Assembly (NCBI RefSeq): GCF_000744815.1
Contig: NZ_JQMQ01000005.1
Span: 1,000,055-1,064,054, forward strand
Length of the DNA: 64,000 nucleotides
Reading direction: 5' to 3'
Origin: Phaeacidiphilus oryzae TH49
GTDB taxonomy: Bacteria > Actinomycetota > Actinomycetes > Streptomycetales > Streptomycetaceae
In this document: positions 1 through 64,000 of the stretch, in pieces
Position numbering within the stretch: the stretch's first letter is position 1
Layout of the letters: every line of letters starts with the position of its first letter
The notes under the pieces: model-generated
The model's input: only the letters and a program-made list of their open reading frames with translations
Told to the model about the DNA's origin: nothing
The model's database searches: none
Program-made: the position numbers and the translations under genes

Positions 1-344
1 GCGGCGTAGCCCTCGCCGCGCGCCCAGGGGGCGGTCACCACCGATCCCTGGGCGGAGTGCAGCCGCCAGTCGGTGGCGAACACCCGCACCATGCCGACCA
101 GCCGCTGGGTGAGGTGCTCGGTGACGGCGAGGACGATACCGCGGCCGGAGCGCCGCTCGGCGGGCGCTCCGTCGAGCACCCAGGCCCTGGCCTCCTCCTC
201 GGTGTACGGCTGGGGGAGATCCGTCCAGGCGGCCACCGCCTCGTCGTTGAGCATGGCGGCCAGCGACGGGACGTCCTCTTCCTCGAAGTGACGCAGCAGC
301 AGCCGGTCGGTGCTGATGGAGATCTCGGGGAAGGTGGAAGTCAT
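1..344 (-). CDS. GNAT-family N-acetyltransferase (RimJ/RimL type), C-terminus beyond window
   Basis: Only the first 114 or so codons are in the window; the frame is still open at base 1. The start ATG is at 344-342 with a GGAGAG ribosome binding site a few bases upstream. The protein begins TSTFPEISISTDRLLLRHF and continues with an ARAWVLDGAP segment, typical of the N-terminal half of ribosomal-protein-alanine-acetyltransferase-like GNAT proteins, which move an acetyl group from acetyl-CoA to an amine. The acetyl-CoA loop is mostly outside the window, so the substrate cannot be guessed. It lies downstream of the methionine transporter on the same strand, but a strong hairpin at 483-521 separates the two. 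Confidence 0.8.
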   Translation of the reverse strand, partial: MTSTFPEISISTDRLLLRHFEEEDVPSLAAMLNDEAVAAWTDLPQPYTEEEARAWVLDGAPAERRSGRGIVLAVTEHLTQRLVGMVRVFATDWRLHSAQGSVVTAPWARGEGYA

Positions 345-482
345 ACCGTCTCTCCTCGCCGGTCCGCTGAGGGAACGATCATGCGTCAACGGGCGTCGAC
401 TCGTCACCCCGGGGCCACCCCGTTCCGTCCCTCGGACCAATGCATCAGACCAGCATGCAGTATTCCCGGTGGGAAGACGCCA

Positions 483-521
483 CCGACCGGCGGCCCCGCT
501 GGACGCGGGCCCGCCGGTCGG
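483..521 (-). terminator. Hairpin terminator after the methionine transporter operon
   Basis: Perfect 11-bp arms CCGACCGGCGG (483-493) and CCGCCGGTCGG (511-521) enclose a G+C-rich loop. It lies 13 bp after the stop of the fused permease/binding protein, as expected for a Streptomyces terminator without a U-tract. Confidence 0.65.
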
Positions 522-523
522 GG

Positions 524-536
524 TGACGAATCGTCA
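524..536. promoter_or_regulatory. 13-bp palindrome TGACGAATCGTCA at the operon end
   Basis: A perfect palindrome whose minus-strand copy starts with the TGA stop codon of the permease/binding protein gene. Its exact reverse complement lies at 3273-3285, ahead of metN, so the same element brackets the operon. It could be a protein-binding site or part of the terminator structure. Confidence 0.4.
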
Positions 537-2117
537 GGCGGCCGGTACGACGGCGCCCTTGAAGGTCCGCCGGATGTACTCCTGGACCTGCTCGGACTGG
601 AGGAGCTTGAGCAGCTTCCGCACCCGCGGGTCGTTCTGGTGCCCGTCCTTCACCGACAGGACGTTGGCGTACGGATTGCCCTTCGCGCTCTCCAGCAGGA
701 TCGAGTCCCGGTCCGGGTCGAGCCCGGCGTCCAGCGCGTAGTTGCCGTTGATGATCGCCGCGTCCACGTCGTCCAGCGAGCGCGGCAGCTGGGCCGCGTC
801 CAGCTCCTTGAACTGGAGGCGCTTGGGGTTGCCGGTGATGTCCTGGACGGTGGCGCCGGTGCCGGCGCCGCTCTTCAGGGTGATCAGGCCGTCGTCGGCG
901 AGCAGCTTGAGGGCGCGGCCCTCGTCGGTGGCGTCGTCGGGCACCGCGATGGTGGCTCCGGCGCCCAGCTGAGCGGTCTTCTTCACCTTGTGCGAGTAGA
1001 GGCCGAGCGGCTCCAGGTGCACCGGCCCGACCGAGACGATGTGGGTGCCGTGCGTCTTGTCGAAGTCGTCCATATAGGGCACGTGCTGGAAGTAGTTGGC
1101 GTCGGCCGAGCCGTCCTCGACGGCGGTGTCCGGCGTGACGTAGTCGTCCACCACCTCGATCCGCAGCTTGAGGCCGGCCTTGGCGGCCAGGTTCTTCCGC
1201 ACGTACTCCAGGATCTGGGCGTGCGGCACCGGGCTCGCCACCACGGTCAGCGGGGCGTCGGCGGCGGCCGCGGAACCGCCGGAGGAGGCCGGGCCGCCGA
1301 CCCCCCAGGCGACCCCGCCGGCCACGACCGCGGCCGCGGCCACCGCAGCGGTGGCCACCCTTACCGGGCGCCGGGCGAAGAGCGGCCCGAAGGCGCGTCC
1401 CAGCGCCCGGCCCAGCCGGCGGCCGAGGGCGCTGCGGTGCTCGGCGCCGCCGCGGTGGTCGAGTGCCCTCGCCAGCCCGTCGCCGACCAGCTGGACGAGG
1501 GTGACCAGCACGACCAGCTCGACCACGATGACGACCATGAAGCGGGTGTCGAACCGCATGTAGCCGTTGGTGATCGCCAGCGAGCCGAGCCCGCCGCCGC
1601 CCACCGTGCCGGCCATCGCCGAGTAGCCGATCAGCGCGATCACCGTGGTGGTGAGCCCCGCGACAAGCGAGGGGAGGGACTCCGGCAGCAGGGCCTTGCG
1701 GACCACCGTCCAGGTGCCGCCGCCCATCGCGTGGACGGCCTCCACCAGCCCGCCGTCCACCTCGCGGACGGCACTCTCCACCAGCCGGGCGAAGAACGGG
1801 ATGCCGCCGATCGCCAGGGGCACCGCGGCCGCCTGCCAGCCCAGCGAGGTGCCCACCACCCAGCGGGTGAACGGGATCAGAGCCACCATCAGGATCACGA
1901 AGGGCAGCGACCGGCCGATGTTGACCAGCGCCGACAGCGCCTTGTTGAGCACTGCCGCCGACGGGCCGCCGCGCAGCAGGCCACCGCGGTCGGTGAGCAC
2001 CAGCAGCACCCCGGCCGGGAGCCCGACCGCCACGGTGACCAGTGCGGCTATGCCGACCATCCCCAGCGTCTGCCAGGTCCCGTAGGGCAGTTGGGACCAG
2101 ATATCCGACCAGCTCAT
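534..2117 (-). CDS. Methionine ABC transporter: fused MetI permease and MetQ/NlpA binding protein
   Basis: A 527-residue protein in one open frame. Residues 1 to about 215 are a MetI-type permease: several membrane segments and the EAA-loop region EAVHAMGGGTWTVVRKALLP that contacts the ATPase. After an Arg-rich linker, an Ala/Val membrane segment (about 250-272) is followed by a complete NlpA/MetQ binding domain (about 285-527) with the recognisable ADANYFQHVPYM motif. MetQ is usually a separate lipoprotein; here there is no lipobox, and the domain would be held outside the membrane by the extra segment. It overlaps metN by 4 bp, so the two are translationally coupled. Importing D/L-methionine is the likely role; the fusion is plainly visible, the substrate is inferred from family. 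Confidence 0.88.
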   Translation of the reverse strand: MSWSDIWSQLPYGTWQTLGMVGIAALVTVAVGLPAGVLLVLTDRGGLLRGGPSAAVLNKALSALVNIGRSLPFVILMVALIPFTRWVVGTSLGWQAAAVPLAIGGIPFFARLVESAVREVDGGLVEAVHAMGGGTWTVVRKALLPESLPSLVAGLTTTVIALIGYSAMAGTVGGGGLGSLAITNGYMRFDTRFMVVIVVELVVLVTLVQLVGDGLARALDHRGGAEHRSALGRRLGRALGRAFGPLFARRPVRVATAAVAAAAVVAGGVAWGVGGPASSGGSAAAADAPLTVVASPVPHAQILEYVRKNLAAKAGLKLRIEVVDDYVTPDTAVEDGSADANYFQHVPYMDDFDKTHGTHIVSVGPVHLEPLGLYSHKVKKTAQLGAGATIAVPDDATDEGRALKLLADDGLITLKSGAGTGATVQDITGNPKRLQFKELDAAQLPRSLDDVDAAIINGNYALDAGLDPDRDSILLESAKGNPYANVLSVKDGHQNDPRVRKLLKLLQSEQVQEYIRRTFKGAVVPAA

Positions 2118-3184
2118 GCCGCGCTCCCCCGGTTCTCTCCGGCGCCGGACCCGTCGCCCGGAGCGACGACGTCGACCTGCAGTCCGCGCTCGCGCAGGTA
2201 GCCGAGCGGGACGACGTTGTCCTGGTAGCCGCCGGGCAGCCGCACCCGCATCCGGCCCACCTGGCGGCCGCCGATGGTCTCCACCGCGGCGCCGAGGATG
2301 TTGATGTCCACGTGGTAGGTGCGGGCGAGCTGGGAGATGAACGGCTGGGCGCTGCTGTCCCCCTGGAAGGTGATCTCGACGACGGTTCCGTCAGCCCCGG
2401 CGTCCGCCCCGGCGCCCGGCCCGGACCCGTCGGCGCCGTCCGCCTCGCCGAGCGGGAAGAGCTCGCGGGCGAGCGCCGAGCCGGGCGAGGCCAGGAGGTC
2501 GTCCAGGCGGCCGGACTCCGCGATCCGCCCGCCGGTCATCAGCGCGGCCGAGTCGCAGACCGTGCGGATGACCTCCATCTCGTGGGTGATCAGCAGCACG
2601 GTGAGGCCCAGCTGCCGGTTGAGGTCGCGGAGCAGTCGCAGTACCGAGCGGGTGGTCTCCGGGTCGAGAGCCGAGGTGGCCTCGTCGGAGAGCAGTACCT
2701 TGGGGTCGCCGGCCAGCGCGCGGGCGATGCCCACCCGCTGCTTCTGGCCTCCGGAGAGCTGCGCCGGGTAGGCGGCGCCCTTGGCGTCCAGGCCGACCAG
2801 GTCGAGCAGCTCCTCGGCCCTGCGGCGGCGGTCCCGGCGGTCCAACCCGATGATCTCCAGCGGGAGTTCGACGTTCTCCCGGACGGTCCGGTTGGCCAGC
2901 AGGTTGAAGTGCTGGAAGACCATGCCGATGGAGCGGCGGGCCTCGCGCAGCTCCCGGCCGCCCGGGGGCAGCGCGGTGAGCTCCCGCCCGTCGACGGTGA
3001 CCGTGCCGGAGGTGGGCCGCTCCAGGAGGTTGACGGCGCGGATGAGGGTGGACTTGCCGGCGCCGCTGGTACCGACGACGCCGTACACCTCGCCCTCGCG
3101 GACATGGAGGTCGACACCGTCGAGGGCGACCGTCTCGCGGCCGCCGGAGCGGTAGACCTTTCTCAGCTCTGTGGTGGTGATCAC
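2114..3184 (-). CDS. metN: Methionine ABC transporter ATP-binding protein MetN
   Basis: A 356-residue ATPase that powers the permease encoded next. Walker [10 protein letters not shown], signature LSGGQKQRVGIARAL, Walker B VLLSDEAT and the H-loop THEM are all present. After about residue 240, past a Gly/Ala/Asp-rich linker, comes a NIL-type regulatory domain (VVEITFQGDSSAQPFISQL), which in MetN proteins binds methionine and inhibits transport. Translation probably starts at GTG 3184-3182, with GGA about 10 bases upstream. The 235-base leader between the short Met/Cys-rich reading frame and this start is full of hairpins, suggesting attenuation. Confidence 0.93.
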   Translation of the reverse strand: MITTTELRKVYRSGGRETVALDGVDLHVREGEVYGVVGTSGAGKSTLIRAVNLLERPTSGTVTVDGRELTALPPGGRELREARRSIGMVFQHFNLLANRTVRENVELPLEIIGLDRRDRRRRAEELLDLVGLDAKGAAYPAQLSGGQKQRVGIARALAGDPKVLLSDEATSALDPETTRSVLRLLRDLNRQLGLTVLLITHEMEVIRTVCDSAALMTGGRIAESGRLDDLLASPGSALARELFPLGEADGADGSGPGAGADAGADGTVVEITFQGDSSAQPFISQLARTYHVDINILGAAVETIGGRQVGRMRVRLPGGYQDNVVPLGYLRERGLQVDVVAPGDGSGAGENRGSAA

Positions 3185-3270
3185 GGGATTTCCAGGGTTC
3201 GGCCGCGGGTCGGCGACAGGCCGGCGGCGCGGTCAGCGGATTTCGCGGAAGGGACAGCGGGCACAAGGCT

Positions 3271-3287
3271 GCTGACGATTCGTCAGC
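3271..3287. promoter_or_regulatory. Perfect palindrome GCTGACGATTCGTCAGC upstream of metN
   Basis: Two 8-bp arms around one base, 84 bp upstream of the metN start and inside its transcribed leader. The core TGACGATTCGTCA is the exact reverse complement of the element at 524-536. As RNA it forms a small hairpin; as DNA it looks like a dimeric regulator site. Confidence 0.45.
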
Positions 3288-3316
3288 GGCCGGTGGGCAC
3301 GTGTCGGGGGCGCTTC

Positions 3317-3399
3317 GCTGTCCGGGACAGCGCGCGGGCTGCGAGCGCAGCGGGGATCGCGGTGGAACGCGATCGGAGATCTCGCTTCGGGGGCGCGAG
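3317..3399 (-). promoter_or_regulatory. Cluster of hairpins in the metN leader (candidate attenuator)
   Basis: Three exact inverted repeats follow the leader peptide: CTCGC/GCGAG (3381-3385, 3395-3399), GATCGCG/CGCGATC (3355-3361, 3368-3374) and GCTGTC/GACAGC (3317-3322, 3326-3331). None has a U-tract, as is common for Streptomyces terminators. Their position between a Met/Cys peptide and metN suggests ribosome-controlled folding. I could not establish which alternative pairings exist. Confidence 0.4.
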
Positions 3400-3419
3400 G
3401 TGCCGGAGGCCGGGGGCCC

Positions 3420-3518
3420 TCAGCAGGCACACATTCGCGCGCGGGGTGCCGTGCGGCACATGCCACGACCACCGCCCGGCAGAGCGCCGGTCAGCTGGGA
3501 GGTCGTGGTCGCAGTCAT
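3420..3518 (-). CDS. Candidate leaderless Met/Cys leader peptide of the metN operon
   Basis: A 32-residue reading frame, start ATG 3518-3516, ending GMCRTAPRARMCAC then TGA. Three of its last 13 residues are Cys and two are Met. A -10-like TTTACT lies 7 bases before the ATG, so the transcript should begin at or next to the start codon: a leaderless message. Polycysteine leaderless leader peptides that control sulfur genes by attenuation are known in mycobacteria, and short Cys-containing leaders precede sulfur genes in Streptomyces. Residue pattern, position before metN and following hairpins all fit that role; the peptide itself probably has no other function. Confidence 0.55.
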   Translation of the reverse strand: MTATTTSQLTGALPGGGRGMCRTAPRARMCAC

Positions 3519-3525
3519 GGGCCCC

Positions 3526-3555
3526 AGTAAACCAGAGCGTCCCCGGTGATCCCAA
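3526..3555 (-). promoter_or_regulatory. Probable promoter of the metN leader and operon
   Basis: On the minus strand TTGGGA (3555-3550), an 18-bp spacer and TTTACT (3531-3526) form a plausible housekeeping-type promoter. The -10 is 7 bases before the leader-peptide ATG. Confidence 0.45.
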
Positions 3556-3592
3556 AACGCGCCCGAAGTCCGTTCCGTCCCTCGGCGATCAG

Positions 3593-3633
3593 CCGGGGTC
3601 ACCCGGCGGTCATCCGGGGTCACCCGGCGGTCA
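3593..3633. repeat. Two 20-bp direct repeats between metN leader and HAD gene
   Basis: The sequence CCGGGGTCACCCGGCGGTCA occurs exactly at 3593-3612 and 3614-3633, with further degenerate GATCAGCCGG-type units to about 3660. It lies just after the stop of the HAD phosphatase gene. No coding potential is seen. Confidence 0.7.
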
Positions 3634-3662
3634 GCGGCGCATCCCCGGCGATCAGCCGGCGC

Positions 3663-4340
3663 TCACTCGGCGATGTGGACCAGCAGGGCGCCGGAGGGCT
3701 GGGGGACGACGCGCAGCCAGGCGAGGCTGTCGAGGATCGCCTCCGGCCCGTGCTCGGCGAGCTCCGCCGCGCGGTGGGTGGTGGTGAGCGCCACACTGCG
3801 CATCCCGGCGGCCCGGGCGGCGGCGAGGCCCGCCGGGGCGTCCTCCAGGACCAGGCAGCGGGCCGGGTCCGCGCCGAGCTTCTCGGCTCCGCGCAGGAAG
3901 GGCTCCGGGTCCGGCTTGCCCCGGGTGATGTCGTCCGCGCTGATCAGCAGGGACGGGCGGATGCCGGTGACCTCCAGACGGGCGGCGGCGAGCCGGCCGG
4001 TGGCCGAGGTCACCACCGCCCAGCGGTCGGCGGGCAGCGAGGTGAGGAGTTCGAGGCTGCCGGGCAGCGGGACCGTGCCGGCGGTGTCCGCGCACTCCAG
4101 GTCCTCGATGCGGCGCAGCGCGCGCTCGGCCCCGCCGTCGGCCAGCCGCTCGGCGGGGAGGGCGTCCGCGATGATCTCGGCGGCCGGGCGGCCGTGCTGG
4201 AGGATCCCGGCGGCCGCCTCCTCGCCGAGTCCGTACTCGGCCGCCCAGGTCCGCCAGCAGCGGCGGACCGAGGGCGTCGAGTCGATCAGGGTGCCGTCCA
4301 TGTCGAAGAGCAGCGCATCGGCCGATATGTCCATGATCAT
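3663..4340 (-). CDS. HAD-family (subfamily IA) sugar-phosphate phosphatase-like protein
   Basis: A 225-residue protein starting MIMDISADALLFDMDGTLID. Motif I DMDGTL gives the nucleophile and acid/base Asp pair. Motif II is VVTSATG, and GKPDPEPFL followed by LVLEDAPAGL gives the conserved Lys and the Mg-binding acidic residues. The size and the GKPDPEPF region resemble the glycerol-3-phosphatase / mannitol-1-phosphatase branch, but the substrate is not certain. ATG 4340-4338 was chosen because AGG lies just upstream; an in-frame ATG two codons later is an alternative. It follows the GNAT gene by 53 bp on the same strand and may be co-transcribed. Confidence 0.85.
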   Translation of the reverse strand: MIMDISADALLFDMDGTLIDSTPSVRRCWRTWAAEYGLGEEAAAGILQHGRPAAEIIADALPAERLADGGAERALRRIEDLECADTAGTVPLPGSLELLTSLPADRWAVVTSATGRLAAARLEVTGIRPSLLISADDITRGKPDPEPFLRGAEKLGADPARCLVLEDAPAGLAAARAAGMRSVALTTTHRAAELAEHGPEAILDSLAWLRVVPQPSGALLVHIAE

Positions 4341-4393
4341 GGAGCCTATCGGCCGGGAGCTCACCGACGCGAACGAGTGGGCCGGGCCACGGG

Positions 4394-4924
4394 TCAGGCG
4401 ACCACCGCCGTGGCCGGGGCGGCGGCCGGCTTCTCCAGCACCACGAAGGTGATCTTCGGGGTGGCCTCCGCCGTCTCCACCCCGGTCTGGGCGTAGCCGA
4501 GCTTGCGGTAGAGCCGGATGTTCCCGAGGCTCCGCTCGCCGGTGAACAGCCGGAACGCGCGCGGCGAGGGGTTGCCCGGGGTCGGGGTCGCCAGCTGCTC
4601 CTCGATCGCCCGCAGCAGCCGGCCGCCGAGGCCGTGCCGGCGCAGGCGGGGGTGGACCACCAGGCGCTCGATGTGCGCCACCCCGTCCGCGTCGGTCCAG
4701 CCGCACACGGCGCCGACGACCTCCTCGCCGAGCCGGGCCACCACGGTCCGCCGGTTGGCGAGCCGGGCGCGGAGCGCGCCGAGGGTCTCGGTGAGCGGGT
4801 CGATCGACCAGTCCGCGTAGGTCTCGGCCTCGCTCTGGTAGCAGAGGTACTGCAGTTTGAGGAGCTGCTCGGCATCCGTGTCGGTGAGGGCGCCGGGGGT
4901 GCTGAGGGTCACGCTCATGCCCAT
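4394..4924 (-). CDS. GNAT-family N-acetyltransferase
   Basis: A 176-residue protein. The core GNAT fold is clear: the EVVGAVCGWTDADG strand pair, HIERLVVHPRLRRHGLGGRLL (the acetyl-CoA loop, R-x2-G-x-G type), then GERSLGNIRLYRKLGYAQTG, the C-terminal motif of small-molecule acetyltransferases. Start ATG 4924-4922 has GGGAGG nine bases upstream; a second ATG lies two codons on. Substrate unknown. A 15-bp palindrome lies 61 bp upstream. The HAD gene follows in the same direction. Confidence 0.85.
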   Translation of the reverse strand: MGMSVTLSTPGALTDTDAEQLLKLQYLCYQSEAETYADWSIDPLTETLGALRARLANRRTVVARLGEEVVGAVCGWTDADGVAHIERLVVHPRLRRHGLGGRLLRAIEEQLATPTPGNPSPRAFRLFTGERSLGNIRLYRKLGYAQTGVETAEATPKITFVVLEKPAAAPATAVVA

Positions 4925-4984
4925 CTGCGCATGCCTCCCTGGGTGTGCGCGCGGCGCGCGGAGCGCGACGGCGGCTGAGGGTTG

Positions 4985-4999
4985 AGGGTGATTCACCCT
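4985..4999. promoter_or_regulatory. 15-bp palindrome AGGGTGATTCACCCT upstream of the GNAT gene
   Basis: Seven-base arms around a central T, in the 334-bp divergent region between the acetyltransferase and acyltransferase genes. A second smaller palindrome, GGTGTCACACC, is at 5190-5200 close to the acyltransferase. Both look like operator sites; no cognate regulator lies nearby. Confidence 0.4.
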
Positions 5000-5185
5000 T
5001 TACCCGTACTTTCCGCGGTCGCAACCTCGTAGGGGTCGAACGTGCTCGGAGTCACGCCCCGAACGGCCCTCGCGCGGGCCGTTCGGCCGGGCGGCACAAT
5101 GGAGATGACGGGGTGTCATCCGTTTGCGCGACAGCTCTGTGACGAAGGACGGCGGACCGTAACGAATCCCACGTCCTTCGCAGGG

Positions 5186-5213
5186 TTCCGGTGTCACACC
5201 CCGCCGCTAGTAT
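5186..5213 (+). promoter_or_regulatory. Possible promoter of the acyltransferase gene
   Basis: TAGTAT (5208-5213) is a good -10 for an actinomycete promoter, about 46 bp before the GTG start. The -35 candidate TTCCGG with a 16-bp spacer is weak. It overlaps the palindrome at 5190-5200. Confidence 0.3.
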
Positions 5214-5258
5214 CCGAGTCCCCGGGGCGACATGGCGAAGCCGGATCGGAGGCACCCC

Positions 5259-5975
5259 GTGTTCTACTGGCTGCTCAAACGCATCCTCATCGGCCCACCG
5301 GTGCGCCTGCTCTACCGGCCCCGGGTGAGCGGACGGGAGAACGTGCCGAGCGTGGGCCCGGTGATCCTGGCGCCCAACCACCTCTCCTTCTGCGACTCCA
5401 TCTTCGTCCCGCTGCTGTCGCCGCGTAAGGCGCACTTCATGGCGAAGGACGAGTACTTCACGGGCAAGGGCGTCAAGGGCCGGCTGATGCGGGCGTTCTT
5501 CTCCGGCGTCGGCGCCGTCCCGGTGGACCGCAGCGGCGGGCGGGCGGCGCAGGCCGCGATCGACACCGGGCTGGGCGTGCTGCGGCGGGGCGAGGTCTTC
5601 TCGCTCTACCCGGAGGGCACGCGTTCGCCGGACGGGCGGCTGTACCGCGGGCGGACCGGGGTGGCCCGGCTGGCGCTGCTGAGCGGAGCCCCCGTGATAC
5701 CGGTCGGCGTGATCGGCACGACCGAGGTGCAGGCGGCGGACGAGATGCGGTGGCATCTGGGGGCGCGGCCGGAGATCAGGTTCGGCGAGCCGCTGGACTT
5801 CTCCCGCTACGAGGGGATGGAGAACGACCGGTACGTCCTGCGGGCGATCACGGACGAGGTCGTCGCGGCGATCCTGGCCCTCTCGGGCCAGGAGTACGTC
5901 GACATGTACGCCACCAAGGCGAAGGCGCTGGCGGCCTCCGGCGGAGAACCGCGCGAGCTGCGGGACGCCGCGTAG
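5259..5975 (+). CDS. 1-acyl-sn-glycerol-3-phosphate acyltransferase (PlsC family)
   Basis: A 238-residue membrane-associated enzyme of phospholipid synthesis that acylates lysophosphatidic acid at sn-2. The catalytic NH-x4-D block appears as NHLSFCDS, followed by AHFMAKDEYF, the GAVPVDRSGG region and the substrate-binding block YPEGTRSPDG, then PVIPVGVIGT. The chosen start is GTG 5259 (FYWLLKRILIGPP), because GGAGG sits six bases before it and homologs begin at this tryptophan-rich segment; an in-frame ATG at 5232 would add nine unlikely residues. Transcribed alone, with a large hairpin after its stop. Confidence 0.9.
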   Translation: MFYWLLKRILIGPPVRLLYRPRVSGRENVPSVGPVILAPNHLSFCDSIFVPLLSPRKAHFMAKDEYFTGKGVKGRLMRAFFSGVGAVPVDRSGGRAAQAAIDTGLGVLRRGEVFSLYPEGTRSPDGRLYRGRTGVARLALLSGAPVIPVGVIGTTEVQAADEMRWHLGARPEIRFGEPLDFSRYEGMENDRYVLRAITDEVVAAILALSGQEYVDMYATKAKALAASGGEPRELRDAA

Positions 5976-6018
5976 CGGCGGTCCCGCCGCCCAGGAGGCA
6001 GCGCCGCAGGCGCACCTC

Positions 6019-6148
6019 AGGGGCGCGGGGAACTGCACGGCCGGGCGGCTACGGCGCCGCACCCGGCAACGGAGTTCGGGTCGCAAGCCGGTCGCCGTTG
6101 CCGACTGCGGCGCCATAGCCGCCCGGCCGCGCAGTTCCCCGCGCCCCT
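6019..6148. repeat. Large intergenic hairpin with 54-bp arms (REP-like, terminator)
   Basis: The arm at 6019-6072 matches the reverse complement of 6095-6148 at 50 of 54 positions. The outer end carries the core AGGGGCGCGGGGAACTGC. It lies between convergent genes (acyltransferase and argH) and should stop transcripts from both sides. Related copies with the same core lie at 43388-43563 and 57684-57737, and similar or partial ones at 40978-41070 and 16480-16505. Confidence 0.85.
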
Positions 6149-6176
6149 TGATCCGCTACGCGAATCGCGGGGTGGC

Positions 6177-8444
<2,268 letters not shown>

Positions 8445-8448
<4 letters not shown>

Positions 8449-9266
8449 GGCCTCGGCCCTCCGAGGGGAGCGGCGGTCACAGGGGTCTGGCGAGCCTCCG
8501 CCGGCACCGTCGCCAGCAGGGCGTCCAGCAGCCGGGCGTACGGTGTACGGGCCCGGTGGAGCGCGGCGGTGAGCTCGCGCAGGGCGCGGTGGTGCTCGGC
8601 GAGGAGGCGCACCCCTGCCTCGGGGTGGGCGGCGGCGAACTCCAGGACCACGGGCAGGAAGTCCGGCAGTTCCCCGTCCTCCCGCTGGACGAGGCCGTAG
8701 GCGCGGTAGAGCTGCCGGAAGCGGACCAGCCCCGCCCCGCGCCGGCGGGTGTCGCCGTCGGTCCACCAGCTGAGGTGGAGCGAGTGGCGGTTGCGGCGGT
8801 CGAAGACGGCCACGTAGTGCTCGGCCAGGGCATAGTCGTCCTCCCCGGCCAGGTGGTCGAGGAACTCCGCCAGTGCGACGGCGACCCCGGGCGGCCCGGC
8901 GGCCAGGCCGTCGACCAATGCGCGGGCGGCGGGGATCCGCTCCCGGAGCGACTCGTCCGGGTAGCGCAGCGCCCAGCCGATCACGCACCAGGCGAGCCGG
9001 GTCGCCTCGCTCGGCGGTGCCTCGCCCCGGGCCCGCAGCAGCAGCCGGCGCAGTCCGCGGGCTGGGGCGACGAGGCGCGCCCCACGGGCGCCGGTCGGCG
9101 GGCCGCCCGACGGGTCTCCTGCCACCGGAACACCCGCCTCCGGTTCCCCCGCCAGCGGTCCCGCCGCCGCCCGCTCCATCGCCTCCGGCTCGCCGTCGCC
9201 GCCGAGGGCGCCGTAGCCGCTCAGCGCCGTTCCCCAGTCGCCGCCGCCCCGCTGACGATCCGTCAT
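8445..9266 (-). CDS. narJ: Nitrate reductase molybdenum cofactor assembly chaperone
   Basis: A 273-residue cytoplasmic chaperone that binds apo-NarG during cofactor insertion. The NarJ/TorD-type core starts near residue 80: CVIGWALRYPDESLRE, then FLDHLAGEDDYALAEHYVAVFDRRNRHSLHLSWWTDGDTRRRG, a well-known NarJ stretch. The first 75 or so residues are Gly/Pro/Ala-rich and probably disordered, making it longer than the usual 230 or so. Start ATG 9266 overlaps the narH stop (ATGA), and its stop overlaps the narI start, so narHJI are coupled. Confidence 0.93.
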
Positions 9267-11023
9267 CGAGACGCCCCCGTTCCCGAGCCGCCGGCCCCTG
9301 CCGCAGGCCCGGTCCCGTCGTCGGTTCGGGTGGCACCGTCGGGGCCGGCCGCCCCCCGCTGGCCGGGCGCGGGGGCGCGTTCCGGGAAGAGCCCCGGCGG
9401 GCGCCCGTTCCCGTCCCAGTTCAGCAGGTTGACCCGGCGGCCGGCGCCGGCCGGCGCGTCCGCCGTCTGCCGGTCCTTGAGGACGTGGAAGTTCTCCACC
9501 GCGGCCGGCGTCGGCGTGCCGGAGGCCTCGCCGAAGGGGCCGCCGGCCATTCCGGGGCCGCCCTCGTAGTCCAGGCTGCAGCCGCCGATCGCGGACTCCT
9601 CCAGCGAGGCGGCCTCCTGCGCGGCCGCCGTCGGGATCACGTACCGGTCCTCGTACTTGGCGACGGCGAGCAGCCGGAACATCGCCTCGATCTCCTCCGG
9701 CTCCATCCCCACCGAGTCGGCGATCGAGGGGTCCGGCTCCTGGCCGAGGTTGATCGCCCGCATGAAGGACCGCATGGCCGCGAGCCGCTCCAGCACCCCG
9801 CGCACCGGCTCCGGGTCCCCCGCGGTGAACAGCTCGGCCAGGTACTCGACGGGGATCCGCAGCGCGTCGATGGCACGGAAGAGGTTCCGGTGGTCCTCGC
9901 CGTCGTGCCCGGTCCTGGCCAGCGCCTCGACGACCGGCGAGAGCGGCGGGATGTACCAGACCATCGGCATGGTCCGGTACTCCGGATGCAGCGGCAGGGC
10001 GACCCGGTGCCGGAGGATCAGGTCCTTGACCGGGGAGCGCCGGGCGGCCTCGATCCACTCGTGGGCGATCCCGGCCCGCTCCGCCTCCCTCCGCACCCGC
10101 GGGTCCTCCGGGTCGAGGAAGACCTCCAACTGCGCCTGGTAGAGCCGCTTCTCGTCCTGGACACTGGCCGCCCGGGCGACCGCCTCCTCGTCGTAGAGCA
10201 TCACGCCGAGGTAGCGCAGCCGCCCGACGCAGGTCTCCGAGCAGACCGTGGGCAGCCCGACCTCGACCCGCGGGTAGCACATGGTGCACTTCTCCGCCTT
10301 GCCGGTGCGGTGGTTGAAGTACACCTTCTTGTACGGGCAGCCGGTGACGCACATCCGCCAGCCGCGGCAGTGGTCCTGGTCCACCAGGACGATGCCGTCC
10401 TCGGCCCGCTTGTACATCGCCCCGGACGGGCAGCTGGCCACGCAGGACGGGTTGAGGCAGTGCTCGCAGATCCTCGGCAGGTAGAACATGAAGGTCTGCT
10501 CGAACCGGCCGGCGATCTCCTTGCCGAGCTCGTCCCTCAACTTCGCGGCCAGCACGTCCTTCTGGGCGTGCTCGGGCATCCCGCCGAGGTTGTCGTCCCA
10601 GTTGGCGCTCCAGGTGATCTCGGTCGGCTTGCCGGTGATCAGCGACCGCGGCCGGGCGGTCGGGAAGTCGTCCCCGGCCGGGGCCTCGGTGAGGTCGGAG
10701 TAGTCGTAGGTCCAGGGCTCGTAGTAGTCCTGGATGGTGGGGAGGACGGGGTTGGAGAAGATGGTGGAGAGCTTGCGGATCCGGCCGCCGGCCTTGAGCC
10801 TGAGCCGGCCGCGCCTGTTCAGCTCCCAGCCGCCGCGCCACTGCTCCTGGTCCTCGTAGCGGCGCGGATAGCCCTGGCCGGGGCGGGTCTCGACGTTGTT
10901 GAACCAGGCGTACTCGACCCCGGCGCGGTTGGTCCAGGTCTGCTTGCAGGTGACCGAGCAGGTGTGGCAGCCGATGCACTTGTCCAGGTTCATCACCATG
11001 GCGATCTGCGCCATGACCTTCAT
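9263..11023 (-). CDS. narH: Respiratory nitrate reductase beta subunit
   Basis: A 586-residue iron-sulfur protein that conducts electrons from NarI to NarG. Four Cys groups are visible: CIGCHTCSVTC near the N-terminus, CEHCLNPSCVASCPSGA, CRGWRMCVTGCPYKK (the Trp in place of a Cys marks the 3Fe-4S cluster) and CTMCYP followed by CSETC. The C-terminal 70 or so residues after DYEGGPGMAGGPFGEA are Pro/Gly-rich and beyond the usual family end. ATG 11023 has GGAGG seven bases upstream, inside the 13-bp gap after narG. Confidence 0.96.
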   Translation of the reverse strand: MKVMAQIAMVMNLDKCIGCHTCSVTCKQTWTNRAGVEYAWFNNVETRPGQGYPRRYEDQEQWRGGWELNRRGRLRLKAGGRIRKLSTIFSNPVLPTIQDYYEPWTYDYSDLTEAPAGDDFPTARPRSLITGKPTEITWSANWDDNLGGMPEHAQKDVLAAKLRDELGKEIAGRFEQTFMFYLPRICEHCLNPSCVASCPSGAMYKRAEDGIVLVDQDHCRGWRMCVTGCPYKKVYFNHRTGKAEKCTMCYPRVEVGLPTVCSETCVGRLRYLGVMLYDEEAVARAASVQDEKRLYQAQLEVFLDPEDPRVRREAERAGIAHEWIEAARRSPVKDLILRHRVALPLHPEYRTMPMVWYIPPLSPVVEALARTGHDGEDHRNLFRAIDALRIPVEYLAELFTAGDPEPVRGVLERLAAMRSFMRAINLGQEPDPSIADSVGMEPEEIEAMFRLLAVAKYEDRYVIPTAAAQEAASLEESAIGGCSLDYEGGPGMAGGPFGEASGTPTPAAVENFHVLKDRQTADAPAGAGRRVNLLNWDGNGRPPGLFPERAPAPGQRGAAGPDGATRTDDGTGPAAGAGGSGTGASR

Positions 11024-11036
11024 TCGTCGCCCTCCA

Positions 11037-14000
11037 TCAGTAGCGGACCGCCTGCGTGCGGCGGCGGATCACGGTGACCTCGTCGCGCTGGTTGCCGGTC
11101 GGGCCGAGGTAGTTGAAGGCCCAGCTCAACTGCCCGTAGCCGCCGATCAGATGGCTCGGCTTGAGCAGCAGCCGGGTGAGCGAGTTGTGGATCCCCCCGC
11201 GCTTCCCGGTGGTCTCCGACTTGGGCACGCCGACCGTCCGGTCCTGGGCGTGGTGCATGTAGACGGTGCCGGCCGGCATCCGCTGCGAGACCACCGCCCG
11301 GGCGGAGACCGCGCCGTTCCGGTTGACCGCCTCCACCCAGTCGTTGTCGGCGACCCCGATCGCCTCGGCGTCCTGCGGGGACATCCAGATGGTCTGGCCG
11401 CCGCGGGAGAGCGAGAGCATGAAGAGGTTGTCCTGGTACTCGGAGTGGATCGACCACTTGTTGTGCGGGGTGAGGTAGCGGACCGTCACCTCCCGCTGGC
11501 CGTCCGGGCCGAGCCTGGGCTCGCCGAAGAGCCGGTGGATGTCCAGCGGCGGCCGGTAGACCGGCAGCGCCTCGCCCAGCTCGTGCATCCAGTCGTGGTC
11601 CACGAAGAAGTGCTGACGGCCCGTCAGGGTGTGCCAGGGCTTGAGGTGTTCGGTGTTCTGGGTGAACGCGGTGTAGCGGCGGCCGCCGGCCTCGCTGCCG
11701 GACCACTCCGGACTGGTGATCACCGGCACCGGCCGGGCCACCGTGTCCGCGTACGAGACCCGCTTGCCCTCGTGCTCGGCGGCCAGGTGCACCATGTCCA
11801 CCCCGGTCCGCTCGCGCTGGGTCTCGAAGCCCTGCACGGCGAGCCGGCCGTTGGTGGTCCCGGCCAGCGCCAGGATGGTGTCGCACCACTTCACCGCGGT
11901 GTCCAGGGCCGGCCGCCCCTGCGCCGGACCGGCGGTCACCGTCCCGTTCTTCTTGCGCAGATAGCCGACCTCCTCGTCGGGCCGCAGCGCGATGCCCTTG
12001 GCGGGCAGTCCGAGCTTCTCCACCAGCGGGCCGAGGGCCGCCATCTTGGCCGCCACCGCCGGGTAGTCGCGCTCGACGACGGTCAGCGCCGGCATCGTCT
12101 TCCCGGGCACGGGCGGGCACTGGCCGAGCTTCCAGTCCAGCGCCCTCCCGCCCGGCTGGGCGGTCTCGGCGGGGGTGTCGTGCTGCAGCGGCGAGGCCAC
12201 CAGGTCCTGCCGGACGCCGAGGTGGGTGCGGGCGAACTCGCTGAACCGGCGGGCCAGTCCGTGGAAGTAGTCGAAGTCCGAACGGGCCTGCCAGGGCGGG
12301 TCGACCGCCGGGGAGAAGGCGTGGACGTACGGGTGCATGTCGGTGCTGGAGAGGTCGTTCTTCTCGTACCAGGTGGCGGCCGGGAAGACGACGTCCGACA
12401 TCAGGGTGGTGGAGGTCATCCGGAAGTCCACCGAGACCAGCAGGTCGAGCTTGCCCTCGGGGGCCTCCGGCCGCCAGCGGACGTCCCTCGGCCGCAGCTC
12501 CTCCGGGGTCTCCCGGGCCGTCACCGCGCTCTCGGTGCCCAGCAGATGGCGCTGGAAGTACTCGGCGCCCTTGGCGGAGGAGCCCAGCAGATTGGCCCGC
12601 CAGCAGGTGAGCACCCGCGGCCAGTTCTCCGACGCGTCCGGGTCCTCGCCGGCGAACCCCAGCCGTCCAGCGGCGAGTTCGCCGACCACATGGCCGCCCG
12701 GGTTCTCCCTGGAGGCGGCCAGCGCCTCGTCGGCGAGGTCCAGCGGGTTGCGGTCGAAGGTCGGGTAGGAGGGCATCCAGCCCATCCGGGTGGCCTGGGC
12801 CAGCACGTCCGCGGCGGCCATCCCGGACCAGCGGCCGCTGCCGAGCGCCCCGGCCAGGGCGTCCGCGGAGAACTGGTCGTAGCGCCACTGGTCGGTGTGG
12901 AGGAACCAGTAGCCGGTGCCGATCGCCTGGCGCGGCGGGCGGGACCAGTCCAGGGCGGCGGCCAGGGTGGCCCAGCCGGTCACCGGACGGCACTTCTCCT
13001 GGCCGACGTAGTGCGCCCAGCCGCCCCCGTTGCGGCCCTGGCAGCCGGTGAGCTGGAGGAGGGCGAGGAAGGTGCGGTAGATGGTCTCGGAGTGGAACCA
13101 GTGGTTGGTGCCGGCGCCCATCAGGATCATGCAGCGGCCCCGCGACTTCTCCGCGGTCTCCGCGAACTCCTGGGCCACCCGCACCACCTGGGCCGCCGGC
13201 ACCGAGGTGATGGCCTCCTGCCAGGCGGGCGTTCCGGGCTGCCGCGGATCGAGGTAGCCGGTCGGCCATTCGCCCGGCAGGCCCTCCCGGCCCACCCCGT
13301 ACTGGGCGAGCAGCAGGTCGAAGACGGTGGTCACCAGCGGTCCGCCAGGGGTCACCCGGCGGGCCGGCACCCCCCGGCGGAGGACCGCGCCGGAGCCGTC
13401 CGCCGAGTCGAAGCGGTTGAGCAGCACCTCGGCGGGTTCCGCGCCGGGAGCGCCGTGGAGGCTCAACCTCGGTGCCACATCGCCGAGTTCGAGGTTCCAG
13501 TTGCCCTTGCCCGTCTCCGTCCAGCGGAAGCCGAGTGAGCCGTTGGGCACCACCGGGCGGCCGGTCCGCTCGTCCAGCAGCACGGTCTTCCAGTCCGCGC
13601 CCTCCGCCGAGGCGTCGGGTCCGCCGAGGTCGGTGGCCCGCAGGAATTTCCCGGCGGTGAAGCCGCCGCCCTCCCGCGGTTCCAGGGTGACCAGGAAGGG
13701 CAGGTCGGTGTAGCGCTTCACATAGTCCTGGAAGAAGGGGACCTGGCGCTCCGTGAAGAACTCCCGCAGGATGACGTGGCCCATCGCCATGGCCAGCGCC
13801 GCGTCCGTGCCGGGGTGGGGGTGCATCCACTCGTCGGCGAACTTGGTGTTGTCCGCGTAGTCCGGGGAGACCGCCACCACCTTCTGGCCGCGGTAGCGCG
13901 CCTCGGCCATCCAGTGGGCGTCCGGGGTCCGGGTGACCGGGACGTTGGACCCCCACATCATCAGGTAGGCCGCGTCCCACCAGTCCCCCGACTCGGGGAC

Positions 14001-14834
14001 GTCCGTCTGGTCGCCGAAGACCTGCGGGGAGGCCACCGGCAGGTCGGCGTACCAGTCGTAGAAGGACAGCATGGAGCCGCCGATCAGCGACATGAACCGG
14101 GCCCCGGCCGCGTGCGAGACCATCGACATCGCGGGGATCGGCGAGAAGCCGGCGATCCGGTCCGGGCCCCAGCGCTTGATGGTGTGGACGTGCGCGGCCG
14201 CCGCGATGTCCAGCGCCTCGTCCCAACTCGCCCGCACCAGGCCGCCCTTGCCGCGGGTCCGCTGGTAGGAGCGGCGGCGCTGCGGATCCTCCTGGATCTC
14301 CGCCCAGGCCTCCACGGCGTCCCCGCCGTGGCGCCGCCGGGCCTCCCGGAACATCCGCAGCAGCTCGCCGCGGACGTACGGGTAGCGGACCCGGGTCGGC
14401 GAGTAGGTGTACCAGGAGAAGGCGGCCCCGCGCGGGCAGCCGCGCGGCTCGTACTCGGGCCGGTCCGGGCCGACCGAGGGGTAGTCGGTCTCCTGGGTCT
14501 CCCAGGTGATGATCCCGTCCTTGACGTAGACCTTCCAGCGGCAGGAGCCGGTGCAGTTCACCCCGTGGGTGGAGTTCACGACCTTGTCGTGGCTCCACCG
14601 GTCCCGGTAGAAGACGTCGCCCTCGCGGCCGCCCTGCCGGAACAGCGCCCGGAGGTCGGGCGCGGTCCGCGTCCCCGACCGGCGGAAGGCCGAGCCCAGC
14701 TTCAGCAGGGCGTCCTCCACCGGGCCGTCTGTGGCCGGGCCTGGCGCTCCGCCCGCCGCCGCTCCGCCCGCCGCCGCTTCCCCCACCGCCGATGCGCCCG
14801 CTCCGGACCCTTCCGCTGGCACCCGCTGCTCCAC
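11037..14834 (-). CDS. narG: Respiratory nitrate reductase alpha subunit
   Basis: A 1265-residue molybdopterin oxidoreductase that reduces nitrate to nitrite on the cytoplasmic side. The N-terminal iron-sulfur motif is HGVNCTGSCRWKVYVKDG. The region around SFYDWYADLPVASPQVFGDQ, followed by MMWGSNVPVTRTPDAHW, is the molybdenum/MGD-binding stretch of NarG. The C-terminal domain holds MYMHHAQDRTVGVP. The start GTG 14834-14832 (EQRVPAEGSG) was chosen because GGAGG lies four bases upstream; the open frame extends 22 codons further without a site. First gene of narGHJI, divergent from narK. Confidence 0.96.
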   Translation of the reverse strand: MEQRVPAEGSGAGASAVGEAAAGGAAAGGAPGPATDGPVEDALLKLGSAFRRSGTRTAPDLRALFRQGGREGDVFYRDRWSHDKVVNSTHGVNCTGSCRWKVYVKDGIITWETQETDYPSVGPDRPEYEPRGCPRGAAFSWYTYSPTRVRYPYVRGELLRMFREARRRHGGDAVEAWAEIQEDPQRRRSYQRTRGKGGLVRASWDEALDIAAAAHVHTIKRWGPDRIAGFSPIPAMSMVSHAAGARFMSLIGGSMLSFYDWYADLPVASPQVFGDQTDVPESGDWWDAAYLMMWGSNVPVTRTPDAHWMAEARYRGQKVVAVSPDYADNTKFADEWMHPHPGTDAALAMAMGHVILREFFTERQVPFFQDYVKRYTDLPFLVTLEPREGGGFTAGKFLRATDLGGPDASAEGADWKTVLLDERTGRPVVPNGSLGFRWTETGKGNWNLELGDVAPRLSLHGAPGAEPAEVLLNRFDSADGSGAVLRRGVPARRVTPGGPLVTTVFDLLLAQYGVGREGLPGEWPTGYLDPRQPGTPAWQEAITSVPAAQVVRVAQEFAETAEKSRGRCMILMGAGTNHWFHSETIYRTFLALLQLTGCQGRNGGGWAHYVGQEKCRPVTGWATLAAALDWSRPPRQAIGTGYWFLHTDQWRYDQFSADALAGALGSGRWSGMAAADVLAQATRMGWMPSYPTFDRNPLDLADEALAASRENPGGHVVGELAAGRLGFAGEDPDASENWPRVLTCWRANLLGSSAKGAEYFQRHLLGTESAVTARETPEELRPRDVRWRPEAPEGKLDLLVSVDFRMTSTTLMSDVVFPAATWYEKNDLSSTDMHPYVHAFSPAVDPPWQARSDFDYFHGLARRFSEFARTHLGVRQDLVASPLQHDTPAETAQPGGRALDWKLGQCPPVPGKTMPALTVVERDYPAVAAKMAALGPLVEKLGLPAKGIALRPDEEVGYLRKKNGTVTAGPAQGRPALDTAVKWCDTILALAGTTNGRLAVQGFETQRERTGVDMVHLAAEHEGKRVSYADTVARPVPVITSPEWSGSEAGGRRYTAFTQNTEHLKPWHTLTGRQHFFVDHDWMHELGEALPVYRPPLDIHRLFGEPRLGPDGQREVTVRYLTPHNKWSIHSEYQDNLFMLSLSRGGQTIWMSPQDAEAIGVADNDWVEAVNRNGAVSARAVVSQRMPAGTVYMHHAQDRTVGVPKSETTGKRGGIHNSLTRLLLKPSHLIGGYGQLSWAFNYLGPTGNQRDEVTVIRRRTQAVRY

Positions 14835-15091
14835 AGCACCTCCTCGTCCGGCCGGCCGTTCCGCGAGCCGCCCCACCGGGTCCGGCCGGGCCCCGCCCAC
14901 CGGGCTGACAACCAGTCATCCAGGATCGTTCCGATCCCTCCGCCCGTCAGGATCCCGGGCCGAACCGATCAGCGAAGCGGCCCGTTCAGCCCAACCACAT
15001 GAGCCGAATGGCCCCAGCTGCACAGCAGGCCGAGACGGTGCACTCATAGCGTCATGGGGATACCAAGCAGCCCTGGAAACGGAGGTCCCAG
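14835..15091. promoter_or_regulatory. narG-narK divergent control region
   Basis: 257 bp with no gene. An exact inverted repeat, GGATCG-TTC-CGATCC, is at 14923-14937, about 90 bp before narG, and a -10-like TAGCGT for narK is at 15047-15052. The repeat is a candidate site for a nitrate- or oxygen-responsive regulator. None is encoded in this block. Confidence 0.4.
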
Positions 15092-16429
15092 GTGTCGACC
15101 GAGTCTCCGGAACACCGCACGGACACCCCCGCCGGCCGGCCGACCGCCCCACCGGTCACTCCCACCAGCGAGAACGCCCCGGCCTCGGTCACCGCCCGCG
15201 GAGGGGCCATGTCCGGCGGGCGGCACCGGCCGGGCGAGCGGGTGCCGGCCGCGGCCTACATCAACCTGGTGGTGGCCACCGTCGGCTTCGCGCTCACCTT
15301 CTGGGCCTGGAACCTGATCGCGCCGCTGGCCGGCGACTTCCAGAGCAGGCTGGGCTTCAGCTCCTTCGCCCAGTCGGTGCTGGTGGCCATTCCGGTGCTG
15401 GTCGGCTCGCTGGGCCGGGTCCCGGTCGGCGCGCTCACCGACAAGCTGGGTGCCCGGGTGATGTTCCCGCTGGTCAGCGCGCTGACCATCATTCCGGTGC
15501 TGCTGCTGATCCCGGCCGCCCACTCCTACTGGGCGCTCTGCCTGGTCGGCTTCGTCCTCGGCCTGGGCGGCACCACCTTCGCCATCGGCATCCCTCTGGT
15601 CAACTCCTGGTTCCCGCCGGCGAAGCGCGGCTTCGCGCTGGGCGTCTTCGGGATGGGCATGGGCGGTACGGCCCTCTCCGGCTACTTCAGCCCCCGGCTG
15701 TACAAGGACGGCGTCAACCTCCCCTACATCGTGGTGGCCTGCGCCATCGCGGCGTTCTGCGTCCTCGCCGTGCTGCTGATCCGGGACAACCCGGACCGGG
15801 TGATGCCGACCAAGCCGCTGGGCGCCCGGCTGGCCGCGGCCGGCCGGATCCGGGTCACCTGGGAACTGTCCGCGCTGTACGCGATCGGTTTCGGCGGCGT
15901 GGTCGCCTTCGGCGTCTACCTGCCGACGTACCTCAAGACCTGGTACCACCTCAGCCCCACCGACGCGGGCACCAAGGCCGCCGGGTTCGCGCTGGTCACA
16001 GTGATCTTCCGGCCCTTCGGCGGCTGGCTCTCGGACCGCGTCCACCCGGCCGTGGTGAGCTGCGCGGCGCTGGCGTTCGCCGGGACCATGGCGGTGCTGC
16101 AGTCCTTCGACCCGCACCTCTACCCCGGCGGCACGGTCTTCCTGCTGTGCATGGCGGCCGGCCTGGGCTGCACCTCCGGCTCGGTCTTCGCGCTGGTCTC
16201 CCGGGTGACGCCGGTCCAGCAGGTGGGCTCGGTGACCGGCATCGTCGGCGCCGTCGGCGGCCTCGGCGGCTTCGTGCCGCCGCTGGTGATGGGCGCCATC
16301 TACAGCGCCAAGAGCTCGTACGCGATCGGCTTCATGCTCCTCTCCGACCTGGCGCTGGCCGGTGCGGTCTACTCGATCGCCCGGATGCGGACCGACGGCG
16401 ACCCCGCCAAGCGGCCCGCGGCGGACTGA
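15092..16429 (+). CDS. narK: Nitrate/nitrite transporter (MFS, NarK family)
   Basis: A 445-residue major-facilitator protein with about 12 membrane segments. NarK-type features are NLVVATVGFALTFWAWNLIAPL in the first helix, the nitrate-signature glycine-rich segments GLGGTTFAIGIPLVNSWFPPAKRGFALGVFGMGMGGTA and GLGCTSGSVFALVSR, and VGALTDKLGAR in the first loop. It would bring nitrate in and/or pass nitrite out for the cytoplasm-facing NarG. Start GTG 15092 has GGAGG six bases upstream. The first 45 residues are hydrophilic. Confidence 0.93.
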   Translation: MSTESPEHRTDTPAGRPTAPPVTPTSENAPASVTARGGAMSGGRHRPGERVPAAAYINLVVATVGFALTFWAWNLIAPLAGDFQSRLGFSSFAQSVLVAIPVLVGSLGRVPVGALTDKLGARVMFPLVSALTIIPVLLLIPAAHSYWALCLVGFVLGLGGTTFAIGIPLVNSWFPPAKRGFALGVFGMGMGGTALSGYFSPRLYKDGVNLPYIVVACAIAAFCVLAVLLIRDNPDRVMPTKPLGARLAAAGRIRVTWELSALYAIGFGGVVAFGVYLPTYLKTWYHLSPTDAGTKAAGFALVTVIFRPFGGWLSDRVHPAVVSCAALAFAGTMAVLQSFDPHLYPGGTVFLLCMAAGLGCTSGSVFALVSRVTPVQQVGSVTGIVGAVGGLGGFVPPLVMGAIYSAKSSYAIGFMLLSDLALAGAVYSIARMRTDGDPAKRPAAD

Positions 16430-16525
16430 CCGCTCCCCGATCGCGCCGGCGCCGCAGGCGGAGTGCGGAGTGCGGCGCCGGCCGCGCGGTTCCCGGGGCC
16501 CCTGGCGGGCGCGGCGGCCGCGGCG
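16430..16525. repeat. Partial copy of the intergenic hairpin family between narK and argR
   Basis: Contains GCCGGCGCCGCAGGCGGAGTG and, at about 16480-16505, CCGCGCGGTTCCCGGGGCC, a degraded right half of the element at 6019-6148. The two flanking genes converge here, so this is probably their shared terminator. It also has a short duplicated GGAGTGC. Confidence 0.45.
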
Positions 16526-17053
16526 CTACAAGCGCTTCGTCTGGGCCAGCAGCATGAGATGGGCGGCCAGCGCGTCGCCGCCGTCCGGGTCGCGGGAGAT
16601 GAGGAGGACGGTGTCGTCTCCGGCGATGGTGCCGATGATCTCCTCCACCTCCGCCGCGTCGATCGCCGAGGCCAGGAACTGCGCGGCCCCCGGCGGCGTC
16701 CGCAGCACGACCAGGTTCGCCGACGGCGTCGCGGAGACCAGCAGCTCGCCCGCCAGCCGCGCCATCCGCGCCTCCGTCGCCGACTCCCCCAGCGGCGCCC
16801 GCGGCGTCCGGTCGCCGCCCTCGCCGGGGACGGCGTAGATCAGCGCGCCGTCGTTGTCCCGGATCTTGACCGCGCCCAGCTCGTCCAGGTCCCGGGAGAG
16901 GGTGGCCTGGGTGACCGTCAGCCCGTCGTCCGCCAGCAGCTTCGCCAACTGGCTCTGCGAGCGGACGGGCTGACGGGTCAGCAGCTCCACGATCCGGCGG
17001 TGGCGCGCGGTACGCGTCTGCGGGACCTGGGCGTGCGGGTGGGGCTCGGTCAT
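16526..17053 (-). CDS. argR: Arginine repressor
   Basis: A 175-residue repressor. The N-terminal winged helix-turn-helix is clear ([20 protein letters not shown], then [19 protein letters not shown]). The C-terminal arginine-binding and hexamerisation domain contains [20 protein letters not shown] and [16 protein letters not shown], with the GDD arginine ligands. It is the last gene of argCJBDR and represses the pathway when arginine is abundant. ARG-box-like sites lie before argH and argC in this window. Confidence 0.95.
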
Positions 17054-17115
17054 CGGGCTCCTCTGGAGGGATCGGCGGGCGGGCGGTGCGACGGCGGGCC
17101 CGGCGGGCGGCCGGC

Positions 17116-18303
17116 TCAGGCCCCCGCTTCCCGCACCGAGCGGAGGATTCCCGGCAGCACCGCGAGGAACGCGTCCGCGTCCACCTCGGGGAGGGTCAGC
17201 GGCGGCACCAGCCGGACCAGATCCGGCCCGGTGGCGTTGACCAGGAAGCCGGCCCGCTGGGCGGCGGCCTGCACCTGGGGCGCGAGGGGTTCGGTGAGAA
17301 CGATACCCAGCAGCAGCCCCGTCCCGCGCACCCGGGCGACCAGCGGATCCCCGATCGACTCGATCCCGGAGCGCAGCCGCTCGCCGACCCGCTTGACGTG
17401 GTCCAGCAGCCCGTCCTGGGCGATGGTGTCGAGGACCGCGAGCCCGGCCGCGCAGCAGACCGGGTTTCCCCCGAAGGTGGTGCCGTGCTGCCCCGGCTGG
17501 AGCAGTTCGGCGGCGGCCCCGAAGGCGACCGTGGCGCCGATCGGCAGCCCGCCGCCGAGGCCCTTGGCCAGGGTGACCACATCCGGCTCGATGCCCGCCG
17601 CCTGGTGGGCGAACCAGTGGCCGGTCCGGCCGATCCCGGTCTGCACCTCGTCGACGACCAGCAGGGCGCCCTTGGCCCGGGTGATCTCCCGGGCCGCCTC
17701 CAGATAGCCGTCCGGGGCGGGGACCGCCCCGTTCTCGCCCTGCACCGGCTCGACGATGAAGAACGCGGTCTCCTCGGTCACCGCCGCCCGCAGCGCCTCC
17801 ACGTCCCCGTACGGGACGAACTCGACGTCCCCGGGCAGCGGGGCGAAGCCGTCCTGCTTGCCGGGCTGGCCGGTCAGCGACAGGGCGCCCATGGTCCGGC
17901 CGTGGAAGCCGCCGGTGGTGGCGACCATGTGCCGGCGCCCGGTCAGCCGGCCGATCTTGAACGCCCCCTCGTTGGCCTCGGCACCGGAGTTGCAGAAGAA
18001 GACCCGGCCCGGGCGGCCGAACAGCTCCAGCAGCCGCTCGGAGAGCCGCACCGGCGGCTCGGCGATGAACAGGTTGGAGACGTGGCCGAGGGTGTTGATC
18101 TGCTCGGTGACCGCCCCCACCACCGCCGGGTGGCCGTGGCCCAGCGCGTTGACCGCGATCCCGGCGACCAGGTCGGTGTACCGCTTGCCGTCGGCGTCCC
18201 AGACGTGCGCGCCCTCGCCCCTGGCCAGCGGGATCCGCGGGGTGCCGTAGTTGTTCATCAGCGACTGCTGCCAGCGCTGCGTGAGTTCCTGATTGCCCGT
18301 CAT
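17116..18303 (-). CDS. argD: Acetylornithine aminotransferase
   Basis: A 395-residue class III PLP aminotransferase converting N-acetylglutamate semialdehyde to N-acetylornithine. [34 protein letters not shown] (PLP-binding Asp) and [16 protein letters not shown] (Schiff-base Lys) are all present, and length is standard. It starts 4 bp after the argB stop and is followed 62 bp later by argR. Confidence 0.95.
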
Positions 18304-18307
18304 CGTC

Positions 18308-19246
18308 CTACTCCCCCAGCAGCTTCTTCGATTCCAGCGGCTCTTCGTCCGGGACGACCATGGTGCCGATGCCCTCGTCCGTGAAGACCTCCAGCAGCAG
18401 CGCGTGCGGCACCCGGCCGTCCAGCACGTGCGCGGTGCGGACGCCCTCGCGGACGGCGCGGAGGCAGCCCTCCATCTTCGGGACCATCCCGCTGGCCAGC
18501 CCGGGCAGCAGCTCCTCCAGCTCGCTCGCGCTGAGCCGGCTGATCACGTCGTCGCTGGCCGGCCAGTCCGCGTAGAGGCCCTCCACGTCGGTGAGGACGA
18601 CCAGCTTCTCGGCGCCGAGGGCGACCGCCAGCGCGGCGGCCGCGGTGTCCGCGTTGATGTTGTAGACGTGCCCGTCGTCGGCCCGCGCGATCGAGGAGAT
18701 CACCGGGATCCGGCCGTCCTCCAGCAGGGCGTTGACCGCCCCCGGGTCGACCTTGTCCACCTCGCCGACCAGGCCGATGTCCACCCGCTCGCCGTCCACC
18801 GTGGCGAAGTGCTTGACCGCGGTCATGGTGTGGGCGTCCTCGCCGGTCATCCCGACGGCGAACGGGCCGTGCGCGTTGAGCAGCCCGACCAGCTCACGCT
18901 GGACCTGGCCGGCCAGCACCATCCGGACCACGTCCATGGTCTCCGGGGTGGTGACCCGCAGGCCGGCGACCCGGCTGGTCTCCAGGCCGAGCCTCTCCAG
19001 GTGGGCGTTGATCTGCGGGCCCCCGCCGTGCACCACGACCGGGCGCAGCCCGGCGTACCGCAGGAAGACCACGTCCTGGGCGAACGCGGCCTGCAGGGCC
19101 TCGTCCACCATGGCGTTGCCGCCGAACTTGATCACCACGGTCTTGCCGTGGAAGCGCTCCAGCCAGGGCAGCGCCTCGATCAGCGTGCGCGCCTTGGGCA
19201 GGGCGGTATGGTTCCGGGCGCCGGCTCCGGCCGGCTCGGTGTTCAC
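18308..19246 (-). CDS. argB: Acetylglutamate kinase
   Basis: A 312-residue amino-acid kinase that phosphorylates N-acetylglutamate, the usual feedback-controlled step. [17 protein letters not shown] gives the ATP-binding lysine and glycines; [19 protein letters not shown], the acetylglutamate loop, and [31 protein letters not shown] are also present. The N-terminal extension ([14 protein letters not shown]) is of the type found in arginine-inhibited hexameric enzymes. Start GTG 19246. Between argJ and argD in the operon. Confidence 0.95.
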
Positions 19247-19293
19247 GTTCTCCGACGCTCCCTCAAACCCTCAAAACGTGTGTGCCGGCGGCC

Positions 19294-21591
<2,298 letters not shown>

Positions 21592-21651
21592 CAACGATAA
21601 GGGCGGTCAGCGGAAGCCGAAGCGGGCAGGGCAGTGCCGGGAAGGGAAGGA

Positions 21652-22248
21652 TCAGGCCGCGCCGGCGGCGAGGGCGCGGGCAGTACGGATCACCGTCTCG
21701 CGGCGGCGGGCCAGCGCCGCCCGCTCGGTCTCCTCGTCCAGCATCATCCGGCACATGCCGGGCACCGCGAAGTTCCAGGCGATCAGGCCCATCAGGGTGA
21801 AGAGGAGATCCTGCCCCGCGCGGACCCGCCGCTCCTCCGGGAGGCCTTCGCCCACCCCGCCGTCCACCAGGTGCCGGACCTTCTCGCGGAAGGCGCCGCG
21901 GCGCTCCTCCTCGCCCTCGCCGAGGCCGCCGCCGGCCTCGAGCGCCTCCCAGAGCAGCAGCCTGATCAGCTCCGGGTGCTCCTGATACCAGTCGAAGAGC
22001 TGGCCGACCGACTCGGCCACGGCGTCCGGGTCGACCGAGACGGAGACCTGGACCTCCGCCATCTTCGCCCGGAGGACGGCCGCGAAGAGCTGCTCCTTGC
22101 CGCCGAAGTAGAGGTAGATCGCCTGCTTGTTGGCCCGGGCGGCGGTCGCGATCCGCTCCACCCGGGCGCCCGCCAGGCCGTGCTCGGCGAACTCGGCGGC
22201 GGCGGCCTCGAAGATCCGCCGCCGGGTGTCCTCCGCGTCATAGGCCAT
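21652..22248 (-). CDS. TetR-family transcriptional regulator
   Basis: A 198-residue regulator. The N-terminal helix-turn-helix is TRRRIFEAAAAEFAEHGLAGARVERIATAARANKQAIYLYFGGKEQLFAAVL. The C-terminal half is a ligand domain with no recognisable specificity. ATG 22248 was chosen because MAYDAEDTRRR is the usual distance before the first helix; no Shine-Dalgarno is seen and the message may be leaderless (TTTAAT just upstream). It is divergent from the SDR gene, and AACC-type palindromes lie between them, so it probably controls both. Confidence 0.88.
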   Translation of the reverse strand: MAYDAEDTRRRIFEAAAAEFAEHGLAGARVERIATAARANKQAIYLYFGGKEQLFAAVLRAKMAEVQVSVSVDPDAVAESVGQLFDWYQEHPELIRLLLWEALEAGGGLGEGEEERRGAFREKVRHLVDGGVGEGLPEERRVRAGQDLLFTLMGLIAWNFAVPGMCRMMLDEETERAALARRRETVIRTARALAAGAA

Positions 22249-22258
22249 GAGTGAATTA

Positions 22259-22327
22259 AACCATCCGGTTGACTCCGGGAAGGGAAACGGGCACCCTCGG
22301 AGGCGCGAGTAAAACAACCAGCTGGTT
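22259..22327. promoter_or_regulatory. Candidate TetR operators between TetR and SDR genes
   Basis: AACCAGCTGGTT (22316-22327) is a perfect 12-bp palindrome; AACCATCCGGTT (22259-22270) shares the AACC-N4-GGTT form. One lies close to each divergent gene, the usual arrangement for TetR autoregulation and control of a neighbour. Confidence 0.5.
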
Positions 22328-22360
22328 TATTTCGGCTCCGCATCCCCCGAGAGGCCCGCC

Positions 22361-23167
22361 ATGAGCACCCCCGCCGCCGTTCCCGACGCCGTTCCCACCA
22401 CCCTCCCCCTGCCCAGCGCCCTCGCCGGCAGCACCGCCCTCCTGGTCGGCGGCAGCTCCGGGATCGGCCTGGCGGCGGGGCTGCTGCTGCGCTCGGTCGG
22501 CGCCCGGGTCGTGCTGGTCGGCCGCGACCCCGAGCGGCTGAAGGCGGCCGCGGCCCGGGTTCGGGACGCCGGCCCGGCCAAGGCCGCGGACGACGCCGTA
22601 CTGACCGTGGCCGGAGACGGCCAGGACGAGTCCGTCCTCGACGAGGCCTTCGAGCGCGCGGGCCGGATCGACCACATCTACCTCACCGCGGGCAGTCCCA
22701 GCGGCGGCGGCCCGGTGGCCGAACTGTCCCCCGAGAGCGTCGGCGCCACCCTCGGCGACCGCCTGCAGGCCGCCTTCGCCGCGGCCCGGGCGGCGGCGAC
22801 CCGGCTCCCCGCGAGCGGCTCGCTCACCTTCAGCTCGGGAATCCTGGTCGCCAGGCCGTACCCCGGGATGACGGCACCGCTGGCGGCCGCCGGCGCCGTG
22901 GAGACCCTCACCCGGGCCCTCGCCGTCGAGCTCGCCCCCACCAGGCGCCGGGTCAACGCCATCCGCTACGGACGGATCGACACCCCGCTCCTCCGCTCGC
23001 TCCCCGGCCACGGCTCGGACGAGGCGATCGCCGCCGCCGGCTCCTCCGCCCCCCTCGGCCGCTTCGGCACCGCCGAGGAGGCCGCCGCCGCGGCGCTGTT
23101 CCTGATGGCCGACAACTATCTGACCGGCCAGATCATCACCGTCGACGGCGGCGAGACGCTGGCCTGA
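22361..23167 (+). CDS. SDR-family oxidoreductase lacking the usual Tyr-x3-Lys motif
   Basis: A 268-residue Rossmann-fold protein. The cofactor loop VGGSSGIGLAAGLLL and the RVVLVGRDPERL strand, with Arg after the second beta strand, suggest NADP(H). The C-terminal GQIITVDGGETLA is standard. In place of the catalytic Tyr-x3-Lys there is ARPYPGMTAPLAAAGAVETL, so the general base is missing or moved; atypical SDRs of this kind are common in actinomycetes. The first 25 residues are Pro/Val-rich. Divergent from the TetR gene and probably under its control. Substrate unknown. Confidence 0.85.
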   Translation: MSTPAAVPDAVPTTLPLPSALAGSTALLVGGSSGIGLAAGLLLRSVGARVVLVGRDPERLKAAAARVRDAGPAKAADDAVLTVAGDGQDESVLDEAFERAGRIDHIYLTAGSPSGGGPVAELSPESVGATLGDRLQAAFAAARAAATRLPASGSLTFSSGILVARPYPGMTAPLAAAGAVETLTRALAVELAPTRRRVNAIRYGRIDTPLLRSLPGHGSDEAIAAAGSSAPLGRFGTAEEAAAAALFLMADNYLTGQIITVDGGETLA

Positions 23168-23241
23168 GCGAAGCCGCCGGCCGGCTCCGGGCGGTGCGGC
23201 AGAATGCGATCGACGAGACCAGCGCGCGGGAGGGACCCCTG

Positions 23242-23913
23242 ATGGCCGTGATCCACAGCAACACCACTGTGACGCCGGGCAAGTTGGAGCTGCTCACCGC
23301 CTGGCTCCCCTCCCGGGACTGGTACCTGGGCGGCCCCGGGGAACCTGAGCTGGTGAAGGCGGGCGGCTTCCGGCTGGACGACCCCCAGGGCGAGGTCGGG
23401 ATCGAGTTCATGGTGGCCCGCGACTCCTCCGGCGCGGAGCCGACCGACTACCTGGTGCCGCTGACCTATCGCGGTGCGCCGCTGGCCGGGGCCGAGGAGG
23501 CGCTCGTCGGCACCATGGAGCACGGTGTGCTGGGCCCGCGGTGGGCCTACGACGGATGCCACGACCCGGTGCTGGTCGCCGAGTTGGCGGCGCTGATCGA
23601 GGGCCGGGCGGCGGCCCAGGCCCAGGGGGTCAGCCACACCCTGGACCACGAGGTGGTCCGCTCGTACTCCGGACGGGGACTCGCCGCCGCGGACCCGGCG
23701 ACGGCGGCGGCGAAGGCGACGGACAGCCGCGAGGCGACCGAGGTGCCGCTCGCGCCGGGCGTCACCCTTCGGCTGCCGCGGGTCCTGCGACCCGTCGCGG
23801 ACGGCGAGCCGGTCCCGCCGGCGGGGGCGGCCGGCCATGTGGCGGGCGCCTGGCGGGCGCCGGACGGCGGCCGGGTGCGGGGGATCTTCGCCGTCCTGAC
23901 GAGCGGTTCCTAG
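23242..23913 (+). CDS. Maltokinase N-terminal-cap-like protein
   Basis: A 223-residue cytoplasmic protein beginning AVIHSNTTVTPGKLELLTAW. The segments LVKAGGFRLDDPQGEVGIEFMVARD and DYLVPLTYRGAPLAGAEEALVGTMEHGVLG match the cap domain found at the N-terminus of maltokinases (trehalose/maltose to GlgE pathway) and also as a stand-alone protein in Streptomyces. No kinase domain follows. Start ATG 23242, with GGGAGG upstream, was preferred over an earlier ATG at 23194 that has no ribosome binding site. Role as a free domain unknown. Confidence 0.8.
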   Translation: MAVIHSNTTVTPGKLELLTAWLPSRDWYLGGPGEPELVKAGGFRLDDPQGEVGIEFMVARDSSGAEPTDYLVPLTYRGAPLAGAEEALVGTMEHGVLGPRWAYDGCHDPVLVAELAALIEGRAAAQAQGVSHTLDHEVVRSYSGRGLAAADPATAAAKATDSREATEVPLAPGVTLRLPRVLRPVADGEPVPPAGAAGHVAGAWRAPDGGRVRGIFAVLTSGS

Positions 23914-23943
23914 CGGCCGGATTCACGCCTCCTGCGGCCGGGT

Positions 23944-24534
23944 TCACGCCTTCTGGCGGCCGCGGCCGCCGGCCCGGCGGGCGCGGAAGGCGGCGGCCTT
24001 CACCCGGCTCTGGCAGGCGGTGGAGCAGAACTGCCGGGCCGCGTTGCGCGAGGTGTCGACGTAGACCCGGTCGCAGCCCGGCGCCCGGCACACCCCGAGC
24101 CGGGCGGCCAGCTCGCTGCCCACGGCCAGCGCGAGGGCGGTGGCGCAGCCGGCGCTCCACCCCACGCCGACCGAGTCCTCGGCGCCGTGGAAGTGGACCT
24201 GCCACGGTTCGCCGGGCGCCCGGTCCAGCTGCGGCCGGGCGCCGGTCCCGCGCAGCATGCCGTTCAGCGCCTCGGCCGCGTCGTCGTAGCGCTCCTCGTC
24301 CACGGCCTCGAAGACGGCGCGCATCCGCAGTGCCTCGCGGGCCAGGTAGTCGGCGTCCGCGCGGGCGATCGGCCCGGCCGGCCGGCTGGGTTCGGGCAGC
24401 GCGGCGGCGACCGCGGCCGGCAGGTCCGCGCCGCGCGGCGCGCGATAGGGGCGGCCGTGACTGCCGCCGTCGGTCAGCGCGTTGACGAGCGCGGCGGCCG
24501 CGTCCAGCAGCAGCGCCATGTGACTGTCGAACAT
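23944..24534 (-). CDS. CGNR zinc-finger transcriptional regulator
   Basis: A 196-residue protein with the N-terminal ABATE-type stress-response region (MALLLDAAAALVNALTD, then ADYLAREALRMRAVFEAV) and a C-terminal zinc finger, GVCRAPGCDRVYVDTSRNAARQFCSTACQSRVKAAAFRAR, whose Cys residues and SRN-x-R-FCS region define the CGNR family. These are putative DNA-binding regulators. ATG 24534 was chosen; a GTG five codons upstream lies directly on the ribosome binding site. Divergent from an MFS exporter gene with inverted repeats between them, so the exporter is the likely target. Confidence 0.85.
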   Translation of the reverse strand: MFDSHMALLLDAAAALVNALTDGGSHGRPYRAPRGADLPAAVAAALPEPSRPAGPIARADADYLAREALRMRAVFEAVDEERYDDAAEALNGMLRGTGARPQLDRAPGEPWQVHFHGAEDSVGVGWSAGCATALALAVGSELAARLGVCRAPGCDRVYVDTSRNAARQFCSTACQSRVKAAAFRARRAGGRGRQKA

Positions 24535-24538
24535 CACT

Positions 24539-24600
24539 TGACCGGTCACCCCTTCCGGTTCAGACTGGCGTCACCGACGATATCCGATTCGCCGGTGACG
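24539..24600. promoter_or_regulatory. Inverted repeats between CGNR regulator and MFS gene
   Basis: TGACCGGTCA (24539-24548) is a perfect 10-bp palindrome. CGTCACCG (24569-24576) and CGGTGACG (24593-24600) are exact complements 16 bp apart, ending 11 bp before the MFS start. These are the best candidate operator sites in the 77-bp divergent region. Confidence 0.45.
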
Positions 24601-24611
24601 AAGGGGGTCTC

Positions 24612-25853
24612 GTGCAACGCCTGCCGCGCACGGTGTGGCTGCTGGTCCTGGCCCGGGCGGTGAACCGGCTGGGCGCGTTCTCCTTCTCCTTCCTCACCGT
24701 GCTGGCCACCACCGGCTTCGGGGCCAGTGCGGCGACCGCAGGCTGCGTCTCGGCCGGGTTCGGACTGGCCACCATTCCCTCCCGGCTGGCCGGCGGGCGC
24801 CTCGCGGACCGGCTCGGCAGGCGCCGGACGATCGTGCTGGGCCTGGTCGGCTGCGCCCTCGCCCAGCTCGGCATCGCCGCGGCCGGCGGACTGGCCTGGC
24901 TGGCCGTCTTCGCGGTCCTCCTCGGCCTGGCCTTCGAGCTGTACGAGCCGCCCAGTCAAGCGATGATCGCCGACGCGGTGCCGCCCGCCCAGCGCCCCCG
25001 CGCCTTCAGCCTGCTGAGCGCGGCACTGGCCGCGGCCGGCATGGCCGCCGGCCTGATCGCCGCTGCACTGGGCCGCTGGGACCTCCGCCTGCTGTTCGTG
25101 GTCGACGCCGCCACCTGCCTCCTCTGCGCCCTGGTGGTACGCCTGGTGCTGCCCGCCGATACGCCGCGGACGCCGGATTCCGGCCGCCTTCGGCCGGGGC
25201 CGGGGCCGGACCGGCCGCCGTCCGCCGTTCCGGTGGCCGCCTGGCGGGACCGTGCCCTGCTGGCCGTGCTCGCCTCCGGCACCGGCTTCGCCGTGCTCTA
25301 CACCCTGGTGCTGACCGTCCTCCCACTGGTCGTGGCGGACCGCGGGATGCCCCCGGCCGACGCCGGGCTCCTCTTCACCGTCTCGGCGCTGACCACCGTC
25401 GCCGGCCAGCCGCTGCTGCGCCGCGGGCCGCTGCCCGCGCTGTCCGGGCCGCGCGCCCTCGCCCTGGGCTTCACCCTCTTCGCCCTCGGCCTGGCCGGCT
25501 GCGCCCCGGCGCACTCCCCGGCGGCCTTCATCGCACCGACCGTCGCCTGGAGCCTGGGCGACCTCCTGCTGATGGGGCGGCTGTACGCGGCGGCGGCCGA
25601 TCTCGCCCCGCCCGGCGCGACCGGCCGCTACCTGGCCGTCTTCGGCACCAGCTGGGGAGTGGCCGCCGTGGTCGCTCCGCTGGCCGGCACCCAGCTGCTC
25701 CAGCACCTCGGCGCCGCCGCGCTGTGGACCGTGGCGGCCACCGCCGCCCTCCTCCTGGCCGCACTGCAACCACTGCTGGCCCGGGCCACCGCCCGGCAGC
25801 GGCCACCACGGCCGGTCCCGTCCCCGGAGGCCGACGCGGTACCGAACTCCTGA
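24612..25853 (+). CDS. MFS transporter (12 membrane segments)
   Basis: A 413-residue transporter. The motif A loop is GGRLADRLGRRRTIVLG between helices 2 and 3; the central loop (about residues 185-210) is Pro/Gly-rich; and 12 hydrophobic segments can be counted. The fold and ELYEPPSQAMIADAVPPAQRPRAFSL resemble the MDR/EmrD-type exporters. GTG 24612 follows AAGGGGG at four bases. Substrate unknown; probably an efflux pump controlled by the divergent CGNR regulator. Confidence 0.85.
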   Translation: MQRLPRTVWLLVLARAVNRLGAFSFSFLTVLATTGFGASAATAGCVSAGFGLATIPSRLAGGRLADRLGRRRTIVLGLVGCALAQLGIAAAGGLAWLAVFAVLLGLAFELYEPPSQAMIADAVPPAQRPRAFSLLSAALAAAGMAAGLIAAALGRWDLRLLFVVDAATCLLCALVVRLVLPADTPRTPDSGRLRPGPGPDRPPSAVPVAAWRDRALLAVLASGTGFAVLYTLVLTVLPLVVADRGMPPADAGLLFTVSALTTVAGQPLLRRGPLPALSGPRALALGFTLFALGLAGCAPAHSPAAFIAPTVAWSLGDLLLMGRLYAAAADLAPPGATGRYLAVFGTSWGVAAVVAPLAGTQLLQHLGAAALWTVAATAALLLAALQPLLARATARQRPPRPVPSPEADAVPNS

Positions 25854-25973
25854 GCCCGCGTCAGGTCACCGCGCGGCGGCCGTCCGACCGGCCTCGGGCT
25901 TGACCGCGCAGCGGAGGCTGGTGGCGAGCCACGGCCCGCCGTACCGGTAACCCCGGCCCGCCGCCGGAGAGGG

Positions 25974-27239
25974 TCACTGCCCGGTTCGCCCCTGGAGTCT
26001 CGCGGCCGCCGCGCGGATCTGCGGGAGGTCCGCGTACAGGCCACCGCCGGGGCAGAAGGTCCAGCCGCCGTCCCGGTGTCCGGAGACGGTGTTGAAGACC
26101 TTGCTCTGCCCCTTGGGGACCCGCGCCCCGTCGTCCGAGGAGGTGAGGCGGACGGTGCCGCGCGGGTCGATGCCGGCCAGGCCGAGCTTCCAGGCGATCA
26201 GCCTTTCGATGGCCTCCAGCATCGGCTTGGGCACGCTCACGCCCTCAGGGAAGCTGCCGATCGCGGCGATCCCGGCGGTGCCGATGTTGAAGCCCAGGGT
26301 GTGGGCGCCGATCACCGGCCGGGCGACCCCGCCGGGCCGCCCCTCGTAGACGGTGCCGCAGCGGTCCACCAGGAAGTTGTAGCCGATGTCGTCATAGGCC
26401 CGGTCCTTGACGTGGTACTCCTCGATCGACCTGATCACCTCGGGGGTCTGCCGGCAGTCGTAGCCGTTGCCGCTGTCGGTGTGATGGATGAAGATCGCGC
26501 GCACCACGTCCGCGTACTGGATCGGGGTGTCCGGCGGCGGGCTGTCCGGCTGCCAGACCGAGCGCGGCACGATCTGCGGCTCGACCGCCCGGTACGGGCC
26601 CGCGTACGGCCGGCCGCTCGCGCCCGCCGAACCGGCGGTGAGGGTCCCGCTGCCGTCGCCGCCCTGGCCGCCGTCGACCAGCTCAAGACGCAGTCCGGCG
26701 GGCAGCGGCTGCACCGAGGAGGGCAGCGAGGCGGCCAGCGGCGTGCCGTCCTTCACCGGCTGGCGGGCCTGGGAGAGCCGGTCGGGTTCGACGTCCACCT
26801 GCACCCCGTCGGAGGGCCCGACCCACAGCGGCGGGGTGCCGCCGAGCGCGGCGCGCCCGCCGTTGGCGGCGGGGCTCGGGGTGTCCGCGTCGGTGGTGTC
26901 CAGGGTGAGCCAGCCGGACCAGGCGCCGGCCCGGTGGTGGGTGCGCACCCGGACGGTGGCGCCCAGCGGCTCGGTCGCGTCGTTCCAGACCACGCCGACC
27001 ATGGAGAACGGCTTGGTGGTCCGCGGCGCCCCGACCCCCGGGGAGGCCGCGCCGCCCCCTCCGCCGCCGCTGCCCCCTCCCCCGCCGCCGGTCTGCACGT
27101 CCGCGGTCAGCGGCAGGCTGAAGGAACTGCTCGGGTGCGGTACCGCGGAATCGGTCGGCGCGGCGCAGGAGCCGAGCAGGGCCGTGGCGCACAGTGCGGC
27201 TCCGGCCGGCAGGACCACAAGGGCGGGCGTTTTGCGCAT
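25974..27239 (-). CDS. Peptidoglycan recognition protein / N-acetylmuramoyl-L-alanine amidase-like lipoprotein
   Basis: A 421-residue exported protein. The signal peptide ends in LLGSC, a lipobox, so the Cys is probably lipidated. A Gly-rich linker (about 50-65) is followed by a beta-rich N-terminal domain with GWLTLDTTDADTP. The C-terminal PGRP/amidase_2 domain (about 230-421) keeps the zinc ligands: His in AIFIHHTDSGNGYDC, His and Cys in SGHRDGGWTFCPGG, with GYNFLVDRCGTVYEGRPGG and GAHTLGFNIGTAGIAAIG between. Likely a cell-wall hydrolase acting on the stem peptide amide. ATG 27239 lacks a clear ribosome binding site. Confidence 0.88.
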   Translation of the reverse strand: MRKTPALVVLPAGAALCATALLGSCAAPTDSAVPHPSSSFSLPLTADVQTGGGGGGSGGGGGGAASPGVGAPRTTKPFSMVGVVWNDATEPLGATVRVRTHHRAGAWSGWLTLDTTDADTPSPAANGGRAALGGTPPLWVGPSDGVQVDVEPDRLSQARQPVKDGTPLAASLPSSVQPLPAGLRLELVDGGQGGDGSGTLTAGSAGASGRPYAGPYRAVEPQIVPRSVWQPDSPPPDTPIQYADVVRAIFIHHTDSGNGYDCRQTPEVIRSIEEYHVKDRAYDDIGYNFLVDRCGTVYEGRPGGVARPVIGAHTLGFNIGTAGIAAIGSFPEGVSVPKPMLEAIERLIAWKLGLAGIDPRGTVRLTSSDDGARVPKGQSKVFNTVSGHRDGGWTFCPGGGLYADLPQIRAAAARLQGRTGQ

Positions 27240-27407
27240 GATGTCATGATCTGATGACCGGTCCCAGAACCCGGCTGACACGCCGATGCCGCTCGTCCTC
27301 GCAGCCCACCTGGGGAAACACCCCCCAGGCGGAGTAACGTCGGGGCGTCCCCCGACCGGGGCGACGCGAAGTTCGGACGGCCCATGGACGACGTGAAAGG
27401 CGAAAGC

Positions 27408-28268
27408 GTGAGCGATATCGCACGGGTAGGGGTGGTCGGCTGCGGCCTGATGGGGTCCGGCATCGCCGAGGTGTTCGCCCGGTCCGGTCTGGACGTCCGG
27501 ATCTCCGAGGCCGACGGCGAGGCGCTGGAGCTGGGCCGCACCCGGATCACCTCCTCGCTGGACACGGCGCTCCGCCGGGGCAAGATCTCCGAGGCGGAGC
27601 GGGACTCCGCGCTGGAGCGGATGACCTTCACCACCGACCTCGGCGAGTTCGCCGACCGCGACCTGGTGGTCGAGGCGGTCGCGGAGCGCGAGGACATCAA
27701 GACCCAGATCTTCCAGACCCTGGACCAGGTGGTCGAGCGGCGGGACGCGGTCCTCGCCTCCAACACCTCCTCGATCCCGATCGTGAAGCTGGCCTCCGCG
27801 ACGGTGCGCCCGGAGCAGGTACTGGGGCTGCACTTCTTCAATCCGGCGCCGGTCCAGTCGCTGGTCGAGATCGTGCCCACGCTGACCACCTCGGCCGAGA
27901 CCCTGGCCCGCACCGAGGCCTTCGCCCGGGACGCCCTGGGCAAGGACCCGATCCGGGCCCGGGACCGGGCGGGCTTCGTGGTGAACGCCCTGCTGGTGCC
28001 GTACCTGCTGTCGGCGGTGCGGATGTTCGAGTCCGGCGTCGCCACGGCGGAGGACATCGACAAGGGGATGGAGGCCGGCTGCGCCCACCCGATGGGCCCG
28101 CTCCGCCTCTGCGACCTGATCGGTCTGGACACCCTGGTCTCGATCGCCGAGTCGATGTACCACGAGTACAAGGAGCCGCTGTACGCCGCTCCCCCGCTGC
28201 TCCAGCGGATGGTCGACGCGGGGCTGCTGGGCCGGAAGTCCAGCCGGGGGTTCTACCAGTACTCCTGA
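27408..28268 (+). CDS. 3-hydroxybutyryl-CoA / 3-hydroxyacyl-CoA dehydrogenase
   Basis: A 286-residue NAD-dependent enzyme oxidising 3-hydroxyacyl-CoA or reducing acetoacetyl-CoA. RVGVVGCGLMGSGIAEVFARSG is the dinucleotide loop. The catalytic His is in LHFFNPAPVQSLVEIV, with its Glu partner nearby, and NTSSIPI gives the conserved Ser/Asn. The C-terminal domain has the GPLRLCDLIGLDTL block. GTG 27408 (SDIARVG) with GAAAGG at seven bases was chosen over ATG 27384. A strong hairpin follows the stop. No acyl-CoA partner gene is adjacent. Confidence 0.92.
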   Translation: MSDIARVGVVGCGLMGSGIAEVFARSGLDVRISEADGEALELGRTRITSSLDTALRRGKISEAERDSALERMTFTTDLGEFADRDLVVEAVAEREDIKTQIFQTLDQVVERRDAVLASNTSSIPIVKLASATVRPEQVLGLHFFNPAPVQSLVEIVPTLTTSAETLARTEAFARDALGKDPIRARDRAGFVVNALLVPYLLSAVRMFESGVATAEDIDKGMEAGCAHPMGPLRLCDLIGLDTLVSIAESMYHEYKEPLYAAPPLLQRMVDAGLLGRKSSRGFYQYS

Positions 28269-28276
28269 CGCTCCGT

Positions 28277-28312
28277 GAGCGCGGCCGGGCCCGATCGGGT
28301 CCGGCCGCGCTC
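28277..28312 (+). terminator. Strong hairpin terminator after the hydroxyacyl-CoA dehydrogenase
   Basis: GAGCGCGGCCGGGCCCG pairs with GGGTCCGGCCGCGCTC around a 4-base loop with a single mismatch, 9 bp after the stop codon. Confidence 0.8.
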
Positions 28313-28338
28313 GTCTGTCGCGGGTCGGTCCCCCGGGC

Positions 28339-28390
28339 TGTCATGTCTCAGAAATGACAAGTTCATGACTGCGGTCTACCCGCGTAGCGT
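28339..28390 (+). promoter_or_regulatory. Promoter region of the secreted HNH-like gene with an inverted repeat
   Basis: TGTCAT (28339-28344) and ATGACA (28354-28359) form an interrupted palindrome just before TTCATG (28362-28367), a 17-bp spacer and TAGCGT (28385-28390). The -10 is good, the -35 weak. The message would have a leader of about 60 bases. Confidence 0.4.
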
Positions 28391-28458
28391 GGACTCCGGT
28401 TCCATGGCCTGGCCACGTCAAGGGATGCCCCCCTTGCCGGGCCGACCAAGGAGCCCCG

Positions 28459-28986
28459 ATGCGTATCGCCCACCGTGCCCTCGCGTCCGCCGGAACCCTC
28501 GCCCTCACCCTGGGCTGTCTCGTCGTCGGTGCCGCCGGCGGCACCGCCCACGCCGCCACCTGCTCGCAGTCCTACCTGCCGCTGCCCGACCCGGTCTGCA
28601 CGCCGGGCTCGTACAACCCGGACGTCACGCAGGCGACCATAGGGTCGACGATATGCGTGTCGGGCTGGACGACCACCGTGCGTCCGCCGACCACCTACAC
28701 CAACCCCCTCAAGGAGCAGGGGATCACCGACTACGGCTACTCCGACACCAGCATGTCGGACTACGAGGAGGACCACCTCGTGCCGCTTGAGCTCGGCGGT
28801 TCGCCGCGCGATCCGGGGAACCTGTGGCCGGAGCCGCACTACGGCACGCAGACCTCGTACACCAAGGACGGCGTGGAGACGAAGCTGAAGAACGCGGTGT
28901 GCGCCGGGACCATCACGCTGTCGGCGGCGCGGTCCGCGATACGCACCGACTGGACGACCGCGCTCCAGGTCACCGGGGTCGGCTGA
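28459..28986 (+). CDS. Secreted HNH-like protein
   Basis: A 175-residue exported protein. The signal peptide MRIAHRALASAGTLALTLGC ends near AHAATC. The mature part contains EEDHLVPLELGGSPRDPGNLWPEPHY, which has the order of an HNH/ββα-metal nuclease motif (DH, about 16 residues, then N), and several Cys residues that could form disulfides outside the cell. Proteins of this pattern are common in actinomycetes and often annotated as HNH endonucleases, but nuclease activity is inferred from the motif only. ATG 28459 follows AAGGAG at seven bases. Confidence 0.75.
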   Translation: MRIAHRALASAGTLALTLGCLVVGAAGGTAHAATCSQSYLPLPDPVCTPGSYNPDVTQATIGSTICVSGWTTTVRPPTTYTNPLKEQGITDYGYSDTSMSDYEEDHLVPLELGGSPRDPGNLWPEPHYGTQTSYTKDGVETKLKNAVCAGTITLSAARSAIRTDWTTALQVTGVG

Positions 28987-29028
28987 GCCGGCCGGCCGGC
29001 CGGCCGACCGGCCGGCGGGCCGGAGCCG
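28987..29028. terminator. CCGG-repeat hairpin between convergent genes
   Basis: The 42 bp between convergent stops consist largely of repeated CCGGCCGG units that can fold back on themselves in several registers. Likely a bidirectional terminator. Confidence 0.5.
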
Positions 29029-29748
29029 TCAGCCGCGGCCCGGCGGCTCCCCGGGGCCGCCCGGGCGCCGGGGAGCGTGCGGGCGGGGCGGCGGGGGCGG
29101 CGGGACCGGTTGGCCCGCGCCCCACCGGAAGCCCGAGCCGGGGTTCCGGCGGCGGAGATCGGTCACCGTGCGGAGGTAGAGGGCGGCGGCGGCGAAGACC
29201 AGTTGGAGGAGGCCGAAGACCAGCATCAGGGTCTCGCCGGTCTGCAGCCCGTAGCCGCCGTGGTCGGTGGCCAGCACCCCGAAGGCGAACGGGATGATTC
29301 CGGCCGCCGTGGCGATCAGCGGCAGCGAGCCGTCCGCCCGCGCGCCCCGGCTGGGCAGCACTGGGCGGATCGCCGCCAGCCCACCGAGGAAGAGCAGCGC
29401 CGGCACCCAGCCGAGGAGGCCGTGGGCGTTGAAGAAGCTGAGATCGGTGTAGCCGTCAGAGGTGATCGTGGTGAAACCGAGGAAGAGGCAGGCGATCCCC
29501 AGCAGCGCGGTGAGCAGATAGCAGACGTCGGCCAGGCTGACGGTGAGCGGCCCGGCGCCGGGCGTCGAGCCGCCCCAGGGCGACTCCGGCGGCGACTCGG
29601 GCGGCGGGCCCTGCGGAGGCCCGGACGGCGACTCGGACGCCGGGCCGGGCGGCGGGCCGGGCGGCGGGCCCGAGCTTCCGGTAGCGCCGGTGTGACCGGA
29701 GGCCCCGGAGGGCTCCTGCGGCTGCGGCGATTCGTCGGGTGACGACAT
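29029..29748 (-). CDS. Proline-rich integral membrane protein (DUF5336-like)
   Basis: A 239-residue protein. Residues 1-65 are Pro/Ser/Gly-rich and disordered. Four membrane segments follow: LADVCYLLTALLGIACLFLG, then GWVPALLFLGGLAAI, LIATAAGIIPFAFGVLA and LMLVFGLLQLVFAAAALYL. The last 30 residues are again Pro/Arg-rich. The layout recalls the mycobacterial 34-kDa-antigen family (DUF5336), but that match is only by appearance. GTPases and cofactors are absent; function unknown. The gene is divergent from a lipoprotein gene, with a 580-bp repeat-rich spacer between. Confidence 0.7.
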   Translation of the reverse strand: MSSPDESPQPQEPSGASGHTGATGSSGPPPGPPPGPASESPSGPPQGPPPESPPESPWGGSTPGAGPLTVSLADVCYLLTALLGIACLFLGFTTITSDGYTDLSFFNAHGLLGWVPALLFLGGLAAIRPVLPSRGARADGSLPLIATAAGIIPFAFGVLATDHGGYGLQTGETLMLVFGLLQLVFAAAALYLRTVTDLRRRNPGSGFRWGAGQPVPPPPPPRPHAPRRPGGPGEPPGRG

Positions 29749-29814
29749 GGCGTACCTCCCGGGAGCGAGTCGACCACGCGAGCAAGGGGCCCGCCACCGG
29801 GCGCCGTCAGCGGG

Positions 29815-30190
29815 GCGGGCGTGAGCGGGGGCGCGGGTCGGCGCGCGGGGAAGCCGGCCCTCGGCGGAGGCGCGCGTCAGCGCGGCGCCATCAGCCAGAC
29901 GGCCCTCAGCGGGCCGGGCGTCGGCGGAGGCGCGCGTCAGCGCGGCGCCGTCAGTGAGACGGCCCTCAGCGGGGCGGGCGTCGGCGCGGCGCCATCAGCG
30001 AGACGGCCCTCAGCGGGCCGGGCGTCGGCGGGGGCGGGCGTCGGCGGGGGCCGCCCTCGACAGGGGCGGGCCTCGGCGGGGCGCCATCAGCGAGACGGCC
30101 CTCGGCGGGGCGGGCCTCGGCGGGGGCGCGCGTCAGCGCGGCGCCGTCAGCAGAGCGGCCCCCGGCGGGGGCGCGCCTCAGCGGGCGTGG
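29815..30190. repeat. Degenerate tandem repeat array, unit about 45-65 bp
   Basis: Roughly six imperfect units built around GGCGCCATCAGCGAGACGGC and CCTCAGCGGGGCGGGCGTCGG, with variable insertions of GGCGGAGGCGCGCGTCAGC. It fills most of the 580-bp divergent spacer between the membrane protein and the lipoprotein gene. Frames run through it on the plus strand, but their composition (Arg/Gly/Ala/Ser only) is that of repeat DNA, not of a protein. Remaining spacer sequence shows no gene. Confidence 0.8.
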
Positions 30191-30328
30191 CCGTCGGTGG
30201 CGCGCTGGCCTGCGCCACCCGATCGGGCCCGGTCGTACCGCCTCCGCCGGGACGGCCGTGGTGGGCTGGGAGCGACCGCGGGGCGCCCGCCTCGGCGGTC
30301 GAACCCGACACCGGAGAAGAAGACCCAG

Positions 30329-31060
30329 ATGCCCGGCCACACGCCCCCCGCCGTATGCCGCGCCGCCGCCGTCGTGGCCGCCGCCCTGCTGCCGGTGGTG
30401 CTCGCCGGCTGCGGTGGGGGTTCCTCGAAGCAGTCCCAGCCGCTGGCCGCCGCGATGCTGAACCGGGCCGCGCTTGCGGTCGGTGACATGCCCTCAGGTT
30501 TCGTCCCGGACCCCACCGGCGGCGCCGCCGGGATGCCCGCCACCACCGACCCGACCTGCGGCAGGCTGCTGGCCGCCGTGGAGCGGCCCGGCACCGGCGG
30601 CGACGTCCACGCCCACAGCGGCACCAGCGCCTTCCGCCGCTCACCGCTCGGCCCCTGGGTCCGCAACTTCGCCCAGTCCGCCACCGGCGACGGCGCGAAG
30701 AGCGCGCTGAGCAGCCTCGGCGACCTGACCGGCAAGTGCGGCGGGTTCACCGGCACGCTGGCCGGCCGCCGGATCTCGTTCAAGGTCGGGGACCTCCCGC
30801 TGGCCTCGATGGGCGACGAGAGCAAGGCGGTCAGGATGACCGGCACCCTGTCCGGGCAGCCGGTGGAGGCGGACTTCGTCGCGATCCGGGTCGGCTCGAA
30901 TCTCACCGTGGTCGGCCACAGCGACATCGGGTGGAACGCCGCCGACACTACGATCACCAAGCAGGCCGCACAGCGGGCCGCGGAGAAACTGAAGCAGGCG
31001 GCGGGCGGGACCACGCCCACCCCGTCGCCGCCCGCGCCCGCCGCGGCCACGGGTTCCTGA
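30329..31060 (+). CDS. Secreted lipoprotein of unknown function
   Basis: A 243-residue protein with a lipobox, LLPVVLAGCGGGSSKQ, so it should be anchored to the outer face of the membrane. The rest has no recognised domain: LNRAALAVGDMPSGFVPDP, a CGRLLAAVERPGTGGDVHAHSGTSAFRR stretch and a C-terminal helical QAAQRAAEKLKQA before a Pro/Thr tail. The pattern is that of a substrate-binding-like sensor fold seen in many actinomycete lipoproteins, but no specific family is claimed. Start ATG 30329 follows GGAGAAGA; longer in-frame extension runs into the repeat array and is rejected. Confidence 0.75.
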   Translation: MPGHTPPAVCRAAAVVAAALLPVVLAGCGGGSSKQSQPLAAAMLNRAALAVGDMPSGFVPDPTGGAAGMPATTDPTCGRLLAAVERPGTGGDVHAHSGTSAFRRSPLGPWVRNFAQSATGDGAKSALSSLGDLTGKCGGFTGTLAGRRISFKVGDLPLASMGDESKAVRMTGTLSGQPVEADFVAIRVGSNLTVVGHSDIGWNAADTTITKQAAQRAAEKLKQAAGGTTPTPSPPAPAAATGS

Positions 31061-31090
31061 GCCGGCGTCAAGTCAAGGGAGGGCCGGTCG

Positions 31091-31357
31091 ATGTCGATGC
31101 TTCTCTCGCTCGTCGCCGCCGTGCTCCTGCTGGTCCCGACCGCCGCGGTGCTGGTCGGCGTGGCGGTGAGCGGGCGGCGGGACCGTGCGTGGGCCCGGTC
31201 CGTCGCCGAGGTGCTGGCGGAGTTCCGGGCGCACGCCGCGGCCCGCGCGGCGGGGCCGCCGGAGGACGGCCCCGGCGGGGCCCGGGCGGCCCGGACGGTC
31301 CGGGCACGCCGGCCGCGCCGGCGCCGGAACCGCCGCCGGCCCGGCTGGCACAGGTGA
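31091..31357 (+). CDS. Small single-span membrane protein
   Basis: An 88-residue frame starting MSMLLSLVAAVLLLVPTAAVLVG, one membrane helix, then an Arg/Ala-rich cytoplasmic tail. AGGGAGGG is seven bases before the ATG, which is the main argument that it is real. It lies 30 bp after the lipoprotein gene on the same strand and may be co-transcribed. Other frames over the same bases are less convincing. Function unknown. Confidence 0.5.
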   Translation: MSMLLSLVAAVLLLVPTAAVLVGVAVSGRRDRAWARSVAEVLAEFRAHAAARAAGPPEDGPGGARAARTVRARRPRRRRNRRRPGWHR

Positions 31358-31490
31358 TCGCCTTCCCCGGCGCGGCCCGCGCCGGGAGTGGGGACGGCAG
31401 CGCAGGCGGCCCCGGCAGCCGCCGCGCGGCCTGAGCGAACCCGAGGCCCGGCGGCCTGCGCGAACCCGAGGCCCGAGGGCGCCGGCGCTC

Positions 31491-31694
31491 CTACAGCTGG
31501 CCGGAGGCCCTGCGGCAGCTCTCCACCACGCAGTCCGCCCCCGGGAAGACCAGCGTCTGATGCCCGTCCTCGAAGCGGACCAGGTAGGGGGGCCCGCCGT
31601 GCCGGCCGTGGACCTCGACGATCTCGGCCACCCGCTCGGCGATGCCGACCGCCCGGCTCTTGAAGTGCACCTTGTCTCCGACCGTCGCCTGCAT
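31491..31694 (-). CDS. DUF1918 domain protein
   Basis: A 67-residue protein covering the whole DUF1918 fold: MQATVGDKVHFKSR, AERVAEIVEVHGRHGGPPYLVRFEDGH and QTLVFPGADCVV. DUF1918 proteins are small SH3-like barrels common in actinomycetes; their function is not known. Divergent from the MFS gene at 31833, sharing an upstream region of about 140 bp. Confidence 0.85.
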   Translation of the reverse strand: MQATVGDKVHFKSRAVGIAERVAEIVEVHGRHGGPPYLVRFEDGHQTLVFPGADCVVESCRRASGQL

Positions 31695-31770
31695 GATGCC
31701 ACCTCCCGAGACGCCTCCAGTCTGCCACCGTCGGCCCGGGGGTCCGCGACTCCCGGCGCTGCAAGATTTA

Positions 31771-31799
31771 TTGACGACCCGTCAGATTCCGCTTAGCCT
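31771..31799 (+). promoter_or_regulatory. Strong promoter of the MFS exporter gene, overlapped by a palindrome
   Basis: TTGACG (31771-31776), an exact 17-bp spacer and TAGCCT (31794-31799): the best consensus promoter in the window. TGACGACCCGTCA (31772-31784) is a TGACG-N3-CGTCA palindrome over the -35, so a repressor bound there would block it. Confidence 0.65.
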
Positions 31800-31832
31800 G
31801 CCACCTGCCGACCAGGCACGGAGGAGGGGCCG

Positions 31833-33302
31833 ATGCGCGAACCGGCAGCGGTCGACGCGAGGACGCAGCGCCCGACGGCACGTCAGCTGACGGTGATCGG
31901 CGCGGTCCTGCTGCTCTCACTGATCATTCCGCTGGAGCTGACCCTGGTCTATCCGGCGGTGCGCTTCATGGCACCGGTCTTCCACACCCCCAGCATCAGT
32001 TGGGTCCTCACCATCGTCAGCCTCACCGGGGTGGTGCTGGAGTCCCCCGTCGGCAAGCTGGCCGATCTCCACGGCAAGAAGCGGGTCGCGCTGGTCATCA
32101 GCGCGCTCTTCGCGATCGGCTCACTGCTCTGCGCCCTCGCCCCGAACTTTCCGCTGCTGCTGATGGGACGGGTGCTGCAGGGGGTCGCCCTCGGCATGAT
32201 CGCGGTGCTCTACGGGCTGCTGCGGGACATCCTCCCGGCCCCGCTGGTGCCCTTCGGCTTCGGGGTGATCTCGGTCGGGCTCGGCGTCTCGGCGATCCTC
32301 GGGCCGTTCGTCGGCGGGGCGCTGATCGACCACTACGGCTTCCGCGCGGTCTTCTGGTTCAGCGTGATCGCGGTGACCGTGCTGGGCGTCCTCTTCGCGG
32401 CCGTCGTCCCCGAGTCCCCGGTACGGCTCCCCCAGCGTCTGGACCTGCTGGGGAGCGCGCTGCTGGGCGGCGGGGTCGGACTGCTGCTGCTGGCCACCAC
32501 CGAGGGCGCGGTCTGGGGCTGGACCTCGGCCGGCACCCTCGGCTGCTACCTCGGCGGAGCGGCCGCGGTCGCCCTCTTCGTCCCGCACACCCTGCGCAAC
32601 GACCACCCCCTGGTCGACGTCCGCACCGTCGCCGGACCGCAGATGCGGCTTCCGGTGCTGGCCACCCTGCTCTGCGCCTTCGCGGTCTCCGGCTTCGCCT
32701 TCCTCACCCCGGAACTGCTGGAGATGCGGCACCACATGGACGCCATGGGCGCCGCCCGCTACCAACTGCCGTACGGGATCACGGCGATCGTGGCGGGCCT
32801 CCTCGGCGGCGCGCTGACCCGCCGACGCGGCTCGCGGATCACCCTGCTGGCCGCCACCGTGCCGCTCTGCGTCTCGCTGCTCCTCCTCGCCCTCGCCCAC
32901 GGCTCGACCTGGATGATCCTGATCTGGTGCGGCCTGTACGGGATCGCCTTCGCCCTCTACCCGCTGGCCACCATGGTGCAGGTGGCGGAGGCGGTGCCGG
33001 CCGACCGGACCGCGGTCAGCGAGGGCGTCAACGGGATCGCCCGGGACCTCGGCTCGGCGGTGGCCATCGCGGTGCTGACCGCCGTGCTCAACCGGCACAT
33101 CGAGGCCGCCCCCGGAGGCGGCGGGGCGGCCGCACTCACCTACACCGACGGCGGTTTCACGATCGCCTTCCTGGTCGCGGCCGGCTCCGGCCTGCTGGCC
33201 GCCGTGGCGGCGGCGGTGATGCGGCACCGCCGCCTGGACGGCGCGGACGCGACGGGTGGAGCGTCGGCGTCCGCGCCGGACGGCGCCGTCAGCGCGGCTT
33301 GA
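31833..33302 (+). CDS. MFS drug-efflux transporter (EmrB/QacA type)
   Basis: A 489-residue protein with about 14 membrane segments. The region PSISWVLTIVSLTGVVLESPVGKLADLHGKKRV holds motif A; FGVISVGLGVSAILGPFVGGALIDHYGFRAVFWFSV is motif C, diagnostic of drug:H+ antiporters. ATG 31833 follows GGAGGAGGGG. The C-terminal 30 residues are hydrophilic. The stop TGA begins a palindrome, TGACGGGCCGTCA. No regulator is adjacent, though the promoter looks repressed. Confidence 0.9.
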   Translation: MREPAAVDARTQRPTARQLTVIGAVLLLSLIIPLELTLVYPAVRFMAPVFHTPSISWVLTIVSLTGVVLESPVGKLADLHGKKRVALVISALFAIGSLLCALAPNFPLLLMGRVLQGVALGMIAVLYGLLRDILPAPLVPFGFGVISVGLGVSAILGPFVGGALIDHYGFRAVFWFSVIAVTVLGVLFAAVVPESPVRLPQRLDLLGSALLGGGVGLLLLATTEGAVWGWTSAGTLGCYLGGAAAVALFVPHTLRNDHPLVDVRTVAGPQMRLPVLATLLCAFAVSGFAFLTPELLEMRHHMDAMGAARYQLPYGITAIVAGLLGGALTRRRGSRITLLAATVPLCVSLLLLALAHGSTWMILIWCGLYGIAFALYPLATMVQVAEAVPADRTAVSEGVNGIARDLGSAVAIAVLTAVLNRHIEAAPGGGGAAALTYTDGGFTIAFLVAAGSGLLAAVAAAVMRHRRLDGADATGGASASAPDGAVSAA

Positions 33303-33312
33303 CGGGCCGTCA
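33300..33312. promoter_or_regulatory. Palindrome TGACGGGCCGTCA at the stop of the MFS gene
   Basis: Same TGACG-N3-CGTCA form as the element in this gene's promoter (31772-31784). The first three bases are the stop codon. Confidence 0.35.
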
Positions 33313-33362
33313 GCACCGTTGGCGGTACGGCTCCCGGCACCGCTGTCGGCACCGCGTCGCCG

Positions 33363-33662
33363 TCAGTACCGCATCAGGCGGCGCACCAGGCGGCAGGTGG
33401 CGTCGGACGGCCACCGCACGCCTATCCGTGCGGCGGTCTCCCGTATCCGCCAGTCGTAGGCCTGCTCGGGGCGGTAGACCCCGTCGTCGAGGAGGGCGAT
33501 GGCCAGGCGCATCGCCTTCAGCCGGCGGTTGTGGGTCTCGTACCACTCGCGCTGGCGGCCCGGCGGGAGCGGCTTCTTGGGCAGGGTCCGGAACAGCACG
33601 ACATCGGGGGCGTCGAACAGGGTGCCGGGAGTGGCGGTCGTGGCGGTTGCGGCTGGGGCCAT
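33363..33662 (-). CDS. Conserved-looking 99-residue protein of unknown function
   Basis: A basic, mostly helical small protein: FDAPDVVLFRTLPKKPLPPG, REWYETHNRRLKAMRLAIALLDDGVYRPEQAYDW, then RETAARIGVRWPSDATCRLVRRLM. ATG 33662 (APAATATT) was chosen because AGGAGG lies six bases upstream; an ATG two codons earlier abuts that site. The composition is that of a real gene rather than a shadow (no Pro/Arg runs, strong codon bias). I do not recognise the family. It is in the same frame as the broken glycosyl-hydrolase-like gene upstream only because of that gene's frameshift. Confidence 0.75.
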   Translation of the reverse strand: MAPAATATTATPGTLFDAPDVVLFRTLPKKPLPPGRQREWYETHNRRLKAMRLAIALLDDGVYRPEQAYDWRIRETAARIGVRWPSDATCRLVRRLMRY

Positions 33663-33786
33663 CAGCATCCTCCTGAACCGGTCCGGGAACTCTCCGGACT
33701 GCTTCCAGAGTACTGCCCGCCACTGACATTCGAACGCTCTCGAACGGACGGAAACGCGCCTGCTGGGAACGGGTTCTGACGCCCCC

Positions 33787-35024
33787 TCAGCGCGCCCGGT
33801 AACCGGACCGCGCCAGCCGGCTGACCACCCCCAGCGGGTCGGCCCGCAGGGCGCTCGCGTTGTACCAGATGTTCCCCGCCACCTCCGGATGCCGGGCGTC
33901 CACCGCCAGATGCCGGCCCAGCTCCGCCGGGTCCCGCCAGGCCGCCGGGCCCCGGCCGTGCCGACCTTGTAGGCGGCCTCGCCGACGTAGAGCCGGGTGG
34001 CGGTGCCGCGCACCTGCCGCGACCACCAGTCGACCAGCACCGCGTAGTCGGCCGGCGCGAAGCCGATCGGCCAGTACAGCTGCGGGGCGACGTAGTCCAG
34101 CAGCCCCCGGCGCACCCAGCCGCGGACGTCGGCGTAGAGGTCGTCGTAGCACTGCACCCCGGCCGAGGTGCGCGAACCCGCCGGATCCACCGAGGAGTTG
34201 CGCCACACCCCGAAGGGGCTCACGCCGAAGGCGGCACGCGGGCGCGCGGCCCGCACCCGCGCGCGGACCTCGCGCACCAGCGCCTCCGTGTTGGCCCGCC
34301 GCCAGTCGCCGAGCGCGAGCGGACGGTCCGGGGCGGAGTCGAGGTACCCCTGGTACGAGGCCTGGTCCGGGAAGTCCCGCCCGCCGGACGGATAGGGGTA
34401 GAAGTAGTCGTCGAAGTGCAGGCCGTCCAGCGGGTAGGCGGCCAGCGGCTCGGTGACCGCGGCCGCGACATGCGCGCGCACCTCGGGGTTGCCGGGATCG
34501 AAGTACAGCGACCCGGCGTACGGCAGCACCCAGTCGGGGTGCAGCAGGGCCGGATGCGAGGGCGCGAGGCCGCTCGGGTCGGTGCTGCCCTTGAGCACCC
34601 GGTACGGGTTGCACCAGGCGTGCAGCTGCAGCCCGCGGGCGTGCGCCTCGCGGACGGCCGTGCCGAGCGGGTCCCAGCCGGGGTTCTGGCCCTGACGTCC
34701 GGTCAGATAGCGCGACCAGGGGGCGTACCGGGACGGCCAGAAGGCGTCCGCGGCCGGTCGCACCTGGAGGAAGACGGCCTTCAGTCGCAGCCGGGCGGCG
34801 AGATCCAGCCACTGGGTCAGCTCGCGGTGCTGCTCGGCCGCGGAGAGCCCCGGTCTGGACGGCCAGTCGGTGTTGGCGACGGTGGTCAGCCAGACGCCTT
34901 GCAGCTTCGGGCCGGCCGCGCGCGGTGCCGGCGCCGAGTCCGGGCCGGCCGCGCCGGCGAGGGTTCCCGCGGCGGCCAGTGCGGCGGCCCCGCTGAGCAG
35001 GTGACGACGGGTCAGTTTGGTCAC
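33787..35024 (-). pseudogene. Family-10-like glycosyl hydrolase (GHL10/YngK type), frameshifted
   Basis: Starts MTKLTRRHLLSGAAALAAAG, a twin-arginine signal peptide, so the protein would be exported folded. The hydrolase-like domain has GVWLTTVANTDWPSR, LRLKAVFLQVRPAADAFWPS, GLQLHAWCNPYRV and YPLDGLHFDDYFYPYP, all typical of the GHL10 family. Near position 33950-33953 (CCCC on the plus strand) the frame breaks: up to EAAYKVGTA it reads in one frame, and AAWRDPAELGRHLAVDARHPEVAGNIWYN continues in another, ending at 33787. One lost G in a run of G explains this. It may be a true pseudogene or a sequencing error. Confidence 0.75.
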
Positions 35025-35120
35025 CTGTCGGAGGCTAGCCGCGAAGACCGCGGGTTCCCAAAGCGGCGCGCCCCTGGGCCCGGCCGCGAAGGGCCGGGAC
35101 CAGGGGCGCGGTGGCGCGTC

Positions 35121-37645
35121 CTAGGCCCGCATCTCGGCACCGACCCGCTCACGGGCCGCCGAGACGGCCGCGTCCCGCGCGGCGGTGGTCTCCTCGACCG
35201 TCAGCGTCCGGTCCGGGGCGCGGAACCGCAGCGAGTACGCCAGCGACTTCCGTCCGGCGCCGAGCTGCTCGCCCTGGTAGACGTCGAACAGCCGGATGGC
35301 CTCCAGCAGGGGACCGGCCCCGGCCCGCAGCGCCGCCTCGACCTCGGCCGCCGGGACGGCGTCCTCGACGATCAGCGCCACGTCCTGGGTGGCCACCGGG
35401 AAGGTGGAGACGTGCCGGCCCTCGACGTGCCGGGTGCCGTCGGCCACCAGCTCGTCCAGGTCCAGCTCCATCGCGCAGGTGCGCTCGGGCAGGTGCATCG
35501 CCTTGACCACCCGCGGGTGGAGCTCGCCGGCGTGGCCGACCAGCCGCTCCCCCGCGTACAGCGCGGCGCAGCGGCCCGGGTGCCAGGGCAGGTGCTGGTC
35601 CTGCCGGACGGTCAGCTCGACGCCGGCCGCCTCGGCGACGACCCGCGCCGACTCGATCACGTCGGCCCAGCTCGCCTGGCGGCCCTTGCCCCACCAGCCG
35701 TCCCGCTCGCGGGCGCCCGCCAGGACGGTGGCCACCCGCCGCGGCTGCCGCGGCAGGGCCGCGTTCAGCTGGGCGACCTCCTCGTCGCTGGGCCGACGGT
35801 CGACCGGCAGCCGCGGCGACTTGAGGAACGCCTCGGCGTTCGCGCCGTCCTTGCGGAAGACCAGGCCGATCTCGAAGAGCCCGAGGTCGGAGCTGCCCCG
35901 TCCGACGTTCCGGCGCAGCGCGGTGAGCAGCCCCGGCAGCAGGGTGGTGCGAAGCCCGGGCTCCTCGTCGGAGAGCGGGTTGGCCAGCAGGATCAGGTCG
36001 CGGCGCGGGTCGTCCGGCTCCAGGCCGAAGTCGTCCAGCGCGGACTCGCCGAGGAACGGGTAGTTCTGCGCCTCGACGTAGCCGGCGCCGGCCAGCCCGC
36101 GGCCGACCCGGCGGACCCGGCGCTGGGACTCGGTGAGCCCGGTCCCGGCCGGCGGGGTCGGCAGGGTGGAGGGCAGCCGGTCGTAGCCCTCAAGCCGGAT
36201 GACCTCCTCCGCGAGGTCGTTGGGGTCGGTGAGGTCCGGACGCCAGGTCGGCGGGGTCACCGTCAGGTAGTCGGTGCCGGTGACCGAGCAGCCGACCTCC
36301 TGGAGCCGGCGGACCACGCTCTCCCGCCCGTACTCCATCCCGGCCACCTTGTCCGGGTGGTCGGCGGGGATGGTGATCGCCCAGGGCTGGCGCGGCGAGT
36401 GGACGTCGGTCACGCCGGCCTCGGCGGTGCCGCCGGCCAGCAGCGCCAGCAGGTCGACCGCGCGCTGGGCGGCGGCCGGGGCGGCCTCCGGGTCCACCGC
36501 GCGCTCGAAGCGCTTGGCGGCCTCGGAGGGCAGCTTGTGCCGGCGGGCGGTACGGGCGATCGGCACCGGGTGGAAGTGCGCGGCCTCGATGATCACCTCG
36601 GTGGTGCCCTGGCCGAGGCCGGACTCCGGGTCGATCACCGGGTCGGCGATCTCGGTACCGGCCCCGCCCATTACTCCGGCCAGGCCGATCGGCCCCGACT
36701 CGTCGCAGATCAGCAGGTCCTCGGGGTCGAGGGTGCGCTCCACGTCGTCCAGGGTGCGCAGCTTCTCGCCGGGCTGGGCGCGGCGGACGGTGATCTGCCC
36801 GTCGATCCGGGCCCGGTCGAAGGCGTGCAGCGGCTGGCCGAGCTCCAGCATCACGTAGTTGGTGACGTCGACGGCCAGCGAGACCGGGCGCATCCCGGCC
36901 TTCTGGATCCGGCGCTGCAGCCAGATCGGCGAGGTCGCGGACGGCTCGAGGCCGGTCACCATCCGGGCCACGTACCGGTCGCAGGCCAGGCTGTCCTGGA
37001 CCTGGACGACCGGGCCGAAGCCGTTCGGCGCCGGGACGTCGATCAGCGCCGGGTCGCGCAGCGGCAGCCCGTACGCGGTCGCGGTCTCCCGGGCGACCCC
37101 GCGCATCGAGAGGCAGTAGCCGCGGTCCGGGGTGATGGCGATGTCCAGCACCTCGTCGACCAGCTCCAGGAGCTCGATCGCGTCCTGGCCGACCTCGCCG
37201 GCGCCGCGCGGCAGCACGATGATGCCGTCGTGGTCGTCGCCCATGCCCAGCTCGCGGGCGGAGCAGATCATGCCCTCGGAGACCTTGCCGTAGGTCTTCC
37301 GGGCGGCGATCGGGAACGGGCCGGGGAGGACGGCGCCGGGCAGCACCACGACGACCTTGTCGCCGACCTTGAAGTTCCGGGCACCGCAGACGATGTTCTG
37401 CGGCTCACCACTGCCGTTGGCCTGGCCGACGTCCACCTGGCAGTAGCGGATCGGCTTCTTGAAGCCCTCCAGCTCCTCGATGGCCAGCACCTGGCCGACG
37501 ACGAGGGGGCCCTTGAGGTCGGCGCCGAGCTGCTCGACGGTCTCGACCTCGAGGCCGGCCCGGACGAGCTTCGCGGCGACGTCGCGCCCCGTCTCGCCGG
37601 ACGGCAGGTCGACGTACTCCCGCAGCCACGAAAGCGGGACGCGCA

Positions 37646-37646
<1 letters not shown>
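35121..37646 (-). CDS. pheT: Phenylalanyl-tRNA synthetase beta subunit
   Basis: An 841-residue subunit. The N-terminal tRNA-binding OB domain includes [26 protein letters not shown] and [21 protein letters not shown]; the B3/B4 editing domain includes [14 protein letters not shown]5 has [23 protein letters not shown]; and the C-terminal ferredoxin-like anticodon domain ends the protein with [18 protein letters not shown] and [19 protein letters not shown]. It pairs with PheS to charge tRNA-Phe. Its start overlaps the pheS stop by one base. ATG 37646. Confidence 0.97.
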
Positions 37647-38833
<1,187 letters not shown>

Positions 38834-38842
38834 CTAGTAGGT

Positions 38843-38860
38843 GTAAAGGTCTCCCTTTAC
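38843..38860. promoter_or_regulatory. Interrupted palindrome GTAAAGGTCTCCCTTTAC upstream of pheS
   Basis: Exact 7-bp arms around TCTC, in the 164-bp space between the histidine kinase stop and pheS. A weak -10-like TAGACT for pheS is at 38836-38831 on the minus strand, so the palindrome sits where a -35 would be. It may be an operator or a short terminator for the kinase gene. Confidence 0.4.
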
Positions 38861-38919
38861 GGGGTGGTCACGGCCAGTGCCCCGACCTGCCGTGCCGGTG
38901 GGGAGCCCGCGGCCGTGCG

Positions 38920-40005
38920 CTAAGCGAGATGCTCCGGCGCGCCCGCGGGCAGGATAAATCGGAACCTCGCCCCACCGCCCGGAGCCCTTCCCACGGCGAC
39001 CGTGCCGCCGTGGGCCTCGACGATGCCCTTGACGATGTACAGGCCGAGGCCGGTGCCGCCGCGCTTGGAGCCGCGCCAGAAGCGGGTGAAGACGCGGCCC
39101 ATCGACTCCTCGGGGATTCCCGCCCCCTCGTCGCTGACCGTCACCGCCGTACCCTCTCGCACCCGGCCGACCGCGTCCTCCGCGCTCGCGGAGAGCTTCA
39201 CCGGCTCCGCTTCGATGGTGACGGTTCCCTCGCCGTGCCGCACCGAGTTTTCCAGCAGGTTGCCCAGCACCTGGTCCAGCTTGTCCGGGTCGGCCCACAG
39301 CTCGGGGAGGGGGCCGCGAAGCGCGAGGCGGAAGCGGTCCGGGGCCTGCCCGGCCGCCACCTTCCCCTCGACGTGCCGGCGCAGGGCCGCGGCGACGTCC
39401 ACCGGCTGCCGGCGGACCTCGAGACGGCCGGCGTCGATCCGGGAGATGTCCAGCAGCTCGGCGATCAGCCGGGTGACCCGGTTGGCGTCCGAGTCCACCG
39501 TCTCCAGCATCAGCTTCTTCTGCTCGTCGGTGAACCGCTCCCACTTCTGCAGCAGGGTCGCGGTGAAGCCCTTCACCGAGGTCAGCGGGGAGCGCAGCTC
39601 ATGGGCGACGGTGGCGATCAGCTCGGCGTGGCTGCGCTCGATCCGCTTGCGCGCCTCGGTCCCGCGCAGGGATATGACGACTCGGCGGACCGGCCCGGTG
39701 CGTTCCTCGGCGCGGTCCCCGCGCACGTAGCGGGCCGACACCAGCACCTCGCGGCCGCCCGGCAGCAGCAGGCTCCGCTCCGGCTGGCCGGTCCGGGTGG
39801 CGAGGCCGCCGTAGGGGTCGGTCAGCTGCCACCAGGGGCGGCCTTCCAGGTCCTCCAGCGGCAGCGCGTCGGCCAGCCGGCGGCCCAGGGCGGCGTCCGG
39901 GGCCAGCCCGGTTATCCGGGTGGCGGCGCGGTTGAAGCAGACCACACGGCCCTGCTCGTCGGCGATCACCAGTCCGTCGGGGAGGTCGTCAGGCGTCAGC
40001 TCCAT
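38920..40005 (-). CDS. Orphan PAS-domain sensor histidine kinase
   Basis: A 361-residue cytoplasmic kinase with no membrane segment. A PAS-like domain (about 1-95, LVIADEQGRVVCFNRAATRITG) is followed by HisKA with the phosphoacceptor His in ELIATVAHELRSPLTSVKG, then HATPase: NLLENSVRHGEG (N box), VSDEGAGIPEE (G1), and RGGTGLGLYIVKGIVEAHGG (G2). No response regulator lies nearby. It lies between the rRNA methyltransferase and pheS on the same strand. The signal is unknown; the context suggests a link with translation genes, but that is only position. Confidence 0.9.
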   Translation of the reverse strand: MELTPDDLPDGLVIADEQGRVVCFNRAATRITGLAPDAALGRRLADALPLEDLEGRPWWQLTDPYGGLATRTGQPERSLLLPGGREVLVSARYVRGDRAEERTGPVRRVVISLRGTEARKRIERSHAELIATVAHELRSPLTSVKGFTATLLQKWERFTDEQKKLMLETVDSDANRVTRLIAELLDISRIDAGRLEVRRQPVDVAAALRRHVEGKVAAGQAPDRFRLALRGPLPELWADPDKLDQVLGNLLENSVRHGEGTVTIEAEPVKLSASAEDAVGRVREGTAVTVSDEGAGIPEESMGRVFTRFWRGSKRGGTGLGLYIVKGIVEAHGGTVAVGRAPGGGARFRFILPAGAPEHLA

Positions 40006-40050
40006 CCTCGCTGCCCCTCCCCTCCGCGGTCGGGGACCACCCTAGCGGCT

Positions 40051-40893
40051 TCACCCCGCGGAACGGCATCCTCCGGACGAGCGCTGGGCGCGCGCGGAGG
40101 CGTACAGGCAGACGGCGGCCGCGGTGGCCAGGTTGAGGCTCTCGGCCCGGCCGTGGATCGGCACTCGCACGACGGCGTCGGCCAGCGCGCGGGTCTCCTC
40201 CGGAAGCCCCCAGGCCTCGTTGCCGAAGACCCAGGCGGTGGGGCCGGTCATGGTGCCCTGGTCCAGCTCGGCGTCCAGGTCTCGGTCGCCGGCCCCGTCC
40301 GCGGCCACCACCCGGAGGCCCTGCGCGCGCAGCGCCCCGACCGCCTTCTCCACCGGGACGCCGATGGCCACCGGGAGATGGAAGAGGCTGCCGACGGAGG
40401 CACGGACCGCCTTGGGGTTGTACGGGTCCACGGACGCGTCGGTGAGCACCACGGCGTCCGCGCCGGCGGCGTCGGCGGTCCGCAGCACAGTGCCGGCGTT
40501 GCCTGGGTCGCGGACGTTGGCCAGCACCGCCACCAGCTTCGGCCGGGCGGCGACCAGCTCCTCGAAGGGGGTGTCCACGAAGCCGCAGAGGGCGGCGACG
40601 CCCTGCGGGGTGACGGTCTCGCAGATCTCGGCGAGCACCTGGTCGGTGGCGGAGAGCACCGGGATGCGGGCGGCGCGGGCGGCGTCCACCAGCTCGGCGT
40701 GCCGCTCGGACGCCTCCGGGGTGACGTAGATCTCGACGACGGCGCCGGGGGTGTGGGCGACCGCCTCGCGCACCGCCTGCGGGCCGTCGGCGATGAACCG
40801 CCGCTCCTTGCTCCGCTGGTTGCGGCGGGCGAGCCGACGCGCGAGCTTCACGCGCGGCGAGTTCGTCGAGGTGAGCTCGGTATCCAATGTCAT
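40051..40893 (-). CDS. SpoU/TrmH-family 23S rRNA or tRNA 2'-O-methyltransferase
   Basis: A 280-residue SPOUT enzyme. N-terminal substrate-binding part: RRNQRSKERRFIADGPQAVREA. SPOUT knot motifs: VAVLANVRDPGNAGTVLRTADAAGADAVVL (motif 1), WVFGNEAWGLPEETRALADAVVRVPI (motif 2) and ESLNLATAAAVCLYASAR (motif 3), binding S-adenosylmethionine. Substrate position cannot be told from sequence. It follows rplT by about 250 bp, part of a conserved Streptomyces order. Confidence 0.92.
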   Translation of the reverse strand: MTLDTELTSTNSPRVKLARRLARRNQRSKERRFIADGPQAVREAVAHTPGAVVEIYVTPEASERHAELVDAARAARIPVLSATDQVLAEICETVTPQGVAALCGFVDTPFEELVAARPKLVAVLANVRDPGNAGTVLRTADAAGADAVVLTDASVDPYNPKAVRASVGSLFHLPVAIGVPVEKAVGALRAQGLRVVAADGAGDRDLDAELDQGTMTGPTAWVFGNEAWGLPEETRALADAVVRVPIHGRAESLNLATAAAVCLYASARAQRSSGGCRSAG

Positions 40894-40977
40894 GGTCCTT
40901 TTTCTGCCCCGCCCGCGGCCGGGCCCGGTGAGCCCGAAGGGCGAGAAGGGACGCGGGGCAGGGCGTGCCCGAGCACC

Positions 40978-41045
40978 AACGGCGCCGCACTCGGCAACGG
41001 AGTCCGGCTTGCCACCGGGTAGCCGTTGCCGAGTGCGGCGCCGTT
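40978..41045. repeat. Perfect 23-bp inverted repeat between rplT and the rRNA methyltransferase
   Basis: AACGGCGCCGCACTCGGCAA plus CGG (40978-41000) is exactly complementary to 41023-41045. The inner 20 or so bases are related to the inner arms of the hairpin at 6019-6148, and a decayed copy of the outer GGTTCCCCGCG core follows at about 41060. Confidence 0.85.
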
Positions 41046-41096
41046 CGCGGAGGGCCGCGCGGTTCCCCGCGTTCCCGCGGTCGCCGCGCGACTCGC

Positions 41097-41124
41097 GGGG
41101 GCCGGGGGCTGTGCCCCGGACCCC
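41097..41124 (-). terminator. Hairpin terminator downstream of rplT
   Basis: GGGGCCGGGG and CCCCGGACCCC pair with one bulge, 19 bp after the rplT stop. No U-tract. Confidence 0.6.
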
Positions 41125-41142
41125 TTCGCTGCTAGCGGGGTG

Positions 41143-41526
41143 TCACGCCGCCTTGGGGGCGTTGACGTCGGCCGGCAGGGCCTTCTGCGCGACCTCGACC
41201 AGCGCGGCGAACGCGTTGGGGTCGGTCACCGCGAGGTCGGCCAGCATCTTGCGGTCGACCTCGACGTTCGCGGCCTTGAGGCCCTGGATGAAGCGGTTGT
41301 AGGTCATGCCGTTCGCACGCGCCGCGGCGTTGATCCGCTGGATCCACAGCTGGCGGAAGTCGCCCTTGCGCTTCTTCCGGTCGTTGTAGTTGTAGACGAA
41401 CGAGTGGGTGACCTGCTCCTTCGCCTTGCGGTACAGGCGCGAGCGCTGCCCGCGGTAACCGCTGGCGCGCTCGAGAACGACCCGGCGCTTCTTGTGGGCA
41501 TTGACTGCCCGCTTGACGCGTGCCAC
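41143..41526 (-). CDS. rplT: 50S ribosomal protein L20
   Basis: A 127-residue, strongly basic protein with the family pattern [66 protein letters not shown] and [15 protein letters not shown]. It binds 23S rRNA early in assembly and in Bacillus represses its own operon. Third gene of infC-rpmI-rplT. Confidence 0.98.
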
Positions 41527-41630
41527 TGCATTACTCCTTGATTTGGGCCGTACCGCGACTGGAGGTCGTCACGCGGCCCGCTAGCGAATAGGTCGATGGG
41601 ATCGGCTGGGCCCCGGTCGGGGGCCTGCGA

Positions 41631-41825
41631 TCACTTGCCGAGAAGCTTCTTGATCTTCTTGGCGTCGGCCGGGGCCATCTCGACCGTGCCGGCGAGGCGG
41701 CGGGTCAGCGTCGAGGACTTGTGCTCGAGCAGGTGACGGCGGCCGGCGCGCTGGCGCAGCACCTTGCCGGAGCCGGTGAGCTTGAAGCGCTTGCTGGCAC
41801 CGCTGTGCGTCTTGTTCTTCGGCAT
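41631..41825 (-). CDS. rpmI: 50S ribosomal protein L35
   Basis: A 64-residue basic protein: [20 protein letters not shown] then [19 protein letters not shown], matching L35 over its length. ATG 41825 is the conserved start; an in-frame extension exists but is not part of the family. Lies 128 bp after infC and 104 bp before rplT. Confidence 0.97.
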
Positions 41826-41953
41826 GTCGCCGTATCTCCTCGTCGGTCCGCTCCCGCCCGGCACCGGGCGCGGGCGGGAGCGCTGCTGTCGTCTTACTGG
41901 GAACCGAGGCGGCTCCAGGCCGGGACCGAGGCGGATGCCTCGGCTCGGTACGC

Positions 41954-42616
41954 CTACTCGCCTTCGGGCGCCTGCTCGGCGTCCGGAGTCTCGTCGGCGT
42001 CGGTCGCGACGTCGGCATCGACGTCGGCGTCGATGTCCTGGCGTCCCTGGCGCTCCGCCTTACGGGCGGCGGCCGCCTCGCGGGCTTCGGCCATTGCCTC
42101 GGTCTTCTTCTTGTGCGGACCGAGAACCATGATCATGTTCCGGCCGTCCTGCTTGGGATTGGACTCGACGAAGCCGAGGTCCTGGACGTCCTCCGCGAGC
42201 CGCTGCAGCAGCCGGTAGCCCAACTCGGGGCGCGACTGCTCACGACCGCGGAACATGATCGTGATCTTGACCTTGTCGCCCTGCTTGAGGAACCGAACGA
42301 CGTGACCCTTCTTGGTGTCATAGTCGTGCGGGTCGATCTTCGGCCGGAGCTTCATCTCCTTGATGACCGTGTGCGCCTGGTTCTTGCGCGCTTCACGGGC
42401 CTTCATGGCGGACTCGTACTTGAACTTGCCGTAGTCCATGAGCTTGCACACCGGCGGCCTGGCGGTCGCCGCGACCTCGACCAGGTCGAGGTCGTACTCC
42501 TGGGCAAGTTCCAGGGCCTTGGCAAGCGGCACGATGCCGACCTGCTCGCCGCTGGGACCGACGAGTCGCACCTCGGGGACGCGAATCCGGTCGTTGATGC
42601 GGGGCTCGGTGCTGAT
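41954..42616 (-). CDS. infC: Translation initiation factor IF-3, with a non-canonical ATC start
   Basis: A 220-residue factor that keeps 30S subunits free and checks the start codon. The conserved N-terminus reads [20 protein letters not shown] and must begin at ATC 42616-42614, because GAGGAGG lies four bases before it; no ATG or GTG is at this place and a start at the next one (GTG 42574) would cut 14 conserved residues. E. coli infC also starts at a rare codon (ATT), the basis of IF-3 autoregulation. The N-domain ([19 protein letters not shown]) and C-domain ([21 protein letters not shown]) are complete, with an acidic Asp/Glu tail usual in Streptomyces. Confidence 0.93.
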
Positions 42617-42710
42617 GGGGCCTCCTCGGTTGCACCGCGCGGCCGCTCTCGGCGGTCGCGGCTGGCGGAATACTGATTCCTACCGGCCTGCCGCGCGCTG
42701 CTCATACACG

Positions 42711-42745
42711 AAAAAAGAGCCTCGCGCTGCACGCAAGCGAGGCTC
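42711..42745 (-). terminator. Intrinsic terminator inside the infC leader (attenuator)
   Basis: On the minus strand GAGCCTCGC (42745-42737), an 11-base loop, GCGAGGCTC (42725-42717) and six T (42716-42711). It ends 95 bases before the infC start. The only minus-strand transcript reaching it is the infC leader, since the next gene upstream is divergent. A U-tracted terminator is rare in this genome. Confidence 0.85.
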
Positions 42746-42897
42746 CACATCATCATCCGAACCCGGGGACGCCGGGATTCCCACCCGGCCCGGGTTCGGA
42801 AGCGGTCACCGCCGCCCCGATGAAGGACGCGGTTCCGCTTGACCTGACCCGTCGGCCCGGAGGTCGATCGGGTGGGAGACTGATCATGTGGAGCCTC
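42739..42897 (-). promoter_or_regulatory. 12-bp long-range pairing that competes with the infC leader terminator
   Basis: GAGGCTCCACAT on the minus strand at 42897-42886 is exactly complementary to ATGTGGAGCCTC at 42750-42739. The first copy covers four bases of the upstream reading frame's Shine-Dalgarno and two of its ATG. The second covers seven of nine bases of the terminator 5' arm. The pairing and the terminator cannot coexist, the arrangement of an antiterminator switch. Confidence 0.65.
42753..42887 (-). CDS. Candidate upstream reading frame (44 codons) in the infC leader
   Basis: ATG 42887 with GGAGG six bases upstream; the product starts MISLPPDRPPGRRVRSSGTA and ends GGNPGVPGFG. 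The TGA (42755-42753) is three bases before the pairing strand of the switch and eight before the terminator stem. A ribosome finishing here would cover the terminator 5' arm. No homolog is recognised. Being in the leader, it is probably translated for regulation rather than for its product. Proline codons are frequent (10 of 44 with several PP pairs), which could slow ribosomes. Confidence 0.45.
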   Translation of the reverse strand: MISLPPDRPPGRRVRSSGTASFIGAAVTASEPGPGGNPGVPGFG

Positions 42898-42941
42898 CAC
42901 TTGCGGACCGGGCACAGAAGTGTCCGGTCGGTCAGTCCGAA

Positions 42942-42947
42942 AGCATA
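42942..42947 (-). promoter_or_regulatory. Probable -10 of the infC operon promoter
   Basis: TATGCT on the minus strand; no strong -35. It would start transcription near 42935, about 30 bases before the Shine-Dalgarno of the leader reading frame. Confidence 0.35.
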
Positions 42948-43001
42948 CCAGCGCCGACCGGGTGCCATGTATTCCTGCAGGCCCCCGTACCCTCGTGCTT
43001 C

Positions 43002-43361
43002 ATGAGCAACGACCCTGAGAACGCCAGCCCGACCCCGGACGACCTCGCCCGGGACATCGCCGATGTGCCGGCGGTGGAGGTCATCACCACCGTGGCGGTG
43101 CATCTGATGAGCGCGGCGGCGGTGAACCTGGGGCTCGCGGAGGGCGGCGAGGAGCAGAAGGACCTCGACGAGGCGCGCAAGCTGATCACCGCGCTGGCCG
43201 GGCTGGTGACCGCGGGCGCGCCGGAGATCAGCAACTTCCACGCGGCGCCGCTGCGGGACGGCCTGAAGTCCCTGCAGCTGGCCTTCCGCGAGGCCTCCCT
43301 GGTCCCGGACGCGCCGGGCTCGGGTCCGGGCGAGAAGTACACCGGCCCCGTCTACGCGTAA
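43002..43361 (+). CDS. DUF1844 protein
   Basis: A 119-residue acidic protein. ADVPAVEVITTVAVHLMSAAAVNLGLAEGGEEQKDLDEARKLITALAGLVTAG is the DUF1844 core, found in many bacteria next to infC; function not known. Start ATG 43002 has no Shine-Dalgarno, but TACCCT lies eight bases upstream, so the message looks leaderless. Divergent from the infC operon. Confidence 0.9.
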   Translation: MSNDPENASPTPDDLARDIADVPAVEVITTVAVHLMSAAAVNLGLAEGGEEQKDLDEARKLITALAGLVTAGAPEISNFHAAPLRDGLKSLQLAFREASLVPDAPGSGPGEKYTGPVYA

Positions 43362-43387
43362 GCGACGCCCCGAGCGCAGCGCGCCCA

Positions 43388-43563
43388 AGCGCAGCGCCGC
43401 AGGCGCCGGCCAGGGGCGCGGGGAACTGCGCGCCCAGCCAATTACGGTTCGCAGTCGGCAGCGGCCTCTGGGGTGCAACCCAAGCGCCGTTGCCGGGTGC
43501 GGCGCCGTAGGCGGCTGGTTGCGCAGTTCCCCGCGCCCCTCACTTGCGTCTGCGGCGCTGCGC
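43388..43563. repeat. Large intergenic hairpin of the GGGGCGCGGGGAACTGC family
   Basis: Outer arms GCGCAGCGCCGCAGGCG / CGTCTGCGGCGCTGCGC (about 43389-43405, 43547-43563, one mismatch) and inner perfect 20-bp arms AGGGGCGCGGGGAACTGCGC (43412-43431) with its complement at 43521-43540. Between convergent DUF1844 and sseB genes, like the copy at 6019-6148. Confidence 0.85.
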
Positions 43564-43575
43564 GCGGGGCGGGCT

Positions 43576-44358
43576 CTACCGGCTTGCGGCCTCTGCGGAG
43601 AAGAACGGGGTCTCCGGTTCGCGGGTGGCCGGGGGGACCACCGCGAGGTCGAGGCCTCGGAGCAGGAGCGCGCGCAGGCGCTCGTCCTCCGCGAGCGCGG
43701 CGGCCACCGCCTGCGGCACCTCCGGCCCGGCCCCCGGCGCCAGCACCAGCGCCAGCAGCGCGTCGGCCTGCTGGGAGGGCAGCAGATGCGCGCGCGCCAC
43801 CCCCGCCTGCCCCGCGAGGAGCTCCCGCAGCGCGGCCGCCACCTGCGGGTCGGTCAGGATGTCCCCCGGCGTCCGCCCCTGCGCCAGCACCCGCATCGCG
43901 GGTCCGCTGAGCTCGAAGAAGTGCGGGCCGGCCAGGTCGATCAGCAGCGCCTCGGCCCGCTCGGACCAGGCCGCCTCGATCGCCTGCCGGGTCGGCACGG
44001 GCGCCGGACGGGCGTCCGCCCGCCAGGCCTGGAGCGAGGCCAGCGAGGTGAACGCCGGGAGTCCGCGGCGGCCGTCCGGGGCCTCGATGGTGGGCACCGC
44101 CATGTCGCTGGACTTCTCGCGCTTGTGGCCGTGCTCGTCGATCTCCGCCTCGCCCAGCACGGCGACGATCGGGACCAGCAGCCGGGCGCCGGCCAGCGCG
44201 GTCAGCACCTCCCGCTCCGCCTCGGCCGCACCGCCCCCGGCGGCACCGCCCTCGGCCGCATGTCGGGCCAGGGCCGCGGCCAGCCGCGGGTCGGCGGAAC
44301 CGTCGTCCCCGGCGAAGCCGGAGTCGGGGATGTTCTTGGCGTTCGTCGTCCCGTGCAC
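43576..44358 (-). CDS. SseB-family protein
   Basis: A 260-residue protein of the SseB-like family: LAGARLLVPIVAVLGEAEIDEHGHKREKSSDMAVPTIEAPDGRRGLPAFTSLASLQAW, with a DIAGP-like LLIDLAGPHFFELSG later. In Streptomyces it follows DUF1844; role unknown. Start GTG 44358 (HGTTNAKNIPDSGFAG) has no Shine-Dalgarno; TAGGCT lies six bases upstream on the minus strand, so a leaderless message is likely. Confidence 0.9.
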   Translation of the reverse strand: MHGTTNAKNIPDSGFAGDDGSADPRLAAALARHAAEGGAAGGGAAEAEREVLTALAGARLLVPIVAVLGEAEIDEHGHKREKSSDMAVPTIEAPDGRRGLPAFTSLASLQAWRADARPAPVPTRQAIEAAWSERAEALLIDLAGPHFFELSGPAMRVLAQGRTPGDILTDPQVAAALRELLAGQAGVARAHLLPSQQADALLALVLAPGAGPEVPQAVAAALAEDERLRALLLRGLDLAVVPPATREPETPFFSAEAASR

Positions 44359-44412
44359 CGGACGAGCCTATCCGGCCGCTCCTGCCGGTTCCCATCCGCG
44401 CCTCGTCCCTGG

Positions 44413-44449
44413 GTGCGGAGTGCGAGGTGCGGGGTGCGGAGTGCGGAGT
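44413..44449. repeat. Short tandem GTGCGGAG-type repeat
   Basis: About five imperfect 7-8 bp units (GTGCGGA, GTGCGAG, GTGCGGG, GTGCGGA, GTGCGGA) between divergent sseB and the serine hydrolase gene. Similar GGAGTGC units occur at about 16456. Confidence 0.7.
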
Positions 44450-44501
44450 AGCGTCGGCTCGGCGGTGGCGGGCAGCGGAGGAGAGGAGTGGTGGGAGCGA
44501 C

Positions 44502-45203
44502 GTGGCGGACGAGCGGGTCTCGGTCTCGACGGCGGTGCTCGATCCGGTGAGCGGAGCGACCGGCCTCCACGAGAGCCGCCCCGGACACCTCTTCGTCACC
44601 GCGAGCATCGTCAAGGCGGACGTCCTCGCCACCCTGCTGCTCCAGACGCAGGACGCCGGAACCGCGCTGACGGGGACTCAGTCGGCGCTGGCCACCGCGA
44701 TGATCGCGGAGAGCGACAACGCCGCCACCGGCCGGCTGTGGACGGAGATCGGCGGCGACGAGGGGCTGAACGCCGCCAACAAGCGCTTCGGCCTCACCTC
44801 GACCACCGGCGGCGAGAACGGCTACTGGGGCCTGACCACCACGATCGCCGCCGACCAGTCGGTCCTCCTCCGGCAGCTCCTCGGCCCCGCCTCCGACTCG
44901 CTGCTGGACTCCGGTCGGCGGGCGTACGTCAGAGGGCTGATGGAGTCGGTCGTCCCCGGCCAGCGGTGGGGGGTGAGCTCCGCGGCGGATCCCGGGACGA
45001 GGACCGCGCTGAAGAACGGCTGGCTGCCGCGCGGCAGCAGCGGGCTGTGGGTGGTCAACAGCATCGGCGCGGTCCGCCGGGGCGGGCGCACGCTGCTGCT
45101 GGCGGCCCTCTCGGACGGCCACGCGACCCAGGCGGACGGGATCGCCCGGGTCGAGGCGGCGGCCCGGGCCACGGCCGAGGCGCTCCGCGGATCGGCTGAT
45201 TGA
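44502..45203 (+). CDS. Class A beta-lactamase-related serine hydrolase
   Basis: A 233-residue protein with the full set of penicillin-recognising motifs: TASIVKADV (S-x-x-K nucleophile), IAESDNAAT (SDN loop) and ALKNGWLPR (KNG in place of KTG). No signal peptide is visible, which is unusual for beta-lactamases and argues for a cytoplasmic or unconventionally exported hydrolase. GTG 44502 follows GGGAG at four bases and was preferred to an ATG at 44427 within the repeat. Activity on antibiotics is not implied. Confidence 0.85.
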   Translation: MADERVSVSTAVLDPVSGATGLHESRPGHLFVTASIVKADVLATLLLQTQDAGTALTGTQSALATAMIAESDNAATGRLWTEIGGDEGLNAANKRFGLTSTTGGENGYWGLTTTIAADQSVLLRQLLGPASDSLLDSGRRAYVRGLMESVVPGQRWGVSSAADPGTRTALKNGWLPRGSSGLWVVNSIGAVRRGGRTLLLAALSDGHATQADGIARVEAAARATAEALRGSAD

Positions 45204-45249
45204 TCGCGTACATCTGTTCAGGCGGGCCGGCCTGTGGCACGCTGCGCGC

Positions 45250-46482
45250 ATGTCGGTGCTGGGATCACGCAAGCCGGAGCTGCGGCAGCGCGCGGCCGAT
45301 CGCGCGCGCCTGGAACGCGCGACCGCGCATCTGGAGGCCCCCCTCGCGGTGGTCGACCTGGACGCCTTCGACGCCAACGCGGACGATCTCGTGCGCCGGG
45401 CCGGCGGCAAGCCGATCCGGGTGGCCAGCAAGTCCGTACGCTGCCGGGCGCTGCTGGAACGGGTGCTGGCACGGCCCGGCTTCCGCGGGGTGATGAGCTT
45501 CACCCTGCCCGAGTCGCTCTGGCTGGCCCGCGAGGGCTACCAGGACGTGCTGCTGGCCTACCCGTCGATGGACCGCCGGGCGTACGCGGAACTGGCCTCG
45601 GACGCCAAGCTGGCGCGGGCGGTCGCGGTGATGGTGGACGACGCCTCCCAGCTCGCGGAGATCGACGCGGCCCGGGCCGGCGGGCGCGAGGAGATCCGGG
45701 TCTGCCTGGAGATGGACACCGCCCTGCGGATGCTCGGCGGGCGGGTGCGGATCGGCGCCCGCCGCTCCCCCGCGCGAACCCCCGAACAGCTGGCCGGACT
45801 GGCCAAGTTCATCGCCCGGCGCCCGGGCTACCGGGTGGTCGGGCTGATGGCCTACGAGGGGCATATCGCCGGGGTCGGCGACCGGGTCGCCGGACATCCG
45901 GTGCGCTCCGCGGCGGTCCGGATGATGCAGGCGAAGGCCCGCGAGGAGCTGGCCAGGCGCCGGGCGGACGTGGTGCGGGCGGTCCAGGACGCGGTCGGCG
46001 AGCTGGAGTTCGTCAACGGCGGCGGGACCGGCAGCGTCCAGCACACGGCGGCCGAGGCGGCGGTCACCGAGATCGCGGCCGGGTCGGGGCTGTACGTGCC
46101 GCGGCTCTTCGACAACTACACCTCCTTCGCCGGGCGTCCGGCGGCGTACTTCGCCCAGCCGGTGGTGCGGCGCTCGGGTCCGGGGACGGTGACCGTGCTG
46201 GGCGGCGGGTATCCGGCCTCCGGGGCGGCGGGGCCGGACAGGTCCCCGGTGCCGTGGCTGCCGGCCGGGCTGCGGTACGACGGGCAGGAGGGCGCCGGCG
46301 AGGTGCAGACGCCGCTGCTGGGCGCGGCGGCGGACCGGCTGGCGCTGGGCGACCGGGTGTGGTTCCGGCACGCCAAGGCCGGTGAGCTCTGCGAGCGCTT
46401 CGCCGAGCTGCACCTGGTCTCGGGCGACCGGGTGGTGGAGACGGTGCCGACCTATCGCGGCGAGGGCAAGACCTTCCTCTGA
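45250..46482 (+). CDS. PLP-dependent amino-acid deaminase/aldolase (alanine-racemase fold)
   Basis: A 410-residue fold-type III PLP enzyme. The Schiff-base lysine is in KPIRVASKSVRCRALLERVL; EIRVCLEMDTALRM and VVGLMAYEGHIAG are barrel strands; EFVNGGGTGSVQHTA is the phosphate-binding loop; and the C-terminal GDRVWFRHAKAGELCERF holds a metal-binding His-x-Cys pattern as in D-threonine aldolase / D-serine dehydratase. The exact substrate is not clear. ATG 45250. A strong hairpin follows. Confidence 0.87.
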   Translation: MSVLGSRKPELRQRAADRARLERATAHLEAPLAVVDLDAFDANADDLVRRAGGKPIRVASKSVRCRALLERVLARPGFRGVMSFTLPESLWLAREGYQDVLLAYPSMDRRAYAELASDAKLARAVAVMVDDASQLAEIDAARAGGREEIRVCLEMDTALRMLGGRVRIGARRSPARTPEQLAGLAKFIARRPGYRVVGLMAYEGHIAGVGDRVAGHPVRSAAVRMMQAKAREELARRRADVVRAVQDAVGELEFVNGGGTGSVQHTAAEAAVTEIAAGSGLYVPRLFDNYTSFAGRPAAYFAQPVVRRSGPGTVTVLGGGYPASGAAGPDRSPVPWLPAGLRYDGQEGAGEVQTPLLGAAADRLALGDRVWFRHAKAGELCERFAELHLVSGDRVVETVPTYRGEGKTFL

Positions 46483-46502
46483 TCCTCCGCACCTCCGCTC
46501 CG

Positions 46503-46529
46503 CCGGTCCGGCGCGGTCCGCCGGACCGG
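46503..46529 (+). terminator. Hairpin terminator after the PLP enzyme gene
   Basis: CCGGTCCGGC and GCCGGACCGG are perfect complements around a 7-base loop, 20 bp after the stop. Confidence 0.7.
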
Positions 46530-46627
46530 TGATGTTGCGCGCGTCGAACGTGTGGTCCCACGAGGGGAGGCGGGGCCGCCTAGCGTGGTGATCACATCGA
46601 CGTCCGACGAGCGCGCAGGGAAGGCCC

Positions 46628-48925
46628 ATGAGGCAGAGGACTTTCGGCCGCGGGCTGGCGGCGCTGACATCCGCTGTGGCGGCGCTGGGGCTGCTGGGCA
46701 GCGCGCAGTGGCTGGGGCCGGCGGCCGCTGATGGGCGGCCGGGGGCGTCGGCCTCCGTCTCCGCCTCCGCCTCCACTTCCGCTTCGGCGTCGACTTCGCC
46801 TTCGGCTTCGGCTTCGGGGGCTGCCGCGCCCCGGGCGGCGGGGCTCGGGCGGGCTGGGCGCGCCGGGCGGGCCGTCCGCGCGGTGCCTGCCCCGGCGGCC
46901 GGTGGCGCGGTGGTGACCGTGCGGACCGGCGGCGACCGCACGGCGCCGTCCACCGTGGGTCCGCTCGCGGGCGTGCGGCTCGGCCTGTACGCCGACTCCT
47001 CGGACGCCTCTCCGGTCAACGCCACCTGGGCGGTGTGCACCTCGGACGCCGAGGGCGACTGCAGTTTCGAGGTCCCGGCGGCCGGCGTCGGCACCCAGTA
47101 CTGGGTCAAGCAGCTACCGGACGGCGCGCCCTCCGGCTGGTACACCAACCCCCTGCTGCGTACGGGGAACTCCTCCGGGAGCGGCTCGCTGGCCACGCCG
47201 TACACGTTTCAGACGCCGGTGCTCGCGGCCGACCGGACCTACTCCTCGACCGGCGACTTCATGCACAGCACGGACTACCGCACCTCGCCCTACAAAGGCT
47301 CGTTCGGGATCTGGCAGCAGTCCCGCAGCAATCCCCCACTGCCGGAGAAGTGCGGCCTGGACGTGGCAGTGCTCCTCGACCTGTCGTCCTCGCTCGGCTC
47401 CTCGGGACTCGCCTCGCTCAAGGCGGCCACCGGCACCTTCATCGACTCGCTGGTGGGCACCCCGTCCCGGGTGGCGCTCTTCTCCTTCGACGGCAGCTCA
47501 CCGAGCACCAGTGTCGGCACCAACTACCCCGATCTGATGCCGGTCTCCACCCAGGGCAACGCCGACAAGGTGAAGTCGATCTACCAGAACTGGACGCTGG
47601 GCTCCGGCACCAACTGGGACCAGGCGCTGTACTCGGTCGCCCGGGCGCCGCAGACGTACGAGCTGGCCGTGGTCATCACCGACGGCAACCCGTCCTACTT
47701 CGACGACCCGGCCGCCGGGTCCGGCACCTACACCAACCTGGCCAGCACCGAGGGCGGCGTCTACTCGGCCAACGCGGTGAAGGCCAAGGGCACCCGGGTG
47801 GTGGCGCTCGGCGTCGGCTCCGGGGTCGAGGGCGACTCCGGGCTCAACCTGCGGGCCGTCTCCGGCGAGACGCCGTTCGACGGGTCCAACTACGAGACCG
47901 CGGACTACTACCAGGCCGCCGACTTCTCGGGGGCCGCCGAGGCGCTGCACAACCTGGTGGTCGGGCAGTGCGCCAACGCGGTGACGGTGATCAAGCAGAT
48001 CGCGCCCCCGGAGACCAGCGGCGAGGACGTCACCGGCGCCGAACCGGCCGGTGCCGGCTGGACGTTCACCGCGGACTCGGCCTCGCCCGGGGTCACCGGC
48101 GTGCCGGTCGCCGACACCACCACCGGCGACGGCACCGGCTCGGTGTCCTTCGAACCCGGCTACGAGGGCTCGGAGTCCAGCATCGACCTGGCCGTCAGCG
48201 AGACCCAGCACCCCGGCTACGAGCTGGTCACCCAGGGCGGCAGGAACGCGGTCTGCACCGACCTGGACACCGACTCCCCGGTGGCGGTCACCAACGGCGG
48301 CCCGGCCTCCGGCAGCACCCCCGGCTTCTCCGTCGAAGCCCCGCGCGGGGACGCCGTCACCTGCACCGTCTACGACCGGCTGCGGAGCGTCCCCCGGCCG
48401 GCCACGGTGGAGCTCCACAAGCGCTGGGTGGTGGACGGCACGGCGTACGCCAACGGTCGGCAGCCGGCCGGACTGAGCGCCCGGGCCGAGCTCACCGACC
48501 CTGCCGGCTACCAGGCGGCGGCCCCCTGGGACGACACCCGCACCGGCTACACCGTCGGCGACGAGGTGACCGTGGACGAACGGACCTCGGTGACGGCCGA
48601 GGGCTGCCGGCTGACCGGCAGCCGGATCACCGACGCCGACGGGGACTCCGTCGATCTGCCCGTGCCGCACCGGATGACGCTGGCTCAGCGGGAGAACGAC
48701 TACACCCTCACCAACACCGTGGAGTGCGCCTCGGCGCCGGGCGGCGGGGCCGGTCCCTCCGCCTCGGCCGGGCCCGGCGCCTCCGCCTCGGCGGGCTCCG
48801 CCGGGCCGCTGGCGGCCACCGGGCTCTCCGGCCCGGGCCCCCTCTCCCTGGTGGCGGGCGCTGCGGGGCTGCTGCTGCTCGGCGGCGGACTGGCTCTCGC
48901 CGCCCGGCGGCGCGGGCGGCACTGA
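46628..48925 (+). CDS. Secreted VWA-domain surface protein with LAATG sortase signal
   Basis: A 765-residue cell-surface protein. Signal peptide (1 to about 36), then a low-complexity Ser/Ala/Thr stretch (about 40-65). A prealbumin-like domain (GVRLGLYADSSDASPVN) comes first, followed by a von Willebrand factor A domain (about 235-430) with the metal-site motif LDLSSSLGSSG and VVITDGNPSYFD. Further beta-sandwich segments follow, one with KRWVVDGTAYANG. The C-terminus is a sorting signal: GPLAATGLSGPG, a hydrophobic helix and an RRRGRH tail. LAxTG is the target of Streptomyces class E sortases, which attach proteins to the wall. No sortase is in the window. GGGAAGG precedes ATG 46628. Confidence 0.9.
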   Translation: MRQRTFGRGLAALTSAVAALGLLGSAQWLGPAAADGRPGASASVSASASTSASASTSPSASASGAAAPRAAGLGRAGRAGRAVRAVPAPAAGGAVVTVRTGGDRTAPSTVGPLAGVRLGLYADSSDASPVNATWAVCTSDAEGDCSFEVPAAGVGTQYWVKQLPDGAPSGWYTNPLLRTGNSSGSGSLATPYTFQTPVLAADRTYSSTGDFMHSTDYRTSPYKGSFGIWQQSRSNPPLPEKCGLDVAVLLDLSSSLGSSGLASLKAATGTFIDSLVGTPSRVALFSFDGSSPSTSVGTNYPDLMPVSTQGNADKVKSIYQNWTLGSGTNWDQALYSVARAPQTYELAVVITDGNPSYFDDPAAGSGTYTNLASTEGGVYSANAVKAKGTRVVALGVGSGVEGDSGLNLRAVSGETPFDGSNYETADYYQAADFSGAAEALHNLVVGQCANAVTVIKQIAPPETSGEDVTGAEPAGAGWTFTADSASPGVTGVPVADTTTGDGTGSVSFEPGYEGSESSIDLAVSETQHPGYELVTQGGRNAVCTDLDTDSPVAVTNGGPASGSTPGFSVEAPRGDAVTCTVYDRLRSVPRPATVELHKRWVVDGTAYANGRQPAGLSARAELTDPAGYQAAAPWDDTRTGYTVGDEVTVDERTSVTAEGCRLTGSRITDADGDSVDLPVPHRMTLAQRENDYTLTNTVECASAPGGGAGPSASAGPGASASAGSAGPLAATGLSGPGPLSLVAGAAGLLLLGGGLALAARRRGRH

Positions 48926-48962
48926 GCGGACCCGGCGTCCGGGACGGCCGGCGGGCCGGGGG

Positions 48963-49003
48963 CTTCGGCCTCCGGCCCGCTTCGGCCTCCGGCCCGCTTC
49001 GGC
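48963..49003. repeat. Tandem 17-bp repeat between VWA and acyl-CoA synthetase genes
   Basis: CTTCGGCCTCCGGCCCG occurs at 48963-48979 and 48980-48996, with a third partial unit. Between convergent stops; can fold into GGCC hairpins and may terminate both genes. Confidence 0.7.
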
Positions 49004-49071
49004 TCAGCCGGGCGGGAAGCGGCGCTCGACCCGGGCGGGACCCCGGTGGCTCCGATGACCCTGATGGCCAG

Positions 49072-50643
49072 TCAACTCGCCTCTGCGTAACGCTGTTTGA
49101 GGATGCGCTTGACCAGCTTCCCGGTGGGGGTGCGGGGCAGCTCGTCGGTGAAGTCGATCCGGCGGGGCACCTTGTAGTGGGCGATCCGCTCGCGGAGATA
49201 CCGCCCCAGCTCCTCCTCGAGGCCGGACTTGCGGGCCTCCTCGGCGCCGCCCTCCGGCTGGATCACGGCCAGTACCGACTCGCCCATCTCCGGGTCCGGC
49301 ACCCCGATCACCGCGGCGTCCAGCACGGCGGGGTGGAGGGCGAGGGCGTCCTCGATCTCCTGCGGGTAGATGTTCACCCCGCCCGAAATGATCATGAAGG
49401 ACCTGCGGTCGGTGAGGTAGAGGAAGCCCTCCTCGTCCACCCGGCCGATGTCGCCGTTGGTCGCCCAGTTGGGGTGCGCGGGATGCGTCGCCTCCCGGGT
49501 CTTGGCCTCGTCGCCGAGGTAGGCGAAGCCGGCGTCCTCCCGGCCCGGGTTCTCGAAGTACACCACCCCGGTCTCGCCGACCGGCAGCTCCTCGCCGTCC
49601 TCCCCGCAGACCCGCAGCACGCCCTTGATCGCCTGGCCGACGGAACCGCGGTGCCGAAGCCAGGTGGGCGAGTCGATCCAGGTCATGCCAATGCTCTCGG
49701 TCGAGGAGTAGTACTCCGTCAGGATCGGGCCCCACCAGTCGATCATCGCCTGCTTGACCTCCACCGGGCAGGGGGCGGCGGCGTGCACCGCCATCCGGTG
49801 GCTGCTCAGGTCGTAGCGCTCGCGGACCTCCTTCGGCAGCTTCAGCATTCGCACGAACATCGTCGGCACCCACTGGCTGGCGGTGACCCGGTGGCGCTCG
49901 ATGGCCCGCAGCGCCGCCTCCGCGTCGAACCGCTCCATCAGCACCACCGTTCCGCCCAGTGCCTGGACGCTGGCGGCGAAGCGGAGGGGGGCCGCGTGGT
50001 AGATGGGCGCGGGCGAGAGGTAGACCGTGTCCTCGGTGAACCCGTAGAAGCCGCGGAGGAGTTCGACCAGGGTGTCGCCGGGCTCGTGGACCTGGCGGTC
50101 CGGCAGCTCGATCCGGATTCCCTTGGGGCGGCCGGTGGTTCCGGAGGAGTAGAGGAGGTCGGCGCCGAGCGGCTGCTCGGCGGGCGGCACGGGCGAGGCG
50201 GCGGCCAGGAGCCGCTCGTAGTCCTCGCAGCCCGGGACCGACGGGCCGGAGCCGGCGGGGAGAGCCACGCACAGGGCCGGGCGGTCCGCCCCCAGCTCGG
50301 CGAGCACCCGAACGGGCAGCTCGCCGAGCGCCGGGGAGAGGAACAGCGCCCTGGCCTCGCAGTCGCGGACGATGTACGCGGCCTCGGAGGCGGCCAGGTG
50401 GTTGTTCACCGGGGTGACGTAGAGCCCCGAACGGCGGGCGGCCCAGTAGATCTCGTACGCCCTGAGGGTGTTCTCGGTCAGCATCGCGAGGGTGTCGCCC
50501 GGTCGCAGGCCGGCCGAGCGCAGGGCGTCCGCCAGGCGGGCGGAGCGGTCCTCCAGGGCGGCGTAGGTCAGCGTCTCACCGCTGCCCGCCATGATCGCGG
50601 CGGGGCGGTCGGGGTGGGCGGCGGCGTGGATACCCGGGTACAT
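49072..50643 (-). CDS. Fatty-acyl-CoA synthetase (class I adenylate-forming enzyme)
   Basis: A 523-residue acyl-adenylating ligase. Phosphate loop LLYSSGTTGRPKGI, VHAAAPCPVEVKQAMIDWWGP, the ATP motif YYSSTESIG, the hinge region GDIGRVDEEGFLYLTDRRSFMIISGGVNIYPQEIE and the catalytic lysine in RTPTGKLVKRILKQRY are all present. It should activate a carboxylic acid as a CoA thioester; chain length is not predictable. ATG 50643 (YPGIHAAAHP) with GAGGAGG at six bases was chosen; a longer frame starts at 50709. Confidence 0.92.
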   Translation of the reverse strand: MYPGIHAAAHPDRPAAIMAGSGETLTYAALEDRSARLADALRSAGLRPGDTLAMLTENTLRAYEIYWAARRSGLYVTPVNNHLAASEAAYIVRDCEARALFLSPALGELPVRVLAELGADRPALCVALPAGSGPSVPGCEDYERLLAAASPVPPAEQPLGADLLYSSGTTGRPKGIRIELPDRQVHEPGDTLVELLRGFYGFTEDTVYLSPAPIYHAAPLRFAASVQALGGTVVLMERFDAEAALRAIERHRVTASQWVPTMFVRMLKLPKEVRERYDLSSHRMAVHAAAPCPVEVKQAMIDWWGPILTEYYSSTESIGMTWIDSPTWLRHRGSVGQAIKGVLRVCGEDGEELPVGETGVVYFENPGREDAGFAYLGDEAKTREATHPAHPNWATNGDIGRVDEEGFLYLTDRRSFMIISGGVNIYPQEIEDALALHPAVLDAAVIGVPDPEMGESVLAVIQPEGGAEEARKSGLEEELGRYLRERIAHYKVPRRIDFTDELPRTPTGKLVKRILKQRYAEAS

Positions 50644-50746
50644 CCAGTTCCTCCTCGAACCGGCGGCACGGTCGCCTTGAGGCTCTCCCCGGAGGTGATC
50701 AGCAGTCAATAACCGTGCGGGGCACGCCGGGTATCCACGTCGGCCG

Positions 50747-52237
50747 TCAGGACACCGAGCCTCCGCTGCCCGCCCCCGCCCCCGAGCCGGGGCCGGATCC
50801 GGAGACGTCGGCGTACTTGATGCCGGAGACGATGGTGTCCATCACGGACGGGCCGGGGGCCTTGGACGCGATGTCGAAGCCGAAGTGCACCGAGGCCAGG
50901 CCGCCGCCGTTCTTCAGCGGGAAGACGACGGTCTCGACGTAGCCGTTGTTGCCCTGGGTGGGCTCGACCTTCCAGCGGATCAGGTAACCGGTGCTGCCGG
51001 CGACCGTGACCTGCTTGGCCTCCTCCTGGCTGTGCGACTTCAGCTTGCCGTAGGCGTCCTTGGCGGCGCCGGCGATGTCCGCCTCGGCGGCGGCCCGCGG
51101 GTCGGTGGAGCCGTTGATCTTGTCGGTGTTGACGCCGCCGAGCGAGCAGCCGTACTTCGACCAGGAGCAGGAGTAGGAGCCGAAGGTCATCCCGGCGTGG
51201 CCGGAGGTGGTGTCGGTGCCGCCCTGCCAGCCGGAGGGGATGGGCAGCGAGATGCCGTCGACGTAGTCGAGGGCGGTGTTCGAGTCCCCGCCGCTGCCAC
51301 CGCCGGGGAGACCGCCGGAGCCGCCGCTGCCACCGCTGCCACCGCTGCCGCCTTCGCCGGGGAGACCGCCGGAGTCGCCGCCGCCGCCGTTCTGGCCGCC
51401 GCCGTTCTGGCCGCCGCCGCCGAAGTTGGGGATCTGCGGGGAGGAGGACGCGGACGAGGAGCCGGACCCGCTGGTGGCGGCGTAGGTGATGCCTGCCCCG
51501 AGGCCGCCGCCGACGAGCAGCGCGACGACGCCGGTGGCCACCAGGTTGGCGTTCCGCTGGAACCAGTTGGGCCGCTTGGGGTAGGGCTCGCCGTAGAAGC
51601 CCGGGCCGGGGACGCCGGGCGCTCCCGGGACGCCGGGCGCTCCCGGGACGCCGGGTGCTCCCGGCGCACCGGGCGGAGGCGGCGGGACGTAGCCGCCGGC
51701 GCCCGCGCCGCCGCCGGGCGGAGGCGGTGCGAAGGGGTTGCCGGACTCACCGGCGTGGGACGACCCCGCTGCCGGGGCGGCGGGCGCAGCGGCCGGGCGG
51801 GCGGCGCCTGCGGCGGACCCGCCGGGTGGAGGCGGCGCGAACGGGTCGCCCGACTCACCGGCGGGCCCGGCCGGCCCGGCCGACGCGGCGGCCGGCTCGG
51901 CCGACGGGGAGTCGGCGGCGGGGCCGCCCGCGGCAGGCCCACCCGCCTCGGGCTCGCCCGCGGCCCGGCCGTCCGCCGCGGCCTCGTCGGGCGCGGCCTC
52001 GTCGGGCGCGGCGGCACCCTCCGGCGCGCCCGTGGTCGGCAGCACCGCCGTCGGCCGTTCGTCGGCGCGGGCGGCGGCGTCGCCGGAGGCGGTCGCTTCC
52101 GCGCCGGTCGCGGCGGGGCCCAACGCGTCGCGGGTGTGAGCGGTCCACGCGGTGCCGTTCCACCATCGCTCACGTCGGGCGACCTGGCCTGATTCGCTGG
52201 GGTCCGGGTACCAACCGGAAGGTATCTTCTCGCTCAC
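50747..52237 (-). CDS. DUF2510 membrane protein with collagen-like and Gly-rich linkers
   Basis: A 496-residue protein. An N-terminal DUF2510 domain (SGWYPDPSESGQVARRERWWNGTAWTAHTR) is followed by about 170 Ala/Pro/Gly-rich residues including four GAPGVPG-type collagen-like units (codons at 51610-51660). One membrane helix (NLVATGVVALLVGGGLGAGITYAA) precedes a Ser- and Gly/Asn-rich linker, and the extracytoplasmic C-terminal domain (about 345-480) contains SFGSYSCSWSKYGCSLGGVN. DUF2510 proteins are common in actinomycetes but not understood. Function unknown. ATG 52237. Confidence 0.85.
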   Translation of the reverse strand: MSEKIPSGWYPDPSESGQVARRERWWNGTAWTAHTRDALGPAATGAEATASGDAAARADERPTAVLPTTGAPEGAAAPDEAAPDEAAADGRAAGEPEAGGPAAGGPAADSPSAEPAAASAGPAGPAGESGDPFAPPPPGGSAAGAARPAAAPAAPAAGSSHAGESGNPFAPPPPGGGAGAGGYVPPPPPGAPGAPGVPGAPGVPGAPGVPGPGFYGEPYPKRPNWFQRNANLVATGVVALLVGGGLGAGITYAATSGSGSSSASSSPQIPNFGGGGQNGGGQNGGGGDSGGLPGEGGSGGSGGSGGSGGLPGGGSGGDSNTALDYVDGISLPIPSGWQGGTDTTSGHAGMTFGSYSCSWSKYGCSLGGVNTDKINGSTDPRAAAEADIAGAAKDAYGKLKSHSQEEAKQVTVAGSTGYLIRWKVEPTQGNNGYVETVVFPLKNGGGLASVHFGFDIASKAPGPSVMDTIVSGIKYADVSGSGPGSGAGAGSGGSVS

Positions 52238-52300
52238 GGGCGCAGCGTATCGCGAGGGGGCCTAAGCCCTTTGTGAACGCAGGATGAGAATGCGAATCCG

Positions 52301-53125
52301 CTACTCAGGGGTCACATAGGCGCCCGAGATCCCGCCGTCCACCAGGAACTGCGCGGCGGTGACGAAGGACGCGTCGTCGCTGGCCAGGAATGCCACCGCG
52401 GCCGCGATCTCGTCCGCCCGCGCGAACCGGCCCACCGGCACGTGGACCAGCCGCCGCCGCGCCCGCTCCGGGTCCTTGGCGAAGAGCTCCCGCAGCAGCG
52501 GGGTGTCCACCGGACCAGGGCACAGCGCGTTCACCCGGATCCCCTCCCGAGCGAACTGCACCCCCAGCTCGCGGGAGAGCGCCAGCACCCCGCCCTTGGA
52601 GGCGGTGTACGAGATCTGCGAGGTGGCCGCGCCCATCACGGCCACGAAGGAGGCGGTGTTGATGATGGACCCCCGCCCCTGCTCGCGCATGTACGGCAGC
52701 GCCGCCTTGCAGCACAGGTACACCGAGGTGAGGTTGACCTCCTGGACCCGGCGCCAGGCGTCGATCCCGGTGGTCAGGATGGAGTCGTCCTCCGGCGGGG
52801 AGATCCCGGCGTTGTTGAAGGCCACGTCGACCGATCCGTACGCCTCCTTCGCCGCCGCGAAGAGCGCCTCCACCTGCTCGGCGTCGGTGACGTCGGTGCG
52901 CATGAAGAGCCCGCCGACCTCGTCGGCCGCGGCCCGCCCGGCCTTCTCGTCGACGTCGGCGACGACCACCCGCGCGCCCTCTGCGGCCAGTCGCCGCGCG
53001 GTGGCCAGCCCGATCCCGCCGCCCCCGCCGGTGATCACGGCGCTCCGCCCGACCAGCCGCCGGCAGACCGGCTGGGCGGAACCGGCCGCGTCCGCCGTAT
53101 CGGGCGTCTCCTGAGCCTGCGTCAT
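52301..53125 (-). CDS. SDR-family dehydrogenase (3-oxoacyl-ACP-reductase-like) of the glnA4 cluster
   Basis: A 274-residue classical SDR: TGGGGGIGLATARRL cofactor loop, VVVADVDEK (Asp suggests NAD), NNAGISPPED, catalytic Ser/Tyr/Lys in NTASFVAVMGAATSQISYTASKGG and CPGPVDTPLL. It starts 9 bp after the aldehyde dehydrogenase stop. Start ATG 53125 was chosen with GAGGAG 11 bases upstream; a GTG four codons earlier sits on that site. Probably part of the same catabolic route as its neighbours; substrate unknown. Confidence 0.9.
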   Translation of the reverse strand: MTQAQETPDTADAAGSAQPVCRRLVGRSAVITGGGGGIGLATARRLAAEGARVVVADVDEKAGRAAADEVGGLFMRTDVTDAEQVEALFAAAKEAYGSVDVAFNNAGISPPEDDSILTTGIDAWRRVQEVNLTSVYLCCKAALPYMREQGRGSIINTASFVAVMGAATSQISYTASKGGVLALSRELGVQFAREGIRVNALCPGPVDTPLLRELFAKDPERARRRLVHVPVGRFARADEIAAAVAFLASDDASFVTAAQFLVDGGISGAYVTPE

Positions 53126-53133
53126 GTCTGCTG

Positions 53134-54504
53134 TCACTCCTCGGAGATGAAGACGTTCTTGGTCTGGGTGAAGGCCCGCAGCGCGTCGGGGCCCAGTTCG
53201 CGGCCGATTCCGGACTCGCGGTAGCCGCCGAACGGGGTCCAGTAGCGCACGGAGGAGTGGGAGTTGACCGAGAGCGCCCCGGCCGCCACCCCCCGGGCCA
53301 GCCGCAGCGCCCGGCCGACGTCCCGGGTCCAGAGCGAGCCGGAGAGCCCGTAGCGGGTCGCGTTGGCCAGCCGCAGTCCCTCCTCCTCGTCCCGGAAGGG
53401 CAGTACGACGGCGACCGGGCCGAAGATCTCCTCGGTGCAGACCGGGGCGCCGGGGTCGGCCGGTGCGAGGACGGTCGGCGGATACCAGTAGCCCGGTCCT
53501 TCGGGAACGCTGCCGCGGGCCGCCACCCTCGGGTCCGGGCCGACGAGGGCGCGGACGCGGTCGCGCTGGGCCGCCGAGATCAGCGGGCCCATCTCGGCCC
53601 TCTCGTCCCGGCCGGGGTCGGCCACCCTGACCTGGGCCACCCGCGCCGAGAGCCGCTCCAGGAACTCGTCGTGGACCTCTCGCTGGACCAGGATCCTGGT
53701 CCGGGCGCAGCAGTCCTGGCCGGCGTTGTCCAGAAAGGACATCGGGTCGGCGGCCCGGTCGAGGTCGGCGTCGGCGAAGACCAGGTTGGGGCTCTTGCCG
53801 CCGAGCTCCAGGGTGAGCGGCTTGACCAGCTCCCCGCAGCGGGCGCCGAGCTCGCGTCCGACCCGGGTCGAGCCGGTGAAGACCAGCTTGCGCACCTCCG
53901 GGTGGTCGACCAGGGCCCGGCCGGTCACCGGCCCCTCCCCCGGCAGCACCTGGAAGAGCCCCTCCGGCAGCCCGGCCGCCAGGCCCAGCTCGGCCAGCCG
54001 CAGGGCGGTGAGCGGGGTGGTCTCGGCGGGCTTGAGGAGCACCGCGTTGCCGGCGGCCAGCGCGGGCGCCGAGCCCCAGCCGGCGATCGGCATCGGGAAG
54101 TTCCACGGGGCGATCACCCCGACCACCCCGTACGGCTCCTGGAAGGTGAGGTCGACGCCGCCGGCCACCGGGATCTGACTGCCGGTCAGCCGCTCTGCCC
54201 CGCCCGCCGCGTAGAGCAGCAGGTCGCGGAAGTTGCCGGCCTCCCAGCGGGCGTTGCCGCGGGTGTGCCCGGCCTCCCGGACCTCCAGTTCCGCCAGCTC
54301 CTCGACGGCCGCGTCCACCCGCTCGGCGAAGGCCCGCAGCAGGCCGGCGCGCTCGCCGGGCGCGAGCGCCGCCCAGCCGCGCTGGGCCGCCGAGGCGCGC
54401 GCGACCGCCGCGTCCACCTCCTTCGGGGAGGTGCCGGACACCTCGGCGATCACCTCCTCGGTGGCCGGGTTGCGGACCAGCAGCGGGCGGTTCTCTCCGG
54501 TCAC
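53134..54504 (-). CDS. NAD(P)-dependent aldehyde dehydrogenase of the glnA4 cluster
   Basis: A 456-residue ALDH. VIAPWNFPMPIAGWGSAPALAAGN (cofactor region), KLVFTGSTRVGREL, the general base Glu in LTLELGGKSPNLV and the nucleophile Cys in FLDNAGQDCCARTRILV are all present, as are CTEEIFGPV and NATRYGLSGSLWT. In this context it likely oxidises an aldehyde formed from a gamma-glutamyl-amine (for example, gamma-glutamyl-aminoacetaldehyde), which is inference. It follows the glutamine-synthetase-like gene by 6 bp. Confidence 0.93.
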   Translation of the reverse strand: MTGENRPLLVRNPATEEVIAEVSGTSPKEVDAAVARASAAQRGWAALAPGERAGLLRAFAERVDAAVEELAELEVREAGHTRGNARWEAGNFRDLLLYAAGGAERLTGSQIPVAGGVDLTFQEPYGVVGVIAPWNFPMPIAGWGSAPALAAGNAVLLKPAETTPLTALRLAELGLAAGLPEGLFQVLPGEGPVTGRALVDHPEVRKLVFTGSTRVGRELGARCGELVKPLTLELGGKSPNLVFADADLDRAADPMSFLDNAGQDCCARTRILVQREVHDEFLERLSARVAQVRVADPGRDERAEMGPLISAAQRDRVRALVGPDPRVAARGSVPEGPGYWYPPTVLAPADPGAPVCTEEIFGPVAVVLPFRDEEEGLRLANATRYGLSGSLWTRDVGRALRLARGVAAGALSVNSHSSVRYWTPFGGYRESGIGRELGPDALRAFTQTKNVFISEE

Positions 54505-54510
54505 GTCCCC

Positions 54511-55893
54511 TCACATCCGCTCGAAGGAGCGGTACCGCTCCCAGTCGGTGACCGCGGTGTCGAAGGCCTCCTGCTCGACCCGGGCCATGGTCCGGTAGTG
54601 CTCGACGACCTCCTCGCCGAAGGCGGACTTGGCGAGGTCGCTGGCCGACCACAGCTCGGCGGCCTCCCGCAGGGTGCTCGGCACATGCTCGAACTCCCTT
54701 CCCCGGTAGGCGTTTCCGAGGCAGGGCTCGGGCAGCGGCAGCCGCTGCTGGATGCCGTGGATCCCGGCCGCGACCAGCCCGGCCACCGCCAGGTACGGGT
54801 TGACGTCCCCGCCCGGCACCCGGTTCTCGAAGCGGAGCGAGGGCCCGTGGCCCACCACCCGCAGCGCACAGGTCCGGTTGTCCGGGCCCCAGGCCACCGC
54901 GGTGGGAGCGAAGGAACCCGGGCGGAACCTCTTGTACGAGTTGATGTTGGGGGCGTAGAGCAGGGTGAACTCGCGCAGCGCGGCCAGCTGGCCGGCCAGG
55001 AAGTGCTGCATCACCGGGGACATCCGGCGCTCGTCGTCCGGGTCCGCGCAGGCCGGGCGGCCGGTCTCGGCGTCGCGGAGGGAGAGGTGGACATGGCAGG
55101 AGTTGCCCTCGCGCTCGTTGAACTTCGCCATGAAGCTGAGCGCCATCCCCTCCTGCGCGGCGATCTCCTTGGCCCCGGTCTTGTAGACGGAGTGCTGGTC
55201 GCAGGTGGTGAGCGCGTCGTCGTAGCGGAAGGCGATCTCGTGCTGGCCGAGGTTGCACTCCCCCTTGGCCGACTCCACGGTCATCCCGGCGCCGGCCATG
55301 CCGTTGCGGATGCGGGCGAGCAGCGGCTCGATCCGGCCGGTGCCGAGCAGCGAGTAGTCCGCGTTGTACTGGTTGGCCGGGGTGAGCTCGCGGTAGCCGC
55401 TGTTCCACGCCTCCTCGTAGCTGTTCCGGAAGACGAGGAACTCCAGCTCGGTGCCGGCCCAGGCGGTGAGGCCGAACTCGTCCCGCAGCCGGTCGAGTTG
55501 GCGGCGGAGGATCTGCCGGGGCGAGGCGGCCACCGGGCTGCCGTCCGGCCAGCGGAGGTCGGCGGTGAGGAGGGCGGTGCCGGGCTGCCAGGGGATCCGG
55601 CGCAGCGTGCCGACGTCCGGCACCAGCTCGAAGTCGCCGTAGCCGGTGTCCCAGGAGGCCATCGCGTAGCCGTCCACGGTGTTCAACTCGACGTCCACGG
55701 CGAGGAGGTAGGCGCAGCCCTCGGAGCCGTGGTCCAGCACCTCGTCGAGGAAGTGGCCGGCCGCGAACCGCTTGCCCTGGAGCCGGCCCTGCATGTCGGT
55801 GAAGGCGAGGAGGACGGTGTGCACCTCTCCGGCGGCGACCAGGCCGCGCAGGGCCTCGACGGAGAGCGATGGGGTCCTCGTGCTGCGGGTCAT
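54511..55893 (-). CDS. glnA4: Gamma-glutamylamide synthetase (glutamine-synthetase-like, GlnA4 type)
   Basis: A 460-residue ATP-dependent ligase of the glutamine synthetase fold. AYLLAVDVELNTVDGYAMASWD replaces the ammonium-binding part of GlnA; GTELEFLVFRNSYEEAW (metal ligands Glu), ECNLGQHEIAFRY, NEREGNSCHVHLSLRD and SLRFENRVPGGDVNPYLA are the catalytic segments. In S. coelicolor the protein at this chromosomal position, GlnA4, makes gamma-glutamylethanolamide. That assignment rests on position and overall type, not on an alignment. ATG 55893, upstream tandem repeats, divergent from the GntR gene. Six bp before the ALDH. Confidence 0.85.
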   Translation of the reverse strand: MTRSTRTPSLSVEALRGLVAAGEVHTVLLAFTDMQGRLQGKRFAAGHFLDEVLDHGSEGCAYLLAVDVELNTVDGYAMASWDTGYGDFELVPDVGTLRRIPWQPGTALLTADLRWPDGSPVAASPRQILRRQLDRLRDEFGLTAWAGTELEFLVFRNSYEEAWNSGYRELTPANQYNADYSLLGTGRIEPLLARIRNGMAGAGMTVESAKGECNLGQHEIAFRYDDALTTCDQHSVYKTGAKEIAAQEGMALSFMAKFNEREGNSCHVHLSLRDAETGRPACADPDDERRMSPVMQHFLAGQLAALREFTLLYAPNINSYKRFRPGSFAPTAVAWGPDNRTCALRVVGHGPSLRFENRVPGGDVNPYLAVAGLVAAGIHGIQQRLPLPEPCLGNAYRGREFEHVPSTLREAAELWSASDLAKSAFGEEVVEHYRTMARVEQEAFDTAVTDWERYRSFERM

Positions 55894-55910
55894 GCGGCGT
55901 CGCCTCCTGG

Positions 55911-55977
55911 CTGCCGGCCCTCTGCCGGCCGTCTGCCGGTCCGTCAGTCAGTGCCCAAAGGTATGGTATTGAGCCAT
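55911..55977. promoter_or_regulatory. Control region between glnA4-type gene and GntR regulator
   Basis: Three 11-12 bp tandem units, CTGCCGGCCCT, CTGCCGGCCGT and CTGCCGGTCCGT (55911-55944), then an interrupted palindrome ATGG-N7-CCAT (55963-55966, 55974-55977) in an A+T-richer segment, GGTATGGTATTGAGCCATTG. The latter is the best candidate site for the divergently encoded GntR/FadR regulator. Confidence 0.45.
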
Positions 55978-56000
55978 TGAAGCGGAAGGGGGCGACACGG

Positions 56001-56780
56001 ATGGAGTCGCAGCTGGGCTCCGCCCTGCGGCCGGTGCGCTCGGGGAACACCTTCGAGGAGGCGGTGCAGCGGATACTCCAGGTGGTCCGGCTCGGCCTGG
56101 TCCCGGTCGGCGGCAAGCTGCCGCCCGAGCGCGAGCTGGCGGAGCGCCTCGGGATAAGCCGGGTGACCCTCCGCGAGGCGCTGCGCGTCCTCCAGGAGAA
56201 CGGCGTCCTGGAGATACGCCGGGGCAGGTACGGCGGGGCCTTCGTCCTGGACGCGGCGCCGGGGCCGGGGCCGGGCGGGGCGGACGGCGCCGGCGGGCCC
56301 GGGCCGGCCGGCGGCACGGCCGAGGAGATCGACGGCGTGCTGCGGTTCCGCGAGGTGCTGGAGACCGGCGCCGCCGAGCTGGCCGCCGAGCGGATGGCCG
56401 GGCGGATACCGGTGGCGGTGGCCGGCACGGAAGCCGCCTCGGCGCTGCGGACCCGCCTCGCCGAGTGCGCGGCCGCGCCGCTGGACGGCTACCGCCCCGC
56501 GGACACCCTGCTGCACCTGGCGATCGTCGCCCTGGCCGGTTCGCCCCAGCTCTCCGCGCAGTACGCGGAGGTACGGGCGGCGGTCAACCGGCTGCTGGAC
56601 CGCATCCCCCTGCTCGCCCCCAATCTGGCGCACTCGGAGGAGCAGCACGCGCACCTGGTCGAGGCGATCCTGGCCGGGGACGCGCCCGCCGCGCGCGCGG
56701 TCGCCCGCGACCATGCCCGCGGCTCGGCGGCCCTGCTGCGCGGGTTCCTCGGCGAGGCCCAAGGACAGGAGGACAGTTGA
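56001..56780 (+). CDS. GntR-family (FadR subfamily) regulator
   Basis: A 259-residue regulator. Winged helix at residues 25-75: VPVGGKLPPERELAERLGISRVTLREALRVLQENGVLEIRRGRYGGAFV. An FCD-type ligand domain follows a Gly/Pro linker (about 85-110), with FREVLETGAAELAAERM and the metal-binding His residues in LLHLAIVALAG and EEQHAHLVEAILAGDAPAARAVARDH. Start ATG 56001 with AAGGGGG upstream; an earlier ATG at 55869 lies inside the divergent gene. It probably represses the divergent glnA4-ALDH-SDR set and its own gene with the following hydrolase. Confidence 0.9.
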   Translation: MESQLGSALRPVRSGNTFEEAVQRILQVVRLGLVPVGGKLPPERELAERLGISRVTLREALRVLQENGVLEIRRGRYGGAFVLDAAPGPGPGGADGAGGPGPAGGTAEEIDGVLRFREVLETGAAELAAERMAGRIPVAVAGTEAASALRTRLAECAAAPLDGYRPADTLLHLAIVALAGSPQLSAQYAEVRAAVNRLLDRIPLLAPNLAHSEEQHAHLVEAILAGDAPAARAVARDHARGSAALLRGFLGEAQGQEDS

Positions 56781-57589
56781 CCATTCCCACCACCGTCACC
56801 ACCGCCACCTTCACCACCACCGCCGCCACCGCCTCGTCGCCCCCGCCCTCCCGGCGCCGGCCGCTGATCGGGCTCAGCACCTATCTGGAGACCGCCGCCT
56901 GGGGCATCTGGCACGACCAGCACGCGGCCCTGCTCCCGCAGGCGTACTCCACCCTGGTGGCCCGCTCCGGCGGGAACCCGGTGCTGCTGCCGCCGCTCCC
57001 GCCGGACGAGGCGGGCGGCGGGCAGGCCGCCCGCGCGGCGGAGACCGTCGCCCGGCTGGACGGCGTGGTGCTCACCGGCGGCCCGGACGTCGACCCGGCC
57101 CGCTACGGCGCCGCACCGCACCCGGCGACCGGCCGGCCGTCCCGGCCGCGCGACTCCTGGGAGGCCGCGCTGGCGGAGGCCGCGCTGGCCGCCGGGACCC
57201 CGCTGCTGGGCGTCTGCCGCGGGATGCAGGTGCTCAACGTGGTGCTCGGGGGCGATCTGACCCAGCATCTGCCGGACGCGGTCGGCCACAGCGGGCACAA
57301 TCCGGTCCCCGGGGAGTTCTCCGTCCACCCCGTCAGTGTTCTTCCGGGCACCGCGCTGGCCGCGATCCTGCCGCCCGGGGACGGCCCGCTGGACGTGCCC
57401 ATCCATCACCACCAGGGGGTGAACCGGCTCGGCCGCGGCCTGGCGGTCTCCGCCCGAGCCGAGGACGGCGTCCCCGAGGCGCTCGAACTCCCGCCCGCGG
57501 TACACCCGTTCGCCCTCGCCGTGCAGTGGCACCCGGAGCAGGCGGACGACCTGCGGCTGACCGAGGCGCTGGTCCGAGCGGCGTCCTGA
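56777..57589 (+). CDS. Gamma-glutamyl-gamma-aminobutyrate hydrolase-like class I amidotransferase (PuuD type), TTG start
   Basis: A 270-residue peptidase C26-type hydrolase. TGGPDVDPARYGAAPHP, the nucleophile in GTPLLGVCRGMQVLNVVLGG, VHPVSVLPGTALAAI and the His-Glu pair in AVQWHPEQADD define the family, which releases free glutamate from gamma-glutamyl amides. The start appears to be TTG 56777-56779, whose last two bases and the next A form the TGA stop of the GntR gene; AGGAGG is four bases upstream and no other start codon follows before the conserved region. The first 25 residues are Thr/Ala-rich. It would complete the gamma-glutamylation route. Confidence 0.87.
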   Translation: MTIPTTVTTATFTTTAATASSPPPSRRRPLIGLSTYLETAAWGIWHDQHAALLPQAYSTLVARSGGNPVLLPPLPPDEAGGGQAARAAETVARLDGVVLTGGPDVDPARYGAAPHPATGRPSRPRDSWEAALAEAALAAGTPLLGVCRGMQVLNVVLGGDLTQHLPDAVGHSGHNPVPGEFSVHPVSVLPGTALAAILPPGDGPLDVPIHHHQGVNRLGRGLAVSARAEDGVPEALELPPAVHPFALAVQWHPEQADDLRLTEALVRAAS

Positions 57590-57683
57590 ACCCGGGGCGG
57601 GGCGCAGGCCCGTCGAAAGCGCGGGCCCGTCGAAAGCGCGGGGCCGCTCGGCAGCGCAGGCCGGAAACGCCGGCCGGAGACGC

Positions 57684-57737
57684 GAGGGGCGCGGGGAAAC
57701 GCGAGAGGCGCGGGGAACCGGAGTTCCCCGCGCCCCT
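57684..57737. terminator. Bidirectional hairpin terminator, GGGGCGCGGGGAAC family
   Basis: Perfect 12-bp arms GGCGCGGGGAAC (57707-57718) and GTTCCCCGCGCC (57723-57734) around CGGA. A duplicated left arm precedes it at 57687-57698. Upstream the 17-bp CGGGCCCGTCGAAAGCG unit is nearly duplicated at about 57608-57641. Between convergent hydrolase and transporter genes. Confidence 0.8.
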
Positions 57738-57754
57738 GCCGGCGTTCGGCGGCG

Positions 57755-60388
57755 TCAGCCGGTGGGAGCCAGCTGGTCGACGATGGCCGGGTTCTCGGAC
57801 ATCCACTTCGAGACGCCCTTGTCCGGCTCGTCCTTGCCCTGCGCCTGGATCTCGTTCTCCAGCGTCGAGAGCTGCGACTCGGACAGGTGGAACTTCTTCA
57901 GCCACCCGGCGATCTGCGGGAACTTCTGCGGGAAGTCCTTGTACGCCAGGGTGTCGATCTGGTCACCGGCGCCGAAGGCCTTCTGCGGGTCGGCGAGCTT
58001 GGTCAGGCTGTACTTGGCGTACGCCCAGTGCGGCGACCAGAGCACGACCGCGATCGGCTTCTTCTGCGCGTAGGCCCGCTCCAGTTCGGCGAGCATCGCC
58101 GGCGAGGAGCCCGGGACCAGCTGGAACTTCTTGTCCAGGCCGTACTTCGGCATCACCGAGGTCTTGATGATGTTCATCTCACCGGTGCCCGGCTCGATGC
58201 CGATGATCTTCCCGCCGAACTCGTCCGCGTGCGCGGCCAGGTCGGAGAGCGAGTGGACGTCCTTGACGTAGGACGGCACCGTGATCTCCAGTGAGGTCGG
58301 CGAGTACCAGGAGCCCAGATTGACCAGGTTCTGCTTGTACTTGGCCCAGTACTGCGACTGCGCGTGCGGCAGCCAGCCGTCGGTCTCGAAGTCGACCTGG
58401 CCGTCGGCCATCGCGGTGAACATCGAGCCCACGTCGAACTGCTGGAGCTTGACCTTGTACCCGCGGCGGGTCAGGACGTCCCTCCACAGGTAGCTGGTGG
58501 CGACGTCCTCGTCCCAGGGGAAGTAGCCCAGGGTGACGGTCTTGCCGCCGCCGGCCGAGCCGGCCGGGGCCGAGGTGCCGCCGGGAACCGGGGCGATCTT
58601 GTCCAGGAAGCCGGGGTTCTGGGCCATCCACTTCTTGGCCGCGGCCTGCTGCGCGGAGGCCTGGTCACCGGAGGAGTGGACCATGTTCTCCAGCGAGCTG
58701 AGCTGCGCCTCGGAGAGGTGGAACTTCTTCAGCCAGTCGGAGACCACGCTGTTCTTCTGCGCCCAGCCCTTGTTGGCCAGGGTGTGGATGCCGTCACCGG
58801 AGCCGAAGGCCCCCTTGGGGTCGGTCAGCTTGGTCAGCTTGTACTTGGCGTACGCCCAGTGCGGGGTCCAGAGGACGGCCGCGATCGGCTTCTTCTGGCT
58901 GTACGCGCGGTCCAGCTGGGTGAGCATCGTCGCGGTGGACGAGGCCTGCAGGGTCATCTTGCCGTTGAGCCCGTAGGCCGGCATGACCTTGGACTGCAGC
59001 AGCTTCATCTCGCCCGCGCCCGGCTCGATGCCGGTGATCTTCCCGCCGAACTCGCTCGCGTGCGCGGCCAGGTCGGAGAGCGAGTGGACGTCCTTGACGT
59101 AGGACGGCACCGCGATCTCCAGCGAGGTCTTCGGGTACCAGGTGCCCAGGTCGGTCAGCTTCGACTTGTACTGCTTCCAGTACGAGGCGTGGGTGGTGGG
59201 CAGCCAGCCGTCCGTCATGAAGTCGTTGGAGCCGGTGGCGATGGAGGTGAACACGGCGCCGACGTCCATCTGCTGGGTGTGCGGCTGGAATCCGCGCTCC
59301 TTGAGCGCCTCCGCCCACAGCGCGGTGGTCGCCACGTCCTCGTCCCAGTTGATGTAACCGATGTTGACCGACTGCCCCTTGCCGACATCACTGCCGGAGG
59401 CCACCGTCGAGCTCGTCCCGCCGTGCGACTGCGAGTAGTTGAGCCCGCCCGCGACCAGTGCCAGCACGACCACGCCGACCACGGCGAAGGCGCCGGCCGG
59501 GCGGTAGCGGAGTACGGCCCAGCCCCGGAAGGAGTTGGCCTTGGCCAGCGCCCGGCGGCCGATCGGGGAGACCCGCTGGCCCAGCGAACCGGTCATCCGG
59601 TCCAGGTACATGGCGAGGATGACGACGGCGACGCCGCCCTCGACGCCCTGGCCGACGTCGACCGAGGAGATCGCGGTGTAGATGGACTGGCCCAGGCCGG
59701 GCGCGCCGACCATGGCGGAGATGACCACCATGGAGAGCGAGAGCATGATCACCTGGTTGACGCCGGCCATGATGGTCGGCAGCGCCAGCGGCAGCTGCAC
59801 CCGGAAGAGGGTGCGGCGCGGAGTGGTGCCGAACGCCTCGGCCGCCTCCACCAGGTCGCCGTCCACCTGCCGGATGCCGAGGTCGGTCATCCGCACGCCG
59901 GGCGGCATGGAGAAGACGATGGTGGCGATGGACGCCGGGACGACGCCGCTGCCGAAGAAGAGGATGCCGGGGATCAGGTAGACGAAGGCCGGCATGGTCT
60001 GCATCAGGTCGAGCACCGGCCGGAGGATCGCGTTCCCGGTCTTCGTCCGGGCCGCCCAGATGCCCAGCGGTACGGCGAAGACGAGGGTGATCACACTCGC
60101 CACGATCACCTGCGACATGGTCTGCATCGCCGGCTGCCACAGTTCGAGCGAGTCGATGACGGCGAGGCCGACGAAGGCCAGCACACCGGCGAGCGGCCCG
60201 CGCAGCCAGAGGGCGATCACCGCGAAGATGCCGGCGAGCAGCAGCGGCTGCGGCTTGTCCAGCACCCAGTTGACGCCGTTGAACATGTCGTTGATCACGG
60301 TGGTGACCGCGTCGAAGAACGGCTGCACGTTGTTCGTCAGCCAGGTGACGACGTGTTCGGCCCAGTTGCCCAGCGGAAGGCGGTACAT
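57755..60388 (-). CDS. Glycine-betaine-type ABC transporter permease fused to two substrate-binding domains
   Basis: An 877-residue protein. Residues 1 to about 290 are an OpuAB/ProW permease: WLTNNVQPFFDAVTTVINDM, six or so helices and the ATPase-contact loop EAAEAFGTTPRRTLFRVQLPLALP. A helix (about 300-325) is followed by two complete OpuAC/ProX-type domains (about 345-600 and 615-877). Each has NIGYINWDEDVATT or LGYFPWDEDVATS, DGWLPTTH or DGWLPHAQ and VLWTPHWAYAKY or VLWSPHWAYAKY, the Trp residues that cage quaternary amines. The tandem domains share an exact 56-bp DNA repeat. Imports an osmoprotectant such as glycine betaine. Overlaps the ATPase gene by one base. Confidence 0.93.
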   Translation of the reverse strand: MYRLPLGNWAEHVVTWLTNNVQPFFDAVTTVINDMFNGVNWVLDKPQPLLLAGIFAVIALWLRGPLAGVLAFVGLAVIDSLELWQPAMQTMSQVIVASVITLVFAVPLGIWAARTKTGNAILRPVLDLMQTMPAFVYLIPGILFFGSGVVPASIATIVFSMPPGVRMTDLGIRQVDGDLVEAAEAFGTTPRRTLFRVQLPLALPTIMAGVNQVIMLSLSMVVISAMVGAPGLGQSIYTAISSVDVGQGVEGGVAVVILAMYLDRMTGSLGQRVSPIGRRALAKANSFRGWAVLRYRPAGAFAVVGVVVLALVAGGLNYSQSHGGTSSTVASGSDVGKGQSVNIGYINWDEDVATTALWAEALKERGFQPHTQQMDVGAVFTSIATGSNDFMTDGWLPTTHASYWKQYKSKLTDLGTWYPKTSLEIAVPSYVKDVHSLSDLAAHASEFGGKITGIEPGAGEMKLLQSKVMPAYGLNGKMTLQASSTATMLTQLDRAYSQKKPIAAVLWTPHWAYAKYKLTKLTDPKGAFGSGDGIHTLANKGWAQKNSVVSDWLKKFHLSEAQLSSLENMVHSSGDQASAQQAAAKKWMAQNPGFLDKIAPVPGGTSAPAGSAGGGKTVTLGYFPWDEDVATSYLWRDVLTRRGYKVKLQQFDVGSMFTAMADGQVDFETDGWLPHAQSQYWAKYKQNLVNLGSWYSPTSLEITVPSYVKDVHSLSDLAAHADEFGGKIIGIEPGTGEMNIIKTSVMPKYGLDKKFQLVPGSSPAMLAELERAYAQKKPIAVVLWSPHWAYAKYSLTKLADPQKAFGAGDQIDTLAYKDFPQKFPQIAGWLKKFHLSESQLSTLENEIQAQGKDEPDKGVSKWMSENPAIVDQLAPTG

Positions 60389-61518
60389 CAGCGGCCCCCT
60401 TCCTGCTTCTTGACCTCGTCGGACTCGACGTGGAGGTCGGCGTTGACGGTCTCACCGGCGCGGGTGCTCACGGCGGAGGCCGCGGTGAGCGAGGTCCTGG
60501 CGCCGTCCACGGCGGGCGCCGGCGGCGCGGCGGGCGCGGAGGGCGTCGGCGGCGCGGAGGGCGTCGGCGCGGTCGCGGTGCCGGCCTTGGCGGCTGCCTT
60601 GGCGGCCGGGGCCGCCGGAGCCGCGGCGGTCGTGGCGGTCGCGGTCGCGGCCGGCTTCGCCGCCGTCTGCGCCGGGGCGGCCTTCTTGCCCGCCCGGCCC
60701 AGCACCTTGTCCGGGTCGACGTCCTCGACGAAGGTGGCGACGTAGTCGTCCGCCGGGTCGAGGAGGATCTCGCGCGGGGTGCCGATCTGCACGATCCGGC
60801 CGTCCCGCATCATCGCGATGCGGTCGCCCAGCTTCATCGCCTCGTTGAGGTCGTGGGTGATGAAGACGATGGACTTGCGCAGGGTCTGCTGGAGCTCCAG
60901 CAGCTGGTCCTGCATCTCCCGCCGGATCAGCGGGTCGAGCGCGCTGAAGGACTCGTCCATCAGCAGCAGCTCGGCGTCGGTGGCGAGCGCCCGGGCGAGG
61001 CCCACGCGCTGCTGCATACCGCCGGAGAGCTCGTCGGGGAAGGAGTCCGCCCAGCCCTCGAGGCCGACCATCCGCAGCGCCTCCTCGGCGCGCTGGGTGC
61101 GCTCGGCCTTCGACAGCTGCTGCACCTCGAGGCCGTAGGCCGCGTTCTCCAGCACGCTGCGGTGCGGGAAGAGCGCGAAATGCTGGAAGACCATACTGAT
61201 CCGGCGCGCCCGCACGGCCCGTAGATCCTTGTCCGACAGCTGGGACACGTCCTGGCCGTCGAAGAGGACCCGGCCCGAGGTGGGTCGGTTGAGCCCGTTC
61301 AGCATCCGCAGAAGTGTGGACTTGCCGGAGCCGGAAAGGCCCATCACGACGAAGATCTCACCCGGCTCGACGGTGAAGGAGGCGTCGACCACGGCGGCCG
61401 TGGTGCCCTCCTCCCGAAGCCGCTCGCGGTCGGTGGAGCCGGAGCGCAGCCGCTCGACGGCCTGCTCGGGCTTCCTCCCGAAGACTTTGAAGAGTTGGTC
61501 GGCTTCCAGCGTCGACAC
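60388..61518 (-). CDS. Glycine-betaine-type ABC transporter ATP-binding protein
   Basis: A 376-residue ATPase of the OpuAA/ProV type: VFGRKPEQAVERL at the N-terminus, Walker A VMGLSGSGKSTLLRMLNGL, Q-loop VFQHFALFPHRSVLENAAYGLE, signature ELSGGMQQRVGLARALA, Walker B LLLMDESFSALDP and H-loop FITHDLNEAM. ProV proteins usually end with CBS domains; here a Pro/Ala/Thr/Lys-rich linker of about 100 residues takes their place, so osmosensing by CBS/c-di-AMP is not expected. GTG 61518 (STLEADQLF) with AGAGG upstream; a longer frame lacks support. Confidence 0.93.
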   Translation of the reverse strand: MSTLEADQLFKVFGRKPEQAVERLRSGSTDRERLREEGTTAAVVDASFTVEPGEIFVVMGLSGSGKSTLLRMLNGLNRPTSGRVLFDGQDVSQLSDKDLRAVRARRISMVFQHFALFPHRSVLENAAYGLEVQQLSKAERTQRAEEALRMVGLEGWADSFPDELSGGMQQRVGLARALATDAELLLMDESFSALDPLIRREMQDQLLELQQTLRKSIVFITHDLNEAMKLGDRIAMMRDGRIVQIGTPREILLDPADDYVATFVEDVDPDKVLGRAGKKAAPAQTAAKPAATATATTAAAPAAPAAKAAAKAGTATAPTPSAPPTPSAPAAPPAPAVDGARTSLTAASAVSTRAGETVNADLHVESDEVKKQEGGR

Positions 61519-61881
61519 ATCGACCTCTCGGTTCGGCGGTAAACAGCAAAGCGCGGCTCGCCGGCCCACGACGGTGGCTGGCCGGCGGTCCGCCTCAGCT
61601 GTGGAGCGATCGCCTTCCGGACGAACACCCGGGGTAGCCGGCATTCCGCGTGGAAACGCGCAAGACCGCATCGGGCTGCTCCGCAATTTCGGCTACCCAG
61701 GGCAATCACTTAGGGAAACCAAACGTGATGTTCACCGACGGTTAATCCGATTTGCCCGTCGCTCGATGTCCGATTCGTGCGCATAAAAGGCGTTTTCGCC
61801 GATGCCGTTTCGTCACCTCGCCGTGATCAACCCTGCCGGGCCCTCACGAGCTCCGGCGGATTGTCGGTGGTGTACGGCATC
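61519..61881. promoter_or_regulatory. 363-bp divergent region between the betaine-type transporter and the exonuclease
   Basis: No gene is seen. The centre (about 61700-61800) is A+T-rich for this genome, as expected for promoters in both directions. It holds GGCG-TTTT-CGCC (61789-61800), a short hairpin or operator. No convincing promoter pair could be fixed. No riboswitch was recognised. Confidence 0.35.
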
Positions 61882-62862
61882 ATGCCCGGTGTGAGCACTT
61901 CGAGCACCGCCCCCCGCCTGATGCTGCTGGACTCGGCCAGCCTCTACTTCCGCGCGCACTTCGGCGTGCCGGAGACGCTTCGCTCCCCCGACGGCCGGCC
62001 GGTCAACGCCGTGCGCGGCCTGCTCGACTTCATCGCCCGGCTGGTCGCCGACCACACCCCGGACCAGCTGGTCGCCTGCATGGACGCGGACTGGCGGCCG
62101 CGGTGGCGGGTGGAGCTCATCCCCTCCTACAAGGCGCACCGGGTCGCCGAGGAGCCGGAGCCCGGCGCGGCGGAGGGCGAGACCGAGGAGATCCCGGACA
62201 CCCTCTCCCCCCAGGTCCCGATCATCGAGGCGGTGCTGGACGCCCTCGGCATCGCGCGGGTCGGCGTCCCCGACTACGAGGCGGACGACGTCATCGGCAC
62301 GCTGGCGACCAGGCATCGCGGCCCGGTGGACGTGGTCACCGGGGACCGCGACCTCTTCCAGCTGGTCGACGACGCGCGCGGGGTCCGGGTGCTCTACCCG
62401 GTCAAGGGGATGGGCAATCTGCAGCTCACCGACGAAGCCCTGCTGGTCGAGAAGTACGCGGTCAGCGGCGCCCAGTACGCCGACCTCGCCGCCCTGCGCG
62501 GCGACCCCAGCGACGGCCTCCCCGGCGTCCCCGGCGTCGGCGAGAAGACCGCGGCCAAGCTGATCGCCCAGTACGGCGACCTCCCCGCGATCCGCGCCGC
62601 GGCCGCCGACCCCGCCAGCAAGCTCACCCCCACCCAGCGCAAACGCCTCACCGACGCCGCCGACTACCTCGACGTCGCCCCCCAGGTCGTCCGCGTCGCC
62701 ACCGACATCCCCCTCCCCGCCTTCGACCCCACCCTCCCCCGCGAACCCCTCGACCCGATGACCCTGGAAGACCTCTCCACCCGCTGGGGCCTCGGCACCT
62801 CCCTCACCCGCCTGCTGGACACCCTCGCCACCCACGGCCATAAAAGTGAGCCAGCCCCCTGA
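61882..62862 (+). CDS. 5'-3' exonuclease (PolA-type flap nuclease domain, stand-alone)
   Basis: A 326-residue protein with the whole N-terminal nuclease of DNA polymerase I and no polymerase domain. LMLLDSASLYFRAHFGVPETL, PVNAVRGLLDFIARL, VACMDADWRPRWRVELIPSYKAHR, PDYEADDVIGTLA and VVTGDRDLFQLVDD provide the acidic metal ligands; the helix-hairpin-helix is DGLPGVPGVGEKTAAKLIAQYG. It may process flaps or RNA primers. ATG 61882 was chosen because TACGGC precedes it closely with no Shine-Dalgarno, suggesting a leaderless message; GTG 61894 is an alternative. Confidence 0.9.
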   Translation: MPGVSTSSTAPRLMLLDSASLYFRAHFGVPETLRSPDGRPVNAVRGLLDFIARLVADHTPDQLVACMDADWRPRWRVELIPSYKAHRVAEEPEPGAAEGETEEIPDTLSPQVPIIEAVLDALGIARVGVPDYEADDVIGTLATRHRGPVDVVTGDRDLFQLVDDARGVRVLYPVKGMGNLQLTDEALLVEKYAVSGAQYADLAALRGDPSDGLPGVPGVGEKTAAKLIAQYGDLPAIRAAAADPASKLTPTQRKRLTDAADYLDVAPQVVRVATDIPLPAFDPTLPREPLDPMTLEDLSTRWGLGTSLTRLLDTLATHGHKSEPAP

Positions 62863-63060
62863 GACCAGGGCCCTAGGTTGTAGTGCCGCACCCCTGAGCG
62901 CCGGGCACGGAAAATCTCACGGCCCCATACCCGGCGCGATGGTGCCGCTGCGCAGCTTCCCAGCTATCGCAGTCGAGCTCACAAGGTGTTGGTACTCAGA
63001 TTAGATCCGTGATGTCCGAGGGGGCGTGACGCGGGGTGATCCCTGCGCTATGTCCTGGTC
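62863..63060. other. Spacer before the IS element, left boundary not defined
   Basis: 198 bp with no gene. The left end of the IS630-type element should be here; the other end lies outside the window, so the inverted repeats could not be matched. Confidence 0.4.
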
Positions 63061-64000
63061 ATGCGGTATGCGCAGGGCGGCGGGTTGACGCCTGTCAGCA
63101 GGAGAAGCGGGAGGCCGTGCGGCTAGAGGCGGCCAGGCGGTTCGAGGCCGGGGCGGGCACCGCGCAGGTCGCGGCCGAGTTGCGGGTGACGGATCGGTCG
63201 GTGCGCCGATGGCGGCGGCCTGGCGGCGCGGGGGCGTGGCGGCGTTGGCCTCGGCCGGGCCGATGTCGGTGGAGCGGCTCTCGCCGGCTCAGTGGCGGCG
63301 GCTGGAGGCGGAGTTGAGGCCGGGGCCGCTGGCGCACGGCTTCGACGATGAGCATCAGGGCTGGACGCTGAAGCGGGTCAAGCTGCTGATCGGGCGGCTG
63401 TTCCACACCGGCTACACGCTGCAGGGGGTGTGGCGGCTGCTGCGGCGGCACGGCTGGAGCTGCCAGGTGCCCGTGCGCCGCGCGCTGGAGCGGGACGAGG
63501 CGGCGATCGAGGTGGGAAAGGCCGAGGTGTGGCCGCGGGTAAAAGTACCGCGCACGACCTGGGCGCCCATGTCTGCTTCGCAGACGAGAGCGGGCAATCG
63601 CTGATTCCGCCCAGGGGCCGGACCTGGGCACCGCGCGGGCAGCGGCCGGTGGTGCGGGTGGCAGGCCGGCGCGCGGGCCGGGTGAACATCGCCGGGGCGG
63701 TGTGCTTCAAGCCCGGGGTGCGGCCGCGGATGTTCTTCTAGCTGCACGTCCATCACGGGCGGCGCGGCGAGGCGAAGGCGTTCACCTGGGGTGATTACCG
63801 GGACTTCACCCGGGTGGTGCACGAGCAGCCGGGCACCCCGGTGGTGTGGTGCTGGGACAATTTGAACGTGCACCTGCAGCAGGAGCTGTTCGACTTCGAG
63901 GCGGAGCACAGGGACTGGCTGGTCATCTTCCAACTGCCGCCGTACGCGCCCGAGATCAATCCCCAGGAGGGGATCTGGAGCCTGCTCAAGCGGGCCCTGG
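63061..64000 (+). pseudogene. IS630-family transposase, decayed, running off the window
   Basis: Pieces of one transposase in three frames. ATG 63061 gives MRYAQGGGLTP; about 63095 the frame shifts to QQEKREAVRLEAARRFEAGAGTAQVAAELRVTDRSVRRWRR (helix-turn-helix); near 63215 it shifts to WRRGGVAALASAGPMSVERLSPAQWRRLE and on to KAEVWPRVK; near 63540 it shifts again to AHDLGAHVCFADESGQSLIPP. An in-frame TAG at 63739 interrupts it, after which VVWCWDNLNVHLQQELFDF and PPYAPEINPQEGIWSLLKRAL continue. The DDE triad (ADES, WDNLN, NPQE with 36 residues between the last two) is still visible. Three shifts and a stop mean it is inactive. Confidence 0.85.

Follow-up and report, generated by a model that had tools for sequence, protein, structure and literature searches.

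E. coli and B. subtilis are the only species for which control of L20, L35 and IF3 synthesis has been described (review PMC10931766). In B. subtilis, the L20 leader (RF00558) precedes the same operon as the one studied here and adopts alternative structures, one of which is a terminator that is freed by the ligand (PMC10931766, PMC6097659), and it is L20 that drives termination at this infC leader (PMC10931766; PMC6097659). In a published survey, L20 leaders were confined to Firmicutes and Thermotogales (PMC3766115). The infC and rpmI-rplT genes of E. coli share with our locus a non-AUG start of infC (ATC in the window), but E. coli regulates them at the level of translation, with L20 sites ahead of rpmI, whereas at our locus a transcription terminator precedes infC. 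The deltaproteobacterial L20 motif and other r-leaders (Eckert and Weinberg 2020) are similar in kind to our leader, a probable r-protein leader in an L20 operon, and their AA dimer with neighbouring G-C pairs recalls features of it; the deltaproteobacterial motif has a different scaffold and comes from a different phylum. The r-leader table of the same study lists no infC-operon leader for Actinobacteria (PMC7247131). A Firmicute-type L20 leader can be ruled out at our locus by the lack of an RF00558 match: the model has none in the genome of the window, and 0 of 118 class genomes pass its cut-off. A conserved attenuator here would supply the missing case for the class that includes the main antibiotic producers, and would add another RNA that solves the control of this operon independently.

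The window, by which we mean the whole 64 kb stretch of Phaeacidiphilus oryzae TH49 DNA that was analysed, contains the infC-rpmI-rplT operon on its minus strand, preceded by a leader (Table 1). The initial annotation had pointed to three elements in this leader, and all are present in the sequence: a 44-codon frame running from an ATG at 42887 to a TGA at 42755-42753 with GGAGG ahead of it, a terminator at 42745-42711 whose 9-bp stem is followed by six U (the sole run of six T or six A within the window), and a complement between 42897-42886 and 42750-42739 that is exact over 12 nt and reaches 16 of 17 nt when lengthened. The stop of the frame does lie just before the second strand of this complement, but the spacing is 2 bases rather than the 3 that had been given, and the longer pairing runs into the stop codon.

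Table 1. Positions of the leader elements and operon genes in the window, with the basis of each assignment.
Feature	Coordinates	Strand	Basis and remarks
-10 promoter element TATGCT	42942..42947	minus	sequence; transcript start expected ~42936
Leader RNA, matches Rfam RF02830 Scr1601	42712..42936	minus	66.4 bits, E 5.4e-12
Closing helix Pa (tentative): TGACC 42934-42930 with GGTCA 42844-42840	42840..42934	minus	encloses P0 (42929-42906), P1 and P2
P1 hairpin, GGAG 42898-42895 / CTCC 42878-42875, proposed anti-antiterminator	42875..42898	minus	helix 1 of covariation analysis
P2 bulged hairpin ACCCG-A-TCGACC..GGCCGACGGGT	42847..42873	minus	helices 2-4 of covariation analysis
Antiterminator 5' strand CAAGTGG(A)GGCTCCACATGATCA	42881..42903	minus	fold and co-evolution; overlaps P1 and uORF start
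Antiterminator 3' strand TGATGATGTGGAGCCTCGCTTG, holds terminator 5' arm	42734..42755	minus	fold, duplex table, pair-type table
Intrinsic terminator GAGCCTCGC-N11-GCGAGGCTC-TTTTTT, 9-bp stem + U6	42711..42745	minus	sequence
44-codon open frame, probably not a functional part	42753..42887	minus	ATG in 2/227 distinct leaders; GC3 0.70
infC (IF3)	41954..42616	minus	Pfam IF3_N + IF3_C; ATC start 42616-42614; GGAGG at 42625-42621
rpmI (ribosomal protein L35)	41631..41825	minus	Pfam PF01632, E 9.3e-25
rplT (ribosomal protein L20), proposed ligand source	41143..41526	minus	Pfam PF00453, E 1.3e-44

The start of the transcript is placed at ~42936 because the 5' end of the Scr1601 match lies there, and most relatives have a GGTAnnnT-type box ahead of their GACC start, the same as the -10 box of the window. 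From the end of the U-tract at 42711, about 94-95 nt remain to infC. The leader of the window folds at -129.3 kcal/mol against -97.5 +/- 4.7 for its shuffles (z -6.7, with 0 of 200 shuffles as low), and an exact complement of at least 12 nt arose in 3 of 500 dinucleotide shuffles. Folding, which had been proposed with the initial annotation, gave the antiterminator form as the one of minimum energy, in which the complement belongs to a larger helix that includes CAAG and GCTTG as well. This form is 7 kcal/mol more stable in the window fold than the form with P1 and the terminator (-129.3 vs -122.2). GGAGG is paired in both conformations, and Pa appears in the fold on which the terminator was imposed.

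We aligned 274 infC loci from the family Streptomycetaceae and the class Actinomycetia by the N-terminus of IF3, and the CAAGY-P1-P2 junction was found upstream of infC in 271 of them, across the class. Motifs resembling CAAGNGGAG, together with CCACC, occur in all but three of the 274, for the most part 150-350 nt before infC. From 52 non-redundant cores we built a covariance model (R1), which recovered 72 of the 74 class infC loci held out from it at E<0.01; its single genome-wide match in the genome of the window is the one at infC (42908-42839, 58.9 bits). Over the alignment P1 and P2 are 90.4% paired, with changes on both sides in 11 of 16 pairs; P1 (helix 1) is 95% paired, with four of its five pairs changed on both sides. 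The covariation score of P1-P2 is 0.199 compared with 0.107 for shuffled alignments and at most 0.078 when the strands are slid, and none of 500 shuffles reached any of the five measures. The A-U, C-G and C-G pairs at the base of P2 are nearly invariant, as are the bases of CAAG, CCACC and GGGU. The tentative closing helix Pa takes its support only from a GATC/GGATC lineage: its strands read GACC/GGTC in 196 distinct leaders and GATC/GGATC in 10. A swap test of Pa gave no signal (z 0.3), a failure probably due to the near-invariance of its two strands and to rough detection of the P2 end. R1 also matched an infC leader, L291, from a different class of the phylum. A phylum-wide scan with R1 was run under strict filters and is no fair census; L293 was dismissed as a chance match. 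The L291 leader (~1501-1565, minus strand) has the same core and a terminator before infC, and its CAAGCGAGGG pairs with CCCUCG in the terminator loop. From this leader, the sequence comparison suggests that the element may be older than the class. Leaders of the Kitasatospora type (L040, L041, L056, L067 and relatives) carry a conserved 30-nt insertion, CAGGAGGCCCGAGAGGGCAACCGCGAAAG, in the loop of P1, which is absent elsewhere.

The terminator and its competing pairing were also followed across relatives. Of 104 non-redundant leaders, 90 gave a call for a hairpin with a T-rich tail, some of these calls being wrong hairpins, and the remaining 14 yielded no terminator call, so some lineages may regulate differently. 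In silico, the 17 nt from CAAG of each leader were paired with the same leader downstream. Among 90 non-redundant leaders, 56 had their best duplex on the called terminator 5' arm, where random placement would give 11.3; this is a lower estimate, as the terminator finder misses some. In a restricted test, the mean duplex energy was -18.9 kcal/mol for own pairs compared with -16.1 for permuted ones (sd 0.29; z -9.8, n=75), and outside Streptomycetaceae z was -7.2 (n=53), both z values being made optimistic by shared ancestry; a control window 40 nt upstream gave z -0.2. The partners shift together, from GGCUCC/GGAGCC in Streptomycetaceae to UGAUCC/GGAUCA in Nocardiopsis and GGCCACCU/AGGUGGCC in Actinomadura, with GCCUCGACU/GUCGAGGU among other co-changing pairs, and this diversity of compensated sequences is, for a pairing predicted from sequence, a stronger argument than the z values. 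Two exclusive helices thus share the 5' arm of the terminator and both are conserved, which is what defines an attenuator. Comparison across relatives shows the RNA, the predicted P1-P2 structure, the terminator and a co-evolving antiterminator, and lends strong support to the initial proposal that two mutually exclusive structures control transcription into infC-rpmI-rplT. The search for covariation suggested alongside that proposal found it in P1-P2, and found co-evolution in the pairing of the antiterminator with the terminator arm. We consider the switch very probably real. In some Streptomyces-type leaders (L002, L012, L063, L262, L263), an extra helix just upstream, GGCGGUGCUCC..GGAGCCCCGCC, is a further competitor for the terminator 5' arm and may serve Streptomyces as a second antiterminator. 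Other leaders (L241-L249, L205, L223 and others) keep the P1-P2 core with no clear intrinsic terminator found before infC, and their output may be a different one (translation or Rho).

The initial annotation knew of no description of such an RNA in Streptomyces. That did not hold, since the Streptomycetaceae form is already in Rfam as RF02830, albeit filed as a small RNA. A cmscan of the leader gave one match, Scr1601, over its full length (1-209), spanning 42936-42712 and thus placed before infC (42616) and ending at the terminator. At 66.4 bits, the leader scores under the RF02830 gathering score of 100 bits, and it is, judged by position and predicted structure, an orthologous but divergent relative of Scr1601 rather than a curated member. 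Matches at E<=0.01 were found in 239 of 249 Streptomycetaceae genomes, P. oryzae being the sole genome of its genus searched, and in 35 of 297 class genomes, mostly Streptomycetaceae. RF02830 stems from a survey of small RNAs in S. coelicolor, and scr1601 was confirmed there as a discrete RNA (cited in PMC8388888); in S. ambofaciens, RNA-seq places the Scr1601 homologue in a UTR (PMC8388888). Scr1601 and our leader have the same locus and the same RNA ends, yet the former is filed as an sRNA (Rfam type 'Gene; sRNA') and is in practice limited to Streptomycetaceae. The Rfam entry line for RF02830 and the literature searched mention no cis function, terminator switch or class-wide core. For the class-wide element, or any Actinobacterial infC leader, no description was found in Rfam, through the L20_leader model or in the literature; subscription papers lay outside this search, and priority is accordingly not certain.

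We infer the direction of the switch, the sensing of a protein, and L20 as that protein, as follows. A structured RNA (Pa/P0/CAAGY/P1/P2), conserved through Actinomycetia, precedes infC. By default its CAAGYGG(A)GG+NNCC strand would pair with the 5' arm of the terminator and allow read-through into infC. If P1-P2 were stabilised, P1 would reclaim this strand, the terminator arm would be freed, and transcription would stop ~95 nt before infC, leaving as product the short RNA catalogued as Scr1601. Because the CAAGYGGAG strand can pair in either P1 or the antiterminator, and the terminator arm in either the antiterminator or the terminator, stabilisation of P1-P2 must favour termination; and because the antiterminator form is the more stable one in the window fold, read-through would be the default and termination would need an added binder. 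The stabiliser would most likely be L20, from the last gene of the operon, closing a feedback loop. Given a real switch, we rate L20 as a slightly better than even candidate for its ligand. As with L20-responsive leaders, the operon encodes L20 and has a terminator before infC. An AA dimer and two consecutive G-C pairs are common to the known L20 sites (PMC7247131). Our leader has features of that kind which recall those sites, an invariant AA in A1 and, in P2, two neighbouring C-G pairs that hardly vary. Mimicry of rRNA is not demonstrated, since R1 has no match in the 23S rRNA of the window genome. By eye, the leader and the H40 region have GCAUCGAC in common, which was set aside as a common 8-mer near chance. 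Our main reading, to which we give a probability of roughly 0.6, is that the leader is a cis-acting transcription attenuator of infC-rpmI-rplT in which P1-P2 is stabilised most likely by L20, as in Bacillus but by an unrelated RNA. Pa/P0/P1/P2 would then probably be a new L20- (or IF3-) binding scaffold that attenuates the operon in nearly all Actinomycetia, with Scr1601 as its aborted transcript; an RNA catalogued as a small RNA would turn out to be a short transcript released at a regulated terminator.

The same attenuator could respond to another ligand, with IF3 or L35 binding P1-P2 and promoting termination. Both proteins are encoded in the same operon, and ATC stands at the aligned start of infC, with GGAGG before it, in 272 of 274 class loci (in the alignment by the IF3 N-terminus). 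In E. coli-like logic, a non-AUG start of infC marks IF3 feedback at translation. The class-wide ATC start suggests that such feedback operates besides the attenuator, and IF3 as ligand would then double the feedback at two levels; moreover, no IF3- or L35-dependent attenuator was found in the literature searched, and we regard this variant as possible but doubtful. A constitutive partial terminator, whose stable stem sets a fixed ratio without sensing, has in its favour that a ligand of the leader is something we infer. However, the conserved unpaired CAAGY, the bulged P2 and the two exclusive, covarying pairings are more than such a terminator would need, which makes it improbable. We consider it similarly improbable that Scr1601 is a trans-acting small RNA whose placement before infC is incidental, as its Rfam type and the discrete S. 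coelicolor RNA cited in PMC8388888 might suggest, because the element stays before infC across the class, lies in a UTR by the S. ambofaciens RNA-seq, and has its conserved pairing internally, to its own terminator arm.

The initial annotation had instead given control to ribosomes, which by initiating or terminating on the 44-codon frame would decide whether the terminator forms. Leader-peptide (uORF) attenuators likewise have a short frame overlapping alternative hairpins, and in the window genome the frame, its Shine-Dalgarno-like GGAGG and the overlap with the pairing are real; the likeness is confined to this genome, and relatives do not conserve the frame. Of 227 distinct leaders, only 2 have an ATG 4-11 nt after GGAG. 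In most Streptomycetaceae, the matching stretch reads GGAGGCTCCGNNCTCCC, without the inserted ACATGATCAG, and by this comparison the ATG of the window frame is a local insertion. When conserved frames preceded by a Shine-Dalgarno sequence were sought, frames of at least 15 codons appeared in 15 of 104 non-redundant leaders, at scattered and unrelated positions. The GC3 of the window frame is 0.70, compared with 0.90 for infC, and is not coding-like. Other lineages have GGAA, GAAG, GGGGG or GAGGG in place of GGAGG, compensated by changes on the partner side, and P1 stays paired; because the replacements are compensated, GGAG would serve base pairing rather than act as a Shine-Dalgarno sequence, in keeping with its pairing in both folds. 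With the ATG rare, the frames scattered, GC3 low and GGAG changing while P1 is kept, a link to translation is not the conserved function, and the frame as sensor was ruled out by its non-conservation and codon composition, leaving control by ribosomes very unlikely indeed. In P. oryzae alone, the short frame could act as a private modifier of the attenuator that we favour.

Closer to the gene, at ~42670-42617, there is a second segment conserved in the family, CGCGGCUGUCCGCCAGNC..GUCGCGUGGUGCNACCGAGGAGG, which lies immediately ahead of the Shine-Dalgarno sequence of infC. It is hairpin-like, was not seen in other families, and is present in most Streptomyces-type leaders.
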